A stretch of 64,000 bases of DNA from Porphyra umbilicalis (lineage: Eukaryota; Rhodophyta; Bangiophyceae; Bangiales; Bangiaceae): assembly GCA_002049455.2 (NCBI GenBank), contig KV918791.1:361830-425829 (forward strand), written 5' to 3'. Every line of letters starts with the position of its first letter. Positions within the stretch are counted from its first letter, which is position 1. Positions 1 through 64,000 of the stretch are shown piece after piece. The position numbers and the translations under genes were made by a program. Under the pieces are notes generated by a model that made no database searches, was not told where the DNA came from, and worked only from the letters and a program-made list of their open reading frames with translations.

Positions 1-628
1 CAGGGAGCTGGTGCTCGCAAGCACGAGTGACGAGCTCACCAGCAGGCGACCCAGATGACGTCCTCGGCAGTCACCCGTGGCGCCAGGAATGTAGCCGCGC
101 CCCCGAGCGGCGGCGGCCAGCGGTCGCCGCCAGTCGTCCGTCGTCGCCCTAACGCAGGCAGTCTCGGGCTGGAGAAGCCGACACGTGCACCAGGAGCACG
201 CAAGTCGCGGGCTCACAGCAAGATCGTCCGGCGGGTGCCCCTCCTGGCGCAAGGGATGGGCCCGTCGACCCATAACGTTTGCCAATTGTGCCAGTGTCCT
301 CGTTAAGTTCTGTAATTTCGAACAAGATCAGCCGCGCGCATGCTACTTGTGCAATTGTACTGTGGAACCAGTGCTGGAAGTCTGTGTCACCTGCAGATCT
401 CGGTTACGGGGTCGAAGCAGCTCATCACGCTTGGCCTCGCTCCTGCAGCAGATGCTTCACCGGACACTCATCGTTCACTTGCGTACGACGTGCCTGTTCT
501 ACTGCCGTTGCTCGTCGCAGTTGCTTTTACTATTCGTCACTGGTGTACGTCGCATCCCCTCCATCCCATTTTGAGCTCGTTTTCGTTGCCTTTTGCAGTC
601 CCGGTCCCCCTCCCCTTCGTCTCCTGGA
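1..628. other. Upstream region of the phycobilin lyase gene
   Basis: No supportable gene is seen; the open frames here are short and of random composition. The last 60 bases are pyrimidine-rich and contain ttttgcag at 591-598, which resembles a splice acceptor. A 5' UTR intron ending about 30 bases before the chosen ATG is therefore possible but unproven. Confidence 0.5.
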
Positions 629-1897
629 ATGGCGGCGGCGGCGGTGGCCGCTTTTGCGGGCCTCTTCCCCCTGGCACCCGTTGCGTCGGGCCCCTCCTCC
701 CTCCGTGCCATCCGTAGATCGCAGCGCACGTCGGTCGTCACCCCGACCCGCCCGCTGTGCATGACCCTGTCGAGCCCCGCGGCCGCCGAGTCTGGCGCCA
801 ACGCGGCCGACGACGACCCGTTCCCGCTCGTGTCGGCGGGCACGCCCGAGGCGGCGGCGTTGTGGACCAATGCCGTTCGGGACGTGTCGCTAGAGGAGCT
901 CCACGACAATGACGGCCTTTCGGCCGAGGCGCTCGCCGCCGAGCGGGCGGCCTTTGAGGCGGCCAACGCCGACGTGACGCTGACGGGCACGGACCCCGTG
1001 ACGCCGACCGACGCCATGTCCTTCTTCCGCGCCCGCGAAGGCACATGGGCGTCGTGGAGGGTGACGCACCACCTGGCTTTTCGGCGGTCCGAGACGGGCG
1101 AGTCGGCCATCAAGATGGTTGTCCTCCCCGCCACGGACGAGCGCATCGTTGCCCTGTGTACGGACAATGGCGTCGGGCCTGACCAGGCTGCCGGCGGCTG
1201 CCACGTGACGTGGCAGGCGACCATGGCGTGGGACGCAGAGGGCGAAAACCACGCCGGCGAGACGGTCTTTGCGCTCGTCCCCGAGCCAGACAGCGAGGGC
1301 GCCCGCGGGCGCATGCTCCGCGACCGCGGCTACGCCGAGATCGTGCCCATTGCGGGGACCTACTCGATGGACGCGGCGGGGGGTCTCAACTTGATCACCC
1401 CGTACGACGGGGGAGAGGTCGTCGAGCGCTTTATGTTTGACGGGCCCGACATGGTCCATCGCGCGTCGACGGTGTGCCGCTTTGGCGGCATGGGCACCGC
1501 CACCTTCTCCACGGAGCGGCGGATGGAGTGCACGCCGCCCGTTACAGAGGTGGTGTTTGACCACGACATGCTCGTCATGGGCGGGCCGGGGCTGGCGCCC
1601 GACGATAAGAGTTTGGACGGCTCGGGCGCAGAGGGCGCGGTGGGCAACAAGAGCTTCCAAAGCCGCCTCGGCGCGGCGACCGCCGCGCGGGAAGCGGCTG
1701 CGACGGGGGGGAAGCCGAGCGCCCGCTCTGCGTTTTCTTCGGGCTTTGGCCGCGCCGAGACGCCGCCTCCGGCTGCGCCTGCAGAGGCCGAGGTAGACCC
1801 GGTGGCGGCGGCGGCGGAAAAGGTTGGTATTGATCTGAGCAAGGTGCCGCCGAGCATGCGGGCCGACTTTATTGCGAGCTTGAAACAGGACGACTGA
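629..1897 (+). CDS. CpcS/CpeS-type phycobiliprotein chromophore lyase, plastid-targeted, with C-terminal extension
   Basis: A 422-residue protein. Residues about 128-310 match the CpcS/CpeS (CpcS-I) phycobilin lyase family along its length: DAMSFFRAREGTWASWRVTH, then HHLAFRRSETGES, a VTWQATMAWD segment, FALVPEPD, RGYAEIVPIAGTYSMD and RFGGMGTATFSTERR. Such enzymes have a lipocalin-like fold and attach a bilin to a cysteine of phycocyanin, allophycocyanin or phycoerythrin. The first ~60 residues are rich in Ala, Ser, Arg and Pro and fit a plastid transit peptide, so it probably acts in the plastid. The start is the first ATG of the frame. Beyond residue ~310 lies an extra tail of ~110 residues ending in a conserved-looking helix (DLSKVPPSMRADFIASLKQDD, shown only to 20: DLSKVPPSMRADFIASLKQD). 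The bilin and target subunit cannot be told from sequence. The single exon has no visible frame break. Confidence 0.88.
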   Translation: MAAAAVAAFAGLFPLAPVASGPSSLRAIRRSQRTSVVTPTRPLCMTLSSPAAAESGANAADDDPFPLVSAGTPEAAALWTNAVRDVSLEELHDNDGLSAEALAAERAAFEAANADVTLTGTDPVTPTDAMSFFRAREGTWASWRVTHHLAFRRSETGESAIKMVVLPATDERIVALCTDNGVGPDQAAGGCHVTWQATMAWDAEGENHAGETVFALVPEPDSEGARGRMLRDRGYAEIVPIAGTYSMDAAGGLNLITPYDGGEVVERFMFDGPDMVHRASTVCRFGGMGTATFSTERRMECTPPVTEVVFDHDMLVMGGPGLAPDDKSLDGSGAEGAVGNKSFQSRLGAATAAREAAATGGKPSARSAFSSGFGRAETPPPAAPAEAEVDPVAAAAEKVGIDLSKVPPSMRADFIASLKQDD

Positions 1898-2411
1898 GCG
1901 CCGCGACTGGGCGTGGGGGATCGCAGTCTGTTGTGCTCGGCGATGAGCCAACCGTGCGGGTTTGTATAAACTATGGAAGGAAAAACCGTTGTACAGTGGC
2001 TGGCTGCTTCAGTCTTTGAGGCCTATGTGCTTGTCCCCTGAGCTGGCCCGCACTGGCATCGTTCTACCTACCGGCCGTACACCTGGTCAGGAGGGGACCA
2101 TGATGTGCCATGAAGGCCTGGCACAGGTTTGCTCTGCGCGAGTGGCATACCAGAGGATCTCACGGACCACTGACCCCAAGCACTCGAATGTCGACTAGCC
2201 CCCGACGTACCAGTCGACGACCCCGAGAAGAGGAGAGTTCCTAATTAGAACAGTGACTCGTGCTACCACCAAAAAGCCCGCTGCCCCACCCCCCCCAATG
2301 GCGGTCATCCGAAGCGGCCGCCCCCCACTACGACTCGCTGAATGCCCCAACACCACCCTACGTACGCTAATCCCCCCTGCCCTCTCCCATGCTCAGCCCA
2401 ACCCCACCCCC
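1898..2411. other. Intergenic region between convergent genes
   Basis: This holds the 3' ends of the lyase gene (+) and the MenA-like gene (-). No gene or clear repeat is seen. A C-rich run lies near 2287-2297. Confidence 0.5.
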
Positions 2412-3557
2412 TCACAACGGCCCCCAGTACCTCTTGGACGCCGCCAACCCCGCCGCCAGCGCCAACCCGTGCGCCGCGTGGAAGCGGACCGCGTAGTACT
2501 TGGCCGGCCGGATGACGGCAGGCACGTTGTGCCAGCGCGCGACAAACACCACAAGCCGCAGCGCGAGCGGCACGCTCACCACCGCGCTCGCCGCGGCCCG
2601 GCCGGGGAGCCACCCCGCCGCCCAGCCGCCCACCTGCAGCGCGTACATGGCCACGACGCCCCCAATGACGAGCCCCGCCACGCCGCGGGTGCCAAAGCGG
2701 ACGACCGGGGAGCGCTTGCCCGCCGCCGCATCGTCGACGGCTTGGTGAAAGTGGGAGCACAGGAGGATGAGGGCGGTGGGGAGGGCGACGAGGGCGGCGG
2801 GCACGCCGAGGCCCGCCGCGGGGTCCACGTACGCGGCCGCAAGGGCGCTGAGGCGGCCGGCAATGGCGTCAGGGGACAAGACCGCCGGCGCGCCGAAGGG
2901 AGGGGAGGGGGGGGGCGGGAGCTGCGCATAGTAGGCGGCGCCGACCGCGAGCGTCCAACAGACGAGAGCGATGGGCTCCCCCAGCCCATAGTAGCCAAGG
3001 CGAAAGGGGGGGCCCTGGTACCCATAGCCCAGGGCGACGGTCACGCCAATGACGATCATGATGGTTGGGTCAAAGCCCGCGCCGCCGGGGAGGACGCAGA
3101 GGCTCGCGAGGCCCGCCGCGGCGGCGGCCAGGACGGCCATGGCGGCGGCCAACAGCTGGCGCTGCACCGCCACGGTGCCGCCGAGGAGGTTCACAACCGA
3201 CTCGGCCTTGTGCGCGTCAATGCCCGTGGCCGCGTCAAACACGTCGTTGGTCACGTTGAGCCACGCAATGATGGCAATGGCGGCGGCGAGGAAGGTCCCG
3301 AGGCGGGTGCCGGAGAAGCGGCCGGTCGCCGCGTATGCTGCGGCAGCGCCGACGAGCATGGGCGTCACCGCGACGGTGTACATGGGGGGCTTGGCGGCGG
3401 CAAACCAGAGGCGCCGCCGCTCGGCGGCGGAGGCCACAGCGTCCGTGGCCGCGTCTGCGGCGGCGGCTTCGGCCTTTGCGTCGGCCACTGCTGTTGCGGC
3501 CACGTCCACCGTGGTGCCGTTGGTGACCGCCGCGGGATGGGCCTTGCGGCGCCCCAT
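2412..3557 (-). CDS. menA: 1,4-dihydroxy-2-naphthoate phytyl/prenyltransferase (MenA type)
   Basis: A 381-residue polytopic membrane protein of the UbiA superfamily. The first aspartate motif is NVTNDVFDAATG; the second, in the cytosolic-type loop, reads HFHQAVDDAAAGKRSPVVRFG, which is typical of cyanobacterial and plant MenA/ABC4. Several Ala/Val/Leu-rich segments fit 8-9 membrane helices, and GYGYQGPPFRLGYYGLGEP is another family hallmark. The enzyme prenylates dihydroxynaphthoate, the step before the final methylation to phylloquinone or menaquinone, the photosystem I secondary acceptor. The ATG at 3557 is the first in the frame. The N-terminal ~50 residues are Ala-rich and acidic rather than a classical transit peptide, so a missed upstream exon cannot be excluded. 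It is divergent from the first COX5B gene. Confidence 0.87.
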   Translation of the reverse strand: MGRRKAHPAAVTNGTTVDVAATAVADAKAEAAAADAATDAVASAAERRRLWFAAAKPPMYTVAVTPMLVGAAAAYAATGRFSGTRLGTFLAAAIAIIAWLNVTNDVFDAATGIDAHKAESVVNLLGGTVAVQRQLLAAAMAVLAAAAAGLASLCVLPGGAGFDPTIMIVIGVTVALGYGYQGPPFRLGYYGLGEPIALVCWTLAVGAAYYAQLPPPPSPPFGAPAVLSPDAIAGRLSALAAAYVDPAAGLGVPAALVALPTALILLCSHFHQAVDDAAAGKRSPVVRFGTRGVAGLVIGGVVAMYALQVGGWAAGWLPGRAAASAVVSVPLALRLVVFVARWHNVPAVIRPAKYYAVRFHAAHGLALAAGLAASKRYWGPL

Positions 3558-4443
3558 GGTGGGGTGTTGCGACAGGCACGCGAGGCGGGAGTGTAGGGAT
3601 AGCGAGGACGTAGGTACAAAAGAGAAGACGGGAGAGACAGGGACGAGGAGTCCAGGACAAAAAGAACAAGCACAGGTGGGAGAGCGACAACCGAAAGAAA
3701 ACAAATCGAGTATCTGTTTCTGGAGACAAGGGGCAATGGAGTCAGCGTCCCGCCCAGGCACAGCGACGTGACACGGACGACGGAGGCGCCGGCAGATGGT
3801 CGCCTCCAAGGCCTGGCGAATGGCCGACTCAGAGCCAGGGTCCTCGACGCTACGGATCTGGCCCGATCACGAGACTCATGGGCAGTGGCATCTCGGAAGG
3901 ATGCCTTGCCGAGGCACCCCATTGGTCCTTTGCGTGCACTAGGGTGCACTATCCTGGCGTGCCATTGGTTCACCCTGCCGTCAGGACTCCCAACCCATGG
4001 AGGGAATCAAAGAAGCCTGTTTCATAACTACCATTCTCTTACTTCTCATTCCAGGAGGGTCATTGTAATTGAGAAACGTGCTGTTTGCCAGCGAAAAAGC
4101 GCTACTGGTTTGACCAATTGCAGCCCTGGTGAATGCCCAGTATTCGGGTGTCACCGACCGTGGACCAATCATCAACCTTTCTGACCGGCTTCTGTGGGCC
4201 CTGCATTGACTTGGCGGGCCGCCGCCATCGTGCCAGGCACATGCGACGGGGGGGGGCCCTTGCGTCGATCCAAGCCACCACTCTCGCATCGTGGTGTGCC
4301 GCAGCCGCCCGGCGCCCGGACGCTCCCTTCCGGCCTGGCCACGCTCGCCCCCTCACATTTAGTGCTTGGCGAGAAGGATCGTCGTTGCCCCGCTTGCTTT
4401 CGTTGCTTTACTTGCTTGCTGCTGCCATTTTCCGACCCCCACC
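3558..4443. other. Shared upstream region of MenA-like gene (-) and COX5B copy 1 (+)
   Basis: About 0.9 kb separates two divergent start codons, so both promoters should lie here. No TATA box or other defined element could be assigned. No gene seen. Confidence 0.45.
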
Positions 4444-5406
4444 ATGATCGCCGCGCGTGCGTTGCGCGCCGCCGCGGCGCTGCGCACCCTGTCCCAGTCG
4501 GCGCCGCGGCAGCCCGTATCGTTGGCGTCGGCGGCGGGCATTCGCAGCGCGGCGGCCGCGGCTCGGTTTATGGCCACCACCACCCCTTCCACCACTTCCC
4601 CCCTGACGGATGCGAAGAAAGCTGCTGCTGCTCAGGTGCGTTTGCAACGTTGGCGTGCCGCCGTTTGTGAGCCCCACTCCCCTTTGGCGCCGCTGCCACT
4701 GCCGGCCAACCTTGCGCTCCGTGGAGACTTTGGTGGACCTGGTGCGATAAAAGTTTGGTGCGGGACTTGGAGGAGGGTGAAGAAGCTCGGGCGAGTGTGC
4801 GGCGCGCCGTGGGCCATGTTGGACGATGCCGCGATCCGCGGTGGATGTTCGATGGCCTGTTGCTCTTTGTTCAAGTGACTAGGTTGCACGGAGTACTGCT
4901 GATGGTACCAACGCCGACGCCGGAGCTCCCTCGCTCTGTAACGTTTTTGCCGCACCGTTCCGTAGCCCAGTCTTGTTGCTGACTGAACCGTGCGCTGCCG
5001 TTCGTTTTCTCTCTCGACTCTTCTCTCTGGCCTGTCTCCTCTGTGTGCCGATGTGGCTCGCCCTGCTCCCCTGGTGCTCCCACAGCCGAGGTCCGACGCG
5101 GTGGCCAAACCGCCAGCCGCCGACGCGGACGCGGACACGGTGCCCGACTCGTTTGACCAGGCGGCGGGGCTGGAGCGAGCGGAGGTTGACTACCCAGACA
5201 TCTTTGCGCACAATGAGGTGTCGCGGGGGCCGTTTGGGACGAAGAGCTCGCCGGCGCTGATTGAGTCTGCGTTTGACGAGCGCATTGTGGGGTGCACGGG
5301 GGAGGCGGCGCCAGCAGACCACGACCTGCACTGGCTGACGGTGAAGAAGGGCGAGCTGTGCACGTGTCCGGTGTGCGGGCAAGTGTTTGCCTTGTCACCC
5401 TTGTAA
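4444..5406 (+). CDS. COX5B: Cytochrome c oxidase subunit 5B (Vb/COX4-type), copy 1, two exons
   Basis: Exon 1 is 4444-4635 and exon 2 is 5086-5406. The 450-base phase-0 intron has a cag/gtgcgt donor and a ctcccacag acceptor, giving 170 residues. Exon 1 encodes an Ala/Arg/Ser-rich mitochondrial presequence. Exon 2 encodes the COX5B domain: RGPFGTKSSPALIESAFDER, then RIVGCTG and LHWLTVKKGELCTCPVCGQV, with the CPVC pair and upstream Cys/His expected to bind zinc. The protein is a matrix-side, nuclear-encoded subunit of complex IV. Its length fits the family. A second copy lies tail to tail on the minus strand. The two exon 2 sequences are almost identical at DNA level, while exon 1 and most of the intron are diverged. 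Confidence 0.92.
5048..5396 (+). repeat. Left arm of a ~349-bp inverted repeat covering COX5B exon 2
   Basis: This arm matches the reverse complement of 6262-6610. By eye there are only two mismatches: one in the intron tail near the acceptor, and one that changes Val to Ile. Identity begins 38 bases inside the intron and stops about ten bases before the stop codons, where codon use diverges. Confidence 0.9.
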
Positions 5407-6251
5407 TCGCCAGCCGGACCTGTACGTGTCGTGCAAGTGAAACTCGTTGGCAGCTGCGGCGCGAGCGCGTTCGTGCTGGGGCTTGGCCATGCACCCCTGT
5501 CCCTGTGCTCCATTGTGTGTCTGTCTTTGTGGGCGTGAGCTGGTGGGCCATGTTTTGGAAGCGGGTGTGAAGCCACTTGCATCGACCATTTCTCATGTGT
5601 AGGCCTCTGCGCTCAAGCAGTTTTGCGATGGGGGGGTTCGGCTGCCGGACGTGCGGTGGCGTCCACGGATGTACCAGCCTGCTAGCGGCGGTGCGAGGTG
5701 TCTCTCGTGTGTATTGAAGTGTGCACGCGTCGCGTGTCAACGGTTGAAGCGTTTGTCTTTAACCCCTTTTTCCTCTACCCACTTGCCTGCCTGGTTCGCC
5801 GCAGCCCGTCTCTTTGCTTCTACGATTTACACGCCGAACTGAGTTGCTCGCGTGTTGGACATGATGCCAATCGGCTCTATTCAAGCACAACCCGCGTTCG
5901 GAACCAGCTGGATATTGTCTCTACCCCGGTGTTGTCTGAGCCAGTGAACGAAGCAGCACATACAGGGCGCGTCGTTGTCACCGGCTGTAGCTACACGCTC
6001 TGATTGCCATGAATGCCAAAGAACCAAAAAAAAGAACCAAAGAGAACACTGCCCTAAGCACCCCGTCTCCTAACGGCGCTTTGCAGCAGCAGACGCCGAC
6101 GTGCGACATGGACCGCTCGCGCGGTCCGACAGAGCTCTTCACCATCCGGCCGAGCGCACATCGACGCCTGCAGGTGCGCCGAACCACGGGCTAGCCGCAC
6201 CAGCGCCACGGCACCACGCAGTCACCAACGTGGGGACCTCCAACGTCCGCA
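5407..6251. other. Spacer between the convergent COX5B copies
   Basis: About 0.85 kb lies between the two stop codons and forms the loop of the inverted repeat. No gene is seen. It must hold both transcript ends. Confidence 0.5.
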
Positions 6252-7105
6252 TCACAGCGGCGACAAGGCAAACACTTGCCCGCACACCGGACACGTGCAC
6301 AGCTCGCCCTTCTTCACCGTCAGCCAGTGCAGGTCGTGGTCTGCTGGCGCCGCCTCCCCCGTGCACCCCACAATGCGCTCGTCAAACGCAGACTCAATCA
6401 GCGCCGGCGAGCTCTTCGTCCCAAACGGCCCCCGCGACACCTCATTGTGCGCAAAGATGTCTGGGTAGTCAATCTCCGCTCGCTCCAGCCCCGCCGCCTG
6501 GTCAAACGAGTCGGGCACCGTGTCCGCGTCCGCGTCGGCGGCTGGCGGTTTGGCCACCGCGTCGGACCTCGGCTGTGGGAGCACCAGGGGAGCAGGGGGA
6601 GCCACATCGGTACAGGGGCACGACACAGCAGCAGGACGAATGACATGCCCATGAATGACCGAAGCAATGTGACGAAAACACGTTAGTTCATGCGCAATGA
6701 CCGACATACCATGTCCAGCCATTGACCATCAACAACAGCTGCATAGTACCAGTCTTCAGCAGATGACAACTCCAAACAGCTGGTAAGGGCCCTCCGCTAA
6801 GCAGATCGTTCCAACTCGCCAACTGCTCGCAAGTGTCATGGATGCAAAGCCACCAGGAAACCACACGCAATGCACGATACAGAACAGCGCCAAATCAGCA
6901 GGCGGAAGACACAAAAACGCACCTTAGCAACTGCCGTTTTGCTCGTTCCCGGCGCCGTCGTCGTCGCAGTTGCTGCCATAAATCGAGCCGCCGCCCCAGC
7001 ACTCCCCACATATGCCGCCGGTCCCAACGCCACGGGCTGCCGCGGCACCGCGCGGGACAGGGAGCGCAGCGCCGCGGCGGCGCGCAAAGCACGGTTCGCG
7101 ATCAT
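6252..7105 (-). CDS. COX5B: Cytochrome c oxidase subunit 5B, copy 2, two exons
   Basis: Exon 1 is 7105-6923 and exon 2 is 6572-6252 on the minus strand. The 350-base phase-0 intron has an aag/gtgcgt donor and the same ctcccacag acceptor, giving 167 residues. The presequence is related to copy 1 (both begin MIA.RALRAAAALR.LS) but has many substitutions and is three residues shorter. The mature COX5B domain differs from copy 1 by a single residue (AEIDYPD here, AEVDYPD there) and keeps the CPVC zinc motif. Both copies look intact, so they may be two working isogenes with different presequences, promoters and introns. Confidence 0.92.
6262..6610 (-). repeat. Right arm of the COX5B exon 2 inverted repeat
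   Basis: Partner of 5048-5396. Its edges do not coincide with the gene edges, which is the pattern of gene conversion rather than a simple whole-gene duplication. Confidence 0.9.
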
Positions 7106-7723
7106 GGTTGCGCTGCGTCCCACGAGGGGACGCCAGGTACAAAGCGCAGGGTAGAGTCACAGTGGGTGCCTTGCACAAGGCGATGCGGGGAAAAGGAGGA
7201 GAGTCACAGCACTGCCCAAGGTCGAGGCGGGCCCGACGCCGGTGCCGCTCCGAGCAAGGCGGTCGCGGTGGGGGGGCGGCCGAGCGTGGGCGGAGGGCAT
7301 CGCCGTGTGGATGAGGGTGATGGGGCTGTTGATTGGACAAAAAATGTAATTATATGGCTGCACAAGGTACAAAAATGTGTTTGATGAGATAGGCAATTGA
7401 CTTGCTCAAGAAGTGAAATCAGGTGTACTTGGAAAGTTGGGGTCGTGGGAGCGACCTGACAGGATCTCAGGTGACCCATTGGCATTAGAGCTTCTCCGCA
7501 CCGCTGCTTGCCCACATCGTGTAGCCACCTTTGCTCCACCGTCGGTACACTACCGTGCTCCTTTGCTTGTCGTCACCCACTTGCCCTTTTCCAGCCTCCC
7601 GCTGAACCGCCCCCTCCTCGATTCCTCGGTTCATTCTTGGACATTTTCTCTGTCTACCCACCACCTCGGCTTCTTGGTTGGCATCACCTTCTCGTGCGGC
7701 GGCGGTCCGGGCCGGCCTGCACC
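7106..7723. other. Intergenic region between divergent COX5B copy 2 and fibrillin
   Basis: This holds the upstream regions of COX5B copy 2 (-) and the fibrillin gene (+). A locally AT-rich stretch, aaaaaatgtaattatatgg, lies near 7340. No gene seen. Confidence 0.45.
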
Positions 7724-8509
7724 ATGCCGCGCTCATCGCCACAGGCTGCTGCCTTTTCCCCCTCCACCCCTACTCTCCCCTTCCAGCGTCGCATCCCTGG
7801 ATGTCAATACACTGGACGGCGTGCGGCTCCCTCCCCCGGCACCCCCTCCCCGCCCCTCCGCCGGGCGCTGCTGCGGGCGTCTGCGCCACCACCCGCCGCT
7901 GCCGCCCCCCCCGTGCCTGACGCCCGCGCCGAGCTCCTCCGCTTGGTCACCCCCCCCGCCGGCGGCCGCGGACGGGCACTCCCGTCCGACACGCAGGAGC
8001 GGGTGGCGGCGCTGGTGGCGGGCCTCGAGGCGGCGGCACCTCCCCCCGGCGGCACCGCCTTCCTACCCGCCATTGCTGGGCGCTGGACGCTGCTGTACAC
8101 CAGCCGCCCGCCGAGCGCGTCCCCCATCCAGCGGGCGGTGACGGGCGTCGGCTCCCTGGACGTAGTGCAGGAGCTGACCTTTGACGGTGGCGCCGCCGAG
8201 GCGTCGACGGGGCGCTTGCGCAACGAAGTGCGCTGGCCGGGCGGCGTCTTGTACGTGTGCGCCGCGATTACGGGCGTGGAGGATGGGCGGTTGGCGATTG
8301 CGTTTGATGAAGCGTGGGCGGATGTGTCCCTGCCGTGGGGCGACAAGACCGTGCGGGTGCCCTACCCGGTGCCCTTCAAGCTGCTCGGCAGCATCGCCAG
8401 GGGGTGGTTGGACGTGACCCACGTGGGGGGTGGGGTGCGCATCTGCAGGGGCAACAAGGGCAGCGCGTTTGTGCTCGTGCGGGAAGGGTTGGATGAGGGC
8501 GGCGCGTGA
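7724..8509 (+). CDS. Plastid-lipid-associated protein / fibrillin (PAP) family
   Basis: A 261-residue protein. Residues about 1-65 are rich in Ser, Pro, Arg and Ala and fit a plastid transit peptide. The PAP/fibrillin domain follows: AGRWTLLYTSRP, then VQELTFDGG, RLRNEVRWPGG, PFKLLGSIARGWLDVTHVGG and a C-terminal ICRGNKGSAFVLVRE, the last being the most conserved fibrillin signature. Fibrillins are lipocalin-like proteins of thylakoids and plastoglobules that bind lipids or quinones; which subgroup this belongs to cannot be told. The start is the ATG at 7724 in accatgc context, the first in the frame. The gene is one exon. The long upstream open frame in the same phase lacks family similarity and is taken as UTR. 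Confidence 0.87.
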   Translation: MPRSSPQAAAFSPSTPTLPFQRRIPGCQYTGRRAAPSPGTPSPPLRRALLRASAPPPAAAAPPVPDARAELLRLVTPPAGGRGRALPSDTQERVAALVAGLEAAAPPPGGTAFLPAIAGRWTLLYTSRPPSASPIQRAVTGVGSLDVVQELTFDGGAAEASTGRLRNEVRWPGGVLYVCAAITGVEDGRLAIAFDEAWADVSLPWGDKTVRVPYPVPFKLLGSIARGWLDVTHVGGGVRICRGNKGSAFVLVREGLDEGGA

Positions 8510-8966
8510 AGCGCGTCATGCGGCAGCACCTTGGTCATATGCTCTGCTTGCGCCGGCGCAGTAACTTGGGTGGCGTTTGCTGGTGTCACCTATTGCGTTG
8601 CTTGTCATGATGCTTGCTCGCGCGATGAGGAAACTTCTGCTGATGGCTAAGGACCACAAGCGACCTTGGGTCTTTCGAATCTGAAGCGCACGCAGCGCTG
8701 CTGAACGCCACCAGCTTGCTGTGGAGCGTCGATTGTTGCTCCGCGAGTTAGCGATACAGAGCATCGTCGCCTCTTGCCTTCCTCTCATTCCAACATAGAG
8801 GCAGCTACCAGCAGCCCTTCGTGGAAGGTGCGTAACGGCCGCCTGCTCAGATCACGGTGGCTCGCACTTGTAGAACCGTGATCCAAGTTGTGCGATCAAT
8901 TATTGCCAGTCGCGTCTATCCAGCGCGTCGACGACGACCGCGACCGTTGACCAACAGGGCCGTGCG
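8510..8966. other. Intergenic region before the large transposon
   Basis: Downstream region of the fibrillin gene with no gene seen. GC content drops compared with the gene. Confidence 0.45.
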
Positions 8967-8979
8967 GTAAGGTTGGCAT
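8967..8979 (+). repeat. Left candidate terminal inverted repeat
   Basis: gtaaggttggcat, followed inward by taccga, taccaat and taccgat motifs up to about 9055. Its reverse complement is at 21889-21901. Confidence 0.5.
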
Positions 8980-9252
8980 TTACCGAACGTTGGGATTCTG
9001 GACACCGTTTCCCGATCGATATACCAATTTGCAGATTTCGTACCGATATCTTGGTGTCTTAAGTCTTGTAACAAATCGATTTTTGGAATGTGTAGTTGCA
9101 GCACTCTCGCGTTCGCACCCTCTCGCAGACTGCAACGGCCACCACATGACCCGACCGTATTAACTGCTCACCTCCGCACTCCACCCAACCTGCGCCACGA
9201 CCTCGACCGTGCCTGACCTGGGTTAGCTTGGACCCATCCCTTCGCCCCCCCG

Positions 9253-9430
9253 TCAATCATTCTCCTGCATGCCAAGCCACGCCCTTTTTTCCTCAAGCAT
9301 CAATGCACACATATTGATAGCAAACTGCTCGCCCACTCTGCTGCCAACAATATAACGCAAAGGAAACACGGTGGCGCGGAAGTTGCGCAACCGCCACACT
9401 ACCTTTTGGAGATACCCAAGGACGTCATGA
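9253..9430 (-). pseudogene. C-terminal remnant of an unrecognised reading frame
   Basis: On the minus strand the frame ending at 9253 reads protein-like over about 58 residues, for example HDVLGYLQKVVWRLRNFRAT followed by AINMCALMLEEKRAWLGMQE. The composition differs from the Arg/Pro-rich noise around it. It resembles the tail of a transposase or other mobile-element protein, but no family could be assigned and upstream sequence does not continue it convincingly. Confidence 0.25.
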
Positions 9431-10557
9431 GATGGCAGTGGGCACGCTTGCTCGGGCAGAGCGGGCCAGCTGGACTGGCGCGGGAGGGCCTGTATGCCAG
9501 ACACGGCTGCCTTGTGCGCTCAATATTGTATTTATCGCCGCTAGTTTGCTGGTCTGTCTGGTCGGTGACCAAGATATTGTGAGTCTTTCAAGTGCCGCGC
9601 TCGTTGTGTGGCGAGGCAGGAAGACACCCTCCGAGTCTGATAGAAACCGACTCACTCCAACTGCAGCGCCATGCACCATTCGGGGCCCTCCTTACAGCCC
9701 CACGGGGCATATAATTCCTTCCACATCGATCTCGAATGATCACCCGCGGCCCGATATTCGATTGCGGGCCCAGCTGAACTGTTCGACAACCTGTCTGGTT
9801 CCAGTCGGGCCCGAGGCCATTCCGCTGGGGCCCAACAGTGTCTGGCGGGCTGTGTGGGGCGATTCGAAGCGTACCCCTCAATGGTCAGATACTGCCCGGA
9901 TATTGCAGATATTGCTGTTTGTTTCGTCGGCCAGCGATCCTCAGGCCCGCGCACCCGCCCCTAGTGGCGTTCTGCGGCGGGCTGCATTGCCGTCAGGAGA
10001 TATTGTCGGCTAATACTCGTGGCTCAATCAGCGGGCTCGTTGGACCACTGATTCGGTCCCTCAATAGAGGACGTCACGGGCGCCTGCCACCCTGCCCGGC
10101 GTCCTCGCCCACCTGTGCTGACGCCGCTTGGCGGGCCACTGCTGGGCGCACCACGCGGGGTGCCTCTGGCCACCAGTCTCCGTTCCGCCACCCACCCCCC
10201 CGATCCATGCCGTGAGGGGGTGTGTCGGTCGCCTGCCAGCCGTGGGCGCCATATCCCATCAGGTGGCTCCTGCTGTGCCCCCTGGGGGGGGGGGGGGGGG
10301 ACACCCGCCACGGGTGCCCCAACAATGCAACCGTGCGGCGGCGGTCGCACCGCTGCCTGTGCCCCTCCAGGGCGGGCAGGCAGCCGCCCCATCAGCAGGT
10401 GGCCGGCACGTCACCACCGTAGAGCTCGCATGTACCACAGGTTCCTGTGTCTGCGGATCTGTGCAGCCAGGGGGGCATCTCCGCAGCGGGCGGCCGGCGG
10501 CTAGCGGTTGACGCCGCCGTCGCCGCCCTTCATCGCCGCCTCGTATGCCTGCGCCTG

Positions 10558-11150
10558 GTGTGGATTAGTGTGAGGGCGGGGGAGCGGGGGGCGGCTCGTG
10601 TGGGTGGCGGTTCTCGCTGCGGCGGGCGGCGTTGGCGCCGGCGGCATGCGGACGCCGTCGCCGTCGCCGTCGCCGTCGTCCGCTGTCCTCGTCTACGCCG
10701 GCGGCCGGTGCGCAGTGGTGTGGGGGCGGGGGCGGCTGGGGTGGCTCGTGTGGGAGGTGGCTCTCGCGGCGGCGGGCGGCATTGGCGCTGGCGGCTCGCG
10801 GGCGCTGTCGCTGTCGCCGTAGGTCGCTGTCGCCGCCTACACCTGCTGCTGCCGGTGCGGAGTGGTGTGGGAGCGGGGGAGGGGGGGGCGGCTTGTGTGA
10901 GGCGTTGCACTAGTTGCGTCAGGCGATTGGCGGCATTGGCGTCGGCGGCACGCGGTTACTGCCACGGTCGCCGCCGGTTGCCGCCGCCGTGCGCGCCTGC
11001 CGGTGCGGATTGGTGTGGATTCGGGGGAGTTGGGTGAGGCTCCTGTTGGTGGCGCCTGTCGCGGCGGCGGGCGACGTCGGCGCTGGTGGCACGCGTTCGT
11101 TTCTCTTGTCGGCAGAGCGGTACGCGGCGTTGGTCTACGTCGTCACGTCG
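10558..11150. repeat. Minisatellite, about 148-bp unit, four degenerate copies
   Basis: Units start near 10558, 10708, 10855 and 11003. Each begins gtgcggagtggtgtgg or close to it, then passes through ggctcgtgtggg and ends with a ggcattggcgctggcggc-type core and a cacgcgg block. The array lies directly upstream of, and partly within, the open frame of the transposase. Confidence 0.75.
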
Positions 11151-11171
11151 TCTCGCTCATGTGCGGGTGCT

Positions 11172-14100
11172 ATGCCTGACTCCTGCCGTCACCCGTCGCC
11201 GTGCCAGAGCAAGGATGGCTCGGCGGGCGGCGACGACGCGCCGCCATTCTTTGCCCATCTCGGCGGGTCGGCCATCGGCGTCTACACGCCCCAAGATATG
11301 CTTGAGGCGCTGCTGCACCACCGCGGCTCGGGCGCGCGTGTGCGGGCCGGGCGACCACGACTGGCCGCTGGCATTGATGGTGGCAGGCGGGACGCGCTTC
11401 GTCCACCTGCTGCGGCGCCGCCACGGAGGGTAGACCACGACAAGCCTCTACCAGACGCATCTCTAGGCGCCAAGGGGCTTCTACAGAGGCCACTTCCGTT
11501 GGCCAAGGGGCAAGACTTCTCCATTGGAGCCCTCACCAACCACCTACAAGACGCCATCCTTGTTGGCCTCGGGTTGATTCCCCGCAGCATCCGCACGAGC
11601 GGTTCCAAGGCCGCCGTCGTGTGTCCGGTGTTTGGCGGCCGGGGGGTCTTCTACTCGCTCGGCATCGAGACGTTCGTGGTGTGGGCGTCCACCAAGGACG
11701 GCGTCGTGGCCTGCTACTGCTCATGTGGCGGAGACGACCTCAAGGAGAACGTTGGCGCTCGCGTGCGCTCGGGCGTTTCGTCGAGCTGCAGCCACGCCAT
11801 CGCCCACAGCCTCGCGCTTCGGGCCGTAGCGCTGCACTTGATGTGCACGTCCGTTCCCAACCTCTTGCGTCACAGACGCGCACTGGACGGGGCGCACGCG
11901 GTGTCCACGGACGTCGAGGCCGCGTTGGTTTTTGAGGATGACGGTGGCCGTGCCGCTCACGTGGTTTCCTACAACCGCATCATGTGTGTCGTACAGACCC
12001 CCCCAAGGATGGCCAAGCAAAGACGGCCAATCTGTCGGCACGTGCCGTGTCGGACAAGGAACGTCCACTGCGTCCACTCGCTCGCGGTGAGGCCGTCGGC
12101 GGCCGGATACGGTGGCTTTGATGACGATCCGGATGGCGCCGGTGAAGAAGACGGGGGGGCTGGTGAAGGCGAGGTCGGTGACGCGGCGGACGGCGCATTG
12201 GGCGACGACTTGGGTGAACAAGGTGGTGCTGGCGCGCAAGACGATCAAGGCCAAGCCCCCGCTGCTCCCCAACAGCAACAACGCCGGGCCCGTAACAAGA
12301 AGGGCGAGCCCCGTGTCTTTGCCGACACGGATTGCCTGCGGCGGGCGCGCAACATGCTGCCGTGCGCGACCGAGACGGCCAAGTGCGCTCGCTTTGACTC
12401 TATTGCGCGCGGCCAGACGCACCCGGACGTCAATGACGTGAAGCTTTTTGAGGAGTCTTGCATCCACTGCGGCCACGCCGTCGGGCAGCTTCTTTCGGGC
12501 GAGGCTGCCCAGCTGCACACGCTTAGTGGAAGGGTAGCGGTGGTCACGCATTCGGGGGTCTGCTCGAACAATGATTGCGGCAAGGTCGTGCCGTTTGACG
12601 GCGCACACCTCGGTCTGTTTCGCTTCTCCGCCAGGACGGTCTACACGCGCACCTTCTTGGACGTCATCCTCTTCACCATCATCTCCACCAAGAGTAGCAT
12701 CTCGGCCGCGTCGGCTACGTCGGCGTTCCAGCTCCACTGTACCGGGGCCATCTTCAATGGCGACTCAGCCAAGTCGCGACAGGATCTCGGCCGCGCCACG
12801 GACGAGTACTCAAGGACGCTCATCATCCCCCGGAACCTGTACAAGTGCTCTAACTGCTACAACTGCAGCCAGACGCCCTACTCTGCCGTTGTAGCCGATG
12901 GCCAGACGATCGGCATCTTCCGCGACGCCGCCTACCCGTTCGAGCGGACGACGCAGAACGTGCCGACCATCCCGATCTCCATCGACAATGCGTGTGCGGT
13001 GCCAAAGGCCAAGGTGCGCAAGTGAATCCGCCAGCGCATCAAGGCCGCCTTTGGCGAGGAGGTGTCCTACTCCAAGGCCGACCAACTGGCCATGTCCAAG
13101 TTTGCGGCTGCGAGCGGCACGATGCCGCCTCTAGGAGACCACAACAACGCGAGCCATCGCGCATCGGCGGCCGAGTGGGCAGCTTCCTGCTTTTGGAACT
13201 CATTCTTCCAAATGTCTGGCGTACCTAACGACCCGGACGGGGCTGCATCGCCGCCGGCTTCTGAGCCGCCAACCTCCCCTAAGACTGGCAAGCACCCCGC
13301 GTCACCGCTCACCCCCCACGTGCCGGCCAGCTCCCCACCACCACCCGTCGACGACGACGCGCCTGCCAACCAACAAGGGGGTGGTCCCGCGGCCGCCACC
13401 GCGCCGGCGCCGCCGCAGCACGCGGCGTTCAAGTACTGCAACGCTATCCCCGACGCCCTCGGCGGGGTTGGCCTCTTGCCGATCGTGCGGCGGGAGCGGT
13501 GGTCCATCGTGTACACCTTCCTCCGCACCTTTGTGTGCGAGCCGGTCATCGGGGTGTTTGCGGGCCTCCCGGTGGAGGACCTGACACGGCTGGCCGAGGC
13601 CCTGATTGACGGCAAGCTAGCCAGGGAGTGGATGCCGCTGGCTCATTGCGTGGAGTCCATCCACGTCTTGTGGCCGATGCTGGACCTGCTCTCCGACGAG
13701 ATGGACTCCGACCCCGAGATGTGCCGCGCGGTCGGGGAGCTCGTCATGTTCTCCCTCCACACCGACATTCACATGGAGAACCTGTGGCGCGCGGAGATGA
13801 ACGCGGACGCGCTGCTGTACGAGGAGGAGTGGACGGAAACAGACGCCGCCAAGTTCCAGTCGTGGCTGCAGCGGCAACCGCCGTGCCCCGGACGCCGGCC
13901 GTCCGGTTTGGTTGCCTGTGCGGCGTCGCGGCACCGCGCCGGCGCCCAAGCCGACGAGGTCCGGTCCGGGATTGTCTTCCCAGACTTAGACCAGGTGCGG
14001 GCGCACCCCTCCGACGCAGCAGCCGCCGCGGCCGCCAGCGCCGCGAGGGAGAAGGCGCGGCTCAACCCGAAGAGGACGTCCAAGTGGAAGCGGGCGGACA

Positions 14101-14708
14101 TGGATGACGCGAGGCTAGGTGATGACGATTGCCGTCATGCATTCTTGACTCACTCTGCTTTCACTCCAGGTGTGGTTTCTTATCTTTGTTCTTGTGGGAT
14201 ATTGATTGGTTTTGAGGTGCTTGAGAGTGCGGAGAGCCCGGCTGGCATTGTCGCTGCCTTGACTGCACGATTCCCTCGTCTCCCCACCACCGTCTACTTT
14301 GACACTGCGTGTCAAGCGGGTCGCAACGCCACGCGTCGCGTGCCGTGGCTCGTGCGCATCTCCAAGACGTCGTGGGCTCTTGACCGCTTCCACGCCTCTG
14401 CGCACAAGTGCTCTCCCCTTTTTGACTCCAACAACTACCCCGAGCGCTGCGGCATGCACAAGACGTCGGCCGCTGAGAACCGACACTCGCTCAACAAGCC
14501 GCTCAAGAACCACCTGACCTACCTCGGGCAGGACAGGTTCGTTGTGCAGATGCGGTTGATAGGTGCCATCAACAACCTCCTTATCTTTTATCGTCGAGCC
14601 ATTGGGCGGTCCGACGTCCGACACCGCCCCTTGCCTCTCTTTTTCCACGCTTTGATTGCTTCTGTTTGTGAGCGGTCGGGGTGTGGGTGTAGAAACATAG
14701 AACAATGA
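11172..14708 (+). pseudogene. KDZ-type transposase with CxC cysteine clusters, interrupted by one in-frame TGA
   Basis: The frame from the ATG at 11172 is open to a TGA at 13023-13025. It then continues in the same phase, without shift, to 14708: about 1,178 codons in all. N-terminal cysteine clusters (CYCSCGG with SSSCSHAIAHSLAL; then ESCIHCGH and NNDCGK) resemble the SWIM-like or CxC modules of KDZ transposases. The core shows VVADGQTIGIF (first acidic residue, codon 12897), GVVSYLCSCGILIGFEVLES, TTVYFDTACQ (second acidic residue, codon 14301), WALDRFHASAHKCSP and TSAAENRHSLN (candidate Glu, codon 14475). These fit the KDZ RNase H-like core. Pro/Ala-rich linkers separate the blocks. Apart from the TGA, the protein looks undamaged. 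Upstream sequence is open to 10914 but is minisatellite-derived. Family assignment is from motif recognition only. Confidence 0.72.
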
Positions 14709-17151
14709 TGCTCCTTATTTTTTCCTAGCACTCTTTGAGTCGGGTGCGCTCAGTCCAACAGGGTGCGTATGTTACGCTCAGTCCAACTTGGTGCTTTCTC
14801 CCACAGACTCTCGAGCACGGTCGCAAAGGTTGTCTGACGTCCCTATCGTTACTACCTTTGCTTGGCCGCATTTCAGCTGCACCGATGATGGTACCATCCG
14901 TCGAGTTCACGGCACCAGACTGGAACCACAGTTTTCTATGCCAGGAGGTTAAACGAGCTGGCCTCGATGCATGGCGGGGGGGGGGATGTAGGTCGGGAGG
15001 GCTGGCTCGCTTGCGCGGCTGGCGCGGCGGCGCAACTGTTCTCCTGCAGGCCTCCTGGCTGTTGTGCTATTGTCACAATGACGGCTCTGGTGGCTATACA
15101 GGCCAACACCGCCGTCAGAAAAATAAACAGCCAGCAGCAGCGAGGAGACGGTTCCATAGGTCAACCACGAGCGCGGCTGCGACTTGGCGGCGGGCGCAGG
15201 GCACTCAGAAGCCCGCATGGCGATGAAGAGCAGCCGTTAACCAGCCGGCCTAGAAACCCCGAGTAACCAGAGTTAGAGCACGCGGAGGGCTACTTGGCAC
15301 TGCAACCATCAATCGCCTAACTACGGAGACCTATCCGGTAAAGAAGGACACCCCGATGACGGTGAAGTATCCAGACTAATAGAAGCCACTAGATGTAAAC
15401 AAGACGCGACGGCCATGCCGTGTGGAATCATGGGGTGGCGACGCTATGTCACAGCTACAGGGCGAGTGCCTGTGGGGTGCTCTAGTTATTTTACATGTGA
15501 AGAACTCGAACGATGAGGGCTGCCGCTGGGCTCTTGGTCACAGTAGATGAGGCATGTTCCATAGCGTGATGCTGCTGCTGAGCGAGTTTGCAAAGGGTCT
15601 CTATGGCTTCACCGATGTGCCCCAGCAGCACAGTACACATGTCCATGAATGTACCCGTTCGCCACATGGTCCCTTCTGGACACAATGCGAAGCGCTGTCA
15701 CACGTGCACGCGTTTCCAACTGATTGCTGTTTTCTCAGAGAAGAGACTGCGGGCACGCCAAACAGCCGGTGATGTTGTGGACATTCCTCAAGGACTGAAG
15801 AAGACTGATTATCGACTCTTCAGCAGTCCGGGCATGCAGCACCATTATCTGTGTGATGTTGTACCGATGCAAGTCATCGAGTTCGAATGTGGCCTCCAAA
15901 CGCATCCCTCTTGACAATGGGATGGTATGCAGGAAGGGCGACATTGTCACGGAGCAGAAAAGCATTCCTGCTAAAGGGTGTACGCCGTGGTCTCACTACC
16001 GCAGCACTAGTCTCAAACAAAAGCTACTCCCATATGAAACGATTGGCGTAGCTCCACTTCCGGGCTGCGCGCCACATGACATTGGTGCGACGGGGACTAT
16101 TGCAGGTACGCGGTGCCCATGGTCAGAGCGGCGATCTGGTGATGACTGCCGCGAAACAGGACTCCCAGCAGCAGCCCTTCACTCGCCTTCGGTCATGCGA
16201 CGAGCGCATCGACCTGCGGTGGGTCTGGGCCGACCTATGTCCTCAGCATTCTGGGTCATGGCGGGCAAGACCGCTCTCTGAGGGGCGATACGCCGTGCTG
16301 ATCTTCCCTGAGGACTGATTCATGCAGGCAGGTCGCAGCCTTGTTATGTTAGTATGAGGACACTGACAGCGTCTACTTAATATGGATTGGTGTTGTCGCA
16401 ATTTGCAGGCACACTTTGGGTATCATCACAAATGTGTATGTGGCCCCCCATTGGTGTACTCGTGTCCACTTTAGTTAGCTGCTGCTTGTCAGTCCGTTCC
16501 ACTGATAAGGAGAGGAGCTCGAGGATGGTCCGTAAGGGGGGGGTAAACGACTCTGTTGAACGCCTTCCGCGGCATCAGCCACGGTAGTCACTCGGTGCGC
16601 ACCTGCGCGCGTCGCGAGCGACCTCGCCTGTGCGTGCACTTCCCGCCGCCTCTCCACCACCTTCCCCACCTCCACGGTAGCGGGGGGTGGGGAGGGGTTG
16701 CTGTTCTTGGTGGCACAGCACGCCAACGTCGCCTGGTACGCACGGCGGGGACGGGGGAGGGACCACGCCCGGCAGTGACGGACAACTGCCGCGTCGGAAC
16801 CTCTGTTTTCTGCCACCTCCCGGAACGTTCCGGCAGCGGGACACCTCGCTGCCGCTATAGGGCTGCGGGATTCTTGGTGGCCGCCAGGACACTGGCTGCT
16901 GGCAGGCTGGCGTCGAGCCACCGGTGAGGGGTTCGTCCCCTGTTTTTTTCAGCCTCTTGTCGAGACGTCCATGCTCGGCTGCTCGTTGGTCAGCACCGCG
17001 GTAGGGAGCAGTGCGGGAGAGAGAGAGTCGTCCGTCCGAGGGAAGCATACTAAATTGTAGTGCCTCCTGTTTTCTTAAAGGTGCTGGCCGCGACGATGGT
17101 GTTAGCTTTTTGGATAGCTTTGCAGTAAAGGACGGGCCGTGGTGCTCCTGT
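14709..17151. other. Transposon interior between transposase and protease genes
   Basis: About 2.4 kb between two convergent genes. The part from about 15,240 to 16,500 is clearly less GC-rich than the rest of the window. No intact gene is recognised; a possible decayed frame on the minus strand is listed separately. Confidence 0.45.
15491..15965 (-). pseudogene. Possible decayed gene in a low-GC island
   Basis: Two minus-strand open stretches, in different phases, have protein-like composition: 15965-15735 (SRGMRLEATFELDDLHRYNI) and 15685-15491 (LGHIGEAIETLCKLAQQQHH). Their order fits one gene with a frameshift or intron between them. No family was recognised, and chance open frames cannot be ruled out. 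Confidence 0.22.
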
Positions 17152-20100
17152 TTATGTCTTATGACTCTTGTTGTGTTCAATGGCTCGAGCTGCACTCTCA
17201 AAAACCACGGCTTGTTCGTCCTGCTTTCTCCCGTCTCTAACCACTGCCGCCACCATACTCATACGCAAAGCAAATGCATCACACGCAAGCACTTTAGAAC
17301 CGACAGCATGCGCCTGGTGCCAGAGAAACGAGAAAGCAAACGGACCGCAGCTGGTGTTGTCTGTTTGTGCGGGCACCTTAATCCTTCGGGTGCTCCACGG
17401 CTTTGGCCTCTTGGCAGCCCTTGCTGGCTTGACGGCAGCTATGCTGCTAGAATCGCCGGCGCCTTTGGCCCCTTCGGCACCCTTCGCGACATACTCCCCC
17501 TTGCCCACGTCCGCACCTTTGGAATCGCCGGCGCTCTTGGCCGCGGCCGCCTCCTTGGCATCGTTGGCCAATTCGCCGCCTTTGGTCATATCGTCGCCCT
17601 TGTCCACTTCGGACACTTTGGCCACGTCGGCGACCTTGGCAACGGTGCCGTCCTTGGACACGTCGGCCTCTTTGACCAAATAAGTGCCGTCGGCCACGTG
17701 GGCGCCTTCGGCGCTCGTGGCCGCGGCTGTGCTCTTGTCCGCCCCTGCAGCCTTTCGCGACCCGCCCCCCTCAACGTTGTTGGCCCCCTCTTTCACCGCC
17801 AAAAGGGTACTGGCCGACTTGACGTACTGGTCAGGCCTTGTTGCCACGGCCGCCTTAGGCGCCTCGGCCACCAAGATGGCGTGCTTGGCCTCGTCGGCCT
17901 CCTCGTTCTCTATGATGAGGTCGCGCAAGCACTTGCCAAAAAGCTGCATCTTCTTCCCCGCCGCCGTCACGTCCTTCTGCAGGTCCTGGAAGTGGGCGCC
18001 CGAGTCGTAGATCGTCACGACCTTCTCGGCGGTGTTCACGTTCACCCCCAATGCGATCCAGTGCACGTTCTTGATGTTGCACACGCCCATCAGCCTTGTC
18101 GCGCCAGCCGCAGCAGCGTGCACCGTCACGGCCATGGCCGCGATGCCGTCCTCGTTCTCCGACAGCAGCTCCATGAAGAACGAGCAGTGAAGGACCCAAA
18201 AGTCGGGGCGGTTGACCACGCACCAGCGCGCCAAGATGATCGTGTTCACGGAGATGATGTCGTCGGTCATGCACACGTCCTGCGCGTTCTTGACCAGCAG
18301 GTAGGCGGGTATGATGACGTCTTGCTCAGCACCTACGGCGTCGGCAGATGTGAGCCGCCAGACCGTGGCCGTTGGATGACAAAACTCGACGGCTGCAACG
18401 ACCTCGGTGGCCAACACGCCGTTGGATGCGCGGCCGGCGCCTGAAAAGTCAGGTACTCGGGCGTTCGTGTAGCCCGCCGCGACGCGGAGCCACTCGACGG
18501 CCGCCCGAAAGACTTGCACGCGTAGCGACGCCGTGTGAAAGTCCGACATGGCCTGCAGCGTGGACGCCGTCAGGTTGATCGCGTCGGCGGTGCCCCGCGC
18601 CGCCACATGCACGTACACACGGCACGTCTGCTCGTCCAGCTCGACGTCGTTACCACCGCGCAGCTCATCCGCCTTGGCCATGAGCTCCCTCCGCGCGTGC
18701 CGCACAGTCGCTTCCTCCAGGACAGCCATCACGTCCTTCTGCGTGTCCACGACAGAACCCCACTCATCCGAGCTGGCGACCTTGACGTCAATCGCTGGTT
18801 GGTGAGCGTCAGTCTCAAGCGGCGGCCAGTTGGTGGCCAGGGAGTGGTAGGTGTGGTCCTTGAGCATGTCCGCCTCGACCAGCACGGCGCAGCTCTGCAC
18901 CTCCTCCGCTGGCTTGAGGTCTGGCTCGTGGAACTCCGACGCCAACGCCTCGCTGCGAGACGCCAGCGCTGCCTCCCCGCGGAGGCGCTTCCTAGGTGTG
19001 GCATCGGCCGCGGCGCCGCTGCTCCTCTTCATGGTGCGCGTCGCAGACCGCTGCGCCTTCTTGGCGGCCTCGGCCTGCTGGTGAGCCGCCTGTGCTCGTT
19101 GACTGGCGAGGCCGGCGGCGCGGCGGGCAGCCAGCCTGGTCGCAACCGCTGCGTTGATGCCGGGCGCCTGGCCGATCCCTTGCTGCGACGTTGCAGCAGA
19201 CGCGTCCGACTGCGGCACGGATGTAGGTGTCGAAGCGTCGCCGAGAGGAGCACCTCCAATCCCCCCGCGCGCGAGCACTTCTGCAATCGTCAACGACGCT
19301 AGCGCATCGGCCGCGATGGGCGACTTCTTCTCCTTGCGCGTTACGCCGTGCTCCGCCAGCTTCTTGTCAATAACCGCCGCCACGATCGACCGCTCCTTGT
19401 CGTAGAGCAGCAGCAGTGTCGCCACAACATCGGCTATGACGGGCACTCCCGCAGGGCTCACCTCTGCCAGGGTAATGTGGACCACCTCCTCCACGTTGCC
19501 AACGTCGCGCCGCCTCTCGCCTGTTGGCAGGTGGCGGCGCTGCACCTCGACGGGGTACGGCTGCGGTAACAAACGGTCGCCTGCTCGGCCGCGCCGCCCC
19601 CTCCTGCTCGTTGACATCCCCACCTCCGCCGTGAGGTTGCGGCTGCTCTTGACCAGCGGCCACCACACGAGCAAGCCTTGTAGCCCTGCCTTGCTTTGTA
19701 GTCCACGAAAGGCAACGAGAGCGAGGAGCACCGCCGCCAGCGTCGCGCGCAGGATTCCCACCCAGCCGCCCTTGACAGCTGTGAACAGGTCCTCAACTGC
19801 ATCATTGGCGTCGGTGGAAGGGGCATGCACGGGGGGTGGAGAAAACCCGACACCTGCAGTGATCAAGGCTCCGGCCGCCATGCCGTCGGTTGCCGTCGGA
19901 GAAGGCGGCGCGCTAGCGACGGAGGGGATGAGGTTGCCGTCCTCGTCCCACTCCTCCGCCTCGGCATCCACCTCACCCTCCGCCCCTGGTGGCACCCAGT
20001 CGCGCACAAGATGCCCGTGGTAGAGCTGGCTTGTCTTGTGGGGGGGCTTGGACCCGCCGGCACTTGGAGGAGCAGCAGATGGCGGCTGATCGTCGGCGCT

Positions 20101-20634
20101 CCGCGGAGGTGCGCCCCCGTCCGGTGCAGTCGGCACGGCACCCGCCACCGCGGCTCCTGCGCCATCGTCCACATGAAGAGGAGCTTGGGGATGGCCGCTC
20201 GTACGTGAAGGTCCGAGAGTAGAGTCCTCTTTGTCATTTTCAGGCACCGGAGCAGCCTGGACGAGAAGGTGAGCGTGGGGAGGGTGCGACAGGCGCACCA
20301 AGGAGTTGCGGAAGAGCGCGGATGTCATCACCATCGACTCCTGGCTGTGCAGGTGCGTGTACATCGTCTTGAGGACGCGCTTGGCTTGGTCGCACGCCAA
20401 GACGGCGGCGTCGTAGACGACCACAAAGAAGGTGTCGCCGGTCGTCCGCGACACGCCCGACACGTGGAAGTGGCAGGAGAGCTGCGGGCAGCGGACCTCG
20501 AGCTGGTGCAACAGCTTGAAGAGGTCCGACACAATGTCGGCCACGTCGTCCTTGAGCGCCGACACGCCGAGCAAAACCTTGATCAGCTCCCGCAGCTGCT
20601 CCATCTGCTCGTTGTCCTCCGCCGCTTGGCCCAT
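17152..20634 (-). CDS. Ulp1/SENP-like (C48) cysteine peptidase carried by the KDZ element
   Basis: A 1,160-residue protein from the first ATG of the frame. The C-terminal third carries a complete Ulp1-type active site: His858 in IKNVHWIALGV, Asp877 in TIYDSGAHFQ, Gln1090 and Cys1096 in QTDNTSCGPFAF. The Asp and Cys are separated by ~220 residues. This spacer includes a hydrophilic pseudo-repeat (units like KGADVGKGEYVAKGAEGAKG) not usual in the family. The N-terminal ~850 residues are unrecognised: a helical start (EQLRELIKVLLGVSALKDDV), Pro/Ala-rich linkers, one hydrophobic stretch (GILRATLAAVLLALVAF) that may cross a membrane, and a basic KR-rich segment. Ulp1 enzymes cleave SUMO or related modifiers. 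In transposons the role is inferred as removing SUMO from host or transposase proteins. The frame is uninterrupted. Confidence 0.78.
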   Translation of the reverse strand: MGQAAEDNEQMEQLRELIKVLLGVSALKDDVADIVSDLFKLLHQLEVRCPQLSCHFHVSGVSRTTGDTFFVVVYDAAVLACDQAKRVLKTMYTHLHSQESMVMTSALFRNSLVRLSHPPHAHLLVQAAPVPENDKEDSTLGPSRTSGHPQAPLHVDDGAGAAVAGAVPTAPDGGAPPRSADDQPPSAAPPSAGGSKPPHKTSQLYHGHLVRDWVPPGAEGEVDAEAEEWDEDGNLIPSVASAPPSPTATDGMAAGALITAGVGFSPPPVHAPSTDANDAVEDLFTAVKGGWVGILRATLAAVLLALVAFRGLQSKAGLQGLLVWWPLVKSSRNLTAEVGMSTSRRGRRGRAGDRLLPQPYPVEVQRRHLPTGERRRDVGNVEEVVHITLAEVSPAGVPVIADVVATLLLLYDKERSIVAAVIDKKLAEHGVTRKEKKSPIAADALASLTIAEVLARGGIGGAPLGDASTPTSVPQSDASAATSQQGIGQAPGINAAVATRLAARRAAGLASQRAQAAHQQAEAAKKAQRSATRTMKRSSGAAADATPRKRLRGEAALASRSEALASEFHEPDLKPAEEVQSCAVLVEADMLKDHTYHSLATNWPPLETDAHQPAIDVKVASSDEWGSVVDTQKDVMAVLEEATVRHARRELMAKADELRGGNDVELDEQTCRVYVHVAARGTADAINLTASTLQAMSDFHTASLRVQVFRAAVEWLRVAAGYTNARVPDFSGAGRASNGVLATEVVAAVEFCHPTATVWRLTSADAVGAEQDVIIPAYLLVKNAQDVCMTDDIISVNTIILARWCVVNRPDFWVLHCSFFMELLSENEDGIAAMAVTVHAAAAGATRLMGVCNIKNVHWIALGVNVNTAEKVVTIYDSGAHFQDLQKDVTAAGKKMQLFGKCLRDLIIENEEADEAKHAILVAEAPKAAVATRPDQYVKSASTLLAVKEGANNVEGGGSRKAAGADKSTAAATSAEGAHVADGTYLVKEADVSKDGTVAKVADVAKVSEVDKGDDMTKGGELANDAKEAAAAKSAGDSKGADVGKGEYVAKGAEGAKGAGDSSSIAAVKPARAAKRPKPWSTRRIKVPAQTDNTSCGPFAFSFLWHQAHAVGSKVLACDAFALRMSMVAAVVRDGRKQDEQAVVFESAARAIEHNKSHKT
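17434..17720 (-). repeat. In-frame degenerate repeats inside the C48 peptidase
   Basis: About eight imperfect 10-12-codon units of Lys-Gly-x-Asp/Glu-Val-Ala type lie between the catalytic Asp and Cys. The plus strand reads as repeated ttggccacgtcggcgacctt-like units. They insert a long charged loop into the peptidase fold. Confidence 0.6.
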
Positions 20635-21002
20635 GTCGGGCGACAACAGGCTCCACTGCCCCCCCCCGATCCCCCTCCCCCCCAACTCGCAGCGCCGAGA
20701 CGGCGCCGCCCCTCACCGCCGATGGCAGCTGTAGGTGCCGCCGCCTCCCCCCCGGTCCGCCCGGCGCCCCACCGGCAGCCCCGGGACAAGAACGCGCCCC
20801 GTTGCCACCGACAGCGGCAAGAGCACCCCTCAGCATGCGGTTCTCAACCCACCCACCCACACGTCCTCACCAGCATCTGCGGCAGGCCAGCAAAGGTAGG
20901 GTGGCGACGCATTCGAATGCGCGGCGCTGGCAAGCGCCACCGCCGCGTCCCCAACGGCACGTGGTGGTGCGCAGTCCCGCGGAGAGTGGCGATGGGCAGG
21001 CT

Positions 21003-21353
21003 CGACGACGCGGCCGCGGTGACACGGTGGCGGCAATAGGTGGCACGCGCCCCCCCAGCGGCGGCGACGACAGCGCCGCCCCCCGCCCCGGGGGCAGCGG
21101 TACGCAGCCTCCCCCCCTCGAGGAAGCGGCCGCGGCGACACCGTGGCGGCAATAGGCGGTACGCGCCCCCGCAGTGGCGGCGGCGACAGCCCCGCCCCCC
21201 CCCCCACGGGGGCAGCTGTACGCAGCCCCCCCCCCTCGACGACGCGGCCGCGGGGATACCGTGTCGGCGACAGGCGGTACGCGCCCCCCCAATGGCGGCG
21301 GCGACAGCCGCGTCACCCCCCCCGGTGGCAGCGGTACGCAGCCCCCGGGGGGG
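21003..21353. repeat. Minisatellite, about 117-bp unit, three copies
   Basis: Units start at 21003, 21119 and 21237. Each contains gcggccgcggcgacaccgtg, a ggcaataggcggtacgcgcc-type block, a C-rich run and ggggcagcggtacgcagcc. It lies near the right end of the KDZ element. Confidence 0.85.
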
Positions 21354-21888
21354 CCGCCATGACTGCCCCCCCCAACAGTGGCCATGAGCAGCCGTCGGGG
21401 TGGCGGAAGCGCCGTCAACCGCGTCGAACCGCCACAGAACAGCCGCACGATCACGGGTATGGAGGGCTGACAAGCGAGCCACCCCCCCCCGAACGGCCGC
21501 GGCCAGAGCCCCATGAGGGACCTGCGCACCGTCGTGCAGATCGCGATCTGCCCCGCAAGCGGACCCCGGCGAATGTCGAGGTGGCGGATTCGCCGACCCC
21601 AGTGGCCGACCCCTGGCCCCGGACCGGGCCGATAGCAGCCAGCCCGGCCGCAGGCCGGGCCCGGGCCCGTCCCAGAGCGCTTCGTTTGCGTTTTGGTTGA
21701 GTCCGAGTCTATCGGATTCACGGCGTCTCTTCCTGCACGTGTGTGGCATCGGTCGAGTTCTCCGAGGGTTACCTACTCACATAAGTACCATACCGCCATG
21801 TACCGACCGTTGAGCGAATGGTCAATACCGATCATCGATCTGGATACCGATCCTTACCAATTTTTTTTTTACCGACCAAAATTACCGA

Positions 21889-21901
21889 TATGCCAACCTT
21901 A
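21889..21901 (-). repeat. Right candidate terminal inverted repeat
   Basis: atgccaaccttac, the reverse complement of 8967-8979. Immediately inside it (21785-21885) lie at least five taccgat, taccga or taccaat motifs. Confidence 0.5.
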
Positions 21902-22132
21902 CGTGCAGCGCTCTGGGGTTTCCTCCTCGACGGCGTCACGTCAACAAACCCTGAACACCGTTGCCAGAGGCACAGCATTTGCTCTTCCTCTGCCCCTCGT
22001 TTGCTGCGACCCCTTGGTGCCCCCCGTGTTGGCCCTGCGGCTGGCGTTGCTTCTCATCCGGGGTCCTATCCGCCCCACCTCCGGCTTCCGCATTGTACCT
22101 TTCCCGCCTCCCCCCCCCCCCCCCCCCCGACG

Positions 22133-24417
22133 ATGGGCCGCAAAGCTGGAAAACCCGGCGCTGGCGCGGATGGGGCCATGGGCGGCCTCGGCCGGGCGCT
22201 CGCCAAAAAATCCAAGGCCAACGCCGTCGCCTCGCGCCGCACCGAAGCCGACGTTGGCCGCCACGCCGAAGCCGCCACGGACCCGACGCTCAAGTCCGTG
22301 TTGGAAGCGTCTGACTTGAGCGAGCTAATGGAAACGGCCGCCCTCTCCAACACCTCCTTTGTCGCCGACCGCTACGCGCCGCGGGACGTGGCGCAGTCGG
22401 TCGTCATTACGCCCGGCGCGTCGGGCATGGTCGACGCCGACGCTGCCGTTGGCGGCGTGCGGCGACCCAACGACGCAGCGACGCGGGCGGTGGAGGCGGC
22501 GGCGCTGCGCGTGCCGCGGCGGCCGCCGTGGACGGCGGCGATGGACAAGGGCGCCCTCGACCGGTCCGAGCGGGCGGCCTTTCTGGCGTGGCGCCGCTCC
22601 CTCGCCGCCGTGGAAGAGGAGCTGGCGGGCGACGCGCCGCCCGCCGCGCCGGGCGTGCGCCGCGGCCCGCGCGACGCCGTCGACGGGGCGGTGTTTGCAC
22701 GCACGACGCTGACTCCGTTTGAGAAGAACCTCCAAGTGTGGCGGCAGCTGTGGCGGGTCGTCGAGCGGTCGGATGTGGTGGTGCAAATTGTCGACGCGCG
22801 GGACCCAGAGCTCTACTACTGCGCCGACTTGGACCGGTATGTCGTTGACGAGAGTGGCAAGCGGAGTTTGTTGTTGCTCAACAAGGCGGATTTGCTGAGC
22901 GAGGGGATGCGCACCCGGTGGGCGGCGCACTTTCGGTCGCGCGGCATGCGCGCCGTTTTTTTTTCGGCCAAGCCAAACGGGCGGGACGGCGAAGGCGCCG
23001 AGGAGTCCTCCTCGGACGAGGATGACGATGACACGACGTCGGACGAATCGGGCATTGATTCGGATGAGGAGAAGGAGGAGGAAGAGGAGGAGGAGGGGGC
23101 GTCTGATGAGGCTGGCGAGGAGGATGCGTCGCACGTGGCAGAGGACGATGTGATGGCCGACGGAGAGGCGGCCGCGACCACCACTGGGAGTGCTGCCGAC
23201 GCTTCCCCAGTGGCCCCGCCGGCTGTGCCCGGCGCGGGCGCGACGACTGTGCCAGCGGCGGCGACTGCAGACGCCCCGTCGCCACCACCGGTGGATGCAT
23301 CCGCCCCTTCATCCCCCCAACCGCAGCCGGCAAGGGCAGAGACGAGGCGCCCATCCCCGCTGGCGACGGCGGCACCCCCCCAACCCCCCCCCCCAACGAC
23401 GCCGACGTGCTCGACGCGGTCGCCCTGACCGCCCTCTTTGAGTCCCTCCGCCCGCCCGGCGCCGACCACCTTGTCGTTGGCATGGTCGGCTACCCCAACG
23501 TTGGCAAATCGTCCACCACCAACGTCCTCCTCGCGCACACGCCCAAGCGCGTCGGCGTGTCGGCGACGCCCGGCAAAACCAAACACTTTCAAACCATGCC
23601 CCTGTCGCCAACCCTAACGCTCTGCGATTGTCCCGGGTTGGTCTTTCCCAACTTTTCCGCCTCCAAGGCGGACCTCGTCGTTGCCGGCGTCTTGCCCATT
23701 GACCAACTGCGCGGCAGCGCGACGGCGCCGATTAGCCTCATTGCCGCGCGGGTGCCGGCGCGGCTCCTCCGCGCGCTCTATGGCGTCCGCCTGCCGGCCG
23801 TCACCGAGGTGCCCGTCGTCGGGGGCGACGGCGAGCCGACGGGTGCGGTTGTTGCCTACACGTCGGCGCCCGAGCTGCTCGCCGCCCACGCGACCGCTCG
23901 GGGGATGATGCGGGACCACGGGCGGCCCGACGTGCAGCGGTCGGCGCGGCTCATCCTCAAGGACTTTGTCAGCGGACGCCTGCGGTACGTGCACCCGCCG
24001 CCGCCGGCCGACGGCGACGCGGCGGTGGCGGCGGCGGCGGCGGCGGGGACGTCGACAGTCGCCGAAGGGGAAGCCGGCCTCGACGAGGCGGCGGCGGCAA
24101 AGATGGCCGCCCACGCGTCCCGCCTCGACGAGGCGGCGGCGGCGGCGGAGTTGGCCGCCGCCCGCACCATGATCCGCCGGCGGGAGGAGGCGGAAGCCGC
24201 CGCCCTGGCCGCCTCGGAGCGCACCAAGGCGCACGTGCGGGGCGCGGGGGGGCGCCACAAGCGGGGCAAGGCGGGCGCCAAGGCGGCGCCCCGGGCGGCG
24301 CCGCTGCCGGGCATGGGGGGAGGGGTGCCGAGCGCCGCGGGGGGGGGGGCCTACACGCGCGTCGCGCGGCCGTTCCTGCCCGCGCCCAAACGTGAGTTTG
24401 GCCTGGAGCGGCCGTAG
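22133..24417 (+). CDS. LSG1: LSG1-like circularly permuted GTPase (60S ribosome export/maturation)
   Basis: The ATG at 22133 starts MGRKAGK, followed by the LSG1 N-terminal block LGRALAKKSK, a RVPRRPPW segment and TPFEKNLQVWRQLWRVVERS. The GTPase motifs come in permuted order: G4 LLLNKADLL, a G5-like FFSAKPNG, then G1 GYPNVGKSS, G2 ATPGKTKHFQT and G3 LCDCPGLVFP, with GVLPIDQLRG after them. A strongly acidic Ser/Glu/Asp insert lies between the two halves, as in eukaryotic LSG1. The C-terminus is basic (HKRGKAGAKA). LSG1 releases NMD3 from cytoplasmic 60S subunits. The phase changes between the acidic linker (frame ending at 23428) and the G1 half (frame open from before 23360). The switch lies in a Pro-rich stretch with runs of 7 and 11 C, so it is either a short intron or a homopolymer length error or mutation. 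Confidence 0.85.
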
Positions 24418-25048
24418 AGGGAGGGGGGGGGGGGCGGCGGCGGTGTATATGGAGCACTTGTGGGCGCTGTCCTACTGTACCTGCGTGTCGTCAACGACGA
24501 AAGTAGTGCCTGGTGCGTCTCTGGGGTGTGCTCGTGCTCAATGGTTGCCGCTCATGGCGCTCTGTTTGCTTTTATGTGCATCCAATTGCACGGCACGCTG
24601 GCATACACGTCCGAGGTCGCCCTCCGCCGCGGGAGCGGCGCGTCGGCCGCCGAGCAGGTCATCAGGACTGTCCTCTCGATGCACCGGGTGCGAGCAGCGT
24701 TAACGTCCACACTCGCTGTGCGCACACCTCAGCGGCGGCAATGGCGGTGCGCCAGCCACGGTGCGCCGGCTCCAACGGCGCACCTGCCAGGTAGGCAAGC
24801 GCAGTCGGCCGTACAGGGGCGCACCGACAAAGCCAGACGCAGGGCTGTTGGGGCACGACAGCTCACCCCCTCACGGGGAGGCCGGCAGGGAAGCCAGCAC
24901 ACGCTGCGCCACACGCACATCGCCAAGCAACTGGAAGGCACGTGTGGGCACGCATGGTCCGGGCAAGCGACCTCCAACGCCGCAGCGGCACCGACGCCGC
25001 CGACGATCCCGCCGACGCCCCCGCCGACGCGCCCCCCCCCCCCCCCGC
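24418..25048. other. Intergenic region between LSG1 and TFB5 3' ends
   Basis: No gene recognised. It contains short G-rich and C-rich homopolymers just after LSG1 and just before the TFB5 stop. Confidence 0.45.
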
Positions 25049-25258
25049 CTAGGTGAGCGACTCGTACTGGTTCTCTGCAAACAGGCGCTCCAGCTGGTCC
25101 TTGATCATATCCACCGCCCACGCGTGGATGAAGAGGTGCGTCTCGTCGAGCTTGGCCACGATGAACCGGTCGGGCGCGCGGTCATTGTCGAGTTTGAGGA
25201 GAAACTGCTTGACGGGCACGTCGCAGGTGACGAGCACCCCGTGGGTGGCCTCTGGCAT
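25049..25258 (-). CDS. TFB5: TFIIH subunit TFB5 / GTF2H5 (TTDA)
   Basis: A 69-residue protein, matching the usual ~70 residues of the family. It begins MPEATHGVLVTCDVPVKQFL, then LLKLDNDRA, RFIVAKLDETHLFIHAW and ends in a helix MIKDQLERLFAENQYESLT. The pattern G-V-L-V-x-C-D-x-P-x-K-Q-F-L-L and the D-x-T-H-x-F motif are diagnostic. TFB5 is the smallest subunit of the TFIIH core; it binds p52/TFB2 and supports XPB in transcription initiation and nucleotide excision repair. It is a single exon read towards LSG1, with GLDH upstream on the same strand. Confidence 0.88.
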   Translation of the reverse strand: MPEATHGVLVTCDVPVKQFLLKLDNDRAPDRFIVAKLDETHLFIHAWAVDMIKDQLERLFAENQYESLT

Positions 25259-25655
25259 GGTGGGCGATCACGTGCTCGAGGGAACGACAGTGGAAGGGGG
25301 ACGAGGCGCCGCAAGGGAGAACGGGGGTCAAGAGGGGAAGGGGAGTGGCCAAAAGAACAACGATGACGTAGGTGACGACGGTGAGAAAGACAGAGGAAGC
25401 ATGTGGGTGGTGGTATTTACTGCACGTGGTTGGACAGGCTCAAGAAGCAAGAGCGCATGTGATAGGAGTAACACGGAATCAATTCCGTCGCCACCGGTCG
25501 AGCCACGAGGACTGCTGCACAGTACAAACGCATGCCACGTTTCAAGGGTACAGGACCAAACGGGGGGCCAAGAAGCGAGACAAGCGCGACTGTCTGCACC
25601 GCGGAGGCGCACACAACCAAGCAACAGGCTCTGAACCACGCGGCCGCAGTTCCGC
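25259..25655. other. Intergenic region between GLDH stop and TFB5 start
   Basis: About 0.4 kb on the minus-strand transcription side, which should hold the GLDH terminator and the TFB5 promoter. No other feature seen. Confidence 0.5.
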
Positions 25656-27440
25656 TCACGCACCAACCTTGCGCTTCTCCTTCTCCGTCGACGGTGCTGG
25701 CGGGCGTCCCCCCCCCTCCCCAAAAATCGCGTCGAGCAACTCGTTGGACAGCAGCCGCTGCGGGTCGTACTCGTCCCGCAGCGCCGTAAACGCGGCGACC
25801 GGGTAGCGCCGGGCGACGCGGGCGGTGAGGGCGGCCGCTTCGTCCGCGTCGGCCGGCGGCTCAATCTTGGCCCAGTGCTCCACCGCCCCGTACTTTTCCC
25901 ACTGCCGCTCCGCGAGCGCCCGCTTGTACGCTGCAAAGGCGGCCGTGACGGCCGCGCGCGTCGTGCCGCCGCCGTCGCTGCCACCGCCCCCGCCACTGCC
26001 GCCGTCACCGCCGCCACCCGCGAGCCGCGCCGGCAAGTACATAATGATGCCGACCCAGGTGTGGACGCTGTCGGGCGGCCCCGCCACTGGGGACAGCGGC
26101 GACGCGCTGCCCGCCGACCAGCGCTGCTCGATCGGCGCGTGCGCCGGGATGGCCTCCGCCTCAATCTGCCCGAGGATGTCCCGCACGAAATCCACATCCG
26201 CCGTCGGCGCCGCCGGCGGCACAGGCAGGGCGACTTCCGACACCCACTGCTCACCGCCGCAATCAAAGCCGAGGATGGTGTGGATGGGGCCGACGCGCGC
26301 GCCCGACGCGGCGCGCCAGTAGGCCGCCTCGGCGGCATTGACGCGGGCAACCCAGGTCGGCTCGAGGGGATCGAGCGCGAGGAGCTCGTCGCGGAGCTCG
26401 GTCCACCCGAGGCCCCGCACGTCGGCGGCCGTCGGCTCGGTGCGCCCCCGCCGTCCGAGCGCGTCGGTGAGGAGCGCCCGCGCGGGCGCCAGCCGCTCCT
26501 CATCCGTCCCCGCGGGGGGGCCCCCCGCCCCCGCGACCGCGTCGTCGTCCGACACGCCCGGCGGCACCACGTCGGCCGTGACGACAACGACCGCGTCGGT
26601 GTGGGGGATCCACATGTACCGCAGGTACTTGTGCCGCGCGAGGCGCCCAGCGTGCGCGGCAGCGACAGCGTCGCGGCCCTCCACCCAGCTCTGCTCGACG
26701 AGCCGGTGGTCGTCCACGACGCGGAGCGTCAGGTCGGCCACCACCCCGAGCGCGCCGAGGCCGACGCGCGCCATCCGCAGGCGCGCCCCCCCGTCGGCAT
26801 CGTCGGCCGACAGGCGCACGACGCCCGCGGCGGGGGTGACGAGCGTCATGCCCACGACCGCCTCGTCCGACGGCGGCTGCGTCGCGCCGCTGCCGTGGGC
26901 GCCCACCTGGGTGAGCCCCCCGAGCTGTTGCTCTGAGATGGACGCGTAGGTGGGGAGCGTCAGCCCGTGCGCCCGCAGCGCGGGGACGATATCCGCGACG
27001 CGCGCGCCCGCCTGCACGGTCGCCGTGTGCGCCGCCGCGTCGACGGCGAGCACCGCGTCCATGAGGCCGACGTTGATCATGCCGCGCTCCGACAAGCCGA
27101 GGGCGTTTGGGGAGAGGGCAGAGCCGACGGGGCGCAGGGGGGCGCCCCGCGACGACGCGTCCGCAACGGCCGTGGCGAGGTCACCGAGCGACGCCGGCTG
27201 CGCGTACGACGCGGCGGGGAGGGTGACCGAGTGCGTGTTGGACCAGTTGACGACGTGCTCCACGTCTTGCGCTGCCCCCGCCGCCGCTGGGGGGGGGGGT
27301 GCCACGCCGGGAGGGGCGGCGGCACCGGCGGCGGCACTGGCGGCAGCGGGAGCCTTCTTCTTGGACGGCGGCCCATACACCGTGTAGCCGGTGCCGGCCG
27401 CGAGGGCGGCGACCAGCGCGGCGGGGCGGATGCCCCGCAT
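25656..27440 (-). CDS. GLDH: L-galactono-1,4-lactone dehydrogenase (ascorbate synthesis)
   Basis: A 594-residue flavoprotein. Residues ~70-250 form the FAD-binding PCMH domain, with VVNWSNTHSV, APLRPVGSALSPNALGLSER, HTATVQAGARV, SISEQQLGGLTQVGAHGSGA and GLGALGVVADLTLRV. The C-terminal aldonolactone oxidase domain has RYMWIPHTDAVVVVTADVV and EHWAKIEPP, the plant-type HWAK motif. A Leu (SALSPN) stands where covalently flavinylated relatives have His, so FAD is probably non-covalent, as in plant GLDH. The enzyme makes ascorbate at the mitochondrial inner membrane and passes electrons to cytochrome c. The N-terminus has a short hydrophobic stretch fitting a mitochondrial signal. Gly- and Ala-rich low-complexity linkers are insertions. 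The start is the first ATG in a long open frame. Confidence 0.9.
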   Translation of the reverse strand: MRGIRPAALVAALAAGTGYTVYGPPSKKKAPAAASAAAGAAAPPGVAPPPPAAAGAAQDVEHVVNWSNTHSVTLPAASYAQPASLGDLATAVADASSRGAPLRPVGSALSPNALGLSERGMINVGLMDAVLAVDAAAHTATVQAGARVADIVPALRAHGLTLPTYASISEQQLGGLTQVGAHGSGATQPPSDEAVVGMTLVTPAAGVVRLSADDADGGARLRMARVGLGALGVVADLTLRVVDDHRLVEQSWVEGRDAVAAAHAGRLARHKYLRYMWIPHTDAVVVVTADVVPPGVSDDDAVAGAGGPPAGTDEERLAPARALLTDALGRRGRTEPTAADVRGLGWTELRDELLALDPLEPTWVARVNAAEAAYWRAASGARVGPIHTILGFDCGGEQWVSEVALPVPPAAPTADVDFVRDILGQIEAEAIPAHAPIEQRWSAGSASPLSPVAGPPDSVHTWVGIIMYLPARLAGGGGDGGSGGGGGSDGGGTTRAAVTAAFAAYKRALAERQWEKYGAVEHWAKIEPPADADEAAALTARVARRYPVAAFTALRDEYDPQRLLSNELLDAIFGEGGGRPPAPSTEKEKRKVGA

Positions 27441-28293
27441 GGCGGGAGCCCCGGGCGGGACGGCGGGCTCAACGGCGAGAGCGGCGGGTGGGCGGGGCGA
27501 CCGACACCCGAAAGCGACCCGAACAAGAGGGCGCGGAAGGGAGTCCGGGAGCAGCGATAGAGACACCAAAGAACTGGAAAGACCACAGCAGGGCGTCGCA
27601 GGTGACGGAGGGCGCCGGCAGCATCCAGGCGGGTGGCGGGCGGGCAGAGGGAGGCTGCCAACGCGCGCGGCGGTGGCGTTTCGGGGGTCTGCAAAGCAAC
27701 GGGATGGCACCGCCCCGGGCCAATCTCGCCTGCGCACGCCAGCGCCATCAGCGGTGGCATGGGGGAAGGAATTCAACGCACAGGAAGCCCTCGATCCCAC
27801 CGCAATGATGCACTTGACATAAGTAATTGCAGCGGGCCAAGGTCGCCACGCTTCCCGCGACAAAATGGGGGCCGCGCCAGCGCCTGCTGCCGTTTCGGTA
27901 CGGGCTCCTGCGCGATCTGGCGCCAAGCGGCGGGTGACCGCCCCCGCCTCGCGCCTGCGCCCGCTTGGTCTGCCCCGCCCGGCGGCCGCGGCGATCGCCC
28001 GCGGGGCGCACCCGCCCACGCGTCTCTGCCGAGTGGCGCGGGGTCCCCGCCGCCCGCCGCCGTCGAGCGCGCCGCCCCTGCCGCCGCCGTCGCCGGCGCG
28101 CGCGTGCCACGCGCGTCGTCCGCGTGCGCGTGGCGGCGCCGCGTCCCTGGCGGCCGTCTGCCACCCCCCGCCGCCCCGCCCCGCCGGCGGCGCACCGTCG
28201 TTCCCCCCCCCCCTCCATCCACGTTGCCGCCGCCGCGTTCTGCGTCCTCCCCCACCCTTTTGGCGCTCCCGCCCCGCCGGCGGCTGCGGACAC
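27441..28293. other. Region upstream of GLDH
   Basis: Holds the GLDH promoter and extremely GC-rich DNA with open frames on every strand, a product of composition. A locally AT-richer segment (cacttgacataagtaattgc) lies near 27815. No gene supported. Confidence 0.4.
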
Positions 28294-30720
28294 CATGGCG
28301 TACCGGCGTGTGCCCGAGGCCCCCCCCCCCCCCCCCCCCCCCTGTGGCCCCCCCCCCCCCCCCCCTCCCCTTCGCGCTGCGGCTCCCCCCCTCCTCGGCG
28401 CTCGCGCAGCTGGCGGGCGGCTCGCCGCTCGCGTGGCCGCCGCCGCCGCCGCCCGCCGCCGCCCCCGTCGACGCGTGGCGGGGGGGAGGCCCCCCGCCGA
28501 CGGCGGGCACCCCCCCCGCCGCCGCGCTGCCCGACGCGCCGTCGGCGGCGGCCGCGGCGGCGGCAATGGCGGCGGCGCGGTGGGGGCTCCCGCCGCCGCC
28601 ACCGCCGCCACCGACGGCGCCGCTGCGCGGGGCGGCCGACGCGTGGCGGCCGCCGCCGGTGCCGCACCCGCCGCCGCACCCGCCGCGGGGGGGCGCCGCC
28701 GCGCGTGACCGCCGCCGCGACACGGGCGGCCGCGACCGCCGCCGCACGCCCGCCGGCGGCGGCAGCGGCGGTGATCCCACGCGCGCACGGCGGCCGCGGG
28801 GGCGGGCGCCCCGCCTCCCCGCCCCGCCCGACGCGTCGGCGGCCGCCCGCCGCTCACGCCGCGGCGGCCGCAGCCGCAGCCGCAGCCGCAGCCGCAGCGG
28901 CAGCCGCAGCGGCAGCGGCAGCGGCAGCCACAGCCGCGCCGGCGGCGGCAGCAGGAGGCCCGCCCCCCCCCCCCCCCCCCTGACGCCCGACGAGCGGCGC
29001 GCGGCGGCGACGCGCGCGGCGCTGCGGGTGTTGCACCGCGCGTCTGACGCGCTGCAGGGCCTCGTCGACGGCGCGTCGGATCGGGTCGTTGTGCGCCTCG
29101 TCGGGTCGGGCGGGGGCTCTCGGGGGGGGGGTTTGACAACCGACTCGCCATCCCCGTCGCCGTCGCCCTCGTCATTGCCGTCGCTCCCGTCGTTGGGCTC
29201 GGACGGGGGGGGTGGGGGGGTGGCGGCAGCGGCAGCGGCGGCGGCTCCCTCTCGTCTGCGCCCCTGCCAGCGTCCATCTCGCTGCCATCCTACTTGGCGT
29301 CGCCAGTGGCGCGCCGCCCTCCGCCGCCGCCGCCGTCGCCGCCGCCGCAGACGCTGCCGCTGCCGCTGCCGTCGCCGCTGGCAGCCGCGCCGGGTGCGAC
29401 GGCGGGCGGTCCGTCGCGCCACGGGGCGCCGACACCACCGCCGCCGCCGCCGCGCGCGCCGCCGGGTGGGCCGTCCCCCCCCTCCACGCGGGCGTCGGCC
29501 AGCCCCGTCTCGTCGGGCGCCGTCGCCACGGCAGCGTCGGCCCCCGCGGCGGCGGCGGCGGCGGCGGCGGCGGGTGCGGCGCCACCCCGCGCGGCTGCGA
29601 GTGCCGGCGGCGGCGGCGTCGCCGGCGGCGGCGCCGCCGGCCGGCGGTCCCGCGTCGCCTCGGCGGCGCCGCGCGCCGCGCGCCCCGACGGCGACGGCGG
29701 CGCGTCTGGCGGGGACGGCGACAGCGCCGACGCGGCGGCGACCGCCGCCCTCGTTGCCGACGTCGAGCGCCTCGTGCGGCGGTACCGGCGGCGCACCGGC
29801 GGCGGCGGCGGCGGCAGCGGCGGCGGCGGCGGCGGCGGTGGGTCCCGCCCATCCCGGGCGGCGGCGGCCGCGGGGGCGGACCTCCCCCCGGTGGGGGGGG
29901 GTGTCGACAAGCGCCGCCCGCACCGGCGGCCGGGGCGGGCGGCGACGCTGGAGGGGCGGGGGGGGGGGGGGAGGCGCCCCGCCCGTGGCCCGCTCCCAGG
30001 ACGGTCGCGGGGGGGGGGGGGGGGGGGGGGGGGGACCACCCGCCGCCTGCAGAGCGGCGCCGGCGGGAGCGGGCGCGGCGGGCGCCGTCGCCGCCGCCGT
30101 CGCCGCTGTCGGTGGGGGCGCCGTCGCTGCCGACGCCGTCGCCGTTGCCACCGTTTGCGGCCTATGCCCACCTGTACGGCAGCGGCGGGCCGTATGGCGG
30201 GGGCGGCGCGGCGGCGCCCCCCCCCCCCCGCCCCATGACGCACCGGCCGGCGCCGCGGTTGCGGCGGCGCACCCCGCCGCGGCGGCGTGGCCGCCGCCAG
30301 TGGCGGGGGCCCCCCCCCGCCCCCCTCCCTCTCCTCCACCGTCTCCTCGTCGGTCACGTCTGGGGGCGGCGCGGCGGGGGCGGGGGGCGCCCCCTTTCGC
30401 CCCTCCCGCATGCTCGCCGCCGCCCTGCGGCCGTCGGCCTCGTCGCGCCGGTGGCGGCGGGAGGCGGTGCTGCTCGCCGCGCGGCCGACGGCGGTGGGGG
30501 CGCCGCCGCCCGCCGTCGGGGGGGTGGGGGGGGGGCGGGTGCTCTGGGGGGGGGGGGTCCTCGGCGGCTGGGGGGGGTCCTCGGGGCCGCCGTCGCCGTG
30601 CCGCCGCCGCCAGTGCTGCCGACGGGGTGGCCATGACGGCGGGGGGGGGCGAGGCAAAGGGGCGGGAGGGGGGGGGTCGTCGCCGTATGAGGACATTTCT
30701 TCTTTCTTTTGTTGGGCTAT
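28294..30720 (+). CDS. Candidate Pro/Ala/Ser-Arg-rich low-complexity protein, frame changes at homopolymers
   Basis: An ATG at 28294 in accatgg context begins MAYRRVPEAPPPPP. After C runs at 28320-28365 the plausible frame becomes that of LPFALRLPPSSALAQLAGGS, an RSRSRSRSRSGSRSGSGSGS tract (near 28870) and a helical block TRAALRVLHRASDALQGLVD. It shifts again near 29200-29290 to PASISLPSYLASPVARRPPP and ALVADVERLVRRYRRR, and again around a run of about 24 G at 30010-30034. The coherent blocks are separated only by C or G homopolymers. Run-length errors in one SR/Pro-rich gene would therefore explain the breaks. Overlapping frames on the other strand are equally long, so coding is far from certain. 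No family is assigned. Confidence 0.28.
30004..30034. repeat. Poly-G tract
   Basis: An almost uninterrupted run of G at about 30010-30034 within a Gly-rich low-complexity region. Such runs could form G-quadruplexes and are prone to sequencing length errors. Confidence 0.85.
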
Positions 30721-31818
30721 AGACGGGGCAAAGTTAGTGCGGGGGCCACCGGGGAGACCAGATGCGCTGCGGTGGACGGCATCCACGTCCTACATGGAGA
30801 AGCGGGGCGACGCGCACACGTGCGCACCCCGACAGAGCAGCAAGCGACTCACTGCAACACGTGTTGGTCTGGGCGCGGGCAGGGGACACGGGTCTTGCGG
30901 CCGTCCCGATGCGTGCGATCGCGCTTGCTGCCAGACACAAGAGCAACCGGGGCTGCCCGCGTCAGTCAGTCACACACACAAGCCCAGCGGCGTCCGACCA
31001 TGGGCGCACCCACATGTGTGTGACCAACAGTGAGACGAGGCACACGAGAGACGCTCGACAGACGTGCGCAGGCGGGTGAAAGCCAGTGGGAACGCCCGCC
31101 CGCGGGCGCAACGTCCAAGTGTCCGGCGGCGGCGGCGAACCGCAGCCTTCGCCCAGTATGGCAAAGCCGAGTCTTGTCCGCCTTGGCGAGCCAAATGGCG
31201 GTAGGAGACCAAGCAACCCATCGGCGGAGACAGCAACGTCTGCACACGCTGGGGTCGCCACCAAGGTGACGGCCCGCGATGTTGGCGACAGAGACGAGCA
31301 CGACGCGTGGGGCGGCAGGCCAGCGGACCTGAGGCGGAGGCGCACACCACCCACGGGTGTCGACGAGCTGGCGCCGCCACGCGCTGGGAGCACCACACCA
31401 TTGACGGTCGGGTGCGCCCGCTCGCCCGTCTTCCCTCGACCCCATAGTCGTGGTGCGCAGCCCAAAAGGGACGCACCTGGACGGGGGCGTCATAAAGAAG
31501 ATGGAAAGAAGAAAAAAACGGTCACGCGGCCCCGCCCCCTGAGAGGAGGAAGTGGGACGGCGACAGACATTTTGCAAACAAGCAGAGAAGACTATTGAAG
31601 AACGTACGAGCGCGGGCGACGCAGCGCCGCCGCCGCCACGGTGAAGCCCGTCTCCGACGGGCCCGCACGCAAGACGACGTGACCAGGAAGATCCAAGGAG
31701 CTGGCACGTGGCAAACCGGGCCAGGTCGGCAGTGGCAGCGACTCCGTTGGGTGAGAGGTGCTGCCGCGGCAGGGCATGGGCCCTCGCCGGTTGCCGCCGG
31801 GGGTTGCTCCGCCGTGCC
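30721..31818. other. GC-rich region without recognised gene
   Basis: Open frames occur on both strands, but none has recognisable motifs or consistent protein-like composition. Confidence 0.4.
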
Positions 31819-32814
31819 CTAAAGGGTAGGCGACTGGTGATGGTGCTCTGCGTGGCCAGTAATGTTGACCGCAACGTCATTAGGTGAGTGCTGAAGTCGC
31901 GGAAGAAGGTCGCGCATGACCTTGTTCTCCGCCGCTGTCTGCTTGAGCAGACCACCGACCTGCACCACTTGCCGGTGCGCCGCGCCGAGGCGGGCGATGA
32001 GCGCAGACGCGGCACGCTCAAACTCGGCTTGTTCCTCCTCCTCGTCTTCGTCAGTCACATCGTCAACGTCCGACTCGTCGATACCGCTGTCCTCGTCGTC
32101 CCCGTCATCAGCCCAGTCGGGTGCGCCACCCATCGCGTCGACAAACTCATACACGTCCTGCTCGGTCAGGGTGATCTGCTCCGTCGAGGTCGCCAGCTCA
32201 AGCAGGGTCGCCCGGTCGACCGGCATCCCCTGCTCGACACAAGTCAGGGCGTCCACACCAGCCGCCGCGGCCTGCGGAAATGACGAGGAAGGACTCGGAG
32301 AAAAGCCAAACGCAGGTACTACACCGACAACAGGCACGCGTACGGGCGCGCCGGTCTTGACAGCGCCCCCCGGCGTGCGCAAGCCACGCATACCCGTGCG
32401 CGACCCAGCTCGCATCACCGCCGCGCGCACCGTGGTCGGCGCCACGACAGGAGCACCACGCCAAATGCTCTCGTGACGGCACGCAATGTGATCAACAACC
32501 GCCTCAATGACACCCTCATCGCCCACTACCGTCTCCCTCCCGCCCTCAGTCCTCGTGGACCTCGGAGGGGTGGTAGTGGGCGCGCTAGCGCCCTGCCAAA
32601 CCGCTGCCGGAAGGCCGACACGGTCGTCTGCCCCATTGGTGGCGGCAGCGCCAACGCCGGAGCGACGGGGTGCTTTAAAAACAACCGTCGCGCCAGCGCG
32701 AGCGATGCCGCTACCACCGGCCGCCCCAGAGACACTGTGGAGGGGGGGCGACCCCCCTCCGCCCACCTGCGTCGCCATCGCAACCTTGGAATACGCCGAC
32801 CCGTTGGACACCAT
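31819..32814 (-). CDS. Unrecognised acidic protein, possibly mobile-element derived
   Basis: A 331-residue open frame from a true ATG (MVSNGSAYSKVAMATQ). The N-terminal half is Ala/Gly/Thr-rich. Then come a helical block (RATLLELATSTEQITLTEQD), a strongly acidic stretch (DDGDDEDSGIDESDVDDVTD) and a C-terminal predicted coiled coil (QVVQVGGLLKQTAAENKVMR). The composition is more protein-like than its overlapping frames, which is the only support for coding. No family was recognised. Surrounding DNA is repeat-like, so it could be a gag-like or accessory protein of a transposon or an orphan gene. Confidence 0.35.
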   Translation of the reverse strand: MVSNGSAYSKVAMATQVGGGGSPPLHSVSGAAGGSGIARAGATVVFKAPRRSGVGAAATNGADDRVGLPAAVWQGASAPTTTPPRSTRTEGGRETVVGDEGVIEAVVDHIACRHESIWRGAPVVAPTTVRAAVMRAGSRTGMRGLRTPGGAVKTGAPVRVPVVGVVPAFGFSPSPSSSFPQAAAAGVDALTCVEQGMPVDRATLLELATSTEQITLTEQDVYEFVDAMGGAPDWADDGDDEDSGIDESDVDDVTDEDEEEEQAEFERAASALIARLGAAHRQVVQVGGLLKQTAAENKVMRDLLPRLQHSPNDVAVNITGHAEHHHQSPTL

Positions 32815-35800
32815 CTTGGTGGAAGCACTTTGCGCGTGTTGAACGTCGCCGTGTGGTTGGCACCAAGGCGGTCAACGGGGGGAGGCCACTTGCACCAAGG
32901 CGGCGGCCACGTCGAGAGAGGCAAGTCGGTCACTTCGTTGCTGCCACGCCAGTGCGGTGGTCGCAAGCAAGACGAGCAAAACGGCTGGGAAGCACGTCGG
33001 CAAAGGACCGGCTAGCAGCCCGGGACCTCGGCGAGGAGCCGTGAGGCTGGGCGAAACGCAAAGCAGGGAGACAAAAAGGCGCGCAGACCCAAGCAACACA
33101 GAGGTAGTCAAAGTCGACCGAGACCGACTGCGGCCTTCGGTAAGGAGACCGCGTGAACGACCGACGGGTAGGCGGAAGAAGGGTAGACGGGTGCGGAGGG
33201 CGCTCTGGGGCGGTAGGTGCGAGCGGAAGGGCAAGGGCTCGGAGGAGCGGAGGGGCTCTGGGTAGGCAAGGCACGTGTGCGCGAAGGTGACGGTAAAAAC
33301 GAGGCCACCGGTGGGGGTAAGGGGAACGTTCGAGAAAGCGGGAGGGGCCGTTTCAAGTCCAGGAGAAGGGGGGGCTCCTGTTGGCGTCGCAGGCGCAGTT
33401 GGTGCAGCGCCTCGCCCGGCGAAAACGGCGTTGCGGGCCAGGCCAGCGGTGGGCCCCCTCAGGCCGCCGAGAGTCACTTCTTGGCGACGATGATTACACG
33501 TGTCCGACGTCGGCATGCGAAGGGGGCCACACGGCACAGCTCAGTGGCCGCGAGACACACCTCCATGCCACGTGTGCTACGTCTCTGGGATGAGCTGGCC
33601 GACGTGGACCGCTTTGGGCAGCCTTGTGTGGCGTCAACGAAGTCGACGATCCGCGGTAGCCATAACACAACCCGTTTCGCGCGGTCCCCCGTCTTGATTG
33701 TTGGTGGTCGCGCTGAACCATCCACGTCGACAGCCTTCAACGAGCTGCTTTCCACTGGCTTCCACTGCTGACTGTCGTCATCCACCTCCTCATTGGCAGA
33801 CAAGGCTGCTTCGGGGCCTCTTTTCCGACCCTTGATTGGACAGGGATCTATTTGACAGCCGACCGTCGTGAAATGCCCCGCGGGTTACTATTTAATATAT
33901 TTACCTCTTGAAAGACGGCCAGCACAGCAGACGTGGCAAATTGACAACCCGCCGGCGGCAACCCGCCGAGGCGCCTTTCGTGCAGGATAGGGGCTCCTCG
34001 GGGCCCGGCGCGGGCGCCCACCGATTTAACCGTCGGGCCCAATCCACATCGCAGGTGCGGTCAGCTGTCTGCTGGCGCAATGGCCGAAGCATCCGACTCC
34101 GCACCAGCCAAATGTGGCGCGCGCCGCGAACGCGACACGCGCGTCCTTGCTGGCCGGGTGGCGGTCTTGAACTTGGACTCCGCGCTCAACGCCGTTGCAT
34201 TCCGCTTTCCACGCCTGCTCGACGTCACAGGCCATCACGCCCCCCACTGCCCTTGGTCTTACTGTACTGTACTTGTGGGCGCCCCGTGCTTGACGCAGCA
34301 CACATCGTACGTACACTGTATCCCTCTTGCCCCCTCCACGCCTGGTGCGGTCATCCGCGGTTGATTGCTTGCTTCCGCGGCGCGGCCTTCGGCACTCTGC
34401 GGCGCCGCGCCGCCGCGGGATGACGGCACCAGCGTCGGCTGATCAGGGTGCGGAGTGCGGATGACGGGCGGCCCCCACCGGCCCGTTGCCGTCTCTTGGT
34501 TTCGGTTTACGGCTCGTGATCTTCTCCCACTGTCGGCGGCCGCGCTGACGACAGCCCGCGTGGCAGTCAGCTGGTGGTGGCCTTTGTGACGCTGAGCCGT
34601 GGCCGCCCGACGCGTCGTGGTTGCCATCTGCGGGCGGCAGATGCCCACCATGGCTTTTTGCCGCCTCGTGTGCGTGCGGCGCGTCGTGCTGCCTCGTGCC
34701 GCTGCGTTCGCTACCGGTTGCCGGAGGGGGCTCGACTGGCGGGCGTCCCTGGCCGGCACACCGACCGAGCTGTAGTGGCTGACGCCACCCGCGACCAGGT
34801 ATGCGCATTGCGTGCCGCGCTGGCACCGCTGTCGAGGGTGATGGCGGCCTCGCGCGGGACAGTAGCGCTGTCGGCGTCCCGCAAGGAGCCCCAGGCCCGG
34901 CGGTGCCGCCGCTTTTTTTGTCCCGCCACCACCACCCGCAGTGGCTGCAGCGTGTGGGTAGCTGGCGTTGCGGCTGGGCGGGCGAGGCTGGTTGCACCCA
35001 ACTAGCCACCTCGGCCCGCTGTGCCAACCCTTCCTCCCGCGAGACCAGCCGCCATCCAGGTGTGGCCGTGCCCACGGCTACACGCGCTTCTGGCCAGTAG
35101 TGGCTCTGGGGCGACCGAGCACCACACGCTCGAGCTGTCTTTGTTTGCTTTGGCCTCTGCCGCGACGGGTATCCAGATCCCAGCACCCGGTATCAGCGCC
35201 CCCACATGTTTTTTTGTCGTGGATTTTTTTCAGTTGGCGTTTCTTCATGTTCTGTCCCTTGCGTTGGTCGCTGCGTCTGTTGTCCAGTTGACCGCCAACG
35301 CTATCTGGCCACTACTGGTGGTCGTTGTTGTTCCCCAAACTGCACGCGAGCGCTGCGCTGCGAGTGGGCAGTAACGGTAGGCCCGATCGAGTCGAGACGG
35401 CGGGGATGACCAGGGCAGTGGGCACCACTCAGATGGAGCATCACTTGGCGATCAGCGCTCTCCGGGAGGGTGTCGCCCACTGGTGACGGCCGCGCTTACG
35501 ACCGACGATGAGACTGTGTCTCTCACCCCTGGAGTGCTGCAGCAGCGGAGTTGGGTCCGCTGCCCGTCCGGCGACCCACGCGCGGACTGACAATGTCCTC
35601 GCGCGGTGGGCCTGCCCTTCTCTGCCGACTTAATGAAACGAACCATGATCCCCGTCGTGCTTTTCATGGATAGACGGCAGCGCCGACCGCCCCTTACCCA
35701 TGTCGCCGAGTGGCCACCGGCCCCACTGGAAGGTGCCCGACGAGCGTCGACAACTTCCCCGTTGACACGCTGCCCCTGACGCGGCCGGTCGGCGGGTCAA

Positions 35801-38800
35801 TGGTCGAGACAGGGTCGCCCAGCGGCTCCACCGCCGAGGCCGATGCCCATCCACCAGCAACAGGTATGCCCTCCATCCATTGATGGTGATGTGGTTTCCT
35901 CCCGCGCCGCTCCAAAGTGCTCTGCTGCTTGCGGGCGCCGCCCAACAGGCACACGGGCGTGGTGGATGCCCCGTCAACGGCGACGGCGGACGCGCCGCTG
36001 AGGAGGGAGAGCCACTTGGGACAAAAGCGGCCACCACGTGAGCGGCACGTACCGCTCTCGGCCAGTCTCGCGGGTGGTGGCGGGGCCGTGTGGCTTGCCA
36101 CTGAGCGCCGACGACAACTTGGCCGTGGACGCACCTCGACCCTCGTCGCCAGCGGGACACCCACGTCAACTGCAACGTGGCGGGCGCTGTGGAGACACCC
36201 GAGCACAATCGGCGGCGCAGAGCGCCAACCGCGCATCCATCTTCCCGCCGCGCTGCAGGATGAAAACGGCAACCGCAACGTCGGCGTCGTTAGTCCCCTC
36301 CAGCCCCGTGGACCGGCCAGGGACAAGCAAACGCCGGTCGACGGCCGCGCCGACGCGTCGGCCCCCAGGCCGCACCACCGCCGCGGCCGGCGTGGCCGAC
36401 CGCCTCGACGCGTCGGCGGCGCCACAGCGGGCACAGTGGCCACTGGTCGACACTCTAACTTGTACCGTCGCCGCCGCGGCAGCAGAGGTGTCCTTGTCCG
36501 CCCTCCGCCGCCACGCCCTGGCGCGCAGCAACACCGAGCCCCGCACACGGGCGCTCGCCGTCGCCGGCCCGACGGCTACTCGGCGGGGCGACGGCGCCAC
36601 TGCCCCCGCGCAACGCCACGGCCGCTCGCTGGGCGCAAGGACGGGGTTCCCTCCGTCATCGTGCGAGCGGACGGCGTCACTGCGCTTGACGCGGGGATGC
36701 GCCAGGTGTCGGGCAGCCCAAGGAGCATCCATGCGGGTCGGACACGGGTGGGGCTGGTGTCAAGGACGCGCCCGACGCGGATGGCACAGCCGAAACGGAG
36801 ACGCGTAGGGGGAGGCAGGGCACGCGGCGACAGCGACGATCGTCCACCGCCGCGCCCCATCGCAGCAACAAAACAGGTAGCACGGCGACCCCCCGCACCG
36901 CGGGGAGGCCCCCGCCCCCCGCATCGACACGGTCAGCCAATGTCGCTCGCAGCCGCGGCGCCCGTTGCCAGCGGTCGCGGCCACCCGGGGTGGCCGCCCC
37001 GCCGCGCCGAACCGCCCAACAACCCCACCACGGCGGGCGCGGCCGCCGCGCCACTGGCGGGCACCAAGCCGCGGCCGCAACGCGCCACCCCCCGCCACGG
37101 GCGGCCCGTCTCCCCCCCCCCCCCCGGCCGCAGGTCGCCGCGCGATGCGGACCCGCCGCGGCGGCCGTTTCCCCCCCGCAGGGACCGGCGGCGCCGTCAC
37201 CCCCCGCCGCGGCAACGCCGGCGCGTGCCGCCGACGGCCCGGCAGGGCGCGCCGTTACCGGGCGGCCGCCGCGCAGCGGGCGGCGCGTCACCACCGCCGC
37301 CGCCATAGCGGTGCGGTCGTCGGGGCACGCGCGCCGCGGCGCTCCCCGCCTCCCAGTCCCGTCGACGACGAGCGGCCGCGCGTCGGCGCTGTTCGCCGTG
37401 GGTGCCGCCATGGACGCCGCCGCCGCCGCCGCCGCCGCGTCGCGTCGGCCGCGGGACGGGTGGGGGCTCCCACCCGGGGCGCCACCCGCCGACGCTCCGT
37501 GGGGAGGCCCGCCACGCGCGGCACGACGGTCGTGGCGCGCCACCTCCGCCGCCGCCACCGGGGTGGCCGACACCCCGCCACGGCACCCGCTGACACCGTC
37601 GCCACCCCAGTCGACGCGGCGATGGCGGCGGCAGGCGGCGCAGCCGTGCGCCCCTAGAGGTTACCTCCCCCGCATCTTGCCCCGCCCCCCGCGCGGCCAC
37701 CAACCTCCCCCCCCCCCCCCCATGGCCGGTGAGACGGCGGCGGCCGCCGCGCCGCTGCGGCGGGCGGCACCCCCACCGCCTCGGCGGCCGACCGGCGCGC
37801 TCCTGCCCCCGTTCCCAGGTGTTGGCGGCCGCCGCCGGCTCCCTCGTCCGCCGCCGGCGCCCCGTCGGGGTGCCCGCGGGTGCGCCCCACCTCTGCCCGC
37901 GCGCCGCGGAAATGGCCGACGCGGCGGCGTCGCCGGCGGCCGCGGCGGCCGCGGCGGCGGCGGCAGCGGCGGCGACGGCAGACAGCGGCGGCCGTGGCGG
38001 CGGCGAGAGGCCCACCCCCCCACCGTGTCCGTCCCCAACCGCCGCCGGCACGCTCGCCCGCCGTCGTGGGCGGGGTGGGGATAAGCCGCGCGTGCCGGCG
38101 GTGGGGGCGTCTGTGGGGCACCCACCCCCGCGGCGCCGTCATTGACGGCGGTCGCCCGACAGACGGCGGCGGCAGCAGAGGCGCGCGACGGCAGCGATTG
38201 GGCACGTCCCGCACAGCCGCCGCGATGCGGCGCCAGCAGAGTGGCTTGGCGACGCGTCGACGCGGGGGGGCGGGCGGGGGCGGACGGGCGGCTCGACGCG
38301 CGCGCGCCGGCGGCGGTGTGTGCGGGCGGCCAGTGACGCGCGGGTGCCCGCCAACGGTCGGGCCGGCGGCTCGCGCGCCGGCGGCGCGGCGTGCGGGGTC
38401 GGCCGATGTCTGGGGGCACGCCCCACACTGGTGGGCGGCCGCCCGCACGGGGTGCGGGGGGACGAGCCGGTGGCGGGGGGAGGCCGCCACGACGCGGGCG
38501 GGGGCAGGCACGGCGCGGGCGCGGCGGAGCCGCACCGAGGGGCCACCGCGGGGGCGGGGGGGCGGCACGCGCCGACTGGGCACGGCACCGCGGTTCCGGC
38601 ACGCACCGTGCGCGCACGGTGCGCCCAGCGCCGCGAGAGGAGTTGGGAGCGCGTCCGGGACGGAAACGCCGCAGTTCCCGATTTGTCCAGATGGTGGGGG
38701 GCTACCGCGGTAGTCTTGGGATGACGGGTGGACGGGCCGACGACTGCGCGGGGTTGGTGGCACCGGCCGCGGCACGCGGGCGCACGACGCTGCTGCGCGG

Positions 38801-40109
38801 CGCGGACGTCGCGACGTGGGTGGTCGCGAAGACGGCGACGCACCGAGCTGCCTGTGGCTGCAGGCGCCGCGCCGGTTGTGGGGCTACCCCTCGCGGCCAC
38901 GGGGCCGCCCGCTCTACGTTGGACTCCCCTTGCTACCTCACCCCGTTTGCACACGTTTTGCACATCTTCCCCGTCTGTCAGACGTTAGGAGGGCTGCAGG
39001 CCATGGGGACATGTTGGGGCTGCGACCGCGTGTTTGTGCGTGGGCCCGTGGGCAAAACTGTTCGACACGGCTAGGGGTTCAACACCCGATCGACATGCCA
39101 GCTGGCTCGCCAGAGACAAACGTGTGGGCCGACACGGCGCCGGCCGCCGGCCCAGCACCGTGCACGGTGTTGGGAACCACGCGTGGTTGTCGGAATTGGG
39201 TGCTGGTGTGTGTGTCCAGTCGTGTCGGCCGTGGCACTCGCCCGTGGCGCTATGGTCCGCAAGCCCACGTGGGAACCTGCCGGGGCGCCGCTGCATCGTT
39301 GTCGACAAACGGCAGCCGCCGCGCCGCTCCACGCGCCAACCGTCGTGGTGTGGCGCCGGTTCCCCCAGACGACGGGGCGCCGCCCGTGCGCCGCCCGTGG
39401 CGTTCTTCGTGCACACCAGCAGCCGCCGCCGCCACGCCACCCGACGGGTGCCGCCTCGGGGCGTACCCGTCTCCGACACGGGTGCGGCCAACGGACCACC
39501 TCCAGGGCACGTGGGCACCAAAGGGTGTGTCACTCCTCGACGCGATCTGGGCGCCGTCGACAGCGGGTGGCGGTCCAGCGTGGGGAGGAGGCGTGACCGC
39601 CGGCCCAGAGCCCGCTCACCGTGCACGTGCACGACGCCTGCGTGCCGCACGAGCGGCACGGCAACAAAGGACGCCCGCCCGCACAGCAACGCGGCTCAAA
39701 CCTGTTTCGACATCCCCAGAAAACTCCGAAACACCTGCACCGTGAGAGACTTCCAAGTATCGCCAAAGCCTGTAACATTGAAACGGTATATTACAATATA
39801 TTTGAGCATCTCAAAAAGGAATGGCTCTTCGGATGTCGGTATGTACCGGTGCTTCCTGGACAAGGGAACATTTCAGGAAAAGCGGACACTGTGGTTGTTG
39901 CCTACACTGCCTCCACCGTGTGGGTACCGTCGCCCCGTGCACCACGTACTACCGCACGAAGTCCATCTCACCTGCCTCCCTCTACTCCAAGACCACTCCA
40001 CATGCGCTGCCCTCACCCCTCCACTGACACCGTCCTACCGCCTCGACATACACCGTCCACCCGCCCAACCCTCCCATCCCCGCAGGAGCCGCCCTTCCTT
40101 ACACACAGA
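32815..40109. other. Long GC-rich region without supportable gene
   Basis: About 7 kb with many overlapping open frames on both strands, all Arg/Pro/Ala/Gly-rich as expected from base composition. C and G homopolymers recur between 37,100 and 38,600. An AT-richer patch at 33,885-33,905 and another at 39,775-39,815 stand out. No conserved motif, intron-exon structure or terminal repeat was found. It may be old mobile DNA. Confidence 0.45.
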
Positions 40110-40606
40110 CACCACACTGCTTACCAACAAACACATACGCCGGGCGCTCTGCGTGAAGGGGACACCAAGGCCAACAGTTCCACGTACAAGACGTGCAAAG
40201 GAAAACGGACACCGATTGTCCCAAGGAAGAGCGTCAGGGGTCAGAAACAGTACTATCACTCTCACGTCCCCTCATCCCTCTCCCCCCTCACCGCCCCGTC
40301 CTCTTCCACACCATCCTGATACCGAGGCCGACAGCGCAACACGCCACACCATACCCTCATGGACCACGCTTCTCTCCAACCATCACATACGCCAGGCGCT
40401 CTGCACGAGGAGGACGCCAATACCAGCAGTTCTGCGTACAGGGTGGACAAAGGAAAACCGACAGGGACGGTCCCAAGGAAAAGCGCCAGGCGTCAGAAAC
40501 AGCATCACTGTCACACATCCCGTCACCCCCCCCCCCCCCCCCCGCCCCGTCCACTTCCAGACCACATTGATACTGAGGCCAACAGCGCAACACCCTGCAC
40601 ACCGCC
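40110..40606. repeat. Tandem repeat, 252-bp unit, two copies
   Basis: cacatacgcc at 40132 recurs at 40384. Each unit then passes through ggcgctctgc, a caaaggaaaac block, gtcccaaggaa, gtcagaaacag, a C-rich tract and gaggccgacagcgcaaca or its variant. The period is divisible by three. The second copy contains a run of about 21 C near 40,516-40,536. No third full copy seen. Confidence 0.8.
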
Positions 40607-42669
40607 CACAAAGGACTGCGGTGCTGGCGGCGCCGGCAACAGCGAGGAAGCCGGCACTGCAGCGAAGTCGAAGGCGAGCCGACAGGCAGAAGAGCACACT
40701 AAGAACGCGGGTAAAGGGCGCCAGCTGCCGTGCTGGCGATGCCCAACCAGCAACCGCTGCTGCACACGTTCTGTCTCGGGCGTGAGCACCCAAGCTGCAG
40801 CGTGGGTCCCAGCTGGGCACACCTTGCTGCAGTCGCAGCGCGCTTGCATTCCTGGATCGGAAAGGGGCGCAACGAGATTGGAGAGCCGGCCCAACCCCGA
40901 TGACAAAGATGTTCGATCAAAAGTGTGGGAAGCTGCTGAACATGTTTTTTCTGGTACCCGCACTCGCGCAGTATGTAGGAGAAAATGACAGAAAAGCAGA
41001 TGTCTGAAATAGAGAAGAGATAGTTCGCACGCGATATATGCCCCCTCCAAGTACCGGTCACGGTCGTGAGGACAATCGATTGCGTTGCTGTGCGGCACCC
41101 GTGCGCCACCTTCCACGCACCGCCCGTCGTCTGGCAAGTTGGCGACGCGTCTCGAGGCCGCCCGCGTCCTGCCTGTGCTTTCCGTTGTGTGCGTACAGCC
41201 TCGCCATCGTCAGAACAATGGTGATCCTGAACGGGAGGAGATCCCGTTCAGGCCCCTGTTACGGCTCTATCAGTCAATTCTTGTGCTATATATGCAAATC
41301 CAGCTGCTCACCCCCTTCGGGAGACCCATACCTCTCAGATGACTCGCAAAGCACCTTCCAGTACAGATGATGGCCTTGTATGGTTCGAAGTCCGCGCACA
41401 GAGGGCCTGTGGTAAGGTAGCCAAAATAATTCCGAACTGGCGCGTTCGAGAGACGCTATTGCTCGTCGTTCTATTGGTCCACGTCTTTGGCACAAAGGAT
41501 GGCTATAGCTATCCTTCTGGCTATCCTGCGCACATTTGGCACGAAGGATAGCAATATGGCACAGGATATGGCAAAATGACCTCCCGACAGAGATGCCCTT
41601 GGCCATCGGATGGCAAAATGGCACACCGATAGACTTGATCTAACGGCGTCGACACCCGCACCCAAGAAATCCTCCGAGTCCAGTGCGCGCGAACGACCTT
41701 CCACAAAGGAGCAAGGACAAGGGGGGTGTCGTGTCCGCCTCTGAAAGCAACTCGAGCGAGACGCAAAGGGGAAAACGTGCGTATCTACCCGTTGGGCCGG
41801 TCGCCGAATGACGACAGTACCAAGCAGCGCCCTGATACTGTGATTCGTTCACTGACCAAAAGGGGCGGCGGCGGCTCGTGGCGACAACGACAACGGCCGT
41901 CCGCCGTCTTAGCGCCGCGGAACGCGAGGCGGCCGAACCGACGCAGTGGGAAAGCAAGCGCCGCGTGCTCAGCGCGAGCGTGCGTTTTTCCAGCATGTCG
42001 CTGCTGTCGGCGGGGTGTTGCTGGCCTTCGGGCTCTTCCCCCACCCAGGCACCGACCTGCTTCGCCACGATTCACCCCCCATGTTTCGGACGGTGCGTGG
42101 TGCCTTTGGGTACCCACCTGTGCAGCATGACAGACGCCTCGGTAGTGCCGCAGGCGCCACCACGGGCACTGACAGCAGCAACGGCGGTTGGGTCGTAGGG
42201 CTGTGGCTGACGTCGCGCCACGTCAACCGCAGGCGTCCTGCGGCGGTGGTAGAGAACCGTTGGCGTCGCGCGGCCGCAGCCACCAGGGCATTGGGAAGAC
42301 TTGATTGGACTGCAAAATGCGGGCCATCGGGCGTGGCCGCCCCCTCGAGCCGGTCGTACATCAATCCGCCGTCACTGGGTCGCTCCTGAGTTAAACGGCA
42401 CGGGCTCCCAATCCCGGGACCGCGCCAATGAGACCTCAATGCACCATCTTCGGGTCGGGCAAGCGACAGGAACTCGGTCGTTTGGACACAGGGCAGGTCA
42501 ACTGTTGATTGAGATAAATCTGTTGTGAGTGCCGTCGATGCATCACGTGGACCAATGAACAACAGGGTATCACGCATCCCAATGGTATGGCTGTATGGCG
42601 TAAACATTACATGAAGAGCTGTCAGGCCAATCAGCACCTCGGCTGCACTCAATGTTCCACAGGAAGCGA
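40607..42669. other. Region without supportable gene
   Basis: No gene recognised. It contains the palindrome at 41226-41252 and, near 41,490-41,560, short imperfect repeats built on ctatcc and ggatag. GC content falls towards the right. Confidence 0.4.
41226..41252. repeat. Perfect 11-bp-arm hairpin palindrome
   Basis: Arm cctgaacggga, a 5-base loop, and arm tcccgttcagg. A related, diverged version is at 49112-49137 and further related pieces are near 50150-50250, so it belongs to a dispersed family. Confidence 0.7.
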
Positions 42670-42827
42670 TACAGTCATTATTCGCTTATGTGCCATTCAC
42701 TTGGAGAGCATGCTCTACAAGTGAATGGCCCCTAGAGCCTCAGGACAGCGATCTCTCGCGATCTCGGACTGAAAGAGGGTGCTACTTTTGTGGCGCACCC
42801 CTGCCATGAAAACGCATAACGACTGTA
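42670..42827 (+). mobile_element. 158-bp MITE (Tc1/mariner-like ends), copy 1
   Basis: Begins tacagtcattattcgc and ends gcataacgactgta, so the ends are imperfect inverted repeats flanked by TA. The tacagt...actgta ends and TA duplication are typical of Tc1/mariner-derived MITEs. A 36-base palindrome with one mismatched pair lies inside at 42693-42728, centred on gagcatgctc. Copy 2 at 49773-49930 is an inverted copy differing at a single base by eye. Confidence 0.82.
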
Positions 42828-43904
42828 GAGGCGACGTGCATGAGCAAGGTCAAATGAAACGATCACGGGGTTGTCAATATGACAATGGGATGAATCACAG
42901 ATGGTTTGGCCTCGGCCAGTAGAAATGGCCTGACAGTTCGCCGTGGCTCACCAACGAATGTGTTGCGATCTGTTGGAAGTGTCGACGCGGATTTGCACAC
43001 CAATCCGACCATCCAGGGGCACAGCACTTGAGCCTCGTTGACGATCCGCTCTGTTCGAAGTGCGCTCACCTCCACGGTGCGGGGACCTAACACCCCCGCT
43101 TTAACTGCGGCCTGCAGACACCATGTGTTTTCCAGAGCCTGGTTGCCCCACCCCCGTGATCTTCGCCGAAAATCCTAGTGCCGGTTGGTCTACGAAAGCA
43201 CTGTCGGCGTCGAAGCTAAGCCCGTCGTGTCGCTTGTGCCGCCGCCGGCCGGCGGCGGCCTGGTGCCGAGCCTGCCGTTGCGGCGCGAACAGGACCTGGC
43301 GTCGGCATGCGGGTTCGCGGCGGCGCGATCGGGGTCGATGCAGGCATGTGTAGGCGTCGGTGTGGGGCCGCGCGCGTGCGCCCGCGTGCAGGGGGGTTGG
43401 TTGAACTACATAGGAGAGGTGCAACCGCGCCGCCGCGATTGGACTGTTGTGAGCGACGGGGGCGACGTGCGTCGTGCAGCAGTGTGTCCGCCCGCAGCGG
43501 GGCGGCACCGATCCCTTGCTAGCACCGTTCGCCGTGAGTCGGTGCGCCTGCCGCTGTCGTCCCACCACCGCACCCGTTCGCCTGACCCGCTGCCAACCGG
43601 TTGGCTCCCTTCCCGGTTGGCCGAGCTCCCTCCACCCATCTTCATCTTTGTTTGTGTGGCACCAAGTCCACGGCAGCCGTGGCACTCGTTCACGCGGCTC
43701 TAGCTCATCGGTCTCTTTGTCATGGCGGCGGATACGCTTGACGTCGGCGGGCTATGCTCGAGGCCACCTCCCCGCCTGAGTCTTTGGCAACCACCACGCT
43801 CGCGTGAAGCTGCCAGTGGTTGTGGCGCTGTGCGGCCCGACACCACTCCGCTGGGCCGACGAACTCGGAGCTCCCACGTCGCAACCCCGGCCACCGCCGG
43901 TTGC
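42828..43904. other. Upstream region of the LPMO-like gene
   Basis: No recognised gene. The frame of the LPMO-like gene is open upstream of its chosen ATG to 43722 but without signal-peptide logic. Otherwise nothing is supported. Confidence 0.4.
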
Positions 43905-45836
43905 ATGGCGGCGTCCTCACCCCCCCCCTCCCTGCGGCAGCGGCGGCGGCGGCTGCTTGCCACCGTCGCCTCATCAACAGCCGCGGCGGCTGCGACCGCC
44001 GGTCTCGTCTTTGTGGCCTTGTCGGCACTGGCCCCCACTCCCTCCATTGCCCACACGTTCCTGACTGTCCCCCAATCCATGTCACATATCGAAGGGTGCC
44101 GCATCGGCGGCAGTCCTGGCTACGTCGTCTCCTGCCCCGGCCCGTGCCCCGCCCACACAAAGGCGATGCTCCGAGACCCGCCGACGACGACAACGATCCG
44201 ACGCGGAGGCGTGCTGAATTTGCGATACAGCCGCAACAACCACGAAGGCGGTTTTGCGCGCTACTCCCTCGTCCCGGCAGACCGTGCCATGGACGGCCAC
44301 TTCCACACACGCGCGGCATTTTTGTACACGTGTTGGGATACGGGCGCCTTTAAGTGTCGCAACCCCAGGGAGCGATGGCGGGATTGTAAGTACGACGACG
44401 ACCAGGTGGCATACAAGAGAAGACTACGCATCCCGCGCGTCTATCCCGACGGATTGTACGTGTTGGGATTTGCCTGGTGGGGGGGGCTCGACAAGGGCAA
44501 GGGCTTCAACGCGGCACTGGGCGACTATTATGACTGCAGGTGCGTGGGGGGCGTCAGCTGCCAGAAGGGGGATGGGCGTGAAGCGTGCATTGTTGATTTG
44601 TCGTTGGACAAGTGTGTGGTTGCCATCCGTCAGTTCACGAGAATGCTGTCGGGGGCGACGCTTGCAGGACTCCTGCTTCTCTCTAGAGGGAAAGCTATCA
44701 CACAGCGTGCTGCTGTCAAGATCGGGCCCAGCTGTGTCGGCTCGCTCGCCCGTGCTCGTGAGACTAATACCGTCGTTCCTGTGTTTCTCTAATTGTCTCT
44801 TGACCGCCTCGGTGCCACTACGTTTCTTCCCTCTACATCCGTTTCTCTTCTTTCCGCACTGGCTGATGCTCGTCTATGTGCGCGTTGCATTCGGCAGCTA
44901 CGTGCGCATCCAGGGCGGGCCGCGCATGCAGCGCTTTCACCAGCCGACGTTTGACGCGTCAGGGGAGCCGGGCGGCAAGCCGGGAACTTGCCGCTCGAGC
45001 GTCAGCATGCTTGGCATGTGCTGGCGGGAGCCCTGCTTTCAACATCATGGCGGTAACATGAAGGTATGCTGGAGACTGCGCGCATGGTGGATGAGTTGGT
45101 GCTGCGCTGACGCACGCCGAGACGGGCGTCTCTGCCTTGTCTGTTGGACCCGACGAATGTAGGGATGTAGGGTCGACGTGCTGACTGTTACGCATGTGCC
45201 TCTCGTCTTGATCACCTTGAACGTTTTCTTCACCACCTCTCCGTCGGCCGCGTCGCTCCCCCTTCCACTGGGTTTTCTTATTTTGTTGCGCCGTGCTGAT
45301 TCTTCTGCTCCTCCCCATCCCCACAGCCAGCCGTCTTTTCCGGAGGCCGGCGGCCAGACCCCATCGCCGCCTGGTGGATGAACCCCCCACACATCCTCCC
45401 TCGCTCCCTGTCGGAGCTGCCCGACCCCGCCGCGGCGTCACATCTGAGACCCTTTGCGGCCATCACCCCCGACGAGGCCGCCCGTCTGTATGGCATTACC
45501 CTTCTCGAAATGCACCCAGTGACGGGGGCTGTGCTCGCCCGCCGCGCGCACGTCAACTGGCGAGTACCCGTGCGAGTGCGGCGCGGGCGCGCCGTAACGA
45601 TCGTTGCCGACGTGGGCGGGGACGTGCGGTGGGTGCGCTGGTTTGTCAATGGCCCGTTGGAGCGCCGCACCGGCTCGTGGCCGTACGCCATTGGGGGAGT
45701 CGGCCCCCGCGCGCAGCCTGTGCCGTGGAAAGCTGCCATCTGGGGGCGCCCGTTCTCGCTCAAGGTGCGGGTGACGGGCATGCGGGGGTTGACGATCGTC
45801 AGGCAGTGGCGCCGTGTGCGTTTTGTGCGCTGGTAG
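43905..45836 (+). CDS. Secreted LPMO-like (histidine-brace) protein with C-terminal beta-rich domain, three exons
   Basis: Exons 43905-44539, 44898-45063 and 45327-45836 join in frame (phase 2, then phase 0) with gt/ag borders; 436 residues. An Arg-rich start and hydrophobic stretch form a signal peptide; cleavage after SIA would leave His50 as the mature N-terminus (HTFLTVPQS). This fits copper oxygenases of the LPMO type, as do CPGPCPAH, a second His in RNNHEGGFARYSL and several paired cysteines (TCWDTGAFKC; CRSS...CWREPC). Exon junctions restore GDYYDCSYVRIQGG. The last ~150 residues form a separate beta-rich module (VRWFVNGPLERR...WPYAIGG...WKAAIWGRPFSLKV). The role may be cell-wall polysaccharide oxidation or remodelling, but enzymatic activity is inferred. 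An upstream in-frame ATG at 43722 is a poorer start because it would bury the signal peptide. Confidence 0.68.
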
Positions 45837-46908
45837 GGCGTCGGTGGATGGGCGTTTGCGTGGGAGGAGGCAAGCACGATGCAGAAGAGAGACCGTCGAG
45901 CAGTGGGCGGCTGTCGTGGATTTTTTGAGGGGCTCCGTTGTGCTGAACGTACGTGCAGCGCACGTACCCGCGCCTGGGCTGTGGGGTTATTGAAGGCGGT
46001 GGCCGCTGCGTGGCGCAAACCCGCAGCGGTAGCCCCGCTGTTAGGTGCTCTGACCATGCGAGGCCCGTACCAAAACAGACAGCAGCTTCTTCTGTTTCCA
46101 TACCGCGCCGATTCGCCCTTTGGCTGCTGCCGTCGGCTGCAGGCATTGCCGCGTCGCGGTCCACGTGCACAGATCCCCGTCGCTGCCGACCGGCAGCCCT
46201 TACTGCGTGCGTACTATGCCCGCACGCGTCGTGCGGAGCCGTTCATTGGTTGGCTTCATGAGCGGTTGCGCGGTGCGGGGTAACCTACACCGCCGGCCCC
46301 TGGAATGGCTGGCATGGCCTGCCACATATCGCCGGCTGCGTCACGTCACACAACGGTGGCGACGGCATGGCGTGTATGACTACCGTATGTACTTGCGTGT
46401 GTGTCCGTGTTGAGGCGAACAGTCACAGCGTGCACGCGGAAACCAAGCTGGGAGCGGGCGTGCGCCGTGGAGTGCACGCCCACATTGGTGCTCCGGCACG
46501 GCCTTTCTTTTATGGGACGCAGCCCTGGTGGGAACCACCCTCGCCGGGAGCGGTGTCTACAAGGCCACTTCCTTTGGTCAATGAGGTTTGGCTGGGTGGC
46601 AAAGGTGGCATGACCTGGCGGAGCTGCCGAGCGACGCACTCGTCCGCTCGTCGGTCCACACGCCGCAACGTCGCCAAGCGGCTTGCATTTCGCCTCGCCC
46701 TTGCCGGCGGCGGGAACGGGGCGCTCGGCCGCCTGACGATGCTGGTGGCAATGACATTGCTGCCATTTTGCGGCTCACTCCGACGGCGTCCCAGAAACGA
46801 TACAATAGATATCACTCGCAACCTCTTCAGCAGTGCTCTCCGCGCGTCCGGTCGCCTCGCGGTCGCCCCACGCCCGTGGGTGCTCGCGCATGGACCCCTC
46901 TCCTCCCC
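45837..46908. other. Spacer between convergent secretory genes
   Basis: About 1.1 kb containing the 3' ends of the LPMO-like gene (+) and the Cys-rich gene (-). No gene recognised. Confidence 0.45.
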
Positions 46909-48191
46909 TTAATAGCACTCGCGCTTGGAGCAGTACTTGTCCGGGCACGATTTCTTGTCCTCGTGGCGCGCGCAGCACTTGCCGTCGTACTCGTCTCGAT
47001 AGCACGTTTTGTCCTTGTACACGTCCTTGGAGCAGCCGCCCTTGACATACTTCGTCACCTTGCGAGTCGCCGTCACGTCGTCGTAATACTCACAGTCGCC
47101 CTTGTACGTGATCGTCTTTTCGCAATCCTTGCTGCACCCGTTCCTGACCCAGCGCGTCACCGGGCACGTCGTCTCGTACTTCTCCGTCTTCTTGCAATCC
47201 GCCTGGTAGGTTTCCTCGCACTTGCCGTCGTACGACTTCTTGCAAGTGTACTTCTCGTCGTAGCTACAGTCGTACGAGCCACCGCCGACAGTGCGGGTGC
47301 ACGTGCTCTGATACGCAATCGTTTCCTTGCACTTCTTGTACGAGTTGTACCCACATTTGACCTCCTTGTCGTAGTACTTGGTGCACGAGTAGCTCTCCTC
47401 GCGGCTGCCACCGTAGCAGGTCTTGGAGACCCGGCGGGTGCACTGGTCATCGTAGTACTTCTTGCAGCTGAACGTCCGCTTCTTGTCGCATTTGTAATAC
47501 ACGTCCTTCTCCTTGTAACACTTCTCGTACGTCGTCTTGTCACAATCATAAGTGCACCCGTTCTGCACCCACTTCTTGTAGCTCTTGTCGCACTTGTAGG
47601 TCTTGCGGACCTTCTGCGCGGCAGGGTCACCAGGGGGGGGGGGGTGCGGGCATGCAGCAAACAAGAACCACGCCAGTAGCAAAAGAGTCAAAGCAGGACG
47701 CCAACAGAAAGGGCACCAATGAGGGTAGAGGTTAGAAGAGGACAAGGAGCATCGCCCCGCGCCTGCCTTCCCCGACCCCCCTATGGGCGCTCCAGCTATG
47801 GCATCAGCCTGCAAGCGGCTACAATCCCGCCCCCCCGAAGCCCAGACGCGCCCAACAGCATGCAAACGACGAGTGAGCGGGGTCCCCAGCGTACCGTGGT
47901 GTACGACTCTTCCACCTCCTTGTTGCAATCGTACGTCTCCGTCGCCTTGTACGGGCAGCTATAGCCGACGCGGCGGTTGCATCCGTATTGCACGCACTGC
48001 TTGGAGTATGTGCACCGGTCATAGTCGACGCCACACTTGTACTGCTTCTGCGAGCACCGCCGCCCATACCCGCTGCTACCGTACTGCTTGGCCGACGTCG
48101 CCACGTCTGCCGACGCGCCCGCAACGGCGGCGGCAAGGAGGGCGACGGCGGCGGCCGCCGCCGCCGTCCGTGACACAACAGACTTCACCAT
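46909..48191 (-). CDS. Secreted cysteine/lysine/tyrosine-rich protein, two exons
   Basis: Exon 1 is 48191-47895 and exon 2 is 47613-46909, with a 281-base phase-0 intron (acg/gtacgc donor, cgcag acceptor). The 333-residue product starts MVKSVVSRTAAAAAAVALLA, a clear signal peptide. The rest is built almost wholly of Cys, Lys, Tyr, Asp, Thr and Glu, in loose repeats spaced like CxxxYKCDKSYKKW, CKKYYDDQCTRR and CTKYYDKEVKCGYNSYKKC, ending KKSCPDKYCSKRECY. Splicing joins EVEESYTT to KVRKTYKC and keeps the repeat rhythm, which supports the intron. About 40 cysteines suggest a disulfide-bonded, possibly tyrosine-crosslinked matrix or cuticle protein. No known family was recognised. Confidence 0.75.
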
Positions 48192-49772
48192 CGTGGCACG
48201 GGGGGGGTGGGAGGGTGGGGAAAGGAGGAAGGAAGTCTCAACAGGTACTCGCGGCGCGCCGCGTGGGAGAGCAGTTGTGGCTGGCGGGCGGCGACGTGCG
48301 ACGGTGGTCTCTTGCCTGGCCGCCACTCACGGCCAGCAGACGCCCTACTTATCCCTACCCGCCGTCTGACGGCGCACCACCCCCTCCCGGCCGCCAGTGG
48401 CCGCCCCCTCCACCAGAGCTCGCCGCTGCACCCAAAGCTCACCCCCGCCATCTGCCGCCCGCAGCCGCCTCCCCCAGTGAGATCCCACCCCGCAGCAGCC
48501 GCCACGCGTGGGGGCAGACTCGTTGCCAGACCGCCGCGACGCCGTCGGGCGCACCCCACGCCCCCCCCCCCCCTACGCATGTCGGCGACTGCTCGCGCCC
48601 CCCCCCCTCCCCCCCCCCACCCCCCACACTTCCATCGCCTCCCCCTCCGCCTCTGCCGTGATCGGCGGCGACCCCCCCAGTGGGCGCGGCAACGAGGATC
48701 CGCGCGGGCGGGCACGTGTCGCCCGCCGCCGCCGCCCGTTGCATGCTGTCAAGCCGCGACCGGCGGGTGCCCAGCGGCGCCGCGCGCGGGCGCGCCCCCC
48801 GCCGCCTCACCGCCTGGAAAAAGGGGTAGCGGAGGGGGAGGCGGCGGCACGACCGCGGGTCCTCGTCATTGGCGCCAGAGATCGCGGCGCTACGCGTGAC
48901 GGCGGTGGATGCATCGGGCGGGGTGGTGTGTCACCACGGGCCGGCAACGCCGCGTGGGGGGGGCGGGGGCGGGTGTCCCGCACGCGCGCGGGCTCGTGAC
49001 GGCGCGGGCGCGCCCCCGAGGCCCGCCGCAGCAGCGCGACGCGCGTCACAGCGGCGGGCGTCATTGGGCGGCCCCCAACGGCGCGGGCGCATCGTCAGAA
49101 AAACCTGCAGGCTGGACGGGAGGAAATCCTGTTCAGGGTTTCGTCCCTGCACAAGGCATGAACAAGCGATTTCTTGTTACAATCCCGTCCAGGTGCACGG
49201 TCCCTGTCGCGAGTCGAAACGCAGCGAAGATCACGTGGTGCGATTAGGATCGATGTGCACGATTATGCCAAGGACGTTAAGACCTGCCTGCACGTCTGTG
49301 TACGTTAAGTACTCTTCAAAATGCTGCGTGTCAATTGCATACACTGTGGCTCCACCCTTCGTCGTCACGACGGACTCCATCCACATCCGACGATGTGAAG
49401 CCGCTGCGATTGTGGACGTCGGAAGCCCGCGAAGAGGGCGCCGCGTCACGGAAGCGTGCTAGACCTCGAAAGACATTGGGCAAGAAACGCAAAAATTTCC
49501 ACTCGCGAAGCGAATGGAGACGCGCTACGTGCAGCACGGCTTGTTGCTCCGTCGCTGACTTCGCGCGATATTCACGACGAAGTCAGAGGTGGTGACGGCG
49601 TCTGCCGGCGTGAAGAAGACGAGCGCCGATTTGGTCGTGACGACGACGAGGCCGAAGCGAAGTACTCGACCTGTGTTTTACTACAAAATGCGTAAGTTGT
49701 GTTGCAAGATCTGAGGAAGCGACCTCGTGCCGCCGCCTCGGCCACACACGGCGGCGTTCCGGGAGAGACCGG
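48192..49772. other. Upstream region of the Cys-rich gene
   Basis: GC-rich with C runs at 48,560-48,630, then less GC-rich after about 49,200. A minus-strand frame at 49449-49231 (KGGATVYAIDTQHFEEYLTY) has protein-like composition but no recognised family and no support beyond that. Confidence 0.35.
49112..49192. repeat. Inverted-repeat unit related to the 41226 palindrome
   Basis: ctggacggga at 49112 has its reverse complement tcccgtccag at 49183-49192. The first 26 bases are a diverged form of the palindrome at 41226-41252 (acgggaggaaatcctgttca here). Confidence 0.5.
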
Positions 49773-49930
49773 TACAGTCGTTATGCATTTTCATGGCAGG
49801 GGTGCGCCACAAAAGTAGCACCCTCTTTCAGTCCGAGATCGCGAGAGATCGCTGTCCTGAGGCTCTAGGGGCCATTCACTTGTAGAGCATGCTCTCCAAG
49901 TGAATGGCACATAAGCGAATAATGACTGTA
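49773..49930 (-). mobile_element. 158-bp MITE, copy 2 (inverted)
   Basis: Inverted copy of 42670-42827 with the same TA-flanked ends and the same internal palindrome (49872-49907). Only one base differs by eye, so both copies are recent. Confidence 0.82.
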
Positions 49931-50687
49931 CGGTGTCGCAGATAGTCAGGGCCTGAGGCAGGCGCTGGAGCTGCGCGGAGAAGAGGGCCTGCAGAGCCAG
50001 ACCCGTGCAGCGTGCACAACGATCACCTATCATGCGAGATCCTTTCGAATTAAGCCTCTGATTGGCCGATACTAGCAGTGAGCTCGTGTTCGACCTCGTG
50101 ACTATCCAGGTGCTGCAAGGAAGCAAAACAGAGCCTGGCAACCTAGCCCTGAACGGGAGTTGCTCTTGTCCACCGGTTGGTTACTGCACAAAACCTTCGA
50201 CGGGAAATCGCTCGTTCAGGGCAACCGACAGGGAGACTCCCGTGCAGACTCCCGTTCAAGTGCACACTTTTCTGACGATAGCAGCAGCCGCTTGCGGCCG
50301 GGAGGCCCCCCGGTCCCCCCCCACCAGTGTGGCCACACGGGTGGGGATGCGCCGCGAGCCCGCATCGGCCAACCCGGCTACGTCGTGGGCGGGCAAAGCA
50401 ACCTCGTCACGGGTCGGCTGCCAGTGGAAGAGTGGGCATCCTCGTCGGGCGAATCCTTGGCCTGCTCGACGTGTGAGGGGTGTGAGCAGGACGGAAGTTG
50501 TATTTAAAAAAAAAACGCACCCCGTCGATTCGACGTGTAGGTGGGCTACAGTCGAGGGAGGGAGCTCTCAGGGGGGATGTGTGGGGGGGGCTGCTGGGGG
50601 TAGCGTTGGGAAGAGCGCCCGCGACGCTATTGAGGGGCGATGTTAAGGCGCTGTGTGGGCGCTGTTAGGGCGCTGTTAGGGCGCTGC
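49931..50687. other. Region between MITE copy 2 and the nested transposon
   Basis: No gene recognised. Inverted pieces related to the 41226 palindrome (ccctgaacgggag near 50149, cgttcagggc near 50214) occur here. A 12-bp tandem repeat (gggcgctgtta) fills 50646-50685. Confidence 0.4.
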
Positions 50688-51163
50688 TATGGTGCGTGTC
50701 CGAAAAATGAGACATGCGCGTTTTCTGAAGGACTGACACATCACTGCACGGGGTTAGGCGGCGTAGGGTTGCCCAACTGGTTTATCGTAATTGGTTAAAA
50801 CTGGTTTACATTGGGTAAAAATCGGACATCGCTTGCAAACTAGTTTCAGATGCAAAATATTGGTTAAACTGGATGTTTTTTAAATACGGAACAGTTGCGG
50901 TCACGTGACCAGAATTGTCCCAGTTCTTTGGCGTTAAGTGCGTGACGAGTCCCAACTTGATGACGGGTGCACGACCAGATCCGACGACTCCTGTCTTCGT
51001 CTCTCACACCGGCCCCGTCGCCGGCGCTTCCAGTGCTGCGAGCCCACCATGGCTCCCGCACACAAGTCGGGCAGCCACACCCCACACGCCCGCACAGGAA
51101 GAGGACCGCCACGCACGCATCACGCCGCCGTGCGGGAAGAGTGAAGGTGCATGTAATTTAGCA

Positions 51164-51242
51164 GCCTCGCGTAGATCTGGGAAAGGAAAGAAACAAGGAG
51201 GACCAATGCGCATGCCAAGAACACATCATGCACACAGAAGCA
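51164..51242 (+). repeat. 79-bp direct repeat, first copy (second at 51426-51504)
   Basis: Both copies run from gcctcgcgtagatctggg to catgcacacagaagca, 262 bases apart, with only a few mismatches. They lie inside the hAT-type element. Confidence 0.85.
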
Positions 51243-53188
51243 GAGGTGCTTTGTTACTCTTGGGGGAACTCGGAGCCATTGTGCTCCGGATACGAACGGG
51301 GGGTGCTCCAGACGCCAGAAAAAGGGGGGTTGAACCGTTGTTGTCTGGCCCTGTGAGTGGGTGCATCATTTGATGCACCACCGGGCATCATTTGATGCCA
51401 TTTTGCGGTAGAATAGACACTAGCCGCCTCGCGTAGATCTGGGAAAGAAAAGAAACAAGGTGGACCAATGCGCATGCCAAGAACACATCATGCACACAGA
51501 AGCAAAACAGAAGACCAACCGACGACAGAGCGTTCGGCGGGGGCGCGAGGAGGGAGGTAGACTTGCAACGGGCCCGTTAGGCGTGGCACCGAGAGCAACA
51601 GAGACAACCGAACAGGATAGAGTGGGGGGGGGGACGAGTGTGGCGCTTGGGTCGGCGTGGCCTGGGAGAGTGGATTGCCCATGCCCGGGATGGGCCGACA
51701 CGGCTGAGATTGCCGTGCGGGCTGTCCGTGCACCTGTCACCTCTTGGGTGGCTGCGACCGACTCGCTGCGGAGCCACAGACACCCAGTCTCATTTGTGGC
51801 TGGCCCTCGCCCTTGTCCAACTAACTAAAGGTCCATCCCATATAGCTAGACTGATGGGAGACACCCTACTTTGAGTCCGCCGCACCAGCGAACGGCTGCA
51901 CCAACCAAGAAGCAGTGTTTTTTACAAGGGCACAGTACTCAGCAGCATTCATTGCCTGTGAAGAAATCATCTGTCTGACGTGCATCTTGATGGCAGAGAA
52001 GAGTACACTGCGATTGATAAAAGAAAATAAACGGACGTAAAGTACAAAAAACGCCCGTGAGTTCGTGCAGCACAAGGTCACGACGTGGCCACGTTCCAGA
52101 ACGTGTACATGGCGCACAGGCGCCATCTTCGTGCTTTCTCCCTCAAAAAAGGACCTATGGTGCTGCCGCGAATGGCCGGAGAAGGAGGTGCCTTGTAGCG
52201 CCTCTTCTCTGCTGTTGCTAGAGGAAGAGGGGCATTCTCTGCCATGGATGCTACTTTAATTTCTTTCTTGTCGATCTAATTTGTTTTCAAGCTCTTCCGA
52301 ATAAGTGAAGCATCACTGCACCAGTTCTCCACGGCTTCTCTGGGCGGCGCGACGCTCGCCCCACACACTCTGCACGCACCACATCCGTCGCTCATACTGT
52401 ACCGTGCCCGCCACACGCACCGCAGGCCTCGCACCCTCCCCACCACCCCCACTGGCCTCGGTTCTTTGTTCTGCTCGACGGTTAGCCTGTCATGTCGTAG
52501 CTCAAGTATGAGCTGCATGTTTGCTTTTATGACGGAGGACAACTATCGGGCGGTAAGTGAGATGAACGCGGCGGTGGCAGCACCAATTGGGGAAGAGCAG
52601 CTGGAGGTGGAGTCCGGGGTGGTGAAGGGTGAGAGTGGCTCGTCTGACGAGGAGAGCGACGGCAGTTCCGACATGAAAGAGTGAGTTGTCCTTTGCTTGC
52701 TGCACGTATATGTTTTTTCTTGCACTTTCCTGTTTTCTTGGTACGGTACGACCAGGAGGCCGGCACACGTAGGTGGCCGTTGTGGTGGCCAACACTCGGG
52801 GGGGGGGGCTGGATGCGATCAGGGCCGTGCACGGCCGTGTGTGCCCGCAATTCGCAATCGGCGAAGTCACGCATTCCATTGACCCATGCAGACGGATTTA
52901 AACCACACAAATCGCCTTGTCCGCAGCAGTATACATTTTTGTGGACCCCGTTCTGGCGATGTCGGAATTCGTTGGATTCGGGCCAGAAGGACAATCGGAC
53001 TGGAGACACAGCATGGGCGTCCATGGCGTTGCAGTCATGCACCGTGTCTCTTCCTCTCCGCATCTCAGGTGGAAAACAAGCGCTTTCGTGTCTGAACTTT
53101 TTAGGGCTGAGCCGCAGCTCACTGCTGACCTCGCATACAAAGTTTCGGTTCCATGCGACAGCCTCCCGTCTCGTGCGGGTTTTTTTCT

Positions 53189-53820
53189 TATGGTGCGTGT
53201 CCCAAAAATGAGACATGCGCGTTTTCTGAAGGACTGACACATCACTGCACGGGGGCAGGTGGGGTGGGGTAGGAGAAAGTTCTCGACTGGCCTCCATGGA
53301 AAGAGCCTCTCCCGACGCGTTCTTGGCTGACAACTCCTTAGTACCCGCCTGTGGGCCCTGTTCTGTGGACCTCTCAGATAGCCCCGATCTTGGAGCCAGT
53401 CTTTTTCAGGTTCTTGGGGTTACAGGTTTGCAACGCCAAAGCTCATGTGCTAACTGGAGCTTCTATGAGGGGTGTCCCAAATCGTGTTTTCTTCACAGGG
53501 GGCTACATGGGGGTCTTTTTCACGTTTTTATTGGTAAGGTCGTGCCCTTTTCTTCGTGCACGAACTGTCAACACATGCCTGCTCTAGTATCCGTGCATTT
53601 GATTGGGGCGCGTGATCGTCACCTGTCAAAGCTGCAATGACTGACACTTTCCCCCATGACACGTCAGGAGGTGCCGCCTCTGCTATCACTGTCAGGGGAC
53701 GTTCTGGAAGCACAGTGGGACCGAGTGGGTCACATTACATTATCGGACCGTTGCAGAAGGCCAGTGGGCCGAGAAAAAAAGAAAAAACCGCGATGTCTCA
53801 TTTTTGGGACACGCACCATA
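53189..53820 (+). mobile_element. 632-bp TA-flanked MITE, copy A, nested in the hAT-type element
   Basis: Ends tatggtgcgtgtcccaaaaa and the inverted form ending gggacacgcaccata. Uninterrupted, in the same orientation as copy B and closely similar to it. No transposase frame. Confidence 0.88.
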
Positions 53821-54489
53821 TATGTCTAGCTACTTGGGATGGACCTTTAGTTTAAGAACTGGTTATTGGCTACCGAACACATCGGATGAACTGGTTTGGC
53901 CGCGCGAACCAATTGGGCAACCCTAAGGCGGCGTGGGGTACGAGAAAATTCTGGACTGGCCTCCATGGAAAGAGCCTCTCCCGACGCGTGCTTGGCTGAC
54001 AACTCCTTAATACCCGCCTGTGGGCCATGTTCTGTGGACCTCTCAGATAGCCCCGATCTTGGAGCCAGTCTTTTTCAGGGTCTTGGGGTTATAGGTTTAC
54101 AACGCCAAAGCTCATGTGCTAACTGGAGCTTCGATGAGGGGTGTCCCAAATTGTGTTTTCCTCACAGGGGGCTACATGGGGGTCTTTTTCACGTTTTTAT
54201 TGGTAAGGTGGTGCCCTTTTCTTCGTGCACAAATTGTCAGGACATGCCTTCTTTAGTATCTGTGCATTTGATTGGGCCGCGTGATCGTCACCTGTCTAAG
54301 TTGATATGAATGACACTTTCCCCTATGACATGTCAAGATGTGCCGCCTCTCCTAACACTGTCAGGGGCTGTTCTGGAAGCACAGTGGGACCGAGTGGGTC
54401 ACATTACATTATCGGACCGTTGCAGAAGGCCAGTGGGCCGAGAAATAAAGAAATAACCACCATGTCTCATTTTCGGGACACGCACCATA

Positions 54490-55420
54490 CATTCAATATT
54501 CGGATAAATCCGTCCCGGTTATATCCACAGTGGATATAACCAGGCCGAAGAACGCACCACAGGCGCCGAGAGAACGGGGAATGTGGACTGGAAACACATC
54601 TATGGTCGACCTGTTGAACTTATTCTCAGGCAGGATCAACTTACACAAATCCAATCTCACCCTGAAGGAATGGAACGCAATGTTGCCCGCGCAGATTGCC
54701 CGCCGGTCTGCCTGAAGGCGGACTGCCTGCCCAACAGGGCCAACACTGAGCTCAGACGCCAGCGTGATGACGTTCAGTCTGTTGCTGACGACGAAAAGTT
54801 GGACATGTCTTCTCTAGAAGCCATGGCGGCCAACACGACGCTGCAGCGCGAGTTCGAGAGCGTAAGCGGTGAAGACCATGCGCAGGTGATGCGTCGCTGG
54901 GTGGTGGCTGAGACCGATGTTGAGGCCGTCGGTGAGACGGTTGACGTGGTTCTGGCTGGGGCGGACGATGAAGAGTGATGGGGCATGGTGGGTTGCTACG
55001 AGGCACACTCTTGCGTGATCAGGTTCCGCGAAGGCAAATAAAAATTCGCGCAGAGCTCTGCGCTCTAGAGCGGAGCGTGGCTTCCTCTAGGATTTGCCAC
55101 GGGAAACACTGCGCAGGCGCCCCCGCAGAGCGTGCGGGGCGGGCAAAAAGTGCGCACTCTATCAGACGCGCAGCGCCCTAAATGGAGGTGGCGCAACGTA
55201 GGTGCGGGACGCGCACCCCCTGATAGCGTCTGGCTTCTTTGCGGGCGACCCCAGGTTCGAACCCACGGCTTTCTTGCCACACGCTCTCTCAGTGATGCTT
55301 AATACACGATCCAACCCCAATCAATACACGATCTAACCCTACTGATCCAGGATCCAACCCTGGCAATACCGGTACTCTCGTGCCTAGTCGCACGACTGCG
55401 GCGCATTGCCCGACATCGAT
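54490..55420. other. Region between nested transposon and copia element
   Basis: A plus-strand frame ending at 54978 looks protein-like over ~100 residues, ending in an acidic tail (TDVEAVGETVDVVLAGADDE), but it lacks a clear start and a recognised family. A perfect cgctctagagcg palindrome lies near 55066. ggttcgaaccc near 55254 resembles a pol III B box, but no tRNA could be built around it. Confidence 0.3.
55299..55365. repeat. Short tandem repeat, about 22-bp unit, three copies
   Basis: Units are of the form caatacacgatccaacccc, the third more diverged. Confidence 0.6.
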
Positions 55421-55484
55421 TACAGTCATTATTCGCATATGTGCCATTCACTTGGAGAGCATGCTCTACAAGTTAATGGCCCCC
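55421..55484 (+). mobile_element. Truncated third copy of the 158-bp MITE
   Basis: Matches the first ~64 bases of copy 1, from tacagtcattattcgc through the internal palindrome, then ends just before the copia target duplication. The remaining part is absent on the far side of the copia element. Confidence 0.75.
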
Positions 55485-55490
55485 AGACAG

Positions 55491-55757
55491 TATTAGGCGT
55501 GGCCTGAAGGCCACGGCCAGCGATGGCACGTGCCGACCGCCATCGAGCCGATGGGCGGCGAGATTGTGAGTGACGGGATTGCATGACAGGACTGGTGACA
55601 GCGGGACTGGAGAGCATTGTGATGCGTGTCAGCGAGAGTCGGCGATTGGTAACAGGTGATTCCCCAGTGGCCCGCGGGGCCGCTAGAGGGGAGATATGAG
55701 GTGGCTGTGGCGCCGCCACGGCCATCCATCGTAAACGACAACGTGCACGACTTGACA
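55491..55757 (+). repeat. Left LTR (267 bp)
   Basis: Begins tattaggcgtggcctg (the canonical TG start mutated to TA) and ends cgacttgaca. Confidence 0.95.
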
Positions 55758-55771
55758 GGTTATGGGCCCAG
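55758..55771 (+). promoter_or_regulatory. Primer binding site, half-tRNA-iMet type
   Basis: ggttatgggcccag directly abuts the left LTR. It matches the Drosophila copia primer site, which pairs with the anticodon-arm region of initiator tRNA-Met and not with the tRNA 3' end. The pol frame's ATG (55762) overlaps it. Confidence 0.75.
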
Positions 55772-58700
55772 AGCCGACGGCGACGATCCAAACGCCACCG
55801 TCCCGACCACTGTGCCCGGTGCGGCACTTCCCTCCCCGCACGTTCAAAATCCCCGAGGTTGTCGACGCCAACCCGGTGCCGTCCACGCCTTGGTCGACTC
55901 ATTCCGCCTCTGTGGTCGGCGCCCGCTCCGGTGGTGCACCTCCGCGCACGGCGTGGATGATTGATTCGGGCGCCACCAACCACATGCAGATCACGCGCTC
56001 TGGCTCCACGACGTACGCCCCGACACCGTCGGATGTGACCATTGCCAACGGTGAGTCCCTACCCGCGCCGGGGCACGGCTCCGTCACACTGTCTACCAGC
56101 CTGGGTGGTATTGTAACCCTTGGTCACGCCCTGTACGTGCCCGGCATCACTGTAAACCTGCTGTCTGTACGGGCGATGGCCAAGCGCGGCAAGGTCACGT
56201 TCGAGGGCGACACCGTGACGATTGAGCAGGACGGCCACGTCGTGGCCCTGGGGCGCGTCGACGACAACGACCAGTACATGTTTGAGGGCGCCACAATCAA
56301 CCCGACGGCCATGTCCGCGCGCGCCCCTCGCCCCGTCGTCCCGCCTGCTGCCGTGCTGTCGGCCGCAGTCGCTTATGGAAAGGTTGGCCCCGTACGCCAC
56401 CTGTGGCACCGCCGGATGGGCCACCTTGGCAACGCAAATGTGGCCAAGCTAGCCAAGCTCGTGACCGGAATGACGCTCCAGGCATCGGAAATCAAGGCTG
56501 TGGAGGGGGCGCCATACCGTGCGTCGAGGCGCGCATGACACACCGCCCGCACGACACCGACCACACCGAGACGGTCAAGCTAGAGAAGCTGCACGTGAAC
56601 CTCGTCGGGCCACTAGACCCCTCTGAGGGCGGCGTGGTGCACTTCATGTCTGCCCTCGATGACAACACCGAGATGGGGTTCGCCACCCCCTTGAAACGGA
56701 AGGCCGACGCCGGCCGGGCGTTGCAAGATTGGATTAAGCACCTGGAGTTGCAGACGGGGCTCAAGGTCAAGACCCTCCGGTGTGACGGGGCGGGGGAGCT
56801 CGTTGGCAGCGCAGATTTGCAGGCGTTCTTAAAGCGGACGGGCCTTGAAGTCGAGACTTCCGCCCCCTACACGCCCCAGATGAACGGCAAGGCCGACCGC
56901 CTCAACCGCAATATCGACGAACGGCTGCGTGCTGTCCTGTTGGAGTACAGGTTGGACAAGGCGCTGTGGGCGGAGATCTTGATGGCCTTGTTCTTCCTGC
57001 GCAACCGCTCCCCGTCGTCCGACGGCACGACGACACCGTACGAGCGATTATACGGCTCGAAGCCGGACGTGTCCCACTTCAAAGTCCTGGGGAGTGCCGC
57101 TTACGCGTTGCAGCCCCGGGGGTCCACCTCCAAGCTCGCTGCTCGTACGCTGCTCGGCACCGTCGTTGGCTACGCGGCCGGCGGCCATGCCCTGCGGATC
57201 CGGTCGTCGGCCACCAGCAAGATCCTAGTCTGCCGCGACGTAGTGGCGGAAGAGACCCTGCCCCGCACGCCCGTCAACCCCAGTGCCCTTCCCGTGTGTT
57301 TGTACCTGCCCGACCGCTGGTCGGACAGCGCTTCCACGGTTAGTTCGAGTGGGGGTGACGGGGGGGGCGTGGGCGTGCCTGGGCCGGCGTACGTGCCTGG
57401 AGATGTGCTGTGTAAGGACGAGCCCGCCGCAAGCGGCATCGATGCGCCGACGGCTACGGAGCCATCCCCCCAGGATCAGGGCGACGACGGCCCTGTCCCC
57501 TCGTCCGACATGGCCACGGCCGCGGCGCCCGCTGCGGGCCACGGCTACTTCCTCCGGCACCGGGCCGCATCGGACAAGCCAAGCTCGGCCGCAATGGTGG
57601 CGACCGGTGTCCCCACGCCGGCGTCGCTGCTGCCCATGACGGTCGACGAGGCCATCGCACGCCCCGACTGGAACGCGGCGCACCCGAAGACACGCGCTGA
57701 GGCGCTTGCTCGCCCCGACGCATTCCTCTGGCAGGAGGCCATGGACTCAGAGATGGACGGCCTGCGTGCCGCCAAGGCATGGGAACTCATGGAACTGCCG
57801 CGTGGCGCGATGGTGACGGGGGGCCGTTGGGTCTTTGCCTACAAGCGGGACGCCGACGGCACCGTCATGCGGTACAAGGCTCGCTACGTGGCGCACGGGT
57901 ACAAACAGCGATCGGGCATCGACTACAACGACGTGTGGGCGCCGTGCCCCGCCCGGGCGATGGTCCAAGCGGTCCTGTCGTTGGTAGCCGCCCAAGACCT
58001 AGAAATGCACATCGTGGATATCAAGGCGGCATACCTCAACGCGCCAATGGACGTGCCAGTGTACATAAACCAACCTGAGAGCTACAAGGAGGGGCGCGAC
58101 GGTACAGTCGCGCTCCTGCGTCAAGCACTGCACGGCTGCAAGCAGGCGGGGCGCCTGTGGGGCGACCACGTTCACGCAACCCTGACGAAGGCTGGGGCGG
58201 TGCGATCCACGGCTGACCCAACGCTTTACATCTGGGCCCATCCCGACCATGGTACCATCCGCATCCTCGTCCACGTGGATGACATCGCAATCACAGCGAG
58301 GACGCTGCAGGGCGCCAGCGCCGCCAAGGGGGTCATCCTGACAACCTACAAGGGGCGTGACCTCGGAGCAGCAACGACCTTCCTGGGTATGAAGCTCGAG
58401 CGGGATCGGGCCGCCGGCACGCTCAAGCTCAGCTGCCCGGGAGTAACGATGGCCCTGATTAACGAGTTCGGCATGACCGAGGCCAAGCCCAACAAGCAGC
58501 CCATGGCACCCGGTACTACCCCGCTTCGCTCTGGGGAGAACCTCCTCGCGGACGGTAAGCGGTACGACGAGCTCATCGGTAGCCTGCTGTACTTGTCGAC
58601 ATCCACGCGACCGGACATTTCCTACGCCGCCGGGGTGCTCGCGTGCTACATGGCAAGCCCCGAGGACGATCACTGGGGCGCGGCCAAGGGTGTGCTCCGT

Positions 58701-59249
58701 TACGTAGCTGGCATCCCGGCCGACGGGCTATTGTACCAAGCGGGGGAGCGCATCGCTGGTGCTTTCGACGCAGACCATGGCGGTTGCCGAGACACGCGCC
58801 GGTCGACCACTGGCTGGGTGTTCACGTGGAATGGGGCAGCCGTATCGTGGGCCAGAAAGAGGCAGCCGACGGTGCCAACCTCCACGGCAGAGGCTGAGTA
58901 TGTGGCAGCGGCGGCGGCAACCCGGGAGGCGCTCTGGCTATGGAAGCTGATGGCCGACCTCGGGGAGCCGCCCGCACCCATCCGGATCGCAGAGGACAAC
59001 CAGGCTTGTCTCGCTCTCATCTCCAACCCCGAGATGACGGGGCGTACCAAACACATTGACATTGCGCACCACATGGCGCGTGAGCGGGCCGCCATGGGTG
59101 AGGTCGCGTTCCACTACACCCCCGGCGCGGAGATGATAGCGGACGGCCTCACCAAGGCTCTGGCGGGGTCAGCCTTCATCCCCTTTCGTGACGGCATGGG
59201 CATGTACGCGGGAGCACCGGCCGGGGGCGAGCACTCGGGGCGCCTCTGA
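55762..59249 (+). pseudogene. Copia pol polyprotein with one frameshift and no gag
   Basis: The first frame, 55762-56538, carries the protease active site (WMIDSGATNHM, Asp codon 55963) and the GAG-pre-integrase block (LWHRRMGHLGNANVAKL). The phase changes near 56500-56520, inside the CxxC part of the HHCC zinc finger. The second frame then runs unbroken to 59249. Integrase: LRCDGAGEL and APYTPQMNGKADRLNR, where the usual catalytic Glu is Asp (codon 56895). Reverse transcriptase: DIKAAYLNAPM and VHVDDIAI (codons 58278-58283), with His instead of the usual Tyr before VDD. RNase H: AFDADHGGCRDT, STAEAEYVAA, EDNQACLAL and RTKHIDIAHH. Only ~65 residues precede the protease motif, so no capsid or zinc-knuckle region exists. 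The single break and high LTR identity suggest recent loss of function or a non-autonomous copy. Confidence 0.92.
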
Positions 59250-59290
59250 CAAACGACGGACCAGCCATGCAGGCCGCGGCCGTGGGGGAG

Positions 59291-59557
59291 TGTTAGGCGT
59301 GGCCTGACGGCCACGGCCAACGATGGCACGCGCCGACCGCCATCGAGCCGATGGGCGGCGAGATTGTGAGTGACGGGATTGCGTGACAGGACTTGTGACA
59401 GCGGGACTGGAGGGCATTGTGATGCGTGTCAGCGAGGGTCGGCGATTGGTAACGGGTGATTCCCCAGTGGCCCGCGGGGCCGCTAGAGGGGAGATATGAG
59501 GTGGCTGTGGCGCCGCCACGGCCATCCATCGTAAACAACAACGTGCACGACTTGACA
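59291..59557 (+). repeat. Right LTR (267 bp)
   Basis: Begins tgttaggcgtggcctg and ends cgacttgaca; same length as the left LTR. Confidence 0.95.
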
Positions 59558-59562
59558 GACAG

Positions 59563-60388
59563 GGTTGTAAGATTTCGACGAAATCATCATTGATGGTTTC
59601 TTTTCTCAATAATTATCAATAATTATCGTTCATGGTTACAGAAACCATCAGCCCGACTTTTTCTGTACTTAATTTAAGAAAGACATGACTCGTGTCTCGT
59701 CGGACAGTCTGTTTGTTCTCGTTCGGTACGTCTCTCGCGCCCCTCCACACAATGCCTATGCCACAGGTGGCCGACGTTGCGTCGCCTCGAGAAAGCACCG
59801 TAGGTCACCCTATCCCTCCCTGATGGAGCGTGAATCGCTGTATGCAGTCCCCACAATGCCCAAAATAGCAACAGCCGACAGCGGAGGCAGAGCGGTAGGA
59901 CAGCGGCAGGGCGACCTTCTCTGCGATTGGGCTCCAGCAGTTTCAGTTCGAGTCCCAGGGGCAGTACCATCTACTCTGATGCTCCCAGACAGCGCGCATT
60001 CCCGGAAAGATGCAGTGATGGGGCTCCTCGGTTCCCATCCGCGACGCCTACGCCAATAGGAGGTCTGCAGCGTCGGAGAGGTCTCCTCGCTGCCCCCCAG
60101 CTGACACTCACACTGGCGTTCGAACACTTTCGCACTGCCGTGCGCCCCCCCGCGGCCGGCCGTCGCCCCGCCGCCTACCCCTCCGCCGCCGCTGGCTGCC
60201 CCCCTGCAGCGGGTCAACCCCCCGAAGCCGGCCATCCCTGCGCTGCCGTCCACCCCCCCGTTGCTGGCCACCTCTCTCCCGCTGGCCTCCACCTGGGTTT
60301 GCGCGACGCAGGCCGGGAGCAATTGGAAGGGCTGAGGAGAGCGCATAAAGACGGGGCGGACCGCGGCGACAATAGCGCCGTTGGTGTG
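59563..60388. other. Region between copia element and hAT transposase remnant
   Basis: Starts with an AT-rich stretch containing a repeated caataattat motif (59608-59632). After 60,100 it is Pro/Ala-coding-like and open in phase with the transposase, but without recognised domains. Confidence 0.4.
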
Positions 60389-62508
60389 ATGGGCGCCTCC
60401 AAGGACCCGGTGTGGGAGTTCTTCACTCCAGGTACGCGGCCTAAGTCCTTCAAGTGCAAGTTTTGCCAACTGGAGCTGTATGGAAACCCCACTGTGCTCA
60501 AACGACACATGGTGGGATCCAAGTGCAATCCTCCCGCTGAGGTGCGACGCGTATTGCTGCAGAAGCTGGTCTCAAACAAGCGTAAGGCCGGCGACGGTAG
60601 GCTCGAAGCTGATCTGGCCGACTTGGAAGCGGATAGCGTGACGGCTGCGTCCCATAGCAAGAGTGCTCGCAAGGGTCTTCCAGTGAGCTCCACTGGTGCC
60701 CGGTCCACATCCACGACCGGTCCGCTGTCATCCTTCGTCAAGGTGCTGACGCAGAAGCAAGTGGAGGCATTGGACTCTATGTGCGCCAAGTGGATCTGCC
60801 GCAACGCGCTGCCATTATCAACGACCGAGTCCTCCTCTTTTCGCGCCTTCGCCCGGGCCCTTAAACCTGCGTATAAGCCCCTATCACGCTGGTCCTTGGC
60901 TGGGCCGCTCTTAGACAAGGATTTCAAGGAGCTGTCGCTGCTGGTGGAGTCATTCATCAAGCGTTGCGTGCGGGACGGGACGGTTGTGATCGGCGGTGAC
61001 GGCTGGTCTGACCGGCTGATGAACAGCGTCTACAATATGCTGCTGTTCGTGCCCCAGCCGCTCTACGTCGAGACGAAGGTGTGCGGGGAGAGCAGACACA
61101 CGGCGGAGAACACGGCCGCCTTTTTTGCGGAGCGCATCAACTCGCTGGGACCGCGCAATGTGTGTGCATTTGTGTCGGATACCGAGAACAAGATGAAGGC
61201 CGTGTGGGACTTACTTCAAACGCGCTACCCCTGGATCGTGATCATTCCGTGCGCCGCCCATTGTCTTGACCTCCTCTTTGCGGACATTTGCAAACACTCC
61301 TGCGTGTCGCGTCCCCTCGCCTTTTGCAGCAGCATGACGCGGTACTGGCGGCTCCACGGCTTCCCCAAGGCCGTGCTCGAGCGGTGCCAGAAGACCGAGT
61401 ACGGCTGCGTGCGGCAACTGCAGCGCCCCGGGGCCACCCGCTGGAAGTCCCAGCTGAGTGCTGTGGCGGCGCTGCTCAATACCCAGAGCGCAATGGAGAA
61501 GGCCGTGGTGGAAACCACGTTTAAGGAAGAATGCCTGTTGAAGCGGTCGGTGGAGCAGCGCAAGGTGGCCGCGGAAGCTGCCCTGGCGGTGAAGCGGGAT
61601 GTCAATTGGGAGGAGCTCGGCATCGTCGTCAAGCTGCTCCAGCTTTCCGTCTGCACCAGCATTTATACCACTTTGACTACCCTGCATCCAGCGAGCAGCT
61701 GCTGTTCAAGCAACACGTCTTTCTGTCGCTGCGGGAGCGCAAACGTACACCCTCCGCCCTGTGCACACCCTCGCCTACATCCTAGATTCGCGATATGTAG
61801 ACCGCGTGGACCAGGCCGCCGCCGGCGAGATGTCGGCCGCTTTTGGTCTTCTCAAGTCGTTGGCCACTGCACGCGACGTCAAGCATGTTATGAACGTGCA
61901 CGGTCTTGACAACGAGGCCGACCTGCTGGCCACCTACGAGCGCGCTGCATCGGCGGCCATCATGGCCGAGTACACCGCTTTCCGGTCCAAAGCTGTCGGA
62001 GTCATGGTCCTGGAGGAGGCTTGGGAGGAGAACACCATCGCCAGCCCTCGGCAGTGGTGGGTGTTGTGGGGGTCGGCTGTACCGCACCTGCAGGCCGTGG
62101 CAGTCAATTATCATAAACATGCCGGTAGGGTTTGCGGCCGGGAAGCGGTCCTTCTCTAATGCAGCACACATCCAGAGCAAGCTAAGGACGAGGCTCTCCT
62201 ACGAAAGACTGCACCAGCTCCTGTACGTGTACTACAACTCCCGCGTGCTCCCCGACGAGCCGGTCTTCTCGAGCGGCCTTCTGGGACGAGGAGAGGGCGC
62301 GTTGCCAGACGTTGGAAGCCAGGAGATTGAGCTGGGCAGGGCCGAAGACGGTCCCATTGATGTAGAGGAGGACGAGATGGGGATGGGAGCCGTCGCTGAG
62401 CTGCTGGCTGCTGATCTGGAGGAGGAGGGCAGTGACGACTGTGCTTGCGACGATACTGACCAGGACGGAGCTGGTCAGCCCGCAACGCAGCAGTCAACGA
62501 CACGTTGA
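60389..62508 (+). pseudogene. BED-finger hAT transposase, decayed
   Basis: The ATG at 60389 begins MGASKDPVWEFFTPG and leads into a BED-type finger (FKCKFCQLELYGNPTVLKRH with the final Cys in MVGSKC). A DUF659/hAT core follows: VIGGDGWSDRLMNSVYNMLL, FVSDTENKMKAVWDLLQTRY and IPCAAHCLDLLFADI, then PGATRWKSQL. The frame of the core is open to 61909, but similarity leaves it near 61640. Further pieces lie in other phases: FDYPASSEQLLFKQH (61,673 on), HTLAYILDSRYVDRVD (61,762 on) and the hAT dimerisation block KRSFSNAAHIQSKLRTRLSY with LLYVYYNSRVL (62,140 on), ending in an acidic tail at 62508. At least two or three frame changes without good splice sites argue for a pseudogene. Terminal repeats were not found. 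Confidence 0.82.
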
Positions 62509-64000
62509 TTGATTCCGACGTGGGTCAGTGGGCGCGGGGCGGGACGCGGGTGAGCGTGCATGCGTGACGTACTCTTGTCGCCGTGGCAGGCATTGGAGAA
62601 TAGGAACCATTTTTAGCACTCAATTTTGACTCGAAAAGCAGCCTCCCCCTCAGCTAGCATCTGCAACGTAGATGACATCGTGCTCACCAGTCGGAGCGAG
62701 AAAACCCCTGTATTTTTTTCACGTATAGCCGGCGGCCGCGCCCCCACCACGTCAGGGTGGCTCTCGACCAACGACGCCTATGACAGGGATTTCGGGCGAA
62801 GGAGGAAGAGCTATCCGTCGGCGATTACTGGCGCCGACGCGCCGGCGGCAACGGTGGCCGATGTGGCCGCCGCGCCAGAACTGTCGTGGGCACCACCGAC
62901 ACTAATCGCCACGCCCCCACACGCGACGGCGGCGACAGCCGCGGCACGTGCGGAATGCGCCGCTCTCAGCCGCACTGCACATCGCGAAATCGAGGAAAAC
63001 GAGCTTGAACGGATCGCTTCCGGGTTTCTTTGCACTTCTGGTCATGACATTCTATTTGGTGCTGGTAACAGATAACGTGCACTCAACTTCTCGACCTTCG
63101 TGCAGCGATCTGCTTTGTGATATTTTTAATACAGGTTGATAAGGATAGGTAGACACTTCCTGAGACATCTTGCGAGCGATCCAATAAGGATCGCTCTGCA
63201 ACCTCTCCCCTTCAGCAATGTTCTGGCAGTCGCTGCAATGATGGCCTGCACGTCGGTGGCTTCATGGAAAGAGAACGACGCATACTAGCTGTAGTACCAC
63301 AATCTAGGGGGTTACCTCAGAAGGAGGGAAGTAACGGCCGTCTCAGCCGCTCGCGCGACACCCGCTATGGGACTCGAGGTCCGGGAAGTCGGGCCGATCG
63401 AAACGCCAAGACATCGAGACACGGTTTACTTGCCGGCGACGACGGTGCCTCCCACCGTCGTCGCCCTTCGTCCTAAAAGGGCGGAAACCGTCGCCCGGGC
63501 CCAATTTCCCCAAATGGGAATTGACCCGGGCCGTCACCAACCAATGCAGATAATTCCCTCCATGCATGTCAAGTCCCCCGAGGCGATCATTACAGACGAG
63601 GGGGAGAAACCGTCCCGCGCGCAACGCGCTGCACCCGCCGCGTGGCGCCCGGTCGGCCGTCGCCTGCCGCGCCCTCTCGGGCGCGCCAGCGCCCGCTCGG
63701 GCGCGCCAACCCGGCCTCCCGCGGGGCCCGCGTGCCGGGCGCGGCGGATCGGGTGCGCTCCCTCAAGGGGCCCGAGCCGGGCAGCGGGGCCGCCCCCTCG
63801 CCCCGCCATCCCGCGTCGCCAACCCGTCGGCCACCACCGCCGCTGGCGTCGCCCCCACGCGTCGGGGACCGACGTCCCCCGCCGTCGCCGTCGTCCCCGC
63901 GGTGGCCCCCTGGCGCCTAGGGGGGCCCCGTAGTACTACATCCCCTTCGGCTGAGATGGAGCCGTCCCCGGCGACGCCTCCCGATAGCCCCGTCGGGGCT
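62509..64000. other. Right end of window, no supportable gene
   Basis: A plus-strand frame around 62,760-63,075 (ECAALSRTAHREIEENELER) has protein-like composition but no proper start or family. From 63,620 the sequence is very GC-rich with short repeats such as ctcgggcgcgcca. A gene may continue beyond the window edge. Confidence 0.35.

Follow-up and report, generated by a model that had tools for sequence, protein, structure and literature searches.

A probable KDZ-superfamily transposon with convergent transposase and Ulp1-like peptidase genes, inserted in an older repeat of an apparently red-algal genome

The KDZ superfamily of DNA transposons is composed of Kyakuja, Dileera, and Zisupton. 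According to excerpts of PMC12730594, Zisupton and one Dileera element generate 8-bp target-site duplications, and Kyakuja generates 7-bp duplications, has CA..TG ends, and has no terminal inverted repeats (TIRs). The same excerpts describe KDZ elements that carry TET/JBP dioxygenases, interpreted as bypassing methylation-based silencing. The giant KDZ families of Ectocarpus contain additional genes and nested insertions and reach up to 30.3 kb (PMC12477816, in part). The terms Ulp1 and SUMO do not occur in the main text of PMC12477816. Outside this superfamily, Ginger1 has a Ulp1/C48 peptidase at the C-terminus of its transposase, and some Cryptons encode Ulp1/C48 (excerpts of PMC2836005 and PMC3212892). 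The first-pass annotation of the DNA studied here took desumoylating peptidases to be known passengers of some KDZ/Zisupton elements. No report of a Ulp1/SUMO protease in KDZ or Zisupton elements was found in the open-access literature searched, a scope that the KDZ founding papers fall outside, and no Zisupton-protease link appears in the passages searched in PMC12062965, PMC12477816, PMC5718144, and PMC7599744.

The window is the whole stretch of DNA that was analyzed, 64,000 nucleotides in length. It contains two large convergent genes, both located as open reading frames (ORFs), with a predicted transposase on the + strand and a predicted protease on the - strand, as the first-pass annotation had described. 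Our main reading, held at a probability of about 0.75 with the proposed gene roles included, is that positions 9613-21739 are a KDZ-superfamily cut-and-paste transposon inserted in an older ~800-bp repeat. The element and its target are made up of the following.

9613-21739, + strand: probable KDZ-superfamily transposon including both genes, 12,127 bp, delimited against ~800-bp repeat copies without the insert and against the relative C222
9605-9612, no strand: target-site duplication, left copy, 8 bp, TGTGTGGC, from end comparison
21740-21747, no strand: target-site duplication, right copy, 8 bp, TGTGTGGC, from end comparison
9613-9657, + strand: left TIR, imperfect, begins GAGG, from TIR scoring
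21695-21739, - strand: right TIR, imperfect, from TIR scoring
10504-11098, + strand: GC-rich 150-bp direct repeats (family D1), left subterminal, three reported copies, 64-74% alike
20963-21314, + strand: GC-rich ~118-bp direct repeats (family D2), right subterminal, three copies
8968-9612, + strand: left part of the ~800-bp target repeat, including the left duplication copy and outside the KDZ element, from copy comparison
21748-21901, + strand: right part of the ~800-bp target repeat, from copy comparison

The 8-bp duplication TGTGTGGC around the element is perfect. The TIRs are ~45 bp long and score 16, whereas 500 pairs drawn at random within the element reach at most 11. In all four elements scored, the TIR score exceeded every one of 500 random pairs. 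C222 resembles the window element from end to end, with gaps.

An element of ~13 kb, ending at 8967 and 21901 in 13-base inverted repeats flanked by taccgat-like motifs, had originally been proposed. Inverted repeats and motifs do exist at these positions, and a 7-base repeat with one mismatch flanks them, but the inverted repeats (TAAGGTTGGCAT, at 8968 and 21901) are 12 bases long and, with the motifs, belong to the ends of the ~800-bp target repeat. The left part of this repeat was found at no fewer than 32 other places when 39 of 137 candidates were scored, and the right part was also present at 22 of these. The two parts adjoin at 19 of the 22 places, overlapping by 7-9 bases at 17, and lie 365-787 bases apart at the remaining three. 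These 19 contiguous copies are empty sites elsewhere in the repeat family; none represents this locus in a second genome. Since the 8967/21901 ends enclose only ~800 bp at these 19 places, they are not the ends of the two-gene element. The other seven family members end at the equivalents of 9613 and 21739, and no second copy of the entire 12,935-bp unit was observed among the 39 of 137 candidates scored. A transposon spanning 8967 to 21901 is thus extremely improbable, even with its inverted repeats, subterminal motifs, and flanking 7-base repeat. A nested insertion can give a transposon false ends, as in this case.

The close family has eight members, window included, in one 83.8-Mb genome. 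Phycobilisome linker domains are present on contig C665 and seven others, and the genome looks red-algal. Family members are 11-12 kb in size, and all eight are flanked by perfect 8-bp duplications and carry the two genes in the same convergent arrangement. The pairing was to be rejected if other copies had different ends that left the genes apart; the ends do differ from those first proposed, but the genes are never separated in the eight close copies. Three copies at unrelated sites are pairwise 99.7% identical over 11.2 kb, which indicates that one subfamily moved recently. A 700-bp end query returned three full copies with both ends, together with C117, and no shortened copies of the C28 subfamily (7/7 candidates scored). 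The peptidase query, at E 1e-5, returned only the eight loci that carry the close transposase family (44/44 candidates scored). A scan of viral contigs with the transposase alignment found no viral relatives.

The + strand gene has the KDZ-like motifs and cysteine clusters noted in the first-pass annotation.

11172-14708, + strand: predicted transposase with CxC4 cluster and KDZ-like DDE core, one in-frame TGA, start Met guessed
12447-12719, + strand: CxC4 cysteine cluster PF18717, E 6.8e-5, under the gathering cut-off (Pfam scan and genome search)
12897-12899, + strand: putative first catalytic Asp, ADGQ motif
14301-14303, + strand: putative second catalytic Asp, YFDTACQ motif, invariant in a 12-sequence alignment
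14475-14477, + strand: putative catalytic Glu, SAAEN motif, invariant in the 12-sequence alignment

The CxC4 cluster scores 23.2 bits in the window, below the cut-off of 26.9. In a genome search, its profile matches all eight members, seven above the cut-off and the window below. On the whole proteins of C222, C28, and C4, the scores are 24.1-26.0, also under 26.9. The KDZ core profile PF18758 has no match to the window, C222, C28, or C4 proteins in direct Pfam scans, and none of its 34 genome matches falls within the eight close members. The absence of a significant KDZ-profile match for the + strand protein, which had also been named as evidence against the proposal, literally holds for PF18758 and the window proteins, but the CxC4 score and the profile comparison speak for kinship. 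When the window transposase family was aligned by hhalign with six PF18758-positive ORFs of the same genome, the probability was 100 with E 6.3e-49 over 669 columns at 24% identity, and the alignment spans all three putative catalytic motifs. C145 is an intermediate relative, 36% identical to the window transposase, with a PF18758 match of E 0.0019 and 18.4 bits (cut-off 26.6). The transposase structure model gave no confirmation of an RNase H-type fold. Its pTM is 0.47, large stretches of the core are modeled with low confidence, and it has no Protein Data Bank (PDB) match below E 5. A sequence-profile search of the PDB returned no chain.

The missing PF18758 match and a fold left unconfirmed by the model are what would be expected if the + strand gene belonged to a separate, unnamed superfamily sharing only the cysteine cluster with KDZ. 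This is very unlikely, as the alignment to PF18758-positive proteins covers 669 columns and not the cysteine cluster alone, and the TIRs and 8-bp duplications agree with Zisupton and Dileera as given in excerpts of PMC12730594. At the level of sequence, the CxC4 cluster and, above all, the profile-profile match establish the predicted protein as kin to KDZ transposases.

The transposase frame is broken in the window, C392, C187, and C117. In the window, the TGA at 13023-13025 separates the open frames 10914-13022 and 13026-14705 (+), and this position is a Cys in C222 and C28. The TGA of C392 is elsewhere, at a position where C4 has Cys. Selenocysteine at the window TGA was considered, given the Cys in C222 and C28, and set aside. 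Both TGAs are taken as ordinary nonsense changes. Because its transposase gene is interrupted by a stop, the window copy is probably no longer mobile by its own transposase.

The - strand gene encodes the predicted peptidase, and the H-D-Q-C active-site set is present, as first described.

17152-20634, - strand: predicted C48 (Ulp1-like) peptidase, uninterrupted, first Met at 20634 guessed, ORF 17155-20712
18061-18063, - strand: putative catalytic His of the C48 domain, by alignment
18004-18006, - strand: putative catalytic Asp of the C48 domain, by alignment
17365-17367, - strand: putative oxyanion-hole Gln of the C48 domain, by alignment
17347-17349, - strand: putative catalytic Cys of the C48 domain, by alignment

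The Gln follows the Asp by 213 residues because of an Ala/Lys-rich insertion. A profile search against C48 supported the initial assignment, with PF02902 scores of 24.6 bits in the window, 30.1 in C222, and 33.6 in C28 (cut-off 20.7). In broken single frames, C117 scores 11.5 and C4 has no match. His, Asp, Gln, and Cys are kept in all eight copies when the broken copies are read piecewise; the pieces of C4 and C117 are spread over different frames. C4 and C392 have two extra residues between Gln and Cys. The C48-domain model of C28 has a mean pLDDT of 62 and a pTM of 0.62, with block means of 69-91 in the His/Asp half and just 59-73 around Gln/Cys. Its best PDB match by Foldseek is Ulp1 2hl8 (E 1.8e-6, probability 1.00, query TM 0.47). 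Ranks 1-10 are all Ulp1 or SENP, at 11-16% identity and query TM 0.41-0.49. A sequence-profile search of the PDB returned no chain for the peptidase. By profile and predicted fold, the - strand gene is a divergent C48 peptidase of clan CE, Ulp1/SENP-like.

In the proposed mechanism, the zinc-cluster DDE transposase would bind the element ends, excise the element, and reinsert it where the target is cut with an 8-bp stagger. The CE-clan cysteine peptidase would most likely act on the transposase, or on chromatin or repair factors of the host, by taking off SUMO or a related modifier. Removal of the modifier may let the element escape silencing or have its gaps repaired. The host genome has a presumably SUMO-like exon, L044, recognized by its resemblance to SUMO. 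The role for SUMO in the host interaction that the first-pass annotation proposed is still an inference. From the modeled fold alone, a SUMO substrate cannot be told apart from NEDD8 or ubiquitin; CE-clan folds include deNEDDylases and deubiquitinases, and such chains appear below Ulp1/SENP in the PDB list. A peptidase that acts on ubiquitin or NEDD8, e.g., to shield the transposase from degradation, is nevertheless rather unlikely given that Ulp1 and SENP chains make up the whole PDB top ten, an argument weakened by their 11-16% identity.

The pairing of a KDZ-superfamily transposase with a Ulp1-type peptidase in one DNA transposon, as first proposed, is upheld, and similar pairings are found elsewhere in this genome. 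C48 lies close downstream of 25 of the 34 PF18758 matches, and at 16 of the 34 the ORF length reported for C48 equals that of the transposase. Three arrangements are apparent: C48 downstream of the core, sharing its strand and often its ORF; C48 placed between the CxC4 region and the core; and C48 as a convergent gene of its own. In the more distantly related C122, PF02902 has no match within 10 kb and the next 6.9 kb hold no ORF of more than 341 aa; the peptidase is thus not required by every related element.

Selection was compared in five pairs for each gene using all aligned codons. The dN/dS ratio is 0.18-0.33 for the transposase and 0.31-0.50 for the peptidase, and in 5/5 pairs tested none of the other five frames gave a ratio as low as the annotated one. 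These ratios show past purifying selection on both genes, at dS values near saturation (0.93-1.40). The faster evolution of the peptidase would also suit an accidental passenger with no function in the life cycle of the element, as would its broken frames in C4, C117, and C392 and the 17 of 36 transposase loci near which no peptidase was found. Such a passenger is unlikely: the peptidase ratio is below 1, the gene occurs in the same layout with H-D-Q-C in 8/8 close relatives, transposase frames are broken about equally often (4/8), and the same genome has two other arrangements that put C48 next to KDZ-type transposases.

A broader proposal is that, in this red-algal lineage, KDZ transposition regularly relies on a CE-clan peptidase, which would then be a working component and not cargo; this is possible but doubtful. 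If true, KDZ elements could move only with SUMO or a similar modifier removed, and they would have repeatedly repackaged the activity that removes it. With downstream, embedded, and separate versions seemingly in one genome, the value of the protease to the transposon is directly testable. The retention of a Ulp1-like protease by a KDZ family over repeated jumps suggests that, beside the dioxygenases, there is a second route, of SUMO type.

The window family shares with the KDZ superfamily a CxC-type cluster, a PF18758-homologous DDE-like core, large size, and an accessory gene, but the accessory gene is an opposite-strand C48 peptidase instead of a TET/JBP dioxygenase. From excerpts of PMC12730594, its 8-bp duplications are as in Zisupton and Dileera, whereas Kyakuja has 7-bp duplications and no TIRs. 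The KDZ elements of Ectocarpus and Chlamydomonas are likewise algal and often large (PMC12477816 and PMC8226300, in part), and those of Ectocarpus reach 30.3 kb, compared to 11-12 kb here. Other KDZ elements of the same genome (e.g., C356, C145, and C162) also have a KDZ core and C48 side by side, but their C48 is strong (up to 106 bits) and on the same strand, whereas that of the window family is separate, divergent, and on the opposite strand. Ginger1, Mutator-like elements, and Cryptons are DNA transposons that recruited the same peptidase family (excerpts of PMC2836005 and PMC3212892). Their transposases are unrelated (integrase-like, MULE, and tyrosine recombinase, respectively), whereas the window element combines a KDZ core with a separate convergent peptidase gene.

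The first-pass annotation placed transposon ends at 8967 and 21901. This segment is an approximately 800-bp repeat interrupted by a 12.1-kb insertion, since the two parts of the repeat adjoin elsewhere in the genome. The inverted repeats reported at these ends are present at 8968 and 21901, but are 12 bases long (TAAGGTTGGCAT) rather than 13, and the subterminal TACCGA(T) motifs do lie beside them. The genome (83.8 Mb in 665 contigs) was searched with 39 of 137 candidates scored. Query positions 1-646, the left part, match at least 32 other places, at least 22 of which are also matched by the right part (query about 12774-12935). The two parts adjoin at 19 of these 22, overlapping by 7-9 bases in 17 cases, and are 365-787 bases apart on contigs C19, C49, and C185. 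The features of the region are as follows.

7475-8509: PAP_fibrillin gene (PF04755, E 5.2e-19), flanking the nested insertion on its left
8968-9612: left part of the ~800-bp repeat, with TAAGGTTGGCAT inverted end
9613-21739: two-gene insertion, 12,127 bp, flanked on both sides by TGTGTGGC
10914-13022, + strand: transposase gene, part 1, open in-frame stretch
13023-13025, + strand: TGA, the single in-frame stop splitting the transposase frame
13026-14705, + strand: transposase gene, part 2, open in-frame stretch adjoining part 1
17155-20712, - strand: peptidase gene, single frame
21748-21901: right part of the ~800-bp repeat, with TAAGGTTGGCAT inverted end
21785-23428: open frame, right neighbour of the nested insertion

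The repeat itself appears to be a non-autonomous element whose duplication is 7 bp long. Among six copies examined (window, loci L003-L006, and L008; the two-piece match L007 was left out), the duplication is perfect in L004 and L008 and not clear in L006, while the window, L003, and L005 each match at 6 of 7 bases. The right-hand ORF has G-protein-like motifs reminiscent of an Lsg1-type GTPase, and only a weak Nop14 match in Pfam.

The two convergent genes were correctly described; the ends were misplaced. Seven relatives, named by contig, were delimited in the same way as the window element, and all eight have perfect 8-bp duplications.

C222: 11,797 bp, duplication AGACACCC
C28: 11,187 bp, duplication ACGGCCAC
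C419: 11,192 bp, duplication GGTGGGTC
C187: 11,188 bp, duplication CGCTGGCC
C117: 11,152 bp, duplication AAAGGTGG
C4: 11,901 bp, duplication CCACGTCG
C392: 8707-19996, 11,290 bp, duplication TGGAATAG

The end base of C28, C419, C187, and C117 is ambiguous by one and was set so that all begin with GAGG. For C4 and C392, left ends were chosen by resemblance to the starts of other elements and right ends by matching 8 bases and TIR likeness; a blind search of C392 for 8-base pairs ranked GC-rich chance pairs ahead of the chosen one. TIR scores over 45 bp are 16 (window), 19 (C222), 29 (C28), and 22 (C117); the highest scores among 500 random pairs drawn for each of these four were 11-13. Inside its TIRs, C28 also has a pair of subterminal inverted repeats of ~650 bp that are 94% identical (L018 5175-5828, with the other end in L019); the ends of the window and C222 elements contain no comparably long subterminal inverted pair.

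The C28, C419, and C187 copies lie at unrelated sites, and any two of them share 99.7% identity over 11.2 kb; thus, the whole two-gene unit moved recently. The window element belongs to a KDZ-superfamily family that has been mobile in recent times and in which a separate Ulp1-like gene is conserved. With all 44 candidates scored, the C28 peptidase query matches the eight close-family loci and no others at E 1e-5. The transposase query, with 38 of 604 candidates scored and 44 rows collapsed to at least 36 loci, finds the same eight at 55% identity or more and at least 28 further loci whose main rows are 33-53% identical. Calculated by NG86 from all aligned codons, dN/dS is 0.18-0.33 for the transposase and 0.31-0.50 for the peptidase (5 pairs each), at dS values of 0.93-1.40 that are near saturation. 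The annotated frame has the lowest ratio of the six in all 5 pairs tested, followed by the antisense frame with common third positions (0.33-0.55). Both genes are in long unbroken frames in C222, C28, and C419. The transposase frame is broken in 4 of 8 copies (one TGA in the window and in C392, two frames each in C187 and C117) and the peptidase frame in 3 (C4, C117, C392). The C28 peptidase frame encodes 927 aa, with an N-terminus shorter than in the window or C222.

The transposase was compared with KDZ-type profiles: PF18717 (CxC4) matches the window protein at E 6.8e-5 and 23.2 bits, below the 26.9 cut-off, and PF18758 (KDZ) matches none of the eight members. A Pfam scan of the second half of the protein gave no match. 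Searched across the genome, CxC4 hits 21 places that include all eight members, 7 of them above the cut-off and the window below it; whole proteins of C222, C28, and C4 score 24.1-26.0, under the same cut-off. None of the 34 PF18758 places falls in the eight elements. One of them, C145:5579-5833, sits within a transposase (C145:2954-6034) 36% identical to that of the window family; this C145 match was confirmed at E 0.0019 and 18.4 bits, below the cut-off of 26.6. An alignment of three close-family transposases compared by hhalign with one of six PF18758-positive ORFs of this genome (from eight loci, two with short frames left out) gives probability 100 and E 6.3e-49 over 669 columns at 24% identity. 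In a 12-sequence alignment, derived from 15 rows by removing L036, L033, and L040, two of the putative catalytic residues, the second Asp and the Glu, do not vary, and the first Asp is almost invariant. The structure model of the core is poor and does not confirm an RNase H fold.

The peptidase is a C48 member, as proposed. The PF02902 profile exceeds its cut-off of 20.7 bits in three copies (window, 24.6; C222, 30.1; C28, 33.6); single-frame scans of the broken C117 and C4 genes gave 11.5 bits and no match, respectively. His, Asp, Gln, and Cys are retained in all eight copies, with pieces read by tblastn. Asp and Gln are separated by an Ala/Lys-rich insertion, which is far longer in the window and C222 than in C28. 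The C28 domain model, built from a four-row alignment, has mean pLDDT 62.3 and pTM 0.62, with block means of 69-91 across the His/Asp half and 59-73 near Gln and Cys. Its best PDB structural match is Ulp1 2hl8 (E 1.8e-6, prob 1.00, query TM 0.47). Ulp1 and SENP chains occupy ranks 1-10, with NEDD8 proteases and ubiquitin-acting CE-clan enzymes below. The peptidase profile had no match among PDB sequences.

PF02902 matches 128 places in the genome, and a match within 10 kb of a random site is expected at ~3%. C48 lies within 10 kb of 25 of the 34 PF18758 matches, always on the same strand, downstream, and within 2.4 kb; the other 9 have none. At 16 of the 34, both matches report equal ORF length and were taken as one ORF, and by these coordinates the products are apparent KDZ-Ulp1 fusion proteins. 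Contigs with this arrangement include C356, C145, C162, and C223. Locus L027 has both families in one partial frame, each below its cut-off. Among the transposase loci listed (at least 36), 11 have C48 on the same strand upstream of the core, 4 on the opposite strand downstream, and 21 none by PF02902, although four of these (window, C4, C392, C117) carry it by the more sensitive peptidase query. The 21 CxC4 matches have C48 opposite and downstream in 7, same-strand and downstream in 4, and none in 10, including the same four. CxC4 matches on C47, C18, and C157 have C48 on the opposite strand 5-6 kb downstream, and are perhaps more distant members with the window family's layout. In L040 (C56:204401-210100), one ORF holds CxC4 (25.0 bits, below cut-off), the motif of the first Asp, and a C48 domain with a strong match (PF02902 E 1.8e-22). 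The remaining half of the DDE core is encoded by another ORF, ~1.2 kb downstream. Here the peptidase seems to sit inside the transposase gene.

The genome has 12 phycobilisome linker domain hits, of which contig C665 carries four and 7 other contigs carry eight, and the window has a GC content of 65.6%. These features are consistent with a red alga, perhaps a bangiophyte. PF11976 has 19 matches, mostly ubiquitin-like units at 228-bp spacing. The L044 exon on C156 is SUMO-like, judged by its resemblance to SUMO sequence.

No report joining KDZ and Ulp1 was found in the openly accessible literature, a scope outside which the founding KDZ papers and Repbase fall; the KDZ transposon with a separate Ulp1-like gene is therefore claimed as new as a variant, and priority is not asserted. 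Giant KDZ elements are described in Ectocarpus (PMC12477816), and Ulp1 domains are found in Ginger1, Mutator, and some Cryptons, with a proposed part in transposition via SUMO or ubiquitin pathways (PMC2836005, PMC3212892). The 8-bp duplications of the window family resemble those given for Zisupton and a Dileera element in PMC12730594, unlike the 7-bp duplications of Kyakuja, which is described there as being without TIRs.
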